Source of the DNA: Paraphaeosphaeria minitans
Taxonomy: Eukaryota; Ascomycota; Dothideomycetes; Pleosporales; Didymosphaeriaceae
Direction of reading: 5' to 3'
Length of the DNA stretch: 64,000 bases
NCBI GenBank assembly: GCA_015832175.1
Contig: WJXW01000005.1
Span: forward strand, 1,860,001-1,924,000
A model generated the notes under the pieces. That model was not told the DNA's origin. It searched no databases and was given only the letters and a program-made list of their open reading frames with translations. Below, piece by piece: positions 1 through 64,000 of this stretch. How positions within the stretch are numbered: the stretch's first letter is position 1; every line of letters starts with the position of its first letter. The translations under genes and the position numbers were made by a program.

Positions 1-435
1 CGAGCTGGAGGGTGTTCCGCATCGAACGAAGGGCGGCTGGCCTGAAATCCCATCCCCCCCCAAAAGGTGCAGTGCATTTTCATCCCGAATGAGTCCGCCT
101 GACCTTTTTTTCCTCCTCCTCCTCAACGAGTCTCGCTCCTGCCATCTACTACCCGTCTACCTATCCATATACAATTCTCCTACGATTCTCCTACAAGTCT
201 GATAAGACCTTGTCGCATCGCATTACATCGCATCGCATCGCATCGCATTACATTACCTTTGTCGAACCAGTCGAATCGACCGACCAATCCACCGGACCTT
301 GGTGGCACAAAATCTTTCCGGCCCATCCGTCGCGGAACGAACGAACGAACAAACGAAGGACGGAACGAACGAAGGACGGAACGAACGAACGCAATTCGAT
401 TTGGACCGTACACAGAAGCCCGCGCATAACACGTC
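1..435 (+). promoter_or_regulatory. 5' flank and probable promoter/5' UTR of the CYSTM-type gene
   Basis: No convincing gene is visible. The stretch has pyrimidine-rich tracts (T/C runs near 101-125 and 168-200), a CATCG-type microsatellite (about 213-255) and a GAAC-type microsatellite (334-391) just before the start codon at 436. CT-rich tracts before the start are common in fungal promoters. The reading frames here look like products of the low-complexity repeats. I cannot place the transcription start. Confidence 0.4.
334..391. repeat. GAAC/GGAC tetranucleotide microsatellite
   Basis: Interrupted tandem copies of GAAC with GGAC variants lie 45 bp upstream of the start codon at 436, so they are probably in the 5' UTR or core promoter. 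They generate spurious Arg/Thr/Asn-rich frames on both strands. Confidence 0.7.
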
Positions 436-866
436 ATGTCGAACCAAGGCTACTACGGTAACCAGGCTCCCCAGTACCCGCAGCAAAGGTATGCCCGCTC
501 GTTTCTTCATCTTCATCTGCCTTCCGTCCCGTTTTTTTTTCTTTCGTCTTGCCGGGACGGACTGCGTGCGAGTTTGTCGGCTGACTTGGGTTTAGCTACG
601 GGCCTCCGCAAGGGGGCTACCCGCCGCAGCAGTATGGCGGCCCGCCTCAGCAGCAGCAGCAGATGTACTACGGGCCACCGCAGGGCCAGCCCCAGTACCA
701 GCAACCGCCACAGGATGGATACGTGCAACAGCAGCAGGCGCCGAAGCAGAAGAAGGAACGTGGGTGTCTGAGCGCGTGTCTCGCGGTGCTGTGCTGTTGC
801 TTTGTATGCGAGGAGGGATGCGAATGCTGTGCTGAATGCTGCGAGTGTGCCGAGGACTGCTGTTAG
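436..866 (+). CDS. Small Gln/Pro/Tyr-rich protein with C-terminal cysteine-rich (CYSTM-like) module
   Basis: Two exons, 436-488 and 596-866, flank a 107-bp intron with GTATGC donor and TTTAG acceptor. The phase works and gives 107 residues. Residues 1-70 are a low-complexity Gly/Tyr/Pro/Gln tail. Residues 75-107 contain 14 cysteines, including [15 protein letters not shown], ending in a Cys pair. A disordered PQY-rich tail followed by a short hydrophobic Cys-rich C terminus is the layout of CYSTM proteins, small tail-anchored membrane proteins linked to stress tolerance and metal or redox resistance. The terminal segment is more acidic and Cys-rich ([14 protein letters not shown]) than a plain membrane helix, so metal binding is possible. 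The family call rests on composition and motif only. It stands alone, upstream of and in the same direction as the receptor gene. Confidence 0.8.
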
Positions 867-1929
867 AGGGGACAACCGGACGACGATGGTTGAGGAGTGG
901 AAATATGATGGAGAGAAGGGTCTGGAACCAGATGAAACGAGCAAGAGACGAGAGATGAGAGACAAGAGGGCAGGACGTGGAGTGTTCCCGACGAGTGAGG
1001 GGAGGCCGCGAAGTTGTTCCTTGTTTGTATTTGTAGCCAGCGAATTGATTTGGGACTTGACTTGACTAGGTTGGGAGGTTCGTATAAATACCTGGGATGC
1101 TTTTCTTTTGTTGCACTGCGCTGTTCAGCTTCGAATTAAGTTGCCTTTTCTCAAACCTTGGCTGTTCGCGAGCTTTTCCATGTCGCGGCAAGGAGCAGTA
1201 GTCTACAAGAATCCGGGGTGGTGTCAAACCACGGACGATTGCCTCTTCTTGCTGGTAGCATTCTCGGTGTACCGCATCCCGCTTCTGGATGCACTCACTG
1301 GATGTGGCAAAGACAAGAGCGAGACAAAAGACTTGTCGGGACCCCGGGTCCGTGGAAGACAATCGGGAGGCGGCGCCCGTGTGCGGCCCGCGAGGAGAGA
1401 TTGTGGAGGTGGTCGGTGGGGTGAGTTCGTATGAACGACATCAGCGATAGTTGATGATTGGATAGCGTGAATTCAGAGTTAGTATAGAACTTCTGCTTAT
1501 GTGGAAACAATCGAACGATCCATCAGATGTGGGAAGTCCAGCTTGACCTTTGCTCTTTGTTGGTGGAAGGAGCCCCAGGCATTTCCAGTGTTGGCAGGCG
1601 CTGTGCGCTAGCCTGGCTAGGCGCTCCGCCGCACCAGAACAATTCATCGCTCGTAGTCCTCGCTTTGCCAATTTTATGCCCAGATACCTGCGGTTAGGCA
1701 GCGCTTGCTGGAAGATGGTGTCATTCGACGAGAGGGGTGCTGAGGAGGCGGAGCTGGAGTTTGCTTCATCTCAGCTCAGGCTGAAACAAACCCCAGCCAT
1801 ACAACAGCCTGCTCGAAGCGCTTCGTGTTCACGGGATCTGGACGTCTGCTACTGCCTCCCCGCCTCTTCGTTTACCACACTGAACTTCTAGTCGGGCGTA
1901 CTGATGTTTTCTTGAATTATGCTTACAAC
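867..1929. other. Intergenic region between the CYSTM-type gene and the HET/NB-ARC gene
   Basis: No supportable gene. Reading frames of up to about 110 codons exist on both strands but show no recognisable domain or splice-consistent extension. A TATA-like GTATAAATACC lies near 1081. The last few hundred bases should include the promoter of the receptor gene starting at 1930. Confidence 0.5.
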
Positions 1930-4900
1930 ATGATACGCCTCCTTAAGTGCCTCCCTGACGACGACGGCTTCGAGCTAGCCTCTTTCGACGATGAACTCAC
2001 TCCTCCGTACGCTATCCTCTCACACACCTGGGTAGAAGGCCAAGAAGTCACGTATAGTGAGCTACTGGCTGGTTCAGGCATGAACAAAAGCGGCTACCGC
2101 AAAATCCGCTTCTGCGGCGAGCAAGCTACTGCAGATGACCTCGAATACTTCTGGATTGACACCTGCTGCATCGACAAGTTGAACAGCGTTGAGCTAAGCA
2201 CAGCAATAAACTCCATGTTCCGCTGGTACCAGAACGCAAGCAAATGTTATGTATACTTATTAGACGTCTCGGTGCCCCAGCATATCTATGATGCTCAGAC
2301 CTCCCGCGCATGGGAACCAGCTTTCCGGCAAAGCAGGTGGTTTACCCGAGGTGAGTGAAACAGTGCTTGTAGGGTCCAGTATTGCTAAAATCACACGAGG
2401 ATGGACTCTTCAAGAACTGCTTGCGCCTGCCACTATTAAATTCTTCTCGGTGGATGGCAAGCTGTTAGGCAACAAGGTCTCGCTAGAGCTGGAGATACAT
2501 GACATTACTGGCATTCCTGTCAGTGCATTGCGTGGCCAGAATCTCGCTGAATTTAGCGTTTCCGAGCGAATGAGTTGGGTGGCGAAACGTACCACGAAGT
2601 GGAAGGAAGATAAGATTTATTGCCTCCTAGGAATTTTTGGCGTTTTCTTACCCCTTAACTATGGTGAGGGGGAAGATTATGCGACCCAGCGGTTGCAGGA
2701 TGAGATACAGAAGCGCCGGCAGAGATGGACACAAACGCGTCTACACGACTTGCCTAGTACGTCGTTCTCCGTTTCAACCAGCATACGCGTGCAGCTTATC
2801 CCGTACAGTGTCCTCATCGCTCCCGTTCACCCGAAACGAGCTCTTTGTTGGTCGGGAAAGCCAGCTCCAGGAAATCGAACAAAATCTCCTCTCACATAAC
2901 ACACACCGACGCATGGCAATTCATGGACTAGGAGGCTGTGGGAAATCAGCGCTTGCACTCGAGTTCGCGTATCGCGCAATAGCGACGAACACCAGACGTG
3001 AAATATTTTGGGTGCCTGCAATGAGTCAAGAAAGCGTCGAGCTTGCCTTCCGAGAGATCGCAGTCCGCCTGCGTATACCGGGAATAAGTGACGGTGACGC
3101 GAATCTAAAGCAGCTCATGAGGGAGACGCTAAGCTCAACGAATTCGCACCATTGGCTAATGATCGTTGACAACGCCGACGACACAAGCATATTGCTGGAG
3201 TCCGATAGCGAAGACCCCAAGTCAACCCCGCTGATCGACTTCATCCCACATAGTGACAAAGGATCGATCCTTTTCACAACCCGCAGTAGGAAAGCCGCCA
3301 TTGCTTTATCTCAGACTTGCACACTTTCGCTGGACGACATGGGTGAAACTGAGGCTCGACAGCTGCTCATGAATCGAACGACAAACAAGTCGCTACTAGA
3401 TGACGCGCCCGCTGTCAACAAGTTGTTGGAAGCACTCACGTATCTTCCACTTGCAATAGTACAAGCGGCCGCTTTCATGAACCAAAACGACATATCAGCT
3501 TCCAAATATGTGTTATTGCTACAGAATGCCAGCGCGGAAGCTGAGATCTTTAGCGAGCGATTCGAAGATACTACTCGCTACCACCGTACGGATAGTACTG
3601 TTGCAAAGACTTGGCACATCTCTTTCGAGCACATCCGGAGACAAGACCCTCTCGCAGCAGAAAACCTTTCGTTCATAGCATGCATCGATCGAACCGGCAT
3701 TCCTCAGTCGCTGTTACCGCCGGGGGGATCCAAAGTGCAGCATACTAAAGCGCTTGGAACGTTGACAGGATATGCATTTCTTACTGAGCGTCAGCAAACT
3801 GTCCCGGGATTCGATGAAGAGAGGTATTTTGATATGCATCGGCTAGTGCACATGGCGTTGAGCTGGTGGCTGGAGGTACACAGTCAGCGAACAACCTGGG
3901 TAGGCATAGCAGTTGCCCGGGTCAAGGAACTTTTACCGTTCGGCGAGTATGATACAAGGGCGGTATGGACGACGTACCTCCCGCACGCGATCCATGTAGT
4001 AGGAATGGAGGGTGCTAGAAGCAGCCCAACTGGCGCTGTGCTTTTAGGATACATAGGGCGATGTCAACAAGCCAGTGGGCAATATGCTGCAGCAGTGTTA
4101 GCGTGCCAAGAAGCATGGTCGTTGATGAAGGACATGCTTGGGCATGAGCATCCCGACACACTCATTAGTGCGAGCTGCCTTGGATCGGCACTGGAGGGCC
4201 AGGGCAGATACGATGATGCGGCGGCGATTAACTATCAGATATTAGAGGCTAGCGAGAGGGTGTTTGGCCGAGAGCATTACCACACGCTCACCAGTGTCGC
4301 CCAGCTTGGTTCGACACTCTTGAAACAGGGAAAATACAAGGAGTCAGAGAAACTGGCTCGTCGAGCACTAAAAGGAAGAGCGAAGGTGCTGGGCCAAGAT
4401 CATGGCTACACAATCAACAGCATTGGCCAACTTGCGACGACTCTGTCCAGCCAGAGAAAGTACAGAGAGGCAGAAAAAATGGAGCGACGAGCCCTGGAAG
4501 CAGCAGAGAACCTTTTTGGTCGAGAGCATCCTTTTACTCTTTCCTTCCTTAGCGCGCTTGGGTCGGTGCTCGAAAGGCGTGGGAAGTATAGTCAGGCAGA
4601 ATTATTCGAACGTCAAGCACTGGAATTGAGAGAAAGGTCGCTTGGGCAAGAGCACCCTGCAACACTTCAAAGCGTCGGCCAGGTTGGGTTGGTGTTGGCA
4701 GGCCAGAGAAGATTCGAAGAGGCGGAGGTCGTCGTTCGTCGAGCGGTAGAAGGGTTTGAAAAGGTACTTGGGCGAGAGCACCACTACACGCTTATCAACT
4801 TGGAATTGCTTGCTTTTGTTCTTACCAAGCAGCATCGTATCAAGGAGGCTCTCCTTTTACTACAAAGGGCATGCGCTGGTTACTCCGCCGCCCTTGGAGA

Positions 4901-5033
4901 TGCCCACCCGACCACCAAGGGCTGTTACGAAGACTACGCCGAGTTGAAGACTGTGTCTAGAAGCAAGGGACCGTGGTTAATCCTTAACTTGGCAAAGCTG
5001 GGCTTGCGCCGCTCCAAGGTTGTTAATATATGA
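1930..5033 (+). CDS. HET / NB-ARC / kinesin-light-chain TPR receptor (fungal NLR-like)
   Basis: Three exons, 1930-2350, 2400-2756 and 2809-5033, have introns of 49 and 52 bp with GTGAGT and GTACGT donors and CGAG and ACAG acceptors. Joining them gives exactly 1000 codons plus stop. Residues 1-245 are a HET domain with AILSHTW (28-34), FWIDTCCIDK (74-83), SRWFTRGWTLQELLAP (135-150) and the LLGIF region (216-220). Residues 270-480 are NB-ARC: P-loop HGLGGCGKSALA (298-309), Walker B LMIVDNADD (376-384), GSILFTTRSR (411-420) and YLPLAIVQAAA (471-481). An MHD-like DMHRLVH follows at 601-607. Residues 704-960 hold six TPR units of exactly 42 residues. HET domains trigger cell death and NB-ARC/TPR proteins act as sensors in non-self recognition, so a role in heterokaryon incompatibility or defence is inferred. 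No RIP damage is seen although heavily RIPed repeats begin 5.6 kb away. Confidence 0.9.
4140..4895 (+). repeat. Six in-frame 126-bp TPR-coding units
   Basis: A G-x-[DE]-H-x-x-T signature recurs at residues 704, 746, 788, 830, 872 and 914, with a seventh partial unit at 956, so spacing is exactly 42 residues. Each unit also has a Q/R-x-x-Y/F-x-E/D-A motif. The units have diverged at the DNA level, so they are old rather than freshly duplicated. This is the kinesin-light-chain type of TPR found at the C terminus of many fungal NLR-like proteins. Confidence 0.9.
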
Positions 5034-5639
5034 TACATTGTACCGTCGGCGGCAGTCGACCATCTGAGCGCAGTAGCATGTCTCTGTCAGCTCACAATAC
5101 CAACCCACCCTTAGCCCCGCATTCGGAAGCCCTTCGACATAAACGGTCTATCTTACACATATATAGATGGGATCACATCACTTAGTATATTGTTTTTTTC
5201 GTGATGATTCGCCCCTCATACGTTTCCACGACTGCCCAGTACATTCCGCCTCGCAATGGGTTTTGAACCCCACCAAATATGCTGCTCTACTCAGTTGAAA
5301 AAAAAAAAAATTCATTTACTCCTCCCAAAACCATTCTCGACTCCACCTCTACCTCATTTTTCTCTTCCTCCCCCAGGTTTTCCCTCTCGCATATCCTCTC
5401 CTCCCGCACGCTCGTCTCGCGCCCAGCACTCCCTTTTCCAGGCCGATGCTAAACCTGCTTCTGGCCAAGTACACTGTAAATACATCCTAGTGACCCTCGT
5501 GTAATCCTCTAAAACACAAACGGGACAGACGTCGTCCCAGCCGTCGTCCAACTCTCCACATACGCTGCAACACCATGTGTCCGATGCGCAAGAGGTAGAG
5601 GGAGTGTGTAGAACCAGTATTAAACAAGTCAAGCCAAAG
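5034..5639. other. Convergent intergenic region, 3' sides of two genes
   Basis: This lies between the receptor stop and the putative end of the minus-strand gene at 5640. It has AT-rich 3' UTR-like sequence, an A13 run near 5299-5311 and a C/T-rich tract (5340-5420). A minus-strand frame at 5354-5656 has a hydrophobic start and several CxxC pairs but lacks a clear start or family resemblance, so I do not call it. Confidence 0.4.
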
Positions 5640-6622
5640 CTAAGAAGATGCTGCACTTGCGTTAGAGAAGTAAGTCACAATGTGAATAACGTTTCTGCTA
5701 GTATCCTCCACATGGGCGATGATGTTGGAGTCTAGCGTGGGACATACCGACTGCCATAAATGCTGCTGCATCATCGCGAACGTTACGCTCTGAGCGACAA
5801 ATTTCCTTGTCCTATCCAAATTGTTTCCCTCGCTATATGGTTCGTCTGCTTCCAGTCTGGATCGCGTATCTATAGTCAACTCAAGTCTTCAAAACACGTT
5901 CGAGGGGTCACTTACTCTGTGTCCTCCTCTTCAGAGCTGCCATCTACTGCTTTCACTGTGTTTTGGGGATGCGTGCGTAGACTTTCCTTCGGTGGACCTT
6001 TCGAATCCATCCATACTTTGAGAATTTCTGATGCAAAAGCTCTTGACTTCACAGTTGCGAATTTGCCTATTCCACGCTGTTCCATTGTTTCAGAGTGCTT
6101 CTGAAGATCAACCCGAGTCGCTTCAGAAGTCTTCTCATCTTTCATTCGGTCCAGTCACATGCTATATCAACATGTAAGGCCTTCGATAGTTCAAGATCGA
6201 TCCGATCATGCATGAATACCTCTATGCTTTCCTGTTGTACAAATGCATGCCCATCGTACTACGTGAGCGAATTGAGTAAGGTTTGTGAAGTGATACTTGA
6301 GGTGGACAGTCTTTCGGAGACACGCGATGAGCTGTGTTGGACCTGCGGAGAGCGGGGCGGGAGCGGTGTTGAGCTGCATGGCATCGGAGACGGGCTGCTC
6401 AGGGCCTGTGATTTCCTGCTTGAGACCCGCGACTTCCTGCTTTAGGCCCGAGATATGCTGCTTGAGACTCGCATATGAGCTGCGTGAGGTTTCCGAGCCG
6501 TGATGCGAACTGCCCACCTCATCCCGAGTGCCTTGGCCACATACCGTAAAGAGGTCAAACCAAGCGCTGTTCAAGGCTACACATCCTGAGCGATACCAAG
6601 TGTCCGCTGGCTGCAAAGACAT
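5640..6622 (-). CDS. Hypothetical coiled-coil protein (tentative three-exon model)
   Basis: I do not recognise the family. The best model on the minus strand joins 6622-6220, 6138-5916 and 5856-5640, with introns of 81 bp (GTATTC donor, AAAG acceptor) and 59 bp (GTAAGT donor, CCAG acceptor). Phases match and the result is 280 residues with one stop. Residues 53-100 are a heptad-like array built on repeats such as LKQEVAG and LKQEITG, suggesting a short coiled coil. The middle exon is Lys/Glu-rich and acidic at its end (SSEEEDTE). The third exon ends in a moderately hydrophobic stretch. The second intron is convincing, while the first acceptor and the start (ATG at 6622; a CTTTGCAG acceptor-like site lies just inside it) are weak. 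It could have a further upstream exon or be a decayed gene. Confidence 0.4.
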
Positions 6623-7401
6623 GGTAAGTTGTGCGTACCACACGCTTAAATTTTCATGAATGATCAATCAAGTTCATGAAAGAGTCTTAGTATTCACCAT
6701 CGAGGCTGCCGTAATATGCTGGGCTTTACGGGTAAGGCAAAGCGTAGTAAAACCTTTCTGGTGCACATTTTATATGTAATGGCAGGCTGCAAGGTACCTA
6801 GGTACGGTACCAGGCTGAGCCTCGGAAGCGAGACGACGCGACCCAACTGCTCGATCGGCGTTGAAAGGAGAAGCAGGGAAGTCAACAGAATGAGCAGGGA
6901 AAGTAGCGAGCGTGATTAATCGTACCATCTTCTCGCCTACCAAGAAAGCCGAGAAAATGCTTGATTGAGGATGAGTAGTAGGTAGGTATGTCTACCCCGC
7001 CATGAAACGCTGCGTACATGCATTCATCAGACCCTGGTCCTTCAGCCTGACTACCCTTGTGTCAGCCTACCCTATGAATTAGGAAAAACATGGAGTCCGC
7101 AGTACATACCATCAACCTTGTCGAGCCTTGTGGTAAGCAAGCGGGCGGGAGTGCGACGGATGTCGCCTATATGATTGCGAACTATGAGGAAACACGGCGT
7201 AGCTGTATTTCTTTACATGCGAAAAGGAGACAGTTCCCAAACCTAAGGAAATCGGATAAGGGTTGGAATCATTTGTTGTTGATTGTTCAGACACTATGTG
7301 ACTCGACAGAGCCACCGCTGCGGTCTCAGAGGTTCTACTCCTCGAATCATATCCCAACGACGCAGTGTACCCAAGCAACTCCGAGCCGTGTTCCAAGGCG
7401 A
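6623..7401. other. Intergenic region between hypothetical gene and DPP V gene
   Basis: No gene is supported. The sequence is moderately AT-rich. It includes a GTACC/CCTAGG-rich palindromic stretch near 6792-6812 and a TAGG microsatellite near 6977-6990. It probably contains the promoter of the gene ending at 6622 and the 3' UTR of the DPP V gene. Confidence 0.4.
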
Positions 7402-9896
7402 CTACTTACGCGTAGCAACGTTCTTTGCCCTCCACTCGGTATACTTCTCCAGTCCAGCATGCTCGTTGATCCAATCCAGCACGGTTTCATGCCACAACAG
7501 GCTGTTCTCCGGCTTTAGAACCCAGTGGTTCTCGTCTGGGAACGTCAGGAACTGGCTCGGTACGCCCCTCGTCTGCAGCACATTGAAAGCTGCCAGACCC
7601 TCATTCATCGTCAAACGGTAGTCCTTCTCAGAGTGAATGATGAGGTGAGGCGTAGCCCAATGGCTAGCGAAGCGCGACGGATCCCATTGTGCCCAGCCTT
7701 CGGGGTTCTCCCAGAGCTTGCCGCCAATATCATGGAAGGGAAAGTAAAGCTCCTCCGAAGCCATCTGCGCGATCATGCTAAATACACCATCGTGCGTAAC
7801 AAGTGCCTTAAATTGACGACCGAGATCGTGACCTTGGATCCAGTTCATCATGTACCCACCGTATGAGGCGCCGAGTGCAACGGAGCGATCAGTATCGACA
7901 TACTCGAGGTTGTCCTTGATGTATTCAAAGCCCTTGACGAGGTCTTGGTAAGGAAGGCCGCCCCACTGGCCCTCTATAGCGTCTGTAAAATCTTGTCCGT
8001 AGCCGGTGCTGCCTGTCGGGTTTGGCGCAACAACAACGTAGCCCTGCTCCGCGAAGATGGCGGGGTTCCAGCGCGTAGACCACGCATCTTCCCATGCGCC
8101 TTGAGGACCACCGTGGATGAAGTATGCCAGCGGATACTTATGGCTCCTCTTGAAGGTGGAGGGCTTGAAGACCCATGCATGGACGTATGTCTTGTTGTTC
8201 GCACCCTTGAACCATATTTCTTCGATCTGGTCGTGGGAGAGTCCGAACGTGGAGCCGCTGCGGGTATTCGATGAGACATATTTCGTAGCCCGGTCAGATG
8301 GGTAATGCCCGGGAGCACTATCGTTGCGCGGTAGTGAGTACGAGTTGCCGTTGGCGGAGATCTCGAGGAATGCACTAGCTGGCAATATTGAGTACAAGCT
8401 GTTTTCAATTAGGCTGGAAGACGATAGAAACAGCGATCCATCTTTCAATAAGATTGCGCTTGAGATACCGCCACCTTTGACAATCAGCTTGGGCGCACGT
8501 GTTGACTTATTGAAGTCTGACGATGCAGCGAAAAGACTAATACGACCGGCTTCTTCAGCAGTAAAGTAGATCTCTTGGTTTGCACCCCACGTGATGGACT
8601 GAGGGCTGCGATCCCAGGAGCCCTTTCCATCTTCCGTCGCCCAAAGATGCTGGACCCAGCCAGGATTCGTCCAGTTTGGAATGATGAAGATCTGGTTTTT
8701 GTCTGACTCGTATCCGTCTGTCCGCATGGAGAAGAACCCAATCGCCTTGCCCTCGTTGTCCCACGTTGGGTTCGTGCTTGCACCTTCGAAGCCGTGGATG
8801 GGCACTTTGAAAGGCTCGGGCATGCCTTTCGAGAGGTCCCAGAAGTCCTTCCCGGTCAAAGTGTAGATGTTCGTCTTGGTATGCGTAGCCGGGTTCAGCT
8901 CAGGATCCTTTGCGGTAAACACAAGACCATGCCTCGAAATGTCAAAGTTGTTGGTTCCGCCAAAGGGATCAACAGGGCTTTCGAGCTTCGATCCCTTGAG
9001 AGCGTTCTTTAGCTCTGACAACTTGTATCTGTCCCCTTCTTTCTTGAGCGTGCCCAGCCAGATTGCGTTGCGGTTCTCGGTGATCCAGTGGTCCCAGTGC
9101 CGTACGAACAGGGATGAGTACAGACGTCCGGAAGATTGTGACTTCTTTTCATCGGCCTCGTTGTATAAGTCACCGGATGGTGTCGCTTTGCCTGTCACAG
9201 CAATTCCAAATGCGCCGTCATCGAGAGACACTAGCTTCACGTTGCCGACTGAGCCCTTAATCGTACCGGCGTCGTAACAGCTAAGACAGAGTCAGTCCGA
9301 TCCATGAATAAGTCCAAAACACGTGCCCGATCAGTCCTCCGTATGCCATTCTGAAACGCAGCACTGGGGCAAAAGCCTGAGTACCGTGTGTTACCCAAGG
9401 TGGGCAATACATAGACCGATTGTACTCATATCTGTCGTAGTACTGTATTTGCACACAACAAGTTTCTAACCTCACTTATCTGGCAATAGAGTATCCAGGG
9501 TAAACACACATACCTGTTGTCGAAACCGTTAACAGAGCCCACCTTGACGCTCGTAATACCATCCTTGCTCTCGCTCAGCAGCAACACCGTGTCGTCGTCC
9601 AGCCATTGTGGCTCACTAGCGCCTTCGCCGGAAATAAAGCTGGCTTCGTCGCTTTTTATGTCCAGTACACAGATCTCCGACGTCTTGGTATGGTGTTCGA
9701 AGCTATAGGTTGACGTGCTGTACAAAACCTTGGAGCCATTGGAGTTCGGGTTGCCCTCCGAGCGGCGCGGGGCACTGAGTAGTACCTCCGGGGTAAACTT
9801 GTTGGCGCGAATTGTCATGCTTGCTACAGCAGGCAAGAGCAAGAGCAAGAAGTTAAAGGCGCGCCTGTCCCGAGTCAGCGATCGTTCCGCGCGCAT
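7402..9896 (-). CDS. DPP5: Secreted dipeptidyl-peptidase V (S9C prolyl oligopeptidase family)
   Basis: Two exons on the minus strand, 9896-9514 and 9280-7402, flank a 233-bp intron (GTATGT donor, CTTAG acceptor) and encode 753 residues. The start is the only upstream in-frame ATG. It gives a basic n-region and an h-region (LLLLLPAVAS, residues 17-26), a plausible signal peptide. The N-terminal part carries the SAPRRSEGNPN motif near residue 41 and should form the beta-propeller. The C-terminal alpha/beta-hydrolase has the HGGPQG loop (517-522), nucleophile motif GASYGGY (Ser 600), Asp 681 in SEKDYR and His 713 in ENHWV, so the triad is intact. DPP V cleaves X-Ala, His-Ser and Ser-Tyr dipeptides from peptide N termini in the extracellular medium. 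The family's usual length is about 720, so the N terminus is slightly long. A GTAAGT overlaps the last codons, so an extra C-terminal exon cannot be excluded. Confidence 0.9.
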
Positions 9897-10414
9897 ATCC
9901 AATGGATACCAAAATACATGTTGATGGTTGTCTAAGAATACGCGGATCAATTATACACAGTGTCGCGTAGGCTTAGAGCGAAACAGCTCGCAGTGGTGCG
10001 CACGTTGAGTACCCAGGTGGAGAGGGGCAGGTAGAGAGAGTCGCGGGGCGAGACCAAGTAACACGCAAACGACACCCATACTTACCGCGAGTAGCCGAAG
10101 GAAGAGATTTAGCCAATTCTTCTAAAGTCGATGAAGTGAATGAGGTTCTGAAAGTGATGGCGAAGCAGAATGTCGTGATGTGGTCTCTACACTAGTGCAT
10201 ATCCGCTCATTTGAACCCCAGCCACCTACCCCGCTCACAAGCGAGATTGTGGGCCCGCAAATCTCGTCACCAATTTGTCCGGCAACGCATCTTTTCCGGT
10301 GACACATCCAAAGGGAGCGGTCTTCACAGCTGTATAAATTTACATGTGTATATAGACTATTAACTCCACGAGCTTCAGGAACAGCACATCATCGTCTGTT
10401 AAGATATTTCTGAC
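9897..10414. other. Intergenic region between the DPP V start and tRNA-Ile
   Basis: This is the 5' flank of the minus-strand DPP V gene and of the plus-strand tRNA. No reading frame with support. A TATA-like run (GTGTATATAG) lies near 10346-10355, about 60 bp before the tRNA, where fungal Pol III genes sometimes have an upstream TATA element. Confidence 0.35.
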
Positions 10415-10521
10415 AGACCTGTGGCGCAGTGGTAGCGCGCCGTTCTTATAAGGCTCGTCAGATCCTTATGACTGCACATCTAGCAATGCGGATGCCGTGG
10501 GTTCGAACCCCACCAGGTCTA
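10415..10521 (+). tRNA. tRNA-Ile(UAU) with 35-nt intron
   Basis: The acceptor stem AGACCTG (10415-10421) pairs perfectly with CAGGTCT (10514-10520), followed by discriminator A. T8 and a GCGC/GCGC D stem follow. The anticodon stem starts at CCGTT (10440-10444) and the loop CTTATAA carries TAT as 34-36. The T arm is GTGGG-TTCGAAC-CCCAC. An intron of about 35 nt (10451-10485) follows position 37, the canonical site. It contains CCTTAT, able to pair with ATAAGG across the anticodon, as in other eukaryotic pre-tRNA introns. A-box TGGCGCAGTGG and B-box GGTTCGAACCC are intact. Pair 31-39 would be T-T. tRNA-Ile(UAU) decodes the rare AUA codon and is typically intron-containing in eukaryotes. Confidence 0.93.
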
Positions 10522-10547
10522 ATTGTTGAAATCTTGCGAAGACTTCC

Positions 10548-10552
10548 TTTTT
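10548..10552 (+). terminator. Pol III terminator of tRNA-Ile
   Basis: A run of five T residues begins 27 nt after the tRNA 3' end, in a C/T-rich context. Confidence 0.7.
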
Positions 10553-10581
10553 GCTCTTCTTCATTCGATAAGGCGCAGCAT

Positions 10582-10601
10582 ACTCCCTTTAGAAAGGGAG
10601 T
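10582..10601. repeat. Perfect 9-bp hairpin
   Basis: ACTCCCTTT and AAAGGGAGT are separated by AG, immediately before the repeat-derived DNA begins. It may be incidental or mark an old insertion edge. Confidence 0.5.
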
Positions 10602-10607
10602 TGAATC

Positions 10608-10803
10608 TGTAACGGGTAGATCACGATATTGTTATGGTGTTGTGGAATCTGGCGCTAAGGCCCTATAAGGGGCCTATGCGCCAAGCGAGCTAGCTGCGCA
10701 AAACCTACACTACGCCCTAACTTTCTAGAACTTAAGTGTTATTCTACTTAATACTATTAAGTTATCCTTTTACTATCCTCCCTAGTGTGAAGTAAATACT
10801 ATT
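10608..10803 (+). repeat. Direct repeat copy 1 (possible LTR fragment), lightly RIPed
   Basis: This segment aligns with 11243-11433 apart from C-to-T/G-to-A type differences. For example the block GGCGCTAAGG followed by GGGGCCTATGCGCC here matches AGCGCCAAGG followed by GGGCCTATGCGCT there. This copy keeps more G/C, so it is less mutated than its partner. It marks the outer edge of the repeat block beside the tRNA gene. Confidence 0.7.
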
Positions 10804-11242
10804 ACTATTATAGGCTAGCCTTAGAGAGTAAATAGAACTATAAGTGCCAAATATAAAGAATTAATTCGAGATGTTAAGTCTCTATAGGGGGTGTGTATTA
10901 CTTATAAGAAAAGTTTTTTTTAGTAGGTCTAGATAGTTTTTTTCTTTAAGATCCTTTTCAAGGCTAATGCTATACCTTAGCGTATTATATAATTTAGACA
11001 TTACTTAATTTAAAATATTTTATACCTAAAAAGTATATTTTAGAAATCTAGAGAATAGGGTGTAATTGTAAGATAGTAGTATTATAGGCGTTATTTTTCT
11101 ATTAGGGACTTATTATTATTTTAGTAAAAGTTTTTTTATAGTGTAAAAGTAGCCCTAAGACAGTCTTATATATAGTAAGGGCCTTTATTAGGCGGTTCGC
11201 TTATTTACTTTATATTATAAGGTAATAAAACAGCGCTCCTAT

Positions 11243-11433
11243 AATAGGTAGATATAATATTATTATAGTGTTATAGTATCTAGCGCCAAGGACTTATAGA
11301 GGGCCTATGCGCTAAGCGAGCTAGCTATATAAAACCTATACCACGCCCTAACTCTATATAAGATAAGTATTATTCTATTAATACTATTAAGTTATCCTTT
11401 TACTATTCTTTCTAGTGTAAAGTAAGTACTATT
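11243..11433 (+). repeat. Direct repeat copy 2 (possible LTR fragment), heavily RIPed
   Basis: Partner of 10608-10803, about 635 bp downstream in the same orientation. The pair may be an LTR duplicated around a lost element or repeats within one long leader. Confidence 0.7.
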
Positions 11434-12743
11434 GCCTATAACTAGACCTTATATAATAATACTTTATTTATAATAGTCTAAGGATAGCTCCTAGAGTTAT
11501 ATAAGTCACTAGTAGGGGGCAGACCTTACCTAAAGCCCCTAAAGGCAGCGAAGACCCTTCTATCTAATATATTAAAGGAGAGCTAATAACGCGTAACTTA
11601 AGCCTACCTTTAATACTAAAGTAGTATATTCTAGTTACTAAAAAAAACATAATAAGCTTTATACTATATATTAATTTTATACCTTAAAAGATAAAATCTC
11701 CTAACTTAAAAGTATAAACTAAACCCCTAGCGTAGCAGCTACTACTAAGAATATTAAAATTATACTTACTAATATATATAAGTAGGATACACCTATAGTG
11801 TATATAGTAATATATATTAAGTGTACACTTTAACCGAAGGACCCTATTAAATATAGAGGTAAGAAACTTAAGGAATATTATAAATTCTTCTATTCCTATA
11901 AAGTGGCCTTTTACCTCTTAATATAAGAATTTATGCATAATAGAGATAAGGTTATCTAGGTAATATAGTACCTTATAGGCAACCTAAGAGAACTATAGTG
12001 TATATATACTATAAACGCACCTTTAAAGCTAAGGGAGAAATACCTATCTAGAAGTACTTTAAGTAGTATATACTTAACTTACTTTTAGACCTAGTAAATT
12101 ATAGTCTAGAAGTAGCTATAGCGTATACTTAGGTAATATAGTAAAAAAACTAAACTATTTACTCCTATGTAACTTACCTTAATATTCTTAAAAATTAACT
12201 TATACCTTACACTAAAAAGTAAAGGGTATAGCACCTCTTCTTTAAGCTTAAACCTAAGCTATAGAGGGCTATTACTAACTACTATTAGGTGCCTATAACT
12301 AAGGAAGACCTTATTACTTTAGGCTCTATACTTAAGCGAAACCTACGCTACGCACCTATAACGTAGGAGTTAAGCCTATGTTATATATTAAAGAAATCTA
12401 AGGATACTACACTAAACTACTAAATATCTAAAGGTAATAGTAAGACTTAGGATAAAAAAAGTATTACCTACTATAAGTATAAAGAGGAGGTAAAGGCTAG
12501 AGGATAAAGGGTAACCTTCTAGACCTTCTAGTACCTTCTCTCCCCTAGTACTAGTTACCTAGAATAGTAGAGACTAGAGTAATAGAGGGTAGATCGAACG
12601 TAGTTAAATAGAGTAATAAAACCTTAGGTATAGGCTTAGAATTACTATCTAGGATAGAGAGTACACGTAGAAGGTAACTCTCCTTATATATACACAGTAG
12701 AGATTCTAGAGTATTCTACTTAGTAGTTCTCTACTATCTATAA

Positions 12744-12902
12744 TGTTACCTATAACGTCACCTATAACGTCACCTTATAACGTCACCTGTAACGTTACCT
12801 AGTATCTATAGAGCTATAACGTCATTATAACGTTATTATAGAAAGTTCTAGAATATAGAAAAGGTAACTCTAGGAACCTTTAAAGGTTACCTATTCCTTA
12901 CA
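12744..12902 (-). repeat. Putative 3' LTR of Copia-1 (minus strand)
   Basis: It starts TGTTA and ends TTACA and is followed directly by CACCCCCTTAA. On the minus strand that is a G-rich polypurine tract abutting an LTR starting TGTAAGG. It contains four tandem TATAACGTCACC-like units. No partner LTR is in the window, so the left edge is only a TG/CA guess. Confidence 0.45.
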
Positions 12903-12929
12903 CACCCCCTTAACCTTTAATAGGTTTCT

Positions 12930-13738
12930 AGGGTAATAAATATTTCTTTTTTAAATATTATAGGGATTAAACAATTTCTTTAAGCTAGTCCCTTTAAGAT
13001 AATTTAGAGGACTTTTTTACCTTATTTTTTCTTTAGGTTTTGTTTAAACCTATAGCTTTATAAAAAGCTTCTAGTTTAGGCTTACTTATAGCCTTTATAA
13101 GAATATTAGCTAGAAGAATACTAGTATTAATATAAACTAGTTTAATCTTGTTCTCTAGCACGTTTTGTCTTAGGAAGTAATAGGAAATATCTATATACTT
13201 AGTCCTAGTATGGTAAATAGGGTTTTTAGCTAGATCTAAAGCAGATTGGCTATTACTTTCTATAGTGCTTAAGGAGTTAAATTTATAATACTCCTTTAAA
13301 GGTAGGAAACTAAATAGTTCCTTTATAAAAGTATTTAGGTATAAAGACTCTTTAGTAGCTTCTTTTAAAGCTATATATTCAGCTTCTACGCTACTTAGGG
13401 CAACAGTCTTTTGTAGTTTTAATAGCTAGGATATAGCTACTCTATTACTAGAGGTATCTAGTAGAAATAGGTTACCTATAGTAGATTTTCTAGAGTCTAA
13501 ATCACTCCCCTAATCTGAATCACTAACCCCTATTAACTCTAGGGATTTAGATTAGTTTAGAGATAAATCTAGTTTATAATCTTGTGTTTTAACTAGATAA
13601 CTCCATAAATAGTCTAGATATTTATAGTGTTCTAGACTAGGATTTGCCATAAACCTTGCCAAATAATTTATATAAAAGGCTAGGTCTGGCCAAGAATAGA
13701 TAGTTAGATAGATTAGACTACCTATCTCTTATTAGTAT
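12930..13738 (-). pseudogene. Copia-1 RNase H and adjacent pol region, RIP-degraded
   Basis: In minus-strand translation the order is a region ending in a PDLAFYINYLARFMANPS-like motif, then SDSDWGSDL-like and SWLLKLQKTVALSS motifs, then EAEYIAL and an IDISYYFLRQ end. That is the normal C-terminal order of Ty1/Copia pol. Many TAG/TAA stops sit where Trp or Gln would be expected. Confidence 0.85.
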
Positions 13739-13743
13739 AAACT

Positions 13744-14173
13744 AGTTAGGATCTAAAATCCACATAATAGCGGGAAGCCGGTTTTGTACCTAGTAGGCGC
13801 GTAGTAAGGATTAAGCGAGGAGTTAATGCCAGCTACGCCTTAAATAAAGGAGTTAGGAAACTGCTCTCTATAGAGCGCTTAATTACTCTATACTAGAGCA
13901 TAATATACGTGACTGCTCTCTATAGAGCGCTCTCCACAGAGCGCTCCCTATAGAGCGGACTTTGCTTAGTATATAGGAACGCGAGGATAGACTCTTTATA
14001 CTTGTATTTAATCTATTTATTAATCTATTATTTAGATTCTAGTAGACTAAATTATTAACTTATTACACTTCGCAAGATCTATTGTATTAATAAGACCTTT
14101 CACCTTTTATAAGTACTCCTACCTAAGAACTAACCTTAACCCTTTAGGACTAGCTACCCTCTTAGGTTTAATA
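13744..14173 (+). repeat. 5' LTR of chromovirus A
   Basis: 430 bp, begins AGTTAGGATC (TGTTAGGATC expected) and ends GGTTTAATA (GATTTAACA in the partner). U3 carries several near-palindromic CTCTATAGAGCGCTC units at about 13862-13960. The first 150 bp are less RIPed than the same part of the 3' LTR. Confidence 0.93.
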
Positions 14174-14279
14174 TTTTAAACACCCTTAATATAAGTACTT
14201 CACAAACTCCTACCTCTTCCACAGCTTTAGGTGCCGCTAAGATTATTTCTATAAAGGATAGTAGTAAGGCGTATAAACC

Positions 14280-17200
14280 TAATTTTTATTTTAGCAAATA
14301 ATCTTAAACTAACATCTAGATTCTCTAGTTAGACTTTTACTTCTTTAACTTAGATAAACCTTTTAAAAACAAAAAGAAAGTTATCTTTACAGTAATATAT
14401 ATGCGAAGAGATGTAGGATTATAGATCTATTCTTACCTTAAAAAGTACCTAGGAATGGACTATAATAATAATAACAACAATTACGTAAATAAGCACGCTA
14501 ATGTAGTTAACATTATTAAGGATTATAATAACTTTAAGAAATACCTTAAATAACTTTTTAAAATTACTAATAAGGACTCTATTGCAAAGGTAAAGATTTA
14601 GACTATAACTTAGAAATAACTAGCAGCTAAGTACATAGCTAAGTTTTATAGATATGCTATATAGCTTAACTAGGACAATAAATCTCTCTAGGACATGTAT
14701 AAATAAGAACTTAAATAGAAACTATGTAAGAAACTCTTACGTAGTAGTGTATAAATCACTAACCTTAAAGAACTATATAAAGAAACTATTAGAATTAATA
14801 GAGAGTGGTTTTTACTACAATAGGAGCTCCACTAAAACCCTAAGGCAATAAGCTTTAGATAACTAGCAAAAGTGGTTTATAAGAACCCTATTAGAATTAT
14901 CTAAAAGTAATAGCTAAGGAACTACTAGAGATATAAACTAATAGAAGATGTCTAGTTTAACTATATAGATAAAGGAAAAGGAGGAAAGATAGGCCCTAAG
15001 CAGCCTAATAAACGCGTCTTTAATAGAAGTTAACAACTAATAACTAAAACCTATAAATACTTTATATGTAGCAAACTAGGCCACATAGCTAGAAACTATA
15101 AATTAAAGAATAAAGTCTATTAAACTAAGTTAAATATACTAACTATTAAGGACTAAGAACCTAATAAGGAATAGGAAGTTATTATAACGCTATTTAGTTA
15201 CTAACGCGTTATACTAGAGTAAAGTAAGCAATTAGATTCACCTAACTTATAACTATACGAAGATCTAGAAGACAACTCTAATATATACTATAACGTAGAA
15301 AATGTAGAAGAGATACTAAGATCTCCTACTCCTTACCTATAAAGTAGGTAGGAAGAAGACAACCCTATGTTACCTAAGTATAAACTAAATATTTAGGACT
15401 ATATAGAACCCTACTAGGCACTAAAAGGAATATAACCCTACAAAAATAAGAAGTTAGACTATGTACTAAAGTACTACCTAGACTACTAAAATCCTATATA
15501 CTAATTCTATATGTAGATGCATTGCGAAGAACTAATATACGTATAATATAAGGTAGAGAAAGAGGAGAATAAGAAATAATCTAGAAAAAAACTGCGCTAT
15601 AGGTAGATATAAATAGACTACCCTATTACAGCTTACAACAAACACCTCTAGAATAAATAATAAGTAAAATACTTTCCTTACCTTACGCTAAAGGGTAATA
15701 AATACTATAATATACTTATTAATAGAGACTATATACAACTATACTAGTATATATATCTAAACTAAAACTACAAATACTACTATATAGCTAATTGTTTAGA
15801 TAGCTTTGTAAACTGCCCTACGTAAGAAGTAATAATAGAGCTACTAATTTAACTAGTATATAGGAATAGTAAAGACCGCAGGAGGAAAAACAGAAGAATA
15901 TCCTTATAGAAAGAAGAAGAAAATAATCTACACAAGCTATATACTTAAAAATAATAATAGAAGCAGATGCTTAGAAACGTATACTAGGCACTAGAACTTA
16001 ACTATAACCTACATAAATAGATGTCTTTTTTAGGCCTAAACTTAGATAAGAAAACGCCTTTATTAAATTAAATACTATAGTAAGTATAGTATTAGTTAAG
16101 CTACTAGTATAGCTTAAAAGAATATAGGCTTAAGCTCTTATAGACTTAGAAGTAGGAAGGAACTTTATATTTTATTAGATAGCAAGACAAGTAGGACTTA
16201 TAATGTTAGAGAAAGAAGTACCCTATATTATTTATATTATAAATAGATCCCTAATGCCTAAGACACCTTAGATATACTAGGAGGTTACTACTATAATAAT
16301 AGTCTAAGGATATAGAGAGGAACTTACCTTAGATATCTTACTAGGATCTAAGTATAAGTTAGTCTTAGAATTACTTTAGTTAATAATACACAACCTGTAG
16401 ATTAACTAGAGTATAAAAAAAATATTGTTTAAATACTATAATTATATATTATAAGCAAAGCCTACGCATTAACTAAAAATAATAGTAGATAAGGGAGTTA
16501 TTAACAATATAATACTGCGATAAATAGTTAAAAAATAAAAGTACACCTTAGTAGACGCTAGCAGGAACTACTAGGTTAAGAAGCGCGAGAAGGAGGATAA
16601 CAGCACACTCTTTACCTTACTAAGAGAGTATAGGAAATAGATATATATATTTATAGAAAAGGAAGGAAAAGTAAACCTACCTAAATATTAATCCTAGGAT
16701 CTTATAATAGACCTAGAAGAAGGGAAGACGCTACCCTTTAGACTACTATATAGTAAGATAGGAGAAGAACTCCTTAAAGAACATGATTTTAATAAGACAA
16801 ATTTTAAAAAAGGATATATATAACTATTAAAGTCACTAGTAGTAAGCCCTTTTATGTTTATTAAGAAAAAGAATGGATTAGATAGACTATGCGTTAACTA
16901 CTAATAACTTAATAATATAAGAATAAAAAACTAATATTTACTACTAAACATTATAGAGTTACGAGATTAACTATCTTAAGCTAAGATATTTATAATAATA
17001 GATCTAAGAGATAGTTACCACCTTATATAAATTAAAAAAGGTGAAGAATAGAAAATAGCGTTTTAATTACGCTATAGACTATTTAAGTATAAGGTTATGC
17101 TATTTAGACTTACAAATACACTAGCAGCTTTTATAGCGCTTATTAATAACGTACTCCGCAAATATCTAGACATATTTATTATTGCGTATATAGACAATAT

Positions 17201-19350
17201 CCTTATCTTTTCTAAAAACAAATTAGACCACACTAAGTATATATAAATAGTACTAGAAGCACTAGACAAAGTATGCCTTTGTATTAAACTTAAGAAATGT
17301 AAGTTTAACGTTAAATAACTTAAATTCCTAGGATATATTATTACTATAGAAGGAATTAAGATAGCACTAAGTAAAGTTAAATATATTAAGAACTGGCTAA
17401 TACTAAAGACAGCTAAGAATATCTAAGAATTCTTAGGATTCTATAGATTTAACTAACAATTTATCTAAAATTACGCAAAGGTTATAATACCCTTAATAAA
17501 TTTTATAAAGAAGGACGTACCCTTTAAATAGACAAATAAGTATAGAATATTATTCTAACTCCTTAAAATAGTATATATTATAGAACCTATTCTTATTTAT
17601 TTTAGAAGCGATAAACTACTACGCTTTAAAATAAACGCTAGCGATCTTACGCTAGGCGCCTACGCTAAATAAAAATATAATAGCAAATAGCACCTAATTG
17701 CCTATTACTTATATAAATTTAATAACGCCAAAACACGATATAATATACACAATAAAAAACTCTACGCTATTGTTAAAGCCTTAAAGCACTAGAGGATTTA
17801 TACGCTTAGTTACTTAACACTAGAAATTTATATAAATCATAAGAACCTTCTAAAGTTTATAATAATAAAAGAACTTACGCTATAATAATAAAGATAGTTA
17901 TAAACTATAGGGTAGTATAAGTTTAAAATTATCTATGTAGCTAGAAAAGAAAATAACAGAGCAGACGCTCTTAGCTAATAAAGTAATCTAGCAAGAGAAA
18001 AGGTAAAAACTTTCTCTATAATCCTTCGCAAAGCCAAAGATAGATCTTTAGAGCTAATAGTAGAACTAAATTAACTTTTAGTAATTAACTAAGAAGTTCT
18101 AGAACATCTACAGACCAAGATTATCTAACAATACTATAATAACCCTATATACGGACACCTAGGCATTACAAAAATAATAGAACTTATTTAATAGAATTAC
18201 ACCTTAAAAGGAATTAAGGAAACTGTAATAACTTATATTTATAAATATGTAGAATGCTAGAGAAATAAACACAGTATATATTTTAAATATAGAAAGTTGT
18301 CAGTAATTAGAATACTAACAGCACTATAGGAAGACATCGCTATAGATTTTATTATAGGAATTCTAAATTCTAAGAATCTAATAATAGGAATTAAATATAA
18401 TAGCATACTAGTAATAGTCTACTAACTAACTAAGTATATTAAGCTTATTCTATGTCTTAAAAGAATAACAGTAAAGGAACTCGCTTTTCTTATCCTAGAC
18501 TAACTAATTAGACACCACAGAATCCTAAAAACAATTATTAGCAATAGAGACAAACTCTTCACGTTAAATTATTAGATAACACTTATAGCACTACTTAGAA
18601 CAAAACAAAGGCTATTAATAGCTTACTATCTATAAATAGACAGATAGACAGAACGTATAAACTAAACTATAGAAACGTACCTACGCATCTACTATAATAG
18701 TTAAAAGAATAACTAGATCTTATTACTACCTATAGCATAGTTAGCCTATAATAATAAAGTATTAGCAGTATTAGGACATACACTGTTCTATATAAACTAC
18801 AGAAGACACCCACATCTCTTTAATTAATAATTTCCTACGACAATTAAAGCAAAAGAAGCTATAGATATAGTAGAAAATATAAAGAAAATACACTAATAAC
18901 TCTAAGAGAATCTTAAGAAAGCTTAGTAGCAATTAATTTTATATTAAAATAGAAAATAAAAATAGCACCTTAGCTAAAGAAGGGGGATAAAGTATATCTA
19001 CTTACAAAGAACCTTTAAACCTAAAAGAAAAAACATAAGAAACTAGATTATATTAAGGTTAGACCATTTTACATTTCTAAGTAAATATTACTAGTAAACT
19101 ATAAGTTAGAACTACCGCTAGATGCAAAGATACACCTAGTATTTCACGTATTACTACTAGAACTAGTAGACCCTAATACACTAGTTAAAACCACCTTCTA
19201 CTACCAGACTAAGGAAGAAAATAAATTTAAGGTTAAAAGAATTCTAGAATATAATTAGTATAATAATATATACCTTATTAAGTAGAAAAGCTACCTACAT
19301 AGCGAAAACACCTACGAACTAAAAAATAATCTAGGAAACTGTTAGTAAAA
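14280..19350 (+). pseudogene. Chromovirus A gag-pol, RIP-degraded
   Basis: A single broad plus-strand coding region with conceptual gag, CCHC knuckle (about 15052-15098), protease with an ALID-x-G-type site near 16130, RT with the YIDN form of the YxDD motif at 17186-17200, RNase H, integrase with an H-x-H/C-x2-C zinc finger near 18150-18260 and a chromodomain containing a YLIKWKSY-like motif near 19270. Tens of TAA/TAG codons interrupt it. No plausible frame-restoring splice exists, so it cannot be functional. Confidence 0.9.
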
Positions 19351-19383
19351 GATTAAGGAATTCTATTAGAAGTATAAACACAC

Positions 19384-19863
19384 CTAGGAGAATTACAGTA
19401 CTAACGCTATAGTGTCTACTATATTAAGCGTTAACTATATTACTATAGAGTAACTAACAGTTGCTACAGTAGCAGGATAATTAATAGTATCTATATTTAT
19501 ATCCTTACTATCTGCAGTTATTTCTGTAACTAGATATAACGTCTTCTTACGAGCACGCTCTTTAGCCTAAGCTAGTATTTTCTTATTTTATAATAACTGC
19601 ACTATTAGGAGAAATTACGCCTTCTTATTTTTTTTAACCTTCTTCTTGTACTCCTTGCGAGTTTTATCTAGCAATAACTAGCTTATATTTACACATAGAT
19701 AACCTAAGCGAATATATTTAGAACACTTTAAACCTAAATCTAGTATAACGTAGCAAATAGAACTTTTAAAACTACAGTTAATGTAAGAGTTCTTTGTAAT
19801 AATATTAGCTTCTTAGATCTTGCGATATAATTAATGTTTTTAAATAGTAGAGTTGCTAGGCAT
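19384..19863 (-). pseudogene. Antisense Zn2Cys6/coiled-coil ORF of chromovirus A (RIP-degraded)
   Basis: Opposite to gag-pol, an ATG at 19863 opens a frame of 159 codons ending at TAG 19384, interrupted only by TAA/TAG codons. Residue 27 onward has spacing C-x2-C-x6-C-x9-C-x2-C-x6-C. In this copy Cys 1 and Cys 5 read Tyr (TAC, TAT), and Cys 2, 3, 4 and 6 are TGT/TGC. The related frame at 61484-61963 has the identical length and shows TGT at Cys 1. The second half (LKCSK, then IRLG, then LC) is typical of GAL4-type zinc clusters. A Lys/Glu-rich stretch (KTRKEYKKKVKKNKK) and a C-terminal tail follow. It ends just after the chromodomain. A regulator role is inferred. Confidence 0.65.
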
Positions 19864-19973
19864 AATACTAATAAACGTACTTATAATAAGTAGGGTTAGT
19901 AGAATAGCTTACATAACAATAGCTAAGGTCTAAATATATAATTTAGGATAAATCTATAAAAGAGAGGGGATAA

Positions 19974-20404
19974 TGTTAGTATCTAAAATCTATATAATAG
20001 CAAAAAGCTGGTTTTATACCTAGTGGGCGCGTAGTAAAGATTAAGTAGGGAGTTAATACTAGCTACGTCTTAAATAAAGAAGTTATGTAACTACTTTTTA
20101 TAGAGCGCTTAATTACTCTGTACTAGAGTATAATATATATAACTGCTCTCTATAGAGCGCTCTCTACAGAGCGCTCCCTATAGAGCGGACTTTGCTTAGT
20201 ATATAGAAATATAAGGATAGACTCTCTATACTTATGTTTAATCTATTTATTAATCTATTATTTAAATTCTAGTAAACCAAATTATTAACTTATTATACTT
20301 TGTAAGATACTATTATATTAATAAGACCTTCCACCTTCCGTAAGTACTCCTACCTAAGAACTAACCTTAACCCTTTAGGACTAGCTACCCTCTTGGATTT
20401 AACA
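19974..20404 (+). repeat. 3' LTR of chromovirus A
   Basis: 431 bp, TGTTAG...TTTAACA. Its U3 is heavily mutated relative to the 5' LTR, but its outer right end keeps more C/G than the 5' LTR. Confidence 0.93.
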
Positions 20405-20409
20405 AAACT

Positions 20410-21096
20410 AGTTAATTCTAGATTAGGTTCTTCTAGATTTTTCACTAGTTTTAGCCCTATATGTAGGGGTAGATTTTTTAGTTTATTCCCCTCCTTATTA
20501 TACTTTGTAAGTATTTTCTTTGTAAAGGATTATTAGGAAATATTAATTATATTTAGTTCCCTATTCCTTATAATTTCTACACCTAGGAATTCTTTTATCT
20601 CTCCTAAATTAGAGACTTTTAGGGTAGATAAAATAGTTAGTTCTTTGTATAGGCTATTAACTAGGTCTATAGTTTTAACGAATACTAGTATATCGTCCAC
20701 ATGTGTAGCCAATATAATAGGCTTTTCGTGGTAAACAAAGATAGAATTTTCACTTACTAGGTTTTTAAAACCTAGTTTTACTAGTATATTTGTAAGGTGA
20801 ATTTACTATTGCCTAGCAGCCTGTTTTAAGCCATATAGTGCCTTATTTAGTTTTAGAGACACTTAGTTATAGTTTTGGCTTTTAATTATAGAACTAACTA
20901 GATCTTTGTCTAGTTTTGTAGGGCTATTTTCTAGGGTAAAGCTTTCTAGACCTTAAGGTAAATCTAGATAGACTTCTTCCTCTAGATAGGCGTTAGGAAA
21001 AGCCTGTTTTATATCCCATGTATAAATTTCCCAGTTTAAACTAGAAAAATAGGATAATAGAAGCCTTATAAGACTAAGTTTAGAGGTAGTGTAGTG
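20410..21096 (-). pseudogene. Copia-1 reverse transcriptase, RIP-degraded and 5'-truncated
   Basis: The minus-strand frame includes an INWEIYTWDIKQAFPNA-like motif, an ALYGLKQA-like region and the HVDDILVF metal-binding motif (about 20690-20720). This is the standard order in Ty1/Copia RT. The RT start and the upstream integrase are absent. Confidence 0.8.
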
Positions 21097-21379
21097 TAAA
21101 GGTTAGCCTACGATAGAGAATTAGAGAAACATAGGGCCGATTAGCTGTCGTTTAAGATAGCTAATTAGGGAACAGATAGGAGGAGAGCGCCAACTAGAGA
21201 AGACATAAAGAGACCTAATAGACAATTAGAGTAGTTAGATTTGTATAATAAATTTTAGATAGAATAACTTAACTTATTCTTTTATATTCCTTACTTAAGG
21301 CAAACGCACCTATAACACTACATTTTTAGTAAAGGATATAGGGCTGCTTTTAAAAGAATATAGAGAAGTATAGCGATAA

Positions 21380-21688
21380 GTATTTAGAGAACTAATAGAA
21401 GCTGTTTAGTAGACTTTTAAGTAGCTGTTAAATAGCTAGGAATAGAGCGATAAGACTAATAGACTTTCGAGTAGCTATTAGGTATATAGACAGACAGACT
21501 ATATAGACTTTTAAGTAGTTATTAGTTGCCTAGATAGACAGATTAATAGACTTTTAAGTAGTTACTAATTACCTAGAAATAAAACGACACACTAATAGAC
21601 TTTTAAGCAGCTATCTAGTGCTAGTATAGACTATATAGATTTTAAAGTAGTTATTAGTTACTTAGGAATAAAACAATAATAGACTAAT
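21380..21688. repeat. Degenerate minisatellite (about 50-65 bp unit), left part
   Basis: Units built on TAATAGACTTTTAAGTAGCT then TATTAGGTAGCTAG recur about five times here and continue at 23893-23990 after element F. Units are imperfect in length, and differences are mainly transitions. Confidence 0.7.
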
Positions 21689-22000
21689 TATAGGTTTGGC
21701 TTAATCTGTAACTAAGTATTTAAGGGTTGATAGGATACTATTATATAAAGGGTAAGAAGTAGGTTTAATTAATTACGTCTTATCTATTATACAAAGGGGC
21801 ACTAAGGACCTTATAAAGTCTCTGCCTCTTAGCGCTAACCTAAGCAGTGGGTCCTTGTACGGGTCCTTATAGATAGGCAGGGCCTTATAAAGTCTCTGCC
21901 TCTTAGTGCTAACCTAAGTAGTAGGTCCTTATGCGGGTCCTTACAGGTAGGTAGGCCCCTATTTTACTTAGTACTATTTATATAATAAACTATATAGACA
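21689..22000 (-). repeat. LTR of element F with duplicated internal unit
   Basis: Compared with the 238-bp LTR of E, this LTR has an extra 74-bp tandem copy of a unit containing GTCTCTGCCTCTTAGCGCTA-type sequence and GGGTCCTTGTGCGGGTCC-type sequence. Confidence 0.9.
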
Positions 22001-23580
22001 CTAGTAACTTTTCTTTTATATAATAGCTTATATCTATTATATACTTCCCTTTCTTATCTTTCTCTATTTATATAGTTAGCCTTCCTCTATTAGAACAGGT
22101 TATAAGGTAGGTGTAGTGTTACTATATAGCAGAAATTCTATTTACACCTGCTCTTATATAAATAGGTAGTAATAGCTAACCTACTTAGTTTTTACTCTAC
22201 CCCTTTATATAATAGTAGAGTTATATTACGTAATAAAGCTCTTTCTAGGCATATGTCTTGTGTGTAAATAGAAGGTAGGGTATTAAGTAATATAATACTT
22301 AGCGCTAGGTCTTAGTAAGCAGGTATAGAATAATGTCTCCTAGTTGTGCGATAAAAGTATATAGTAGAAGTAAAGTATAAGGTAGCCTTCTATAGTTCTT
22401 CTTTATTACTCTATTAGTCTTATTTATCTTCCTCCTCTTTCGTGCAATAGTTTTTATCCTCTAGCTCTCCTTTAAAGTTAAGGATAATCTTATCTAGCTA
22501 GATAGAAGCATAATCTCCTAGTTATTAAAAAGACTAGGAGTGTCTAGCCTCTTCGTATAATATGGTTTGTTAGGTAAAAGCAGTCTAGGTTTTAGGCTAC
22601 TACTACTAGTGTGGCTTTATATATAGTGTCTCTGTCCTTGTATATATAGGAATAGGCCCTAGCTATACTCTATATATATATATATATTACCTATAGATAG
22701 TGTAGGTTGTATTATTAGGATTATATAAAGCAGTTTAGGTTACAGTTATAGCGTTATTGTACAAAGGGTCTATAGCTTATAGTTAAGCTATAATAGTTTA
22801 AAGAGTTTCTTTATATAGGTATCCTTTATTATAGTATTAGTAGCGACAAAGCCTTTCTTTATAAGAAAAGTAATAAGCTTTCTTCTTACTATATAACTAA
22901 TCTTATTAAAGGTTTTCTCCTTCTAGTTATTAAAATCTTTAGTAAAAGAAAAGATTACCTCTTAACCTTTAAGACTGCTTACGCAATATTACATAATTAT
23001 ATACACTATATAAGTGTTTAGCTATTTTAGAGAAGGGGGTAAGTAGCTATATAGATCTACTCTATCTATCTAGTACTTTTATGCAATCTCTCCTCTTAAG
23101 GTAATAGCCTTAATATTTATTACTTCCTCTACTTATTAAAGCTATATTACTTTGTCTTTTTACTAAGGAGGCAGTATTAATTATTACGTAACGTTCTTAG
23201 GTTATAGTTCCTCTAGGAAGTCTTCTAGTCTTAAAGCTATGTTGTTGTTATTATCTTTCTTAGTCGTGCAACGTGTCTATATTTAGTTATTACTAGTTTA
23301 ATTATGTGACTTGTTTGTGTTTAGTTATTACTAGTTTAATTATATAACGTGTTTTTTAGGGTTGTAAATGTGCTTACTATCTCCTTTCTTTTCTATAGAA
23401 TAGCTTAGACTAGATTATATAACTCTTTACAAATATACGCGCTTTATTTCTACTTATTATATAATTCAAAATTTAATCTCTAGTAAAGGTAACAATATAG
23501 AGCCTACGTATCTAGCTTATAGGGCGCTCTGTTTTTAGACCTTACTAGTTTACAGTTATTTAGAATTAACTACTAATTAG

Positions 23581-23892
23581 TATAGGTTTAGCTTAATTTA
23601 TAATCAAGCATTTAAGGGTTAATAGTATACTATTGTGTAAAGGGTAAAAAGTAGGTTTAATTAATTACGTCTTGTCTATTGTATAAAGGGGCACTAAGGA
23701 CCTTATAAAGTCTCTGCCTCTTAGCGCTAACCTAAGCAGTGGGTCCTTGTGCGGGTCCTTATAGGTAGGCAGGGCCTTATAAAGTCTCTACCTCTTAGCG
23801 CTAACCTAAGTAGTGGGTCCTTGTGCGGGTCCCCATAGGTAGGTAGGCCCCTATTTTACTTAGTGCTATTTGTATAATAAACTATACAGACA
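23581..23892 (-). repeat. LTR of element F, second copy
   Basis: 312 bp, the same structure as 21689-22000 with transition differences. It is preceded by the leader region conserved with E at 49280-49368. Confidence 0.9.
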
Positions 23893-23990
23893 CTAATAGA
23901 CTTTTAAGCAGCTATTAGGTAGAAAGAGCGATAGACTAGAGGACCTTTAAGTGGCTACTAGACTCCTAGAAAGAGTAAATGCAATAGACC
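23893..23990. repeat. Degenerate minisatellite, right part
   Basis: This is the continuation of the array interrupted by element F. It begins with the TSD copy ctaat and the unit core ATAGACTTTTAAGCAGCTAT. Confidence 0.65.
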
Positions 23991-25175
23991 CTAAATAATT
24001 CTAGTCTAAGTAATAATTAAGTTAGGGATAAAAAGGGAAGTAAGGTATTAGTAGTAGAATTCTATTAAGCGAGATTATTATCTGTATACCTAAAGCTAAA
24101 TCGCTAATAGAAAACTAACATAAAAATAAGTAGACAACAGAAGAAAAACAAAAAGGAGATAAAATAGATTTATATAGGTTTTATAATAATCCTATTTATT
24201 TAACTACCCCTGCTAAGAGCAGCACTAGTTAGATAGGCTAGGATATTACTAATTGCTTTTTAGAAGACATAGACAAAAGAAAATAGTTTAAGAATAGAGG
24301 ACTAGGAATAGAAGGCTTCTTTAAAAAGAGAAACGTAGCTTAGTTTACTCTAAGCCTAAATAATAGTAACGCACTAAGCTTTAGTAGTATTAATATTACT
24401 ACTTTTTTAGAAGACTATAACTTTTAAGTAAAAGACGTAAGATAAAGTAAGGAGCTTTAGAAATAAAAGCTATTTTATTTTTACTTAGGCACCTACTAAA
24501 GGGATATTATAAAACTACTAGCCTATAGAAGCGCTTTAGTTAACTAGAAAAACTTTTAGAAAATACTTTGCTCTAAGTACTTATTAATAGATTAAAGTAC
24601 TAAAAATTAACTAGAGCCTACCTTAAGAGCTAGCTTAATAAAGTAAGCTAGTAGCCTATCGCACTAAATAACTACTTCTATAAGTTTAATAGCTATACCT
24701 AAGCTGCCTTTGCCTAAGTATAGATTATATAGATAGAAGTAGGGACTCTTTTCTTTAGAGGTCTTAGCTAAGACAATAAGACTATAGTTATGTATAGAAT
24801 GCTAATAGAGAGTTACTTAAGAGGAGGTAATATAAACACCTATTAGGTGTAAAAAATATATAATTTCTTTTGCTAGTGTAGAGACTAGAATAAGGCAATT
24901 AGGGCTATACAGCAGGAGGAGAGATAGGTTACTATAAATCTAGCTTATTCTAAAACTACTTTGTTAGTAATTCTACTTATTCTACAACTTAGGAAGTTCT
25001 TTGAGGTATAGGAGGAAATAAGAATAGGAGGAGATAAAGATTATAAGGAAGAAGTAGATGCGTAAGTCTAAGAGGTTATTATAAAAATAGAAGGACTTAC
25101 CCTTACTATAAAAGAATATAAGTAATAGAAGACTTCTATACCTACTACTACTAGTCTTATTCTTAATAAGCTAGC

Positions 25176-25369
25176 TGTTATGGTAAAAAGGGCTTAAACT
25201 ATTACAGGATATTTAGGAGCAGAGTTGTAAAGAATACAAATAGCTAATCGTAGGAAAGGATGCTAAAAGGGCAGACTATATACAAAAGAAACAAGCCTTT
25301 TAGCAAGAATTCCGTAATATGAATTAGTGGATCTAGAAAGAATTACAGAAGTAAGTGTTTACTTTAACA
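25176..25369 (-). repeat. 3' LTR of Copia-2
   Basis: 194 bp, the reverse-complement match of 63559-63753 (element H). The two diverge beyond both ends, fixing the LTR limits. It is more RIPed than the H copy. Confidence 0.88.
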
Positions 25370-27040
25370 CACCCCCTAGGTAATTACTTAAAGTAGATTA
25401 CCTATTCTAAGAAGTAATCTTTAATTATCTAAATCCTTTCTAAAGATATTTAAAAAACTATCTAAAGGCTATTTAAAGATTAAAAAACTATAAAAAATTA
25501 TTTTTCTAAATCTTCTTTATCTTAAGAACAGCGATTCTATTCCCCCCTATTTATTATAATAGTAAAATAATCGCTATTTATCCTTTAAATCACAAATCCT
25601 ATTATAAATTATGTCTAAAATCTCTTCTTCTAGTAGGTTAGGAGCTTATAAGCGTAGCATAAAGGCCTAGAGTGTAAACACTTTTATTCTACTACTCTTT
25701 TCGCTCACTTCTTATTAACTATAAGGTAATTTCCCTGCTCTTACTAACTAGTAAGTACGATAGGTAGGCGCGTTTTAATTAGAAAGGAGTAGTAGTAAGA
25801 GAAATAAGTAGTAAGGAAGGAGCGTATTTAGCGCTTAATAATTAGATAGGTAGTAGAGTATATAAGCCCTTTACTAGCGCTTAATCTTCTCTTTTTAATC
25901 TTTTACTTTTAACGCTTTAACTTCTTATCTAATTTAAGCCTATTAGTTTAAGCCTTTAAATCCTACTATCTTATAGTAGGTTCTCTTCTTCTAATTATTA
26001 CTTTACACTCTTTCTATTATTTAGAGCTTTACTAACTCTTTTAGATATCTAATAACCTAGCTAAAGCACGCGTAGTAAAGGCTATAAAAGCTACTAAATA
26101 AAGCTTTTAATTCTCTTACTAAGATCCTTTTACTTCTCCTACTCTACTAGCTCCTTCTAGCCTAGCTCTAGGCCCCTAGCAATTATTTAGTACTTTTAAA
26201 TAAGTAAGCTGCTTAGGCTACTTAAAAGGAGCTCTAGTAAGAAAGAATAATAGACACTACTTTAATAACACTTTAAGCTTAGGTAGGCGCTACTATACCT
26301 ACTTTACCTACTTTTAGATTACTATATATAGGATTATTCTATCGCTTTAGCTAATTTTGCTAATTATTTCTATAGCTAGCCGCATATTTAGACTCTAGCT
26401 ATAGATTTTATCTACTATTAACTATTAGAGGGTGCTAATATAAACTTTTATTTTAAGATTCTTTCTAGGTTTAGCTAATACTTTTTATAGAAGAGGCTAA
26501 TTACTAAGCTACGTAAAAAGGTTAAAGTAGCCTTATAAGCTCCTCCTTTTACTAGTAGTTAGAAGGGGTAAGCTTAGTATATAGCTACTATCCTACTCTC
26601 TCCCTCTTAGCTAATCTTTAGTAGAGGATAGGGTAATTACTCTCCTGCCCTACCTATTAAGAAGTAGCGCAGTCGCAGCTAATATACTAATTAAAATAGC
26701 TAGATAAGTAGCCTATTAGCTCTAAAGTAGGGTGGAGGCTAGGGTAAGCTATTACCTACTACTAATTAAAGGAGAGGTAGAGGAGGTGGATAGGGTAAGA
26801 AATCACCTACTATAGAGAGGAGGAGAGGAGGAGGATAGAGAGAATCTCCTACTACTAATTATAGAGGAGATTCTCGCACCCCTATAATTAAGTAGAGGAG
26901 GAAGAGGGTTTATAAGCTTATAAATAAGCTCTTTAATCTCCTCTTCTTCTAATTCCTATTCTCTCTCTAATCTTTTTTTTCTTTTTTTTTTCTTATTTCC
27001 TAGCTCTAAATTAAGAATTCTAGGTAGTTAATAGATTAAT
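25370..27040. other. Long 3' region of Copia-2 between RNase H and LTR
   Basis: About 1.67 kb lies between the end of RNase H and the 3' LTR, unusually long for Copia. On the plus strand, antisense to pol, a frame from ATG 25611 (MSKISSSSRLGAYKRS) can be followed for over 400 codons with only TAA/TAG stops. It becomes Gln/Glu/Arg-rich, with degenerate approximately 50-60 bp purine-rich repeats near 26740-26880. Because RIP also removes TGA-forming contexts, this is weak evidence for coding. A T/C-rich run lies at 26967-26998. Confidence 0.4.
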
Positions 27041-27635
27041 TCTCTACTTATCTACTTTTGTTCTATAATTATTGTGCTTATATCTTATAGATTTAATAGC
27101 CTTTTAAATCTATTAAACTACTAATAAGTAAGAGCCTTTATAAGGCTATCTACTAGTATTTTACTAGTTAGAAGATATTCTACTTAAAATAATCCTTTTA
27201 TATACTCTTACCGCAACTATATATTCTAAATATCTATATAGCGTAGTTAAGTAGTAATTCTTTCGTTCTTTCTAATTACTAAATAAATAGTTTAAAGATT
27301 ATCGTAATAGACCTTCTATAAAGGTCCTAGATCTAGAGTAAGCTTAGTAAAGAATTTCTTAATTACTATAGCTTCTTTATTTATATATTTAAGCGCTAGA
27401 AGCTCTGCTTCTATTATTAAAGTAGTAATTATATTCTATTAAGCTGCTTTCTATAAGATAACTCCTCTAAATAATAGGATAATATATCTATAAGAAAATC
27501 GCCGTAATATTAGATTATTAGCGAAAGAGGCATCTCTAAATATTAGTAGATTAGGTCTATTATAGCCACTAAAGACTGTAGCCTACTATCTAGTTTAAAA
27601 GAGGTAAAAGATTATATAGTTAATAGTAGCAAAGT
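27040..27635 (-). pseudogene. Copia-2 RNase H, RIP-degraded
   Basis: The minus-strand frame has VDASFANN, a GGVILWKA-like motif, a TTLIIEAELLALKY motif (the expected T-x-x-TEAELLAL) and later LRYIDI-like and VEYLLTS-like motifs. This is the C-terminal order of Ty1/Copia pol. It is truncated by insertion of B at 27641. Confidence 0.82.
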
Positions 27636-27640
27636 GTTCT

Positions 27641-28051
27641 TGTTAAATCCAAGAGGGTAGCTAGTCCTAAAGGGTTAAGGTTAGTTCTTAGGCAGGAGTA
27701 CTTACAGGAGGTGGAAGGTCTTATTAATATAATAGTATCTTGCGAAGTGTAACAAGTTAACAATTTAGTCTACTAGAATCTAAATAATAGATTAATAAAC
27801 AGATTAAACACAAGTATAGAGAGCCTATCCTTGCGTTCCTATATACTAAGGCTACTCTACTGCTTAGTGCCACTAAGTAACTAAGCACCTTATATAACTA
27901 GCTCTACTACTTAGTGCTGCTAAGTAACTAAGCACATTACGTAACCTAATCTAAGTTACTTAGCGTCTCTTTATTATATTTATAACCTTATTGTTACTTT
28001 ATTATACCTTTATAAGCGCCTAAGTCCTATATTATTACCTAGTACGTAATA
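27641..28051 (-). repeat. 3' LTR of chromovirus B
   Basis: 411 bp. The outer end (27641-27750) keeps more C/G than the same end of the 5' LTR, whereas the inner U3 is heavily mutated. Confidence 0.93.
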
Positions 28052-28088
28052 TTATCCCCTCCCTTTCTATTCTTTGTCCTAAACAATT

Positions 28089-28691
28089 ATGCCTACTAAC
28101 TATAATTCTACAAAGCGTTGTTATAGCCTTATCTCTACTATTAAAAACTACAAAGTAGTTATAGTGTTAAAGTGCTCCTTCTACAAGTCGTATTCCTATA
28201 TTTATAAAGTCTATATTAGCTTAAAGAAGTGTAGTAAGTGTTAGAAATAAGGCTTAAAGTATAATATAGCTATTACTAGGAATAAGTTCTTACAGTTAAT
28301 TACTAAGAAGAAGAAATTAGAGATGTAAATATTAAAAGCGTAAAAAGAATAGGACATAGTGTTTAAAGCCCTACATATAGCGCGTATAAAAGAGAATTAG
28401 TTATTAAAATAATTAGCGTAGAATAAAAAGTGTGCTAGTGAGGTTATCGCAGTAGAGAGTACTGCGCTAATAAAGTTAGAGTTAGAGAAGGACCTAGCCT
28501 ATTCTACTTAGCCTACTAGTCTGGCTAAACTTAGCACGTCTATATAGTCTATAATAAACAACCTGCCTCTAGAGTTCTAGAACAATTCCTTAGCGTTACT
28601 ATCTTAAGTAAGTCTATTAATAGAATTCTTTAATCTTTTACTAACAGTTTCCTAGATAGTTCTTTAGTTCCTAAGTGTTTTCACTGTGTAA
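28089..28691 (+). pseudogene. Antisense Zn2Cys6/coiled-coil ORF of chromovirus B
   Basis: ATG 28089 opens 200 codons to TAA 28689-28691, broken only by TAG/TAA. Residue 29 starts the pattern C-x2-C-x6-C-x8-C-x2-C-x6-C, with C1 TGC, C2 TAC, C3 TAT, C4 TGT, C5 TGT and C6 TAT here. The orthologous frame in G shows TGT at C6. Downstream are basic and Lys/Glu/Leu-rich stretches (TKKKKLEM, then LELEKDLAYST) compatible with a coiled coil. The frame begins just inside the polypurine tract and its end overlaps the chromodomain in antisense. The same length (603 nt) and both ends occur in G. Confidence 0.68.
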
Positions 28692-28739
28692 GTAACCTTT
28701 CTACTTAACAAAGTACGCGTTATTATACTAATTATATTC

Positions 28740-31700
28740 TAGAATTCTTTTAACCTTAAATTTGTTTTCTTCCTTAGTCTAGTGGTAAAAGGTGGTTTCA
28801 ACTAGTGTATTAGGGTCTGCTAGTTCTAGTAGTAATACGTGGAATACTAGATATATCTTTGCATCTAGTAGTAGTTCTAACTTATAGTTCACTAGTAATA
28901 TTTGCTTAGAAATGTAAAATAGTCTAACCTTAATATAATCTAGTTTCTTGTGTTTCTTCTTCTAAGTTTAAAGGTTCTTTGTAAGCAGATATACTTTATC
29001 CCCCTTTTTTAGCTAAGGTGCTATTTTTTATTTTTAGTTTTAGTATAAAATTAATTGCTACTAAGCTTTCTTAAGATTCTCTTAGAGTTACTAGTGTATT
29101 TTCTTTATATTTTCTACTATATCTATAGCTTCTTTTGCTTTAATTATTGTAGGAAATTATTAATTAAAGAGATGTAGGTGTCTTCTGTAGTTTACATAGA
29201 ACAGTGTATGTCCTAATACTACTAATACTTTATTATTATAGGCTAACTATGCTATAGGTAGTAATAAAACCTAGTTATTCTTCTAACTATTACAGTAGAT
29301 GCGTAGGTACGTTTCTATAGTTTAGTTTATACGTTCTGTCTATCTATCTATTTATAGATAGTAAGCTGTTAATAGCTTTTATTTTGTTCTAAGTAGGGCT
29401 ATAAGCGTTATCTAATAATTTAACGTAAAGAGCTTATCTCTATCACTAATAATTATTTTTAGAATTCTGTAGTATCTAATTAGTTAGTCTAGGATAAGAA
29501 AAGCGAGTTCCTTTACTATTATTCTCTTAAAACATAGAATAAGCTTAACATACTTAGTTAGTTAGTAGACTACTACTAGTATACTATTATATTTAATTCC
29601 TATTGTTAGATCCTTAGAATTTAGAATTCCTATAACAAAATCTATAGCAATATCTTCCTATAGTGCTGTTAGTATTCTAATTACTTACATCTCTCTATAT
29701 TTAAGATATATGCTATATTTGTTTCTTTAGCATTCTGTACATTTATAGATATAAGTTATTACAGCTTCCTTAATTCCTTTAAAGGTGTAATTCCTTTAGA
29801 TAAGTTCTATTGTCTTTGTAATGCCTAGGTGTCTATACATAGGGTTATTATAGTATTGTTAGATAATCTTAGTCTGTAGATGTTCTAAAACTTCTTAGTT
29901 AATTACTAAAAGTTAATTTAGTTCTACTATTAGCTCTAGAGATCTATCTTTAGCTTTGTAAAAGATTGTGGAGAAAGTTTTTACTTTTTCTCCTACTAGA
30001 TTACTTTGTTAGCTAAGAGCATCTGCTCTACTATTTTCTTTTCTAGCTACATAGATAATTTTAAACTTATACTACCTAGTAGTTTACAACTATCTTTATT
30101 GTCATAGTATAAGTTCTTTTATTATTATAAACCTTAGAAGGTTCTTATAATCTATATAGATTTCTAGCGTTAAGTAACTAAGCGCGTAAATCCTCTAGTG
30201 CTTTAAAGCTTTAACAATAGCGTAGAGTTCTTTATTATATATGTTATATTATGTTTCAGCGTTATTAAATTTGTATAAGTAATAGGCAATTAGGTGCTAT
30301 TTACTATTACATTCTTATTTAGCGTAGGCGCCTAGCGTAAGATCGCTAGCGTCTATTTTAAAGCGCAGTGGTTTATTATTTCTAAAATAAACAAGGATAG
30401 GTTCTATAATATATACTATCTTAAGGAGTTAGAATAACATTCTATACTTATCTATCTATTTAAAGGGTACGTCCTTCTTTATAAGATTTATTAAAGGTAT
30501 TATAACCTTTGCGTAATCTTAGATGAATTGTTAGTTAAATCTACAGAATCCTAAGAATTCTTAAATATTCTTAGCTATCTTTAGTATTAGCTAGTTCTTA
30601 ATGTATTTAACTTTACTTAGTGCCGTCTTAATTCCTTCTGTAGTAATAATATATCCTAGGAATTTAAGTTATTTAACGTTAAACTTACATTTCTTAAGTT
30701 TAATACAAAGGCATACTTTGTCTAGTGTTTCTAGTACTATCTATACATGCTTAGTGTGGTCTAATTTGTTTTTAGAAAAGGTAAGAATATTATCTATATA
30801 CGCAATAATAAATATGTCTAGATGTTTATAGAGTACGTTGTTAATAAGTGCTATAAAAGCTACTAGTGCGTTTATAAGTTTAAAAGGCATAACCTTATAT
30901 TTAAATAGTCTATAGCGTAATTAGATCGCTGTTTTCTATTCTTCCCCCTTTTTAATTTATATAAAGTAGTAACTGTCTCTTAGATCTATTATCGTGAATA
31001 TCTTAGCTTAAGATAATTAATCTCGTAACTCTATAATGTTTAGTAGTAGATATTAGTTCTTTATTGTTATATTATTAAGTTATTAGTAGTTAACGCATAG
31101 TCTATCTAATCTATCCTTTTTCTTAATAAATATAAAAGGGCTTACTACTAGTAACTTTAATAGTTATATATATCCTTTCTTAAGGTTTGTCTTAATAAAA
31201 TCACGTTCTTTAAGGAGTTCTTCTCCTATCTTACTATATAGTAGTCTAAAGGGTGGCGTCTTCTCCTTTTCTAGGTCTATCATAAAATCCTAGGGTTAAT
31301 ATTCTAGTAGATTTGCTTTTCCTCCTTTTTTATAAACATGTGTGTCTATTTCCTGTACTCTTTTAGTAAGGTAAGAGGTGTGCTATTATCCTCTTTTTTA
31401 CACATCTTAACCTAGTGGTTCCTACTAGCGTTTACTAAAGTGTGTTTCCGTTTTTTAACTATTTATTGCGGTATTATATTGTTAATAACTCCCTTATCTA
31501 CTATTATTTTTAATTAATACGTAGGCTTTACTTACAATACATAATTATAGCGTTTAAATAATATTTTCTTTGTACTCTAGTTAATCTGCGGGTTGTGTAT
31601 TATTAACTAAGGTAATTCTAAGACTAACTTATACTTAGATCCTAGTAAGACATCTAAAGTAAGTTCCTCTCTATGTCCTTAGACTATTATTATGGTAGTA

Positions 31701-33790
31701 ACCTCCTAGTATATTTAAGGTGTCTTAGGTATTAGGGATCTATTTGCAATATAGATAATATAGGGTACTTTTTTCTTTAATATTATAAGTCCTGCTTATC
31801 TTACTATCTAATAAAATATAAAGTTCTTTCCTGCTCCTAAGTCTATAAGAGCTTAAGCCTATATTCCTTTAAGCTATACTAATAGCTTAACTAATACTAT
31901 ACTTACTATAGTATTTAATTTAATAAAGGCGTTTTCTTGTCTAAGTTTAGGCCTAAAAAAGACATCTATTTATATAGGTTATAGTTAAGTTCTAGTGCCT
32001 AGTATGCGTTTCTAAGCATCTGCTTCTATTATTATTCTTAAGTACGTAGCTTATATAAATTGTTTTCTTCTTCTTTTTCCTGTAAAGATATTTTTCTATT
32101 TTTCCTCCTATAGTCTTTACTATTCCTATATACTAGTTAAATTAGTAGCTCTGTTATTACTTCTTATATAGGGCAGTTTACAAAGCTATCTAAGTGTTTA
32201 GCTATATAGTAGTATTCGCAGTCTTAGTTTAGACACGTATACTAGTACAGTTGCATATAGTCTCTATTAATAAGTATATTATAGTATTTATTACCCTTTA
32301 GCGTGAGGTAAGGAAAGTATTTTACTTATTATTTATTCTAGAGGTGTTTATTATAAGCTGCGATAGGGTAGTCTATCCACATCTATCTATAGCGCAGTTT
32401 CCTTCTAGGTTATTTCTTATTCTCCTCTTTTTCTACCTTATATTATACGCATATTAGTTCTTCGCAATGCGTCTACATATAGAATTAGTATATAGGATTT
32501 TAGTAGTCTAGATAGTACTTTAGTACGTAGTCTAACTTCTTATTTTTATAGGGTTGCATTCCTTTTAGTGCCTAGTAGGGTTCTATATAGTCCTAAACAT
32601 TCAGTTTATACTTAGGTAATATAGGGTTATCTTCTTCCTGCCTACTTTATAGGTAAGGAGTAGGAGATCTTAGTATCTCTTCTACGTCTTCTATATTATA
32701 GTATACGTTAGAGTCATCTTCTAGATCTTTGTATAATTATAAGTTAGGTAAATCTAATTACTTACTTTACTCTAGCGCGACACGTTAGTAACTAAATAGC
32801 ATTATAATAACTTTCTATTCCTTATTAGGTTCTTAGTCCTTAATAGTTAGTATATTTAGCTTAGTTTAATAGACTTTATTTTTTAATCTATAGTTTCTAG
32901 CTATATAGCCTAGTTTGCTACATGTAAAGCATTTATAGGTCTTAGTTATTAGTTATTAACTTCTATTAGAGACGCATTTATTAGGCTGCTTAGGGCCTAT
33001 TTTTCTTCTTTTTTTTTTACCTATATAGTTAAACTAAATATCTTCTATTAGTTTATATCTCTAGTAGTTCCTTAGCTATTACTTTTAGACAATTCTAACA
33101 GGGTTTTTATAAACTACTTTTGCTAGTTATCTAAAGCTTATTGCCCTAGGGTTTTAGTAGAGCTCCTATTACAGCAAGAACTATTCTCTATTAATTCTAA
33201 TAGTTTCTTTATATAGTTCTTTAAGATTAGTAATTCGCGCACTACTATATAAGAGTTCCTTACGTAGTTTCTATTTAAGTCCTTGTTTATATATGTCCTA
33301 AACAGATTTATTATTCTAGTTAAGTTACACAGCGTATCTGCGAAACTCAGCTATATACTTAGCTACTAATTATTTCTAAATTATAGTCTAAATCTTTGCT
33401 TTTATAATAAAGTTCTTATTAGTAATCCTAAAAAGTTATTTAAGGCATTTCTTAAAGTTATTATAATCTTTAATAATATTAACTATATTAGCGTACTTGT
33501 TTACGTAATTGTTGTTATTATTATTATAGTCTATTCCTAGGTACTTTTTAAAGTAGGGATAGATCTATAATCCTATATCTCCTTATATATATATTACTGT
33601 AAAAATAACCTTCTTTTTGTCTTTAAGGGGTTTATCTAAGTTAAAGAAGTAGAAGTCTAACTAGAGAATCTAGACGTTAGTTTAAGATTATTTGCTAAAG
33701 TAGAGATTAGGTTTATACACCTTACTACTATCCTTTATAGGAGTAATCTTAGCAGCACCTAAAGCTATAGAAGAGGTAGGAGTTTGTAAA
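28740..33790 (-). pseudogene. Chromovirus B gag-pol, RIP-degraded
   Basis: Same domain order as chromovirus A on the opposite strand, aligned through almost its whole length. Differences are mostly transitions. Stops are TAA/TAG at positions where A, D or G may still show sense codons. Confidence 0.9.
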
Positions 33791-33815
33791 GTACTTATAT
33801 TAAAAGTGTTTAAGA

Positions 33816-34226
33816 TGTTAAATCTAAGAGGGTAGCTAGTCCTAAAGGGTTAAAGTTAGTTCTTAGGCAGGAGTACTTATAGGAGGTAGAAGGTCTTGTT
33901 AATATAATAGTATCTTATAAAGTGTAACAAGTTAATAATTTAGTCTGCTAGAATCTAAATAATAGATTAATAAATAGATTAAACATAAGTATAGAGAGCC
34001 TATCCTTGCGTTTCTATATACTAAGGCTGCTCCGCTGCTTAGTGCTACTAAGTAACTAAGCACCTTATATAACTAGCTCTGCTACTTAGTGCCGCTAAGT
34101 AACTAAGCACATTACGTGACCTAATCTAAGTTACTTAGCGTCTCTTTGTTACGTTCGTAACCCTGTTGTCGTTTTATTACACCTTTATAAGCGCCTAAGT
34201 CCCACGTTGTTACCTGGTACGTAACA
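33816..34226 (-). repeat. 5' LTR of chromovirus B
   Basis: 411 bp. U3 (about 34020-34226) has two approximately 50-bp units with GCTTAGTGCTACTAAGTAAC-type inverted motifs. The outer 80 bp (ending TTACCTGGTACGTAACA) are nearly free of RIP. Confidence 0.93.
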
Positions 34227-34239
34227 GTTCTTTACTTAA

Positions 34240-35060
34240 ATTTATTAGAAAGTGTAATAGCTTTAACACTGTAAAGGCTACATTTAGGCGTAGCATAATT
34301 ACTATGTAGAGAGCTAATTCCACCTCTTTTTAAAAGAGTTTTATTTCTTAAGGAGTAGCTTCTCCTGTGCTTAGAACAAGATTTTCTACTAATAGAGGTG
34401 TAGAAGGGAAGCTCCTAGAGTTTAAAAGGTTAAACTTTTTTATAATCCTATTAATGTAGGTATTATAAACTAGAGAAATTAATCTTGCTTCTCTGTCCCT
34501 AATCGCTTAAACACCTAGAAACCACTCTACTAGTCCTTTTAATTTAATCTTATATTTATCCGTAATTTTCTTCTAAAAATCTAGGGCTTCTTTTTCTTTA
34601 CTCTTATAATAGAGAAGAAGAATGTTATTAATATAAAATAGAATAATAATACTTTAATTACTATTAAAGAAAAGGCATAGCTCTTCTAGCGAAGCTAAGA
34701 GTCTATAAGATTAAAGTAATCCCGCAAATTCCTTATACTAAAGAAGTAGTAAATCTCTTAAGCTATATAAAGCTTAATTTAATCTTATACACTTTCTTAG
34801 CTTTTTAAAACTATTAAGTAATTTACAAGTTACTAGATTAGTGGCTGTAATAAGAGTATTTAGAAATGCTCCTACTATATTAAATTATAAGATTTCTAGA
34901 TTAAATTCTGTTACTAGAGCTATAGCTAATTAAAAAGATCTTACTACTAGAGTAGTAGTATAAGTAGAGTAGAGAGTATTCTTTTTCTAAAGATCTCCTC
35001 TTATAATAATTTAAGCTTTACACTTTTTAAAGTATCTATTTTAATTAAACTTATAAGGAA
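34240..35060 (-). pseudogene. Copia-2 reverse transcriptase, RIP-degraded
   Basis: The minus-strand frame includes an FYINNILLLYYKS segment (expected YVDDI) near 34610-34660, and a TFKWVFPYKFN-like motif at the N-terminal side near 35030-35060. It continues the pol interrupted by B. Confidence 0.78.
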
Positions 35061-37325
35061 AGACCCACTTTAAAGGGAGTAGTTACTCTAACACCTCTAA
35101 TTATTAAATCTCTATTTAGATACCTTTATCTTGTAAAGTTAAGATCTTCTTATAAGCGGTAAGGAGGAATAGCTTCTTATATAGATAATTATAAAAGTAT
35201 TCCTATAGAGTTAGCTTTAGTGTAAGCTTGTCTCTATAAGTCTAAGCTACATAGGACGCTCTAGGCGCCTTTCTAAGTATAGAAGTAAATACTATTATAT
35301 TTAGTGTAATATATTCTTCTTACTTAGACTAGGCCTCTACTACTCCTAGTATAAACGTGTGCTCTAATATTACATTAAGATTACTTTAAAGATAATTAGT
35401 AATTAGTATATAAGCACCTAGCTTTTACCTACCCCCTAGCTAATTATTCTAATTATTTTACTTCTTTAATCTTTGTAATAGCAGATAGTAATTTATTAGT
35501 TAGTTAATTTCTAGTGCTTTACCACAATTTCGCCTACTTATTCTACTTACCTCTAGATAGATCTACCTTCGCCTTTAGCGCACTAGTAGGTTATCTACTT
35601 TGTCTAGCGTAATTAAGTTATCTGCGCTAGGTTAATTAGTAACCTAATTAGTTTCTACTAATAAATACAGTATTAAATCCCTAGATTCTAGTGGGCTAGC
35701 TCTCCTAGTAGTATTCTGGTAGCTACTAGATATCTCTTAATTGCTTAATAGATTACCTCTAAAATCACCTAGCTCTAGTGTCTAATTAGGGGTTATAAGT
35801 CCTATGCTTCCTTTTCTACTTAAGCAAATTCTTAGCTGCTAGCTAGCTAAGCCTATAGCTTACTTAGTAGTAGGTACTTTAGGTTCCTAATTACTTAGCT
35901 AGCCTGCTTTGCTTTTAATTACCTAAGGGTTACCTATAGGTCTAGTAGTAGTTCTTATATACTTGTCTATTTTAGAAAGAATATTAAGCGCGTTTTTATA
36001 CACTTCTCCTAGATTATTTAGCTCTCTTTTTTAGAGGCTTTCTACTATTTTTAACACTTCTATCTTTAGAATAGATTTTTTCTTTAATCCTTTATAGAAT
36101 AAGGACTTATTAAACCTTATATTTTGTGTAGTAATTACCTAATTAAGCTAGGGAATCTATATTTAGTAGATATTAGAAGCTTTATAGCCTACTAGGTATC
36201 TAATATAGCCCCTAGGATTCACTTTAAATCCTCTTCTATCTTGCCTAGCTATATACTCCTAGTCTAAAGAGTAAGCTTAGTAGCTATAGGAGTAGACAGC
36301 ACTCTAGTTTAAATAAAGATTAGCTGTTCTATATTATATTTTTACTAGTTTGAAATAGTAAAAAATATTGTCTAAACTAAGCATCTAACGTTTAATTAGG
36401 TAATTAATAGCCTAATACTAGGCTAGGAATTATTCCTTAGAGCTAGCATACTGCTTATATAATCTTAGGCTAGACATTTAATAGCAGATTTGCGCTTATT
36501 TACATTTTAATTACTTTTATTATAAGCTCCTAGCCTACTCTTTCTATAGTGCTATTAGGCTTATGCGTATAGAGCAGTAGTCTGCTAATTATTATCTTTT
36601 CCTAATTAGCCTAAAATTTGTACTAGGATTTCCCTCTCTATAGAAGTGTTACTATATTATTATTCTAGTAGATTTTTGTAATTTAAAGCTTATATTTTAT
36701 ATTAATAAAAGCTAAGAAATCCTACTACACTCTTATTATCTTAGGAAGCGTCTTTATTCTAAAATTAAAAATATAAGGTTTTTTCCTAAAATCTTCCTTA
36801 ATTAGCAAAAACTAGTTTTCTTTATTTTAAGTAGTGGGCATATTAAATAGATCCTAGAATAATAAGTGAAATAGCCTAGGTAATTGTTCTCTAGGTTTCC
36901 TAGAGATTACCTAGGTTACGTGTGTAGTAGTATAGTGCTCACAATCCTTTCTTAATATTCTAGTAATTTTTACACCTTAGGCTGCAGTTACTAGAGCTTA
37001 TAGGGATCTACTTCCTATATGCCCTACTTAAAGGTGCTAGAGGTCTTTAGAATCTAATCTCTTAATATTAACCTAGGATAATCCTTTAGTAGTTACACTT
37101 ATAATAATTAGACAAGAGCGGATTAGCTTATATTATAGGAAAGTAAAGTTATACTCGTATCTTAGGTCTACTAAAATAACACTTTATTCTAGGCTTCTAA
37201 TCCTAAGAGTGTAATCTAAACTAAGGTACTAAATCTTTACTTTCTTTAAAAGAGCTTCTAATATAATATTTATATAAAAGCCTTTTACTACTCTTACTCC
37301 TTAGAGTAGCAGATCTTCTATAAAT
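35061..37325 (-). pseudogene. Copia-2 integrase/gag region, RIP-degraded
   Basis: This continues upstream of the RT on the minus strand and is expected to hold integrase, gag-pre-integrase and gag. I see an uninterrupted relationship in orientation and composition but only weak individual motifs, so domain limits are not given. It is cut at its 5' side by the C LTR. Confidence 0.5.
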
Positions 37326-37756
37326 TATTAGGATCTAAAATCCACATAATGGCGGGAAGCCGGTTTTATACCTAGTAGGCGCGTAGCAAGGATTAAGCGG
37401 GGAGTTAATACTAGCTACGCCTTAAATAAAGAAGTTACGTAACTACTCTCTACAGAGCGCTTAATTGCTTTATACTAGAGTATAACACACATAACCGCTC
37501 TCTATAGAGCGCTCTCCATAGAGCGCTCCCTATAGAGTAGACTTTACTTAGTATATAGGAATGTAAAGATAGACTTTCTATACTTATATTTAATCTATTT
37601 ATTAATCTATTGTTTAGATTCTAGTAGACTAAATTATTAACTTATTACACTTTATAAGATACTATTATATTAATAAAACCTTCTACCTTCTATAAGTACT
37701 CCTGCCTAAGAACTAACCTTAACCCTTTAGGACTAGCTACCCTCTTAGATTTAACA
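37326..37756 (+). repeat. 5' LTR of chromovirus C
   Basis: 431 bp, TATTAGGATC...GATTTAACA. A-type U3 with TATAGAGCGCTC units. The first approximately 100 bp (with GGCGGGAAGCCGG) are less RIPed than in other copies. Confidence 0.92.
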
Positions 37757-37849
37757 TCTTAAACACCTTTAATATAAGTACTTTACAAACTCTTACCTCC
37801 TCTACAGCTTTAGGTGCCGCTAAGATTACTCTTATAAAGAATAGTAGTA

Positions 37850-40733
37850 AGGCGTATAAACCTAATCTCTATTTTAGTAAATAATCTTAAACTAATGTCT
37901 AGATTCTTTAGTTAGACCTCTACTTCTTTAACTTAGACAAACCTCTTAAAAATAAAAAGAAGGTTATCTTTATAGTAATATACATGCGAGGAGATATAGG
38001 ATTATAAATCTATCCCTACTTTAAAAAGTACCTAGGAATGGACTATAATAATAACAACAACAACTACGTAGATAACTATGCTAATGTAGTTAACATTATT
38101 AAGAATTATAATAACTTTAAAAAATGCCTTAAACAACTCTTTAGGATTGCTAATAAGAACTCTATTATAAAAGCAAAGATTTAAACTATAATTTAGAAAT
38201 AATTAGTAGCTAAGTATATAGCTAAATTTTGTAGATACGCTGTGCAACTTAACTAGAATAATAAATTTCTTTAGGACATGTATAAATAAGGACTTAAATA
38301 GAAACTACGTAAGGAACTCTTGCGTAGTAGTGTATAAATTACTAACCTTAAAAAACTATACAAAGAAACTATTAGAATTAATAGAGAGTAGTTTTTACTA
38401 TAATAGGAGCTCTACTAAAACCCTAGGGCAATAAGCTTTAGATAACTAGTAAAAGTAGTTTATAAAAACTTTATTAGAATTGTCTAAAAGCAACAGCTAA
38501 AGAACTACTAGAAATATAAACTAATAGAAGATATCTAGTTTAACTACATAGGTAAAAGAAAAAGAGGAAGGATAGGCCCTAAGTAGCCTAATAAACGCGT
38601 TTCTAATAGAAGTTAATAACTAATAACTAAGACCTGTAAATGCTTTACATATAGCAAACTAGACTATATAGCTAACAACTACAGATTAAAGAACAAAGTC
38701 TATTAAACTAAGTTAAATATACTAACTATTAAGAACTAAAAACTTAATAAGGAATAGAAAGTTATTATAACGCTATTTAGTTACTAACGTATCACACTAG
38801 AGTAAAGTAAGCAATTAGATTTACCTAACTTATAACTATATAAAGATCTAGAAGATAACTCTAACGTATACTATAATATAGAAGATGTAGAAGAAATACT
38901 AAGATCTTCTACTCCTTACCTATAAAGTAGGTAGGAAGAAGACAACCCTATATTACCTAAGTATAAACTAAATATTTAGGACTATATAGAACCCCACTAG
39001 GCACTAAAAGGAATGCAACCCTATAAAAATAAGAAGTTAGACTACGTACTAAAGTACTATCTAGACCACTAAAATCCTACATACTAATTCTATATATAGA
39101 TGTATTGCGAAGAACCAACATACGCATAATATAAGGTAGAAAAAGAGGAGAATAAGAAATAACCTAGAAAGAAACTATAATATAAATAAATATAAATAGA
39201 CTGCCCTATTATAGCTTGCGACAAATACCTCTAGAATAAATAATAAGTAAAATACTTTCCTTACCTCACGCTAAAGGGTAATAAATACTATAATATGCTT
39301 ATTAATAGAGACTATATATAACTATACTAGTATACGTGTCTAAACTAAAACTATAAATACTACTATATAGGTAAATATTTAGATAGCTTTGTAAACTGCC
39401 CTATATAAGAAGTAATAATAGAGCTACTAATTTAACTAGTACACAGGAATAGTAAAGACCGCAAGAGGAAAAACAGAAGAATATTCTTATAAGAAGAAGA
39501 AGAAGACAATCTATATAAGCTATATACTTAAGAATAATAATAGAAGTAGATGCTTAGAAACGCATATTAGGCACTAGAACTTAACTACAACCTATATAAA
39601 TAGATGTCTTTTTTAGGCCTAAACTTAGATAAGAAAACGCTTTTATTAAATTAAATACTACAGTAAGCATATTATTAGTTAAGCTACTAGTATAGTTTAA
39701 AGGAATACAGGCTTAAGCTCTTATAGACTTAAAAGTAGAAAGAAACTTTATATTTTATTAGATAGTAAAATAAGCAGGACTTATAATATTAGAGAAAAAA
39801 GTACTCTATATTATCTATATTACAAATAGATCCCTAATGCCTAAGACACCTTAGATATACTAGGAGGTCACTACTATAATAATAGTCTAAGGACATAGAA
39901 AGAAACTTACCTTAGATATCTTACTAGGATCTAAGTATAAGTTAGTCTTAGGATTACCTTAGTTAATAATATATAACCCGCAGATTAACTAGAGTACGAA
40001 GAAAATATTATTTAAACACTATAATTATGTATTATAAGTAAAGCCTACGCATTAACTAAAAATAATAGTAGATAAGGGAGTTATTAACAACATAATACTG
40101 TAATAGATAGTTAAAAAACAGAAGCACACCTTAGTAGACGCTAGTAGGAACTACTAGATTAAAAAGTGTAAGAAGGAGGATAATAGTATACCCTTTACTT
40201 TACTAAGAGAGTATAGGAAATAGATATATATATTTATAGAAAAGGAAGGAAAAGTAAACCTACTAGAACATTAACCCTAGGATCTTATAATAGACCTAAA
40301 AGAAGAGAAAATGCCACCCTTTAAACTACTATATAGTAAGACAGGAGAAGAACTTCTTAAAGAACGTAATTTTATTAAGACAAACCTTAAAAAAGGATAT
40401 ATATAACTATTAAAGTTACTAGCAGTAAGCCCTTTTATGTTTGTTAAAAAAAAGGATAGATTAGATAGACTATATGTTAACTACTAACAACTTAATAACA
40501 TAATAATAAAAAACTAATATCTACTACTAAATATTATAGAGTTACGAGATTAACTATCTTAAGCTAAGATATTTACAATAATAGATCTAAGAGATAGTTA
40601 CCACCTTATATAAATTAAAAAAGGTAAAGAATAGAAAATAGTGTTTTAATTACGCTACAGACTATTTAAGTATAAGGTTATACTATTTAGACTTACAAAT
40701 ACACTAGTAGCTTTTATAGCGCTTATTAATAAC
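37850..40733 (+). pseudogene. Chromovirus C gag and partial pol, RIP-degraded
   Basis: Plus-strand continuation of gag, CCHC knuckle, protease (about 39680-39960) and RT to about 40733. It is riddled with TAA/TAG and differs from A mainly by transitions. Confidence 0.88.
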
Positions 40734-41188
40734 TGTTAAGTCTAAGAGGGTAGCTAGTCCTAAAGGGTTAAAGTTAGTTCTTGGGCAGGAGTACTTATAG
40801 AAGGTAGAAGGTCTTGTTAATATAATAGTATCTTATAAAGTGTAATAAGTTAATAATTTAGTCTACTAGAATCTAAATAATAGATTAATAAATAGATTAA
40901 ATATAAGTATAAGAAGCTTATTCTTACGTTCCTATATACTAAGTAGTCCCACACTTCCCAGAATCCTATATGTCCTAGAGTCCTATATGTCCTAGAGTCC
41001 TATATGTCCTAGAGTCTATGCGGGCGAGTCCTACGCGTCCTAGAGTTCCTATATAGGCGAGGCCTATGCGGTCCTTAGGACCCTTAGAACCTATAACTTA
41101 TTATCTAACTACTTAGTTAGTTAACTCTAGTAAACTAGTAGTTTAATAAGCTTGCGCTCTACTACTTATACATAGCTAGATCCTAATA
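40734..41188 (-). repeat. 3' LTR of chromovirus D
   Basis: 455 bp; begins TGTTAAGTCTAAGAGGG and ends GATCCTAATA. It is followed by the minus-sense polypurine tract TTATTCTCCCCCTCT. U3 has three or more tandem TCCTATATGTCCTAGAG units (about 40970-41016). Confidence 0.92.
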
Positions 41189-41233
41189 TTATTCTCCCCC
41201 TCTAAGCTTAATATCCTTATAAGTTAACTACTT

Positions 41234-41860
41234 ATAAAGTTATTATTTTATTCTATTTAATATTACTATAGTTAAGCTAATTATCTTAAGAAAGACTACG
41301 TTTTTGTAATAATTGCCTATTTATACTACGCTAAGAAGAAATACGCTTATTATCTTTCTTCTTTATACTTTTAGTGTACTAACTGCGTTAGGTAAGGAAA
41401 CTAGAAGTATAAGCCTAAAAAGATCCCTTTACTAGATTATTTAAAAATAAATACTAAAATAGAGAGGTTAGAGAAGTTAGAGGCTAAAGAAGAGATAAAG
41501 CTTTATATTAAAAAAGAGCTAGCTAAAGTAGCTCTCCTTTACACTTATTAGGCGTAAGAGAAAATAGCGCGTTTACGTAATTAGTAAAAGAAATTACGTT
41601 AGAAGAAATAAGAATTGTTTAATTATAGCATAAGTACTATAGACAAGTTAGAAGCGCTTAAGGCGTAGAAAAAGTTAGCGTAAGCTACTGTGTTAATAAA
41701 TCCTAACACGCTATTAGGCGCTAAGGTAATTAACTAGTCTATTTTATAGGCTAGCCCTTATACTAGTAGTAATTTCTAGATACGTCCTAGTTGTCTCTTT
41801 ATAATTTCTAGCGTCTAATTATAGAAGTTGTTTATCTATTATTAATAGTTAGATAGGTTT
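41234..41860 (+). pseudogene. Antisense Zn2Cys6/coiled-coil ORF of chromovirus D
   Basis: An open frame (only TAA/TAG stops) runs on the plus strand, antisense to D pol. If it starts at ATA 41234 (one transition from ATG), the first Cys position is residue 29, as in B. The pattern is C-x2-C-x6-C-x8-C-x2-C-x7-C at 41318, 41327, 41348, 41375, 41384 and 41408. Positions 4 and 5 are TGT/TGC and the other four are TAT/TAC. A strong heptad-like region follows (KIERLEKLEAKEE, then KKELAKVALL). The end is not clear because several TAA/TAG occur. Confidence 0.5.
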
Positions 41861-42363
41861 TCCTTAGGTTCCTATATATTTTTACTAAACAAATACCCTT
41901 TCTATTTAATAAGGTATTCTTTAGTGTCTGTATACGCGTTACGTACTTATAGGATTTATTCTACTTTAAACTTAGTTTCTTTTTAAGCTTGGTAACAGAA
42001 GGTGGTTTTAACTGGTATTTTAGGGTCTACTAGTTCTAGTAGTAATCCGTGGAATACTAGGTGTATCTTTATATCTAGCGGTAGTTCTAACTTATAGTTT
42101 ACTAGTGATATTTGCTAAGAAATGTAAAATAGTGTAACCTTAATATAATCTAGTTTCTTGTGTTTTTTCTTCTAAGTTTAAAGGTTCTTTGTAAGTAAAT
42201 ATACTTTATCCTCTTTCTTTAGCTAAGGTGCTATTTTTTGTTTTTAATTTTAGTAAGAAATTAATTACTGTTAAGCTTTTTTAAGGTTCTCTTAGAGTTG
42301 TTAGTATATTTTCTCTATATTATCTACTATATCTATAGCTTCTTTTGCTTTAATTATTATAGG

Positions 42364-42601
42364 TGTTGGTTTGGCTTAATCTGTAATTAAGCATTTAAGG
42401 GTTAATAGTATACTATTATACAAAGGGTGAGAAGTAGGTTTAATTAATTACGTCTTGTCTATCGTACAAAGGGGCACTAAGGGCTTTATAAAGTCTCTGC
42501 CTCTTAGCGCTAACCTAAGTAGTAGGTCCTTGTGCGGGTCCCTATAGGTAGGCAGGCCCCTACTTTACCTAGTGCTACTTGTACGATAAACTATATAGAC
42601 A
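42364..42601 (-). repeat. LTR of element E (3' on coding strand)
   Basis: 238 bp, TGTTGGTTTGGC...TAGACA, with one copy of the 74-bp unit that is doubled in F. Confidence 0.93.
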
Positions 42602-43102
42602 CTAGTAACTTTTCTTTTGTGTAATAGCCTATATCTATTATACGCTTCCCTTTCCTGTCCTTCTCTATCTATATAGTTAGCCTTCCCCTATTAGAATAGG
42701 TTGTAGGGTAGGTGCAGTGTTACTGTGTAGTAGAGGTCCTATTTACACCTACTCTTGTGTAAATAGGCAGTAATAGCTAACCTACTTAGTTTTTACTTTA
42801 CCCCCTTGTATAGTAGCAGAGCCGCATTACATAATAAGGCTCTTTCTAGGTATATACCTTATGCGTAAACAGAAGGTAGGGTGTTAAGTAATGCAATACT
42901 TAGCGCTAGGTCTTAGTAAATAGGTATAAAAGAATGTCTTCTAACTCCCCTAAACCCTCTCTCCTTTATCCCACTTTAATGTATGTGTACCTTCCTCCCT
43001 TCTTTCTTTATTCTTTTTAGTGTTCTAGTGTCTAGTAGCTAGTGCTCTGTTACTAGTAAATATGTATAGCTTTTTTGTATAATGCTAATTTTTAATAAGA
43101 CA

Positions 43103-43118
43103 TACACACACACACACT
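43103..43118. repeat. (AC)n microsatellite inside element E
   Basis: About eight AC units remain intact although CpA is the preferred RIP target. The tract may have grown by slippage after RIP. Confidence 0.8.
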
Positions 43119-43858
43119 TACTATTATATAATAGCTAATAACACTGTTAGTCTATTAGGCGCTAGTGCCCTTACTGCTAGTGTCTTTGTGCTAGTTATTA
43201 TAGGCTAGACTAGATCGCGTATCTAGGTTAACCTCCCTACTAGTTCGCCTAGTATAAGGGCTTTTATGTAGAGCCTAGCAGTAAATATATAATAAATCCT
43301 CTAGAGTATCTTTGTTTTTATTATACAATACTAATAGGTGTAGGACGAAGAGGCTAGGGTGGCCTAGATACCCTCCTAGAATATCGTTGTGCAAATCCTA
43401 GTTAGTATAAACCTCTAGCGGTGGGCTGCTTACGTTATATAATATAAAGGATATTAGTAAGCGGTGCTTATCTAGTTACGCAGCTAAGTTTAAAATAAGC
43501 TTTATACTTACTTATGCAGCACTACTAATACTAGTAATTAGGTGTTCCTAGATTATTATATAATCCTAGGTTATAAGTCTAGATTATGCGGCGCCTATAT
43601 ATAGAAGTTGTATAGTGCTTATTGTAAGCGTTATGTATAAGGGGGGGTAAATGTCTTTATTACATAAAGGGGTAGGTAGGCCTAGTCTTAAGATATCTAA
43701 ATTATTAATGTAGAAAATATATTCTTTAATGTCTTTATACAATCTCCTACGATGTGTTCCCTCTCTTATAATAAAACTATGATGTTAAATTAGTAGTAGG
43801 GCTTATATAGCCTAAAAATAAATATGTCTATGCGAAGTTGTAGCAAGTTAGACAGAAG

Positions 43859-43862
<4 letters not shown>

Positions 43863-43890
<28 letters not shown>
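43863..43890. repeat. Poly(T)28 tract inside element E
   Basis: 28 uninterrupted T residues, poly(A) in the sense of the Copia coding strand, located between RNase H and the 3' LTR. It could be a retroposed tail or slippage. No target duplication was identified around it. Confidence 0.85.
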
Positions 43891-43896
<6 letters not shown>

Positions 43897-43929
43897 GTAA
43901 GTAAAATAACAAAAGAAATATTGTGTAGT

Positions 43930-46900
43930 AGAGTAGTTACTCTATTATGTGGTCCTTATTAATTCTGTCTACTAAAGCCTTAACAGCAATATGTAGTTTA
44001 TTTGTTAAAATTAGTGTTTAGAGTGCCTAGTTAGGTGCTTTCTTTATATAAGTATTAGTAGGATTGTCTTTACTATTAATCCACCTAATCTCTATAATTT
44101 CCTGTTTTTTGTACGACTCCCTAATTAACATAATGTTAATTATAAGGCGTTTTTTGTTTATAGTGCCTAGTTATATAAGGCATTTATATAGGGATTTCAA
44201 GTTAGTACAGACTATAATAGGAATTAGGGGGATCTAAAGTGTTCGTATAATCTATTAGAGTGTTATACTTAATGTAATTACATTATTAAAACTACCTACT
44301 AGACTGTACAATTTGCTTACTAGAACACTTCTAGTTACTCTTTTACACTTTACTAAGTTCTAGTAGATAATATTACTATAGATCTTAAAGTCCTAAGTTG
44401 TTGTGCGATGTTCCTCTACTAGTATAATAACAAAGCTAAGCTGTAAGCTTAGGTCTCTGTTATTAGTAAAAGAGCTATCTATAAAGATAAATAGCTTTGT
44501 GCAATCTAGGTTAAGTGGAATAAATTTTAGTCCTCTTTGTATATTCTAAATTTGCTAGTTTAAACGTATGTTTAGTGCCTTAATATCTTCTTCTATTAGT
44601 ACTGTTATTTACGCAGCAATAGACAGGTTAAATGTTACTTCTAGTTAGTAAACTAAAGAGATATATGCACCTTTTACTTATTATGTAATATATTAGTGTA
44701 TAGCGTTTTTGTCCTAAAGATTAATTATGCGAAGGCTTTCAGCCTGTCCCTTCTATTTTAGGGTAATAACACTCTAGATAAGTTGGATTTTACCTCTATT
44801 AAACTTAATTACCCTGTCTTATGTTAAGACGCTTTTGTCCTTTACACAAAACTTTATAGTATAGAGCTACTCCTCTTTTTATTATATAAAGCTTTCTGTG
44901 ACCACACTAAGGGTGTTATTAGTCTAGAGTCTAGTAATACTAAATATGTTAAGTCCCTTATCTGTAATAAGTAGGCATAGGTTGTATGTTAACACATGCA
45001 TCCTTAGTTTCTCCTTATAGTAGTTATAGTATGTCTTAAACTAGTAGAGACCTAATTCTGCTGCGCTATATAGAGGTTGTATAACTTACAGAATTGTGTT
45101 TAGTAGGAAGAAATCGCGTATTTCTACTAGTGGTTAGGCATATAATGTGCGAAGAAGTTTATTAGTAGACTATATATAGGCCTAAGTAATGTCCTTAAGC
45201 TTAATGTGTATATTATACAACTAAATTAGTGTTGTAGAAAGAGCTAATAGTAACCTCTAGCTTATACGCTAGATAGTAGGGGATTATATAAGGATCTCCT
45301 CTTTTTCTTTGTCTAAATAGCTAGCAAAGATAAGTCTTAATTTCTTATATAGTTGGGTTGTCTTGCCTTTAATCTCTTGTACGAGACGTAGGTTAAAGAT
45401 ATAGCTAGGTTATTTATTAGGGTTATACAACAAGATTTTAAAAGTGCTATTAGTAATAAGGGTATTTATTTCTGCCACATCTAATTCTTTAAAGGGCTAG
45501 CTAGGTGTAGTAATAACACTATCTATATAAAGCTTTAGTGTAAGCTTAAAGTTATCCTTTTCTTTTTAGGTAATAAACTAGGTGTTTAGTCTTCCTAATC
45601 TTTGTTAAGCTTCACCTAATTGTGCGACTATAGTAGTTTAGTCCTTCCTAGGTCTTCTCTTTGGCCTTAGCTTTAGAGCTTTAATTCGTGCGGCTATAGG
45701 AGTATTTATATCCTGTGGTTCCTGTGTACTATCTTTAGTTGCGCAATAGTATAGTTTAACCTATATATAGCGTAGTTTTAGAGGTCTATTTTTAAGCTCT
45801 AGGATAATGTCTCTTTCTTTAATATTCTTAATTTTATACAGTCCTTACTATCCCTTTTTTTCTCTCTAGGCTATAACTTTAGAGCCTAGTGGGAGTGTAA
45901 GGGTTTTATACAATAATAGGCTATTCCTAGTGTTAATTACATAAGCAACTTTAACTTTAGCTCTATCCTTTTTAAGTATTTTTATTGCTTTCTGCACTGC
46001 ATTAGCTTAGGTGATTAGTTCTAGTGAGGGTAGAGAGTCCTTATTAATCCTTAGGTAGGCACTAAAGACTAGGAGGGTAGGTACTATACTATTAGGCCTA
46101 GCTGTGTTATTTAGTGCTTTTACTGCTATCTATAGCACTGTCTTATTATTTATACAACTGTTAATCTTAGCTCTTAGAATATTATACGCTTAGTGTAGTG
46201 GTGTATGTGCTCTTTTAATCTTACCTATAGCCTAGTATGCCTTTACTAGCATTTGCCTACATTCTACCCTAACTATCTTTGTATAATTCTAAAACTTGTT
46301 AGAAGTAAAGTTGGTTCCTAGGTTATAGATAATATAATCTAGTGGGCCTTAGTATATATTAATCTAGTATTCTGTTAAGGCATCCTAGGTGTCTTGTGTA
46401 GTTATTAATCTTAGGAATTAGGCTGCCTAAAAGGATGTGTCTATATTAATAACGTACAGGACATCCCTTTTACTAATTTGTACAATATTAATAATAATCT
46501 TATAGTTAAAGTATAAGTTATCTTAGATAGAGAACTTAAAGTGTCTTAGCGCTTAGTTGTATAACTAGCAGTAGTAATAGAACTTCTTTACTTCTTCTAG
46601 TATAGAGCTCTCTACTTTATGCCTTACTTAAGTAAGAAGCTTATATAGTCTTTCTGTCTAAGGGTGTCCAAAATAGTGGTGTAGGCGTTAGAGTTCTGTC
46701 TCTGTAAAGAAGAGAGCTAATTCCTTATTACTAAGGTTAAAGAAGGGGTGACCCTACTTTTATATAACTAGGACTATTATACTATCCCTTCGTATAATAA
46801 CATCTAGGATGTTATTAAAGTATGCCCTAAGTCTATTAGCATTTGCTAGCGATAGCAGGAATAGTATTAGGGAGTTAAGGATATAGTAGGTTACTATTCC

Positions 46901-49200
46901 TATAGGGTTAGTAATTTATATAGTGCCTAGAGATATCTAGGAACTCTGTTCTCTAAAGCTAATATTAGTAGATCCTAGTAACTAGTCTACTTTAGTAGTT
47001 AGGTTTTTGTGTAAGTAGGCAGTAAGCTAGTTCTTTCCTACTATAGATACTCGTGCAGCGCCTATATTCTAGAGTTCTTCTTAGTACTTTATACAATACT
47101 AACTAGCTAGAGTGAATAGTTGTATAGGTTCCTCTATATTCTTATTATCCTTGCTATATTAGATGTCTTCGCTAGTTATGTAATAAAGGTAGGTAGTAGA
47201 AGTAAAGTATAAGGTAGCCTTCTATACTTCTTTTTTATTACTCTATTAGTCTTGTTTATCTTCCTCCTCTTTTATGTGATAGTCTTTTTCCTCTAGCTCT
47301 CCTTTAAAGTTAAGGATATATACTTATACATCTATAGTAAAGAGTTTATATTTGTAGAAGTTAGTATATAATAATATATATTGCCTTCTAGCTTGCTAGG
47401 TATCCCTTAGTAGATAGTTAGTAGACTAGCATTCTTCTTTATAGTATATAAAGTATTTCTACTTTATATAAAAGCTTAAACTTCTAAAGTTACCCTTTCC
47501 TTTTAGTCTAAGGGTTAATCTGCCTCTAAAAGGGCTAGATTCTCTTATGCGATTAGGATTATTATATTATTAATTAGTGTAGTACACCTCTTTACTATCT
47601 TAAAGGAACTATAACTTCTTCTTATCTTTAGTAACTTAGAGTAACGTATAAAGGTTACTAAGTAAGCCTTCTACTATGTTTTTAGGGTTAAATATAGCTT
47701 ATTTAAGGTTAGAATAGCTGTAGCATGCTTATATAATAGTAGTGTGTAGTTATAGTTTACTACTAAAGCCTTATCTAAGAGCCCTTTAGGCTAAAGTAAG
47801 CTTATTAATTATTACTTCTAGGGCTTTATATAATATAGTAGCTAGATTATCCCTTTTATAGCATTTAAAGGTAAGAGTGGTCTAGTCTATTTAGTACTAA
47901 TTATAATTAACACTAGTGTTAAAGTGCCTGTTTAGTCTATTGTATAATTTATTCTATAAAAGTCCTAGTTTAATATTGTGTAGGTAGTAGGTACTCGCAC
48001 GATTAGAAAGGATTCCTAAGAAGATGTTTATATACTAGTTCTATAGTATACCTAGCCTGTAGTATAGTTCTCTAAAGACTTTTACCTTATCTGCTAAAAT
48101 GTTATACAGCCTACTAGTGTAGTTATTCTCTTTACTTTAAGCCTTCTAAAAGAGAATAATCTTGTCTAGCTAGATATAAGCATAATCTCCTAGTTGTTAA
48201 GGAGACTAGAAGTGTCTAGCCTCTTTGTACGATGTGGTTTATTAGGCAAAAGCAGTCTAGGTTTTAGGCTGTTACTACTAGTGTGGCTCTATATATAGTG
48301 TCTCTAACCTTGCACGTATAGGGATAGGCCCTAGCTATGCTCTATATATATATATATTACCTATAGATAGTATAGGTTGTATTATTAGGATCGTGCGAAG
48401 TGGTTTAGGTTGCAGTTATAGTGTTATTGTGCAAAGGGTCTGTAGCTTATAGTTAAGCTATAATAGTTTAAAGAGTTTCTTTACATAGGTGTTCTTTATT
48501 ATAGAATTAGTAGTAATAAAGCCTTCTTTTATAAGAAAAGCAATAAGCTCTCTTTTTACTATATAACTAATCTTATTAAAGATTCTCTTCTTCTAGTTGT
48601 TAAAATCTTTAGTAAAAGAAGAGATTACCTCTTTACCTTTAAGGCTGCTTACGCGATATTACGCGATTATGTATACTATATAAGTGTTTAGCTGTTTTAG
48701 AGAAAGGGATAGGTGGCTGTGTAGATCTACTCTATCTACCTAGTACTTTTGTGTAATTTCTCCTCTTAAAGTAATGGCCTTAATGTTTATTACTTTCTCT
48801 ACTTATTAAAGCTATATTACTTTAGCTTTATTTTTCTGCTAAGAAGGCAGTATTAATTATTACGTAACGTCCTTAGGTTATAGTTTCTCTAAGAAGTCTC
48901 CTAGTCTTAAGGCCATGTTATTATTGTCTTTCTTAGTTGTGCAACGTGTCTGTGTTTAGTTATTACTAGTTTAATTGTGCAACGTGTTTGCGTTTAGTTA
49001 TTGCTGGTTTAATTATGCAACGTGTTTTTTAGGGTTATGAATGTGCTTACTATCTCCTTTCTTTTCTATAGAATAGCTTAGACTAGATTATGTGACTCTT
49101 TACAAATGTGCGTGCTTTGTTTCTGCTTATTATATAATCTAAAATTTAATCTCTAGTAAAGGTACTATCTCCTTTCTTTTCTGTAGAATAGCTTAGACTA
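43930..49200 (-). pseudogene. Element E Copia polyprotein, RIP-degraded
   Basis: The order on the minus strand is gag and leader (about 47200-49200), integrase, RT and RNase H, the standard Ty1/Copia order. Stops are TAA/TAG. A segment at 47700-49200 is shared with F and E'', showing the deletion derivative kept the leader and gag start. Confidence 0.85.
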
Positions 49201-49368
49201 GATTATGCAACTCTTTACAAATGTACACACTTTGTTTCTGCTTATTATATAATCTAAAATTTAATCTCTAGTAAAGGTAATAATACAGAGCCTACGCATC
49301 TAGCTTATAGGGCGCTCTGTCTTTAGACCTTACTAGTTTGCAGTTAATTAGAATTAACTACTAATTAG

Positions 49369-49606
49369 TATTAGTTTAGCTTAATCTGCAATTAAGCATT
49401 TAAGGGTTAATAGTATACTATTGTGCAAAGGGTAAGAAGTAGGTTTAATTAATTACGTCTTGTCTATTATACAAAGGGGCACTAAGGGCTTTATAAAGTC
49501 TCTGCCTCTTAGCGCTAACCTAAGTAGTGGGTCCTTGTGCGGGTCCCTACAGGTAGGTAGGCCCCCACTTTACTTAGTGCTACTTGTACGATAAACTGTA
49601 CAGATA
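49369..49606 (-). repeat. LTR of element E (5' on coding strand)
   Basis: 238 bp, TATTAGTTTAGC...CAGATA, equal in length to its partner. Differences are transitions. Confidence 0.93.
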
Positions 49607-49611
49607 GTAGG

Positions 49612-52600
49612 AAATTATTAGTTAAAGAGATATAGGTGTCTTCTATAGTTTATATAGAATAGTGTATATCCTAATGCTGCTAATACTTTATCATTATAGG
49701 CTAACTATGCTATAGGTAGTAATAAAACCTAGTTATTCTTCTAACTATTATAGTAGATGCGTAGGTACGCTTCTATAGTTTAGTTTATACATTCTATCTA
49801 TCCGTCTGTTTGCGGATAGTAAGCTGTTAGTAGTTTTATTTTATTCTAAGCAGTGCTATAAGTGTTGTTTAATAATTTAACAGAAAGAGCTTGTCTCTAT
49901 TGCTAATAATTATTTTTGGGATTCTGTAGTGTCTAATTAGTTAGTCTAGAATAAGAAAAGTAAGTTCCTTTACTATTATTCTTTTAAGATATAGAATAAG
50001 CTCAATATACTTAGTTAGTTGGTAGACTACTACTAGTATACTATTATATTTAATTCCTGTTATTAGATCCTTAGAGTTTAAAATTCCTATAATAAAATCT
50101 ATAGCAATATCTTCCCATAGTGCTATTAGTATTCTAATTACTTATATCTCTCTATATTTAAGATGTATACTATGTTTATTTCTCTAGTATTCTACATATT
50201 TGTAGATATAAGCTATTACAGCCTCTTTAATTCCTTTAAAGGTATAATTCCTTTATATAAGTTCTATTGTTTTTGTAATGCCTAGGTGTCTGTACATAGG
50301 GTCGTTGTGATATTATTAGATAATCTTAGTCTGTAGATGTTCTAGAACTTCTTAGTTAATTACTAAAAGTTAATTTAGTTCTACTATTAGCTCTAGAGAT
50401 CTATCTTTGGCTTTGCGAAGGATTATAGAGAAGGTTTTTACCTTTTCTCCTACTAGATTACTTTATTAGCTAAGAGCGTCTACTCTGCTATTTTCTTTTC
50501 TAGCTATATAGATAATTTTAAACTTATACTGCCTTATAGTTTATAACTATTTTTATTATTATAGCGTAAGTTCTTTTGTTGTTATGAACCTTAGAAGGTT
50601 TTTATAATCTATGTAGATTTCTAGTGTTAAGTAACTAAGCGTATAAATCCTCTAGTGCTTTAAGGCTTTAACAATAGCGTAGAGTTCTTTATTATATACA
50701 TTATATTGTAATTCAGCGTTATTAAATTTATATAAGTAATAGGCAATTAGGTGCTATTTACTGTTACGTTTTTATTTAGCGTAGGAGCCTAGTGTAAGAT
50801 TGCTAGCGTTTGTTTTAAAGCGTAGTAGTTTATCACTTCTAAAATAAATAAGGATAGGTTCTATAATACATACTGTCTTAAGGAGTTAGAATAATATTCT
50901 ACACTTATCTATCTATTTAAAGGGTACGTCCTTCTTTATAAGATTTATTAAAGGTATTGTGACCTTTGTATAATCTTGGATAAATTATTAATTAAATCTA
51001 TAGAATCCTAAGAATTCTTAGATGTTCTTAGCTATCTTTAGTATTAGCTAGTTCTTAATATATTTAACTTTACTTAGTGCTATCTTAATTTCTTTTATAG
51101 TAATAATATGTCCTAGGAATTTAAGTTATTTAACGTTAAATTTACATTTCTTAAGTTTAATATAAAGGCATACTTTATCTAGTGCTTCTAGTACTGTCTA
51201 TACATACTTAGTGTGGTCTAATTCGTTTTTAGAAAAGACGAGGATATTGTCTATATACGTAATAATAAATATGTCTAGATGTTTATAGAGTACGTTGTTA
51301 ATAAGTGCTATAAAAGCTACTAGTGCGTTTGTAAGTCTAAATAGTATAACATTATACTTAAATAGTCTGTAGCGTGATTAAAACGCTGTTTTCTATTCTT
51401 TACCTTTCTTAATTTATATAAGGTGGTAACTGTCTCTTAGATGTATTATTGTGAATATCTTAGCTTAAGATAGTTAATCTCGTAACTCTATAATATTTAG
51501 TAGTAGATATTAGTTCTTTATTGTTATGTTATTAAGTTATTAGTAGTTAACGTATAGTCTGTCTAATCCATCCTTTTTCTCAACAAATTTAAAAGGGCTT
51601 ACTACTAGTGACTTTAATAGTTATATATATCCTTTCTTAAGGTTTATTTTAATAAAATCACGTTCTTTAAAGAGTTCTTCTCCTATCTTACTATATAGTG
51701 GTCTAAAGGGTGGCGTCTTCCCTTCTTCTAGGTCTATTGTAAGATCTTAGGGTTAATATTCTAGTAGGTTTGCTTTTCTTTCCTTTTCTGTAAATATATA
51801 TATCTATTTCCTATACTCTCTTAGTAAGGTAAGGGGTGTACTATTGTCCTTCTTCTTACACTTCTTAACCTAGTGGTTCCTACTAGCGTCTACTAAGGTG
51901 TATTTCTGTTTTTTAACTATCTATTATAGTATTATGTTATTAATAACTCCCTTATCTACTATTATTTTTAGTTAATATATAGGCTTTGCTTATAATACAT
52001 AATTACAGCGTTTAAACAATATTTTCTTTATACCCTAGTTAATCTGTAGGTTGTGTATTATTAACTAAGGTAATCCTAAGACTAACTTATACTTAGATCC
52101 TAGTAAGATATCTAAGGTAAGTTCCTCTCTATGTCCTTAGACTATTATTATGGTAGTGACCTCCTAGTATATCTAAGGTGTCTTAGGCATTAGGGATCTA
52201 TTTGTAATATAGATAATATAGGGTACTTCTTTCTCTAATATTATAAGTCCTACTTGTCTTACTATTTAATAAAATATAAAGTTCTTTCTTACTCCTAAGT
52301 CTATAAGAGCTTAAACTTATATTTCTTTAAACTATACTAGTAGCTTAACTAATACTGTGCTTACTATAGTATTTAATTTAATAAAGGCGTTTTCTTGTCT
52401 AAGTTTAGGCCTAAAAAAGATATTTGTTTGTGTAGGTTATAGCTAAGTTCTAGTGCCTAGTATGCGTTTCTAAGCATCTGCTTCTATTATTATTTTTAAG
52501 TACGTAGCTTATATAGATTGTCTTCTTCTTCTTCCTATAAGGATGTTCTTTTATTGTTCCTCCTGTAGTCTTTACTATTTCTATATGCTAGTTAAATTAG

Positions 52601-52670
52601 TAGTTCTGTTATTACTTCTTATATAGGACAGTTTACAAAGCTGTCTAAATATTTAGCTATATAGTGGTAT
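49612..52670 (-). pseudogene. Chromovirus D pol core, RIP-degraded
   Basis: Integrase, RNase H, RT and protease region on the minus strand, between nested E and G. It lines up with B at about 29150-32210, showing the sequence is continuous across E and G once their TSDs are removed. Confidence 0.85.
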
Positions 52671-53081
52671 TGTTATGTACCAGGTAACAACGTGGGACTT
52701 GGGCGCTTATGAAGGTGTGATAAAGCGACAACAAGGTTATAAACATAACAAAGAGACGCTAAGCAACTTAGATTAGGTTACGTAATATACTTAGTTGCTT
52801 AGCAGCACTAAGCAGCAGAGCTAGTTATATAAAGTACTTAGTTACTTAGTGGCACTAAGCAGTAGAGTAGCCTTAGTATATAGGAACGCAAGGATAGGCT
52901 CTCTATACTTATATTTAATCTATTTATTAATCTATTATTTAAATTCTAGTAGACTAAATTATTAACTTATTACACTTCGCAAGATACTATTATATTAATA
53001 AGACCTTCTACCTCCTGTAAGTACTCCTGCCTAAGAACCAACTTTAACCCTTTAGGACTAGCTACCCTCTTAGATTTAACA
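52671..53081 (+). repeat. 5' LTR of chromovirus G
   Basis: 411 bp, beginning TGTTATGTACCAGGTAACAA. The first approximately 120 bp still contain many CpA/TpG sites and are the least RIPed part of this element. Confidence 0.93.
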
Positions 53082-53179
53082 TCTTAAACACCTTTAATAT
53101 AAGTACTTCACAAACTCCTACCTCTTCTACGGCTTTAGGTGCCGCTAAGATTACTCTTATAAAAGATAGTAGTAAGGCG

Positions 53180-56100
53180 TATAAACCTAATCTCTACTTT
53201 AGCAAACAATCTTAAACTAACGTCTAGATTCTCTAGTTAGACCTCTACTTCTTTAACTTAGACAAACCCCTTAAAGATAAAAAGAAGGTTATCTTTGCAG
53301 TAATATACATGCGAGGAGATATAGAATTATAGATCTATCTCTACCTTAAAAAGTACCTAGAAATAAACTACAATAATAATAACAATAATTACGTAAAGAA
53401 GCACGCTAATACAGTTAATATTATTAAGAATTATAATAACTTTAAGAAATGCCTTAAACAACTCTTTAGGATTACTAATAAGAACTCTATTACAAAAGCA
53501 AAAATTTAGACTATAACTTAGAAACAATTAGTAGCTAAGTATACAACTAAGTTTTGTAGATACACTATATAACTTAACTAAAACAATAAATCTCTTTAGG
53601 ACATATATAAATAAGAACTTAAATAGAAACTATGTAAGGAACTCTTACGTAGTAGTGCGTAAATTACTAACCTTAAAGAACTATATAAAGAAACTATTAG
53701 AATTAATAAAGAATAGTTCTCGCTGTAATAGGAGCTCTACTAAAACCCTAGGGTAATAAGCTTTAGACAACTAGTAAAAGTAGTTTATAAGAACCCTATT
53801 AGAATTGTCTAAAAGCAACAGCTAAGGAACTACTAGAAATATAAACTAATAAAAGATATCTAGTTTAACTATATAGGCAAAAGAAAAAGAGGAAGAATAG
53901 GCCCTAAGCAGCCTAATAAACGCGTCTCTAATAGAAGTTAATAACTAATAACTAAGACCTGTAAATGCTTTATATATAGCAAACTAGGCTATATAGCTAG
54001 GAACTATAGATTAAAGAACAAAGTCTATTAAACTAAGGTAAATATACTAACTATTAAGGACTAAGAACCTAATAAGGAATAGGAAGTTATTATAACGCTA
54101 TTTAGTTACTAACGCGTCGCGCTAGAGTAAAGTAAGTAATTAGATTCACCTAACTCACAATTATACAAAGATCCAGAAGACAACTCTAACGTATACTATA
54201 ATATAGAAGACGTAGAAGAGATACTAAAATCTCCTACTCCTCACCTATAAAATAGGTAGGAAAAAGACAACCCTATGTCACCTAAGTATAAACTAAAGAT
54301 TTAGGACTATATAGAACCCTACTAGGCACTAAAAGAAATGTAACCCTATAAAAATAAGAAGTTAGACTACGTACTAAAGTACTACCTAGACTACTAAAAT
54401 CCTACACACTAATTCTATATATAAACACATTGTAAAGAACTAACATGCGCATAATATAAGGCAGAAAAAAAGGAGAATAAGAAATAACCTAAAAGGAACC
54501 TGCGCTGTAGATAGATATAGATAGACTACCCTATTATAGCTTACAACAAACACCTCTAGGATAAATAATAAGTAAAATACTTTCCTTACCTTACGCTAAA
54601 GGGTAACAAATGCTATAATATACTTATTAATAAAGACTATATACAACTATACTAGTATATATACCTAAACTAAGACTGCGAATACTACTATATAGCTAAA
54701 CACTTAGATAGTTTTATAAACTGCCCTACATAAGAAGCAACAATAGAGCTACTAATTTAACTAGTACATAGGAATAGTAAAGACTGCAGGAGGAAAAACA
54801 GAAAAACATCCTTATAAGAAGAAGAAGAAAAAGATAATCTATATAAGCTATGTACTTAAGAATAATAATAGAAGCAGATGCTTAGAAACGCATACTAGGC
54901 ACTAGAACTTAACTATAACCTACACAAACAAATATCTTTTTTAGGCCTAAACTTAGACAAGAAAACGCCTTTATTAAATTAAATACTATAGTAAGCACAG
55001 TATTAGTTAAGCTACTAGTATAGCTTAAAGGAATATAGGCTTAAGCTCTTATAGACTTAGAAGTAGGAAAGAACTTTATATCTTATTAGACAGTAAGATA
55101 AGCAGGACTTATAATATTAGAGAAAAAAGTACCCTATATTATCTATATTATAAATAGATCCCTAATGCCTAAGACACCTTAAATATACTAGGAGGTTACT
55201 ACCACAATAATAGTCTAAGGACATAGAGAGGAACTTACTTTAGATATCTTACTAGGATCTAAGTATAAGTTAGTCTTAGGATTACTTTAGTTAATAATAC
55301 ACAACCTACAGATTAACTAGGGTACAAAGAAAATATTATTTAAACGCTGTAATTATGTATTATAAGCAAAGCCTACGCATTAACTAAAAATAATAGTAAA
55401 TAAGGGAGTTATTAACAACATAATACTGCAACAAATAGTTAAAAAATAGAAACACACCTTAGTAGACACTAGCAGAAATCACTAGGTTAAAAAGCGCGAG
55501 AAAGAGGACAATAGCACACCCCTTACCTTACTAAGAGAGTATAGGAAATAGACACACATATTTATAAAAAAGGAAAGAAAAGTAAATCTACTAGAATATT
55601 AACCCTAGGATCTTATAATAGATCTAGAAGAGGGGAAGACGCCACCCTTTAGACCACTATATAGTAAGATAGGAGAAGAACTCCTTAAAAAACGTAATTT
55701 TATTAAGATAAACCTTAAGAAAGGATATATATAACTATTAAAATCACTAGTAGTAAGCCCTTTTATATTTATTAAGAAAAAGGATAGATTAGACAGACTG
55801 TGTATTAACTACTAATAACTTAACAATATTATAATAAAGAACCAATATCCACTACTAAATATTACAGAGTTACGAGATTAATTATTATAAGCCAAGATAT
55901 TTATAATAATAGATCTAAGAGACAGTTACCACTTTATATAAATTAAAAAAGGTAAAGAATAGAAAACAGCGTTTTAATCACGCTATAGACTATTTAAATA
56001 TAAGGTTATGCCTTTTAGACTTACAAACGCACTAGTAGCTTTTATAGTACTTATTAATAACGTACTCTACAAATATCTAGACATATTTATTATTGCGTAT

Positions 56101-58260
56101 ATAGATAATATCCTCATCTTTTCTAAAAACAAATTAGACCACACTAAGTATATATAGATAGTACTAGAAGCACTAAACAAAGTATACCTTTATATTAAAC
56201 TTAAGAAATGTAAGTTTAATATTAAATAACTTAAATTCCTAGGACACATTATTACTATAGAAGGAATTAAGATAGCACTAAGTAAAGTTAAATATATTAA
56301 GAACTAGCTAATACTAAAGACAGCTAAGAATATCTAAGAATTCTTAGGATTCTATAGATTTAACTAATAATTCATCTAAAATTACGTAAAGGTCACAATA
56401 CCTTTAATAAATCTTATAAAGAAGGACGTACCCTTTAAATAGATAGATAAGTGCGGAATATTGTTCCAACTCCTTAAGATAGTATATATTATAGAACCTA
56501 TCCTTATTTATTTTAGAAGTGATAAACTACTACGCTTTAAAACAGACGCTAGCGATCTTACGCTAGGCGCCTACGCTAAATAAGAATGTAATAGTAAATA
56601 GCACCTAATTACCTATTACTTATATAAATTTAATAACGCTAAAACATAATACAACGTATACAACAAAAAACTCTACGTTATTATTAAAGCCTTAAAGCAC
56701 TAGAGGATTTACGCGCTTAGCTACTTAACACTAGAAATCTACATAGATTATAAGAACCTTCTAAGGTTCATAATAATAAAAGAACTTACGCTACGACAAC
56801 AAAGATAGTCGTAGACTACTAGGCAGTATAAGTTTGAAATTATCTATATAGCTAGAAAAGAAAATAGCAGAGTAGACGCTCTTAGCTAACAAAGTAATTT
56901 AGTAGAAGAAAAAGTAAAAACCTTCTCTGCAATCCTTTGTAAAGCTAAAGATAAATCTCTAGAACTAACAGCAGAACTAAATTAACTTTTAGTAATTAAC
57001 TAAGAAATTCTAGAACATTTACAGACTAAGATTATCTAATAATACCACAATAACCCTATGTATAGACACCTAGGCATCACAAAGATAATAGAACTTATCT
57101 AAAGGAATTACACCTTTAAAGGAATTAAGGAAGCTATAATAACTTATATCTATAAATATATAGAATACTAAAGAAATAAACGCAGCACATATCTCAAATA
57201 TAGAGAGATATAAGCAATTAGAATACTAACAGCACTATAGGAAGACATTACTATAGATTTTGTTACAGGAATTCTAAACTCTAAGGATCTAATAATAGGA
57301 ATTAAATACAACAGCATACTAGTAGTAGTCTACTAACTAACTAAGTATATTAAGCTTATTTCATGTCTTAAGAGAATAACAGCAAAAGAACTTGCTTTTT
57401 TTATCCTAGACTAACTAATTAGATACTACAGAATCCTAAAAATAATTATTAGCAACAGAGATAAGCTCTTTACATTAAATTATTAGACAACACTTATAGC
57501 CCTACTTAGAACAAAACAAAAGCTATTAACAGCTTACTATCTATAAATAGACAAACAGACAGAATGTATAAACTAAACTATAAAAACGTACCTACGCATC
57601 TACTATAACAGTTAGAAGAATAACTAGGTTTTATTACTACCTATAGCATAGTTAGCCTATAATAACAAAGTATTAGTAGTATTAGGATATACACTATTCT
57701 ATACAAACTATAGAAGACACCTACATCTCTTTAATTAATAATTTCCTATAATAATTAAAGCAAAAGAAGCCATAGATATAGTAGAAAATATAAAGACAAT
57801 ACACTAATAACTCTAAGAGAATCTTAAGAAAGCTTAGTAGCAATTAATTTTATACTAAAACTAAAAACAAAAAATAGCACCTTAGTTAAAGAAGGGGGAT
57901 AAAGTATATCTACTTACAAAGAACCTTTAAACTTAGAAGAAGAAACACAAGAAACTAGATTATATTAAAGTTAGACTATTTTATATTTCTAAGTAAATAT
58001 TGCTAGTAAACTATAAGTTAGAACTACCGCTAGATGTAAAGATACACCTAGTATTCTACGTATTACTACTAGAACTAGTAGACCCTAATACACTAGTTAA
58101 AACCACCTTCTACTACTAGACTAAGGAAGAAAACGAATTTAAGGTTAAAAAAATTCTAGAATATAATTAGCATAACAACGCATACCTTATTAAGTAGAAA
58201 GGTTACTTATATAGTAAAAACACTTAGGAACTAAAGAACTACCTAAGAAACTATTAGTAA
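53180..58260 (+). pseudogene. Chromovirus G gag-pol, RIP-degraded
   Basis: The same order and spacing of domains as A and B, with TAA/TAG throughout. The chromodomain (about 58140-58260) contains a YLIKWKGY-like motif and is partly overlapped in antisense by the Zn2Cys6 frame. Confidence 0.9.
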
Positions 58261-58809
58261 AAGATTAAAGAATTCTATTAACAGACTTACCTAAGATAGT
58301 AACGCTAAGGAATTATCCTAGAACTCTAGAGACAGGTCGTCTATTGTAGACTATATAGACGTGCTAAGTTTAGCTAGACTAGTAGGCTAAGTAGAATAGG
58401 CTAGGTCCTCTTCTAACTCTAACTCTATTAGCGTAGCACTCTCTACTGCGATAACCTCACTAGCACGCTTTTTATTCTACGCTAATTATTTTAATAACTA
58501 ATCCTCTTTTGCACGCACTATATGTAGGGCTTTAAACACTACGTCCTATTCTTTTTACGCCTCTAATATTTATATCTCTAATTTCTTCTTTTTAGTAATT
58601 AACTGTAAGAACTTATTCTTAGTAACAGCTATATTACACTTTAAGCCTTATTTCTAACACTTACTATACTTCCCTAAGCTAATATAGACTTTGTAAACAT
58701 AAGAATACATCTTATAGAAAGAGCACTTTAACACTATAACTACTCTGTAGTTTTTAATAGTAGAGATAAGGCTGTAACAACGCTTTATAGAATTATAGTT
58801 AGCAGGCAT
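58207..58809 (-). pseudogene. Antisense Zn2Cys6/coiled-coil ORF of chromovirus G
   Basis: Same start (ATG at 58809), same stop codon and same 603-nt length as the B frame. Cys pattern C-x2-C-x6-C-x8-C-x2-C-x6-C, with C1 TGC, C5 TGT and C6 TGT seen directly and C2, C3 and C4 read as TAT/TAC. C4 is TGT in B. A following Lys/Glu-rich stretch is shared with B (TKKKKLEM, then RAKEDW). Two independently RIPed copies keep the frame length. Confidence 0.68.
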
Positions 58810-58846
58810 AATTCTTTAGGACAAAGAATAGAAAGGGAGGGGATAA

Positions 58847-59257
58847 TATTATATACTAGGTAATAATGTAGGACTTAGGCGCTTATAAAGGTATAATAAA
58901 GTAATAATAAGGTTACAAACGTAATAAAGAGACGCTAAGTAACTTAGATTAGGTTACGTAATGTGCTTAGTTACTTAGCAGCACTAAGTAGTAGAGCTAG
59001 TTACGTAAGGTACTTAGTTACTTAGTGGCACTAAGTAGCAGAGCAGCCTTAGTATATAGAAACACAAGAATAGGCTCTCTATACTTATATTTAATCTGTT
59101 TATTAATCTATTATTTAGATTCTAGTAGACCAAATTATTAACTTATTACACTTTGTAAGATACTATTGTATTAACAAGACCTTCTACCTCCTATAAGTAC
59201 TCCTGCCCAAGAACCAACCTTAACCCTTTAGGACTAGCTACCCTCTTAGATTTAACA
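58847..59257 (+). repeat. 3' LTR of chromovirus G
   Basis: 411 bp, beginning TATTATATACTAGGTAATAA, that is, the 5' LTR start with a set of C-to-T/G-to-A changes. Confidence 0.93.
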
Positions 59258-59262
59258 GGTAT

Positions 59263-60860
59263 TCGCAGTCTTAGTTTAGACACGTATACTAGTACAGTTA
59301 TATATAGTTTCTATTAATAAGTATATTATAGTATTTGTTACCCTTTAGCGTAAGGTAAGGAAAGTATTTTACTTATTATTTATTCTAGAGGTGTTTGTTG
59401 TAAGCTGTAATAAAGTAGTCTATTTATATTTATTTATAGCGCTGTTTCTTTCTAGGTTGTTTTTTATTCTTTTTTTTCTCTACCTTATATTGTGTATATA
59501 TTAGTTCTTCGCAATACGTCCACATACAGAATTAGTATATAGGATTTTAGTGGTCTAGGTAGTACTTTAGTACATAGTCTAACTTTTTATTTTTATAGGG
59601 TTGCATTCCTTTTGGTGCCTAGTGGGGTTCTATGTAGTCCTAAATATTTAGTTTATACTTAGGTGACATGGGGTTGTCTTCTTCCTGCCTACTTTGTGGG
59701 TAAGGAGTAGGAGATCTTAGTATCTCTTCTACGTTTTCTATATTATAGTATACGTTAGAGTTATCTTCTAGATCTTTATATAGTTGTAAGTTAGGTAAAT
59801 CTAATTGCTTACTTTACTTTAGTGTAATGCGTTAGTAACTAAATAGTGTTGTAATAACTTCCTATTTCTTATTAGGTTCTTGGTCCTTAATAATTAGTAC
59901 GTTTAACTTAGTTTAATAGACTTTGTTCTTTAATCTATAGTTCCTAGCTATGTGGCCTAGTTTACTACATATAAAGCATTTACAGGTCTTAGTTATTAAT
60001 TGTTAACTTCTATTAGAGACGCGTTTATTAGGCTGCTTAGGGCCTATTTTTTCTCTTTTTCCTTTGCCTAAATAGTTAAACTAGATATCTTCTATTAGTT
60101 TATATCTCTAGTAGTTCCTTAGCTATTACTTTTAGACGATTCTAATAGGGTTTTTATAAACTATTTTTACTAGTTATCTAAAGCTTATTACTTTAGGGTT
60201 TTAGTAGAGCTTTTATTATAATAAAAACTATTTTTTATTAATCCTAATAGTTTCTTTGTATAGTTCTTTAAGGTTAGTAATTTGTGCACTACTACGTAAG
60301 AGTTCCTTACGTAGTTTCTATTTAAGTCCTTGTTTATATATGTCCTAGAGAGATTTATTGTCCTAGTTAAGCTACACAGCGTATCTACGAAACTTAGCTA
60401 TATACTTAGCTACTAATTATTTCTAAGTTATAGTCTAAATTTTTACTTTTATAATAGAGTCCTTATTAGCGATTCTAAAGAGTTTTTTAAGGCATTTCTT
60501 AAAGTTATTATAATTCTTAATAATATTAACTGCATTAGCGTGCTTATTTACGTAATTATTGTTATTATTGTTGTAGTCTATTCCTAGGTACTTTTTAAGG
60601 TAAAGATAGATTTATAATCCTATATCTTCTTATATATATATTACTGCGAAGATAACCTTCTTTTTATCTTTAAGGGGTTTATCTAAGTTAAAGAAGTAGA
60701 GGTCTAACTAGAGAATCTAGATGTTAGTTTAAAATTATTTACTAAAGTAGAGATTAGGTTTATACGCTTTACTACTATCCTTTATAAAAGTAATCTTAGC
60801 GGCACCTAAAGCTGTAGAAGAGGTAAGAGTTTGTAAAGTACTTATATTAAAGGTGTTTAA
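59263..60860 (-). pseudogene. Chromovirus D gag region, RIP-degraded
   Basis: Gag and the start of pol on the minus strand, with a CCHC knuckle near 59940-59990. It lines up with B about 32213-33815 and continues exactly from 52670 across element G. Confidence 0.85.
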
Positions 60861-60862
60861 GA

Positions 60863-61317
60863 TGTTAAATCTAAGAGGGTAGCTAGTCCTAAAGGGTTAA
60901 GGTTAGTTCTTAGGCAGGAGTACTTATAGAAGATAGAAGGTCTTATTAATACAATAGTATCTTATAAAGTGTAATAAGTTAATAATTTAGTCTACTAGAA
61001 TCTAAACAATAGATTAATAAATAGATTAAATATAAGTATAAGAAGCTTATTCTCGCGTTCCTATATACTAAGTAGTCCTACACTTCCTAGAATCCTATAT
61101 ATCCTAGAGTCCTATATGTCCCAGAGTCCTATATGTCCTAGAGTCTGTGTGGGCAAGTCCTACGCGTCCTAAAGTTCCTGTATAGGCAAGGCCTGTGCGG
61201 TCCTTAGGACCCTTAGGACCTATAACTTGTTATCTAACTGCTTAGTTAGCTAACTCTAGTAGACTAGTAGTCTATTAAGCTCACGCCCCGCTGCTCGCGC
61301 GCGGCTGGATCCTAACA
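60863..61317 (-). repeat. 5' LTR of chromovirus D
   Basis: 455 bp with the same tandem units (about 61083-61145). Its outer end (61270-61317, with GCCCCGCTGCTCGCGCGCGG) is strikingly GC-rich and un-RIPed. The matching part of the 3' LTR is AT-converted. Confidence 0.92.
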
Positions 61318-61483
61318 AAAATAAATTTAAGGTTAAAAGAATTCTAGAATATAATTAGCATAATAACACGTACCTTATTAAGTAGAAAGGCTACCCACAT
61401 AGCAAAAACACCTAGGAACTAAAACATAATCTAGGAAACTATTAGTAAAAGATTAAGGAATTCTATTAAAAGTATAAACACAC

Positions 61484-61963
61484 CTAGGAGGATTATAGTA
61501 CTAACGCTATAGTGTCTACTATGTTAAGTGTTAACTATATTACTGTAAAGTAACTAACAGTCACTATAGTAGTAGGACAATTAATAGTATCTACATTTAT
61601 GTCCTTACTATCTACAGTTATTTCTATAGCTAGATATAACGTCTTCTTATAAGTATACTCTTTAGCCTAAGCTAGTATCTTCTTATTTTATAATAACTGC
61701 ACTATTAGGAGAGATAACACTTTTTTATCCTTTCTAACCTTCTTCTTATACTCCTTGTAAGTCTTATCTAGCGACAACTAGCTTATGTTCACACACAGAT
61801 AACCTAAGTAAATATATTTAGAACACTTTAAACCTAAATCTAGTATAACGTAGTAAATAGAACCTTTAAAACTATAGTTAATACAAGAGTTCTCTATAAT
61901 AATATTAGCTTCTTAAATCTCGTAATATAATTAATGTTTTTAAATAGTAGAGTTACTAGGCAT
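61484..61963 (-). pseudogene. Antisense Zn2Cys6/coiled-coil ORF of C'
   Basis: Same 480-nt length and ends as the A frame. Cys 1 TGT, Cys 4 TGT and Cys 6 TGT are seen directly, with Cys 2, 3 and 5 as TAT/TAC. Between A and C', five of six cysteines are directly observed. Confidence 0.65.
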
Positions 61964-62073
61964 AATGCTAACAGACGTACTTATAATAAGTAGGGTTAGT
62001 AGAATAGTTTATGTAATAATAGCTAAGCTCTAAATATATAATTTAGGACAAATCTGTAAAAGAGAGGGGATAA

Positions 62074-62504
62074 TATTAAGATCTAAAATCCACATAATAG
62101 TAAGAAGCTAGTTTTATACCTAGTAGGCGCGTAGTAAGAATTAAGTAAAGAGTTAATACTAGCTACGCCTTAAATAAAGGAGTTACGTAACTACTGTCCA
62201 CAGAGCGCTTAATTACTCTATACTAGAGTATAACATATATAACTGCTCTCTATAGAGCGCTCTCTATAGAGCGCTCTCTATAGAGCGGACTTTGCTTAGC
62301 ATATAGGAACGTAAAGATAGACTCTCTATACTTGTGTTTAATCTATTTATTAATCTATTATTTAGATTCTAGTAGACTAAATTATTAACTTATTACACTT
62401 TACAAGATACTATTATATTAATAAGACCTTTCACCTTCTGTAAGTACTCCTGCCCAAGAACCAACTTTAACCCTTTAGGACTAGCTACCCTCTTGGATTT
62501 AATA
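62074..62504 (+). repeat. 3' LTR of C'
   Basis: 431 bp with A-type U3 (TATAGAGCGCTCTC units, 62231-62290). Polypurine AAAAGAGAGGGGA lies immediately upstream. Confidence 0.92.
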
Positions 62505-62771
62505 CCTACCTACCTATAGGGACCCGCACAAGGACCCACTACTTAGGTTAGCGCTAAGAGGCAGAGACTTTATAAGGCCTTACCTACCTATAAGGACCTG
62601 CATAAGGACCCCTTGCTTAGGTTAGCGCTAAGCGGTAGAGACTTTATAAGGTCCTTAGTGCCCCTTTGTACAATAGACTAGACGTAATTAATTAAACCTA
62701 CTTTTTACCCTTTACACAATAGCATACTATTAATCCTTAAATACTTAATTACAGATTAAGCTAAACTAACA
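62505..62771 (+). repeat. Partial LTR of E''
   Basis: It begins CCTACCTACC and ends AAACTAACA. It carries a duplicated 74-bp unit like element F and unlike E. Confidence 0.85.
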
Positions 62772-63558
62772 CTAATTAGTAGTTAATTCTAATTAACTAC
62801 AAACTAGTAAGGTCTAAAGACAGAGCGCCCTATAAGCTAGATACGTAGGCTCTATATTATTACCTTTACTAGAGATTAAATTTTAAATTATATAATAAGT
62901 AGAAACAAAGCGCGCACATCTATAAAGAGTTATATAATTTAGTCTAAGCTATTCTATAGAAAAGAAAGGAGATAGTAAGCACATTCACAACCCTAAAAAA
63001 CACGTTGCACAATTAAACTAGTAACAACTAAACATAAACACATTGCACAATTAAACTAGCAATACACTAATACAGTCTAGTCGCATAATTTAACAAGATA
63101 ATAATATAGCACTAGGACTAGGAGACTTCCTAGAGGAATCTATACAAGAAGGAATCGCATAATAAGCTACCTAGGAGGACAACTTAGAATAGCTTTAATA
63201 AGTAGAAGAAATAATAAATATTAAGGCTATTACCTTAAGAGGAGAAATTGCACAAAAATATTAGGTAAATAGAGTAGATCTATATAGCTACCCACCCCCT
63301 TCTCTAAAATAGCTAAACATTTATATAGTGTATATAATTGCGCAATATTGCGTAAACAGCCTTAAAAGTAAAGAGGTAATCTCTTCTTTTACTAAAGATT
63401 TTAATAACTAGAAAGAGAAAACCTTTAATAAAATTAGTTATATAGTAAGAAGAGAGCTTATCGCTTTTCTTATAAAGAAAGGCTTTATTACTACTAATAC
63501 TATAATAAAGGATACTTATATAAAGAAACTCTTTAAACTATTATAGCTTAACTATAAG
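62505..63558 (+). mobile_element. E'': truncated E/F-family element, coding strand plus
   Basis: Reverse complement of E-family sequence. A partial 5' LTR (62505-62771), lacking roughly its first 45 bp because C' is inserted there, has two copies of the 74-bp unit as in F. Then the leader/gag start runs to 63558, where H begins. The part present does not show whether it was full-length or deleted. Confidence 0.82.
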
Positions 63559-63753
63559 TGTTAAAGTAAAACACTCACTTCCGTGATTCTTTCTGGATCC
63601 ACTAATTCATATTACGGGATTCTTGCCAAGAGGCTTGTTTCTTTTGTATATAGTCTGCCCTTTCAGCATCCTTTTCTATAATTAGCTCTTTGTATTCTTT
63701 ACAACTCTGCTCCTAAATATTCTGTAATAGTTTAAGCCCTTTTTACTATAACA
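63559..63753 (+). repeat. 5' LTR (or solo LTR) of element H
   Basis: 195 bp, TGTTAAAGTAAAACAC...CTATAACA. It shares both limits with 25176-25369. Confidence 0.88.
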
Positions 63754-63769
63754 GTTATAAGCCCAGCGC
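63754..63769 (+). promoter_or_regulatory. Putative primer-binding site, half initiator-tRNA-Met type
   Basis: GTTATAAGCCCAGCGC follows the LTR directly. Its complement GCGCTGGGCTTATAAC matches the anticodon-stem region of fungal initiator tRNA-Met (GCGCTGGGCTCATAAC) with one C-to-T difference. That is the cleaved 5'-half primer used by Copia-type elements. The tRNA comparison is from memory. Confidence 0.6.
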
Positions 63770-64000
63770 TTAGAACGTAGGATAATTCTCCCTACCTACT
63801 TAGTAACACTTAAATTATTATATAATACTCTATTTAGAACCTCTCTATAATATAACCCCTCTATTTCTAATTACAAAAATTGTTAAAATAGTAGAAGTAT
63901 AGCTTGTTAATCGCGCTAGCTGGCCCTACTAGTTTGTCCAGCTTTAATTCTAAGTAAACTCAAAAGGAATCTAGAACTAAATTAACCTAGAGGCGATTAA

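What the first reader, a model, noticed from the sequence alone, without database searches (positions are those of the whole stretch)
28089..28691. Chromovirus B/G family carries an antisense ORF with GAL4-type Zn2Cys6 pattern
In two separately inserted and separately RIPed elements (28089-28691 in B, 58207-58809 in G), a frame of exactly 603 nt starts just inside the polypurine tract and runs opposite to gag-pol, overlapping the chromodomain end. The spacing C-x2-C-x6-C-x8-C-x2-C-x6-C is complete if Tyr codons TAT/TAC are read as RIPed TGT/TGC. Four cysteines are seen directly in at least one copy. A Lys/Glu-rich coiled-coil-like region follows, the usual layout of fungal zinc-cluster regulators. 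An antisense transcription-factor-like gene in a Ty3/Gypsy chromovirus is, as far as I know, not a described standard component. It could control the element's own LTR or act in the host.
Basis: partly seen in the sequence, partly recalled or inferred. Interest (0 to 1): 0.88.

Follow-up and report, generated by a model that had tools for sequence, protein, structure and literature searches.

The report
Antisense zinc-cluster gene in fungal retrotransposons
Three related families of a fungal jumping gene carry, backwards beside their end repeat, a small gene for a protein that looks like a fungal zinc-cluster DNA-binding regulator; the copies looked at here are mutated beyond use except one, and that open copy and open relatives elsewhere show that the gene is real.

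Summary
The antisense frame is a real gene, mutated by RIP. In 81 distinct B/G copies the six cysteine columns hold only Cys or Tyr (one Ser), and each is seen as Cys. Transversions, which RIP does not make, fall at codon positions 1/2/3 as 6/1/23 in codons 1-163; the LTR is flat, 7/7/3. Two more families in the window share the layout: H (41219-41779) and A/J (from 19863 and 61963). A genomic fragment of family H has an open 186-codon frame with six real cysteines, tail-to-tail with pol, and 14 protein relatives. AlphaFold gives a zinc-cluster-like N-terminus and an ~85-residue helix. Pfam Zn_clus is hit only below its cut-off. Corrections: the 603-nt length and chromodomain overlap are probably RIP artefacts; the B gene most likely ends at codon 164. 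Antisense genes at this place are known (brtn of Botrytis; plant Grande, Retand); my ten paper searches showed none described as a zinc cluster. Function, LTR regulator or nuclear accessory factor, is inferred.

The parts
28089..28580 (+). Antisense gene (RIPed) of element B; 163 codons plus the probable natural stop at codon 164.
28173..28262 (+). Zn2Cys6 motif of B, codons 29-58, C-x2-C-x6-C-x8-C-x2-C-x6-C
   Evidence: six columns only C/Y (one S) in 81 distinct copies; pattern match at 28173
58318..58809 (-). Antisense gene (RIPed) of element G, same family as B; end by analogy with B
   Evidence: (92% DNA identity to B)
58636..58725 (-). Zn2Cys6 motif of G
   Evidence: pattern match at 58725
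41219..41779 (+). Antisense gene (RIPed) of element H, a second family; start codon reads ATA here; limits by alignment with the natural open frame in L106
41318..41410 (+). Zn2Cys6 motif of H, C-x2-C-x6-C-x8-C-x2-C-x7-C
   Evidence: the six Cys of the natural frame are only C/Y in 14 RIPed copies (two of the six are Tyr in all 14)
41441..41698 (+). region matching the long helix (coiled-coil-like) of the natural H protein, residues 75-160
   Evidence: helix 75-160 in the model of P0001; coordinates by alignment
19306..19863 (-). Antisense frame (RIPed) of element A, a third family; ATG at 19863, true end not determined
19693..19785 (-). Zn2Cys6 motif of A, C-x2-C-x6-C-x9-C-x2-C-x6-C
   Evidence: six columns only C/Y in the 16 rows used of 17
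61403..61963 (-). Antisense frame (RIPed) of element J, same family as A; true end not determined
61793..61885 (-). Zn2Cys6 motif of J
27641..28054 (-). 3' LTR of element B (upstream of the antisense gene; inferred place of its promoter); right edge about 28051-28054
   Evidence: (D3, I17)
33816..34226 (-). 5' LTR of element B (approximate)
   Evidence: D3, I2, I18
28590..28775 (-). chromodomain and C-terminal tail of pol in element B (approximate; pol end near 28590-28601)
   Evidence: my alignment by eye with the natural pol end in L106 (chromodomain PF00385, E 7.3e-19); stop columns

Best explanation
Three related chromovirus (Ty3/Gypsy) families in this fungal genome carry an accessory gene between pol and the 3' LTR, in antisense. 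It encodes a protein of about 160-190 residues: an N-terminal Zn2Cys6-type binuclear zinc cluster, a short linker and one long helix of about 85 residues, with no other domain found. SHOWN: the frame was under purifying selection in the B/G family; in family H an open copy exists that lies tail-to-tail with pol, 5 nt apart, without overlap. INFERRED: the gene is transcribed inward from the 3' LTR (its ATG lies about 30-37 nt from the LTR edge); the long helix dimerises it; the zinc cluster binds DNA in the nucleus; the most likely target is the element's own LTR, making it an autoregulator of element transcription, by analogy of position with retroviral and plant antisense accessory genes. My probabilities: protein-coding accessory gene of Zn2Cys6 type 0.93; DNA-binding regulator of the LTR 0.45.
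Against: No sequence reaches the Pfam Zn_clus cut-off of 21 bits: of 11 proteins scanned (one, P0015, lacks the zinc part) 4 list it at 12.2-17.5 bits and 7 do not; for P0001 another family, PVL_ORF50, scores as well (E 0.027 against 0.029). Sequence searches of the PDB give LAC9 only at E 0.2 and 0.24, behind unrelated chains. Foldseek alone is weak (best Leu3, E 0.7, probability 0.30); the four highest rows are unrelated and lie on the long helix. The hhalign probability is only 17.5. Stops alone hardly favour this frame, and codon 52, inside the motif of B, is a stop in all 79 copies with letters there. The position-3 periodicity is shared with one frame on the other strand, so the homology fixes the strand; in the zinc part alone periodicity is not significant. 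Between 28589 and 28691 neither the antisense nor the pol frame shows periodicity (10/11/10 each), so the border of the two genes is not fully resolved. B against the natural family is weak (hhalign E 0.009, probability 4.4). CGG half-site pairs in the un-RIPed LTR remnant are not enriched (18 against 10.4; 57 of 500 random sequences reach it). No transcript or binding data.
Confidence: 0.62

Rival explanations
1. The protein is a nuclear accessory factor for retrotransposition rather than a transcription regulator: it binds DNA or chromatin and helps nuclear import, tethering or integration, working beside the chromodomain.
For: Same protein evidence; the gene recurs in three families; the review PMC7264820 notes nuclear localisation of the maize Grande antisense product and suggests a role like that of retroviral accessory proteins.
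Against: Nothing tested separates this from LTR regulation; Zn2Cys6 proteins of known function are mostly transcription regulators (recalled).
Confidence: 0.25
2. Only the antisense RNA matters (for example as a trigger or damper of RNA silencing); the encoded protein is incidental.
For: Antisense transcripts of retroelements can feed silencing (PMC7264820; PMC10648671 passages).
Against: Codon-position constraint, six invariant Cys in full-length relatives 44-72% identical and an open 186-codon frame are not expected of a non-coding RNA.
Confidence: 0.05
3. A host Zn2Cys6 gene was captured and the product now acts on host genes to the benefit of the element.
For: The domain aligns with host Zn_clus domains.
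Against: No close host gene was seen: of 150 places scored with the natural protein the other 149 all have internal stops and reach down to 47% identity, but host genes could lie below that capped list. Presence in three families argues for an old resident gene.
Confidence: 0.12
4. Chance frame made to look like a zinc cluster by Tyr-rich RIPed DNA.
For: RIPed DNA holds many Tyr codons; openness by stop count is weak; one of 8 pattern matches, at 11743, is outside such a gene.
Against: 7 of 8 pattern matches sit in the five antisense frames; all six Cys are directly seen; un-RIPed open copy and relatives.
Confidence: 0.02

Closest known systems
brtn, additional antisense gene of Boty-like Ty3/Gypsy retrotransposons in Botrytis cinerea (Zhao et al. 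2011, Virology 417:248; title seen in a reference list, paper not held)
   Same: Fungal Ty3/Gypsy element; [quoted passage not shown]
   Different: The BRTN sequence could not be compared; whether it has a zinc cluster is unknown to me. The present gene occurs in three families of a fungus probably of another class (Dothideomycetes, if the host is near Paraphaeosphaeria; class of Botrytis recalled).
Antisense accessory ORFs of plant elements: Grande gene23, RIRE2, Retand ORF with TRP28, PvRetro13 (PMC7264820, parts 1 and 2 of 3 read; PMC11963269, passages)
   Same: Same place and orientation; nuclear or DNA-related products proposed.
   Different: No zinc cluster mentioned in what I read; plant elements; Retand is a non-chromovirus lineage.
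Fungal Zn2Cys6 regulators (Gal4, Put3, Ppr1, Leu3, Hap1; Pfam Zn_clus PF00172)
   Same: Six Cys in the allowed spacing, basic residues after the second Cys, two short predicted helices, a following helix.
   Different: Longer loop (x8-x9), with a conserved SSL in the relatives of family H; no other Pfam domain found after it; below the Pfam cut-off; encoded by a retroelement.
Antisense gene of HTLV-type retroviruses with a promoter in the 3' LTR (as described in PMC7264820)
   Same: Antisense promoter in the 3' LTR is the model I borrow.
   Different: No homology claimed; analogy of position only.

Membership tests
Zn2Cys6 binuclear cluster (PF00172) | six Cys as C-x2-C-x6-C-x5-12-C-x2-C-x6-8-C (spacing rule recalled) | tested here: met
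Zn2Cys6 binuclear cluster (PF00172) | score at or above the Pfam curated cut-off (21 bits) | tested here: not met
   11 proteins scanned, 10 of them with the zinc part: listed in 4 at 12.2-17.5 bits, not listed in 7. I therefore call it Zn2Cys6-type and do not file it as a formal Pfam member.
Zn2Cys6 binuclear cluster (PF00172) | two Cys-x2-Cys helices in the known fold | tested here: inconclusive
Zn2Cys6 binuclear cluster (PF00172) | profile similarity to undisputed host members | tested here: met
   13 rows against 20 host domains: score 22.3, E 3e-4 for one comparison, hhalign probability 17.5; 20 shuffled controls at most 11.9
Zn2Cys6 binuclear cluster (PF00172) | binding of two zinc ions and of DNA | not testable with these tools
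   needs purified protein
Antisense accessory ORF between pol and 3' LTR (aORF-3R) | antisense to gag-pol, between the pol stop and the 3' LTR | tested here: met
   L106: gene 1948-2508 +, pol end 2514 on -, LTR edge about 1917 by my reading; B: with the border to pol not fully resolved
Antisense accessory ORF between pol and 3' LTR (aORF-3R) | present in most copies of the family | tested here: inconclusive
   150, 150 and 143 scored matches, pieces included, for the B, H and A/J queries in one genome (the first two lists capped); gag-pol copies were not counted for comparison
brtn of Boty-like elements | sequence homology to BRTN | not testable with these tools
   BRTN sequence not held; paper not held
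Chromovirus | chromodomain at the C-terminus of integrase | tested here: met
   pol end in L106: Chromo E 7.3e-19, SH3_Tf2-1 4.5e-17; for the elements in the window only by resemblance of the translated text

The most novel reading that the evidence does not exclude
Fungal chromoviruses of several families encode their own GAL4-type transcription regulator in antisense from the 3' LTR, a homodimeric zinc-cluster protein that reads CGG-like sites in the LTR and switches the element on or off: a fungal counterpart of retroviral antisense regulators, built from a very common type of host transcription factor.
Probability: 0.35. Interest if true: 0.8.

Novelty: new variant of a known kind. Interest (0 to 1): 0.62.

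Why it matters
[quoted passage not shown] A recognisable DNA-binding domain would give a concrete, cheap test of one: zinc-cluster proteins have well-known assay formats and site logic. It would also mean that some proteins annotated as hypothetical in fungi belong to retroelements, and that element and host regulators share one domain type.

Tried and rejected
Rejected: chance (with 30 and 37); non-coding antisense RNA alone; overlap with the chromodomain as improbable, though neither frame is constrained at 28589-28691. Led nowhere: two protein searches with the RIPed frames gave none; Pfam on two X-masked frames gave none; viral contigs and genome-contig scans with the relatives' alignment gave none; CGG half-site enrichment in the LTR remnant was not significant; transversions between the natural H frame and its RIPed copies were too few to test by column (0/0/1 columns shared by half of the copies; cells 1/2/20); dN/dS between the protein relatives was impossible without their DNA; promoters were not examined. 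The pattern match at 11743 (+) lies outside any such gene and is taken as chance.

Literature: 10 of 10 searches used. In the rows listed, some of them capped (one search lists 20 of 71, 15 of 58, 10 of 156, 10 of 185,902), and in the passages I opened, I saw no zinc cluster encoded antisense in a fungal LTR element. Opened: PMC8365987, PMC11963269, PMC3248453, PMC10799480, PMC10648671, PMC5987419, PMC5408684 by passages; PMC2864245 searched for four terms, none found; PMC7264820 parts 1 and 2 of 3. Subscription papers are mostly not held, Zhao et al. 2011 among them.

Full report
What was checked. The window is G000:C5:1860001-1924000 of a 47.45 Mb genome in 30 contigs. From about 11 kb on it is AT-rich (GC 0.26-0.34) and holds many repeats. 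The named frame is on the + strand at 28089-28691 and its partner on the - strand at 58809-58207. Each has 14 internal stops, all TAA or TAG.

RIP. Forty copies from the genome differ almost only by transitions: 1491 of 1511 cells that differ from the commonest letter. The number of stop columns in this frame (18, of which 6 in all 40 copies) is hardly better than the best other frame (17, of which 10), so openness alone would not have convinced me.

Cysteines. In 81 distinct copies (of 92 loci aligned over more than 300 sites; 12 of them from divergent subfamilies) the six columns are C or Y throughout, with a single Ser: C counts 71, 11, 6, 69, 63, 63. Tyr columns beside them vary with His at codons 12, 35 and 42 and with Cys and Arg at codon 37, which shows that Tyr is not always a former Cys. 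Codon 11 is a further C/Y column and codon 21 is Tyr only.

Selection. Transversions are not made by RIP. On distinct copies, columns with both purine and pyrimidine in codons 1-163 number 15/13/40 by codon position (p 4.6e-5); those with each class in at least two copies 6/1/23 (p 1.7e-6). The LTR is flat (12/15/12; 7/7/3) and pol, read in its own frame, shows the usual pattern (23/18/37; 5/2/13) (one search is the same test with 11 duplicates left in). In the zinc part alone the numbers are small and not significant (7/6/8; 4/1/7). One frame on the other strand shares the third position, so strand is decided by homology, not by this test. At 28589-28691 neither frame shows periodicity (10/11/10). 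Codon 164 is a stop in 80 of 81 copies, the TAG at codon 201 in 61 of 80, but codons 52, 153, 189 and 193 are nearly or fully as fixed. From the end of constraint and from the natural stop in family H I take 28089-28580 as the most likely extent in B, without overlap with the chromodomain.

More families. A degenerate pattern scan of the RIPed 53 kb gives 8 matches; 7 fall in five antisense frames: A (19785 -), B (28173 and 28182 +), H (41318 +), G (58725 and 58716 -) and J (61885 -); one, at 11743 (+), does not. Random sequence gives 1.6 on average and at most 6. With narrower spacing, chosen after seeing the families, exactly these five places remain. A/J form a third family: the 16 rows used of 17 give only C/Y at the six columns, C counts 5, 2, 1, 16, 6, 14. 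Scored matches in the genome number 150, 150 and 143, pieces included, for the three queries; the first two lists are capped.

The un-RIPed relative. The weakest of the 150 matches to H is an open frame. In L106 (G000:C19:335400-344900) an ATG frame of 186 codons at 1948-2508 (+) faces the end of pol at 2514-3431 (-), 5 nt apart; GC there is 0.54-0.55. The pol end has a chromodomain (7.3e-19) and a Tf2-1-like SH3 domain (4.5e-17). By my reading the LTR edge lies about 30 nt before the ATG, with the polypurine tract between. The protein has the six Cys as C-x2-C-x6-C-x8-C-x2-C-x7-C. Against 14 distinct RIPed copies, 1926 of 2034 changes are G>A or C>T and stops sit at Gln 109, Arg 68, Trp 41 and Tyr 1. 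This shows directly, in a sister family, that Tyr-for-Cys and stop readings are right. For B/G and A/J no open copy was seen among the matches scored.

Relatives. A search of 5.8 billion proteins gives 14 at E <= 0.01 out of 694 candidates, 44-98% identical; 13 come from sources labelled jgi, ena or lgn without an organism, one from NCBI, a hypothetical protein of Paraphaeosphaeria minitans, 106 residues, at 98% over 57% of the query. The host of the window is thus probably P. minitans or a near relative (inference). All six Cys are invariant in 12 of 12 full-length rows; the truncated P0011 has Tyr at the second, and P0013 and P0015 lack the zinc part.

How it most likely works. Position, domain and helix suggest a small dimeric DNA-binding protein made from an antisense transcript that starts in the 3' LTR. 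Its nearest target is the LTR itself. I could not show this: half-site pairs in the un-RIPed LTR remnant are not enriched, and there are no expression data. A role in nuclear import or integration is the main rival.

Known or new. [quoted passage not shown] PMC8365987). Their roles are open; [quoted passage not shown] A zinc cluster in such a gene was not seen in the listings and passages of my ten paper searches. I rate it a new variant of a known kind.

Noticed in passing
window 10415-10521 (+): tRNA match in Rfam (53.6 bits, gathering 29), 107 bases long, so perhaps with an intron; ARAGORN with its bacterial setting lists none.
   Followed up: no
window about 10000-11000: Sharp border between a stretch with GC about 0.5 and a RIPed repeat region with GC about 0.28.
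   Followed up: no
L106:927-1105 and 1471-1649: 99% complementary inverted repeat of 179 nt, 365 nt apart, beside the un-RIPed fragment.
   Followed up: no
window 27641-27940, 33816-34115, 40734-41033, 60863-61162: A 300-nt LTR block is shared between families B/G and H at 71-74% to the H copy.
   Followed up: no
window 28089-28691 in 40 copies: A frame on the gag-pol strand, offset 1, has about as few stop columns (17) as the antisense gene and shares its third codon position; not explained.
   Followed up: partly
window 28589-28691: This stretch has the highest rate of transversion columns (0.30 against 0.13-0.14 on either side) and no periodicity in the antisense or the pol frame, although the chromodomain end should lie here.
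   Followed up: partly
P0013: An NCBI gene model of Paraphaeosphaeria minitans covers only the helical part of this protein and lacks the zinc cluster: such element genes may be annotated as short hypothetical proteins.
   Followed up: no
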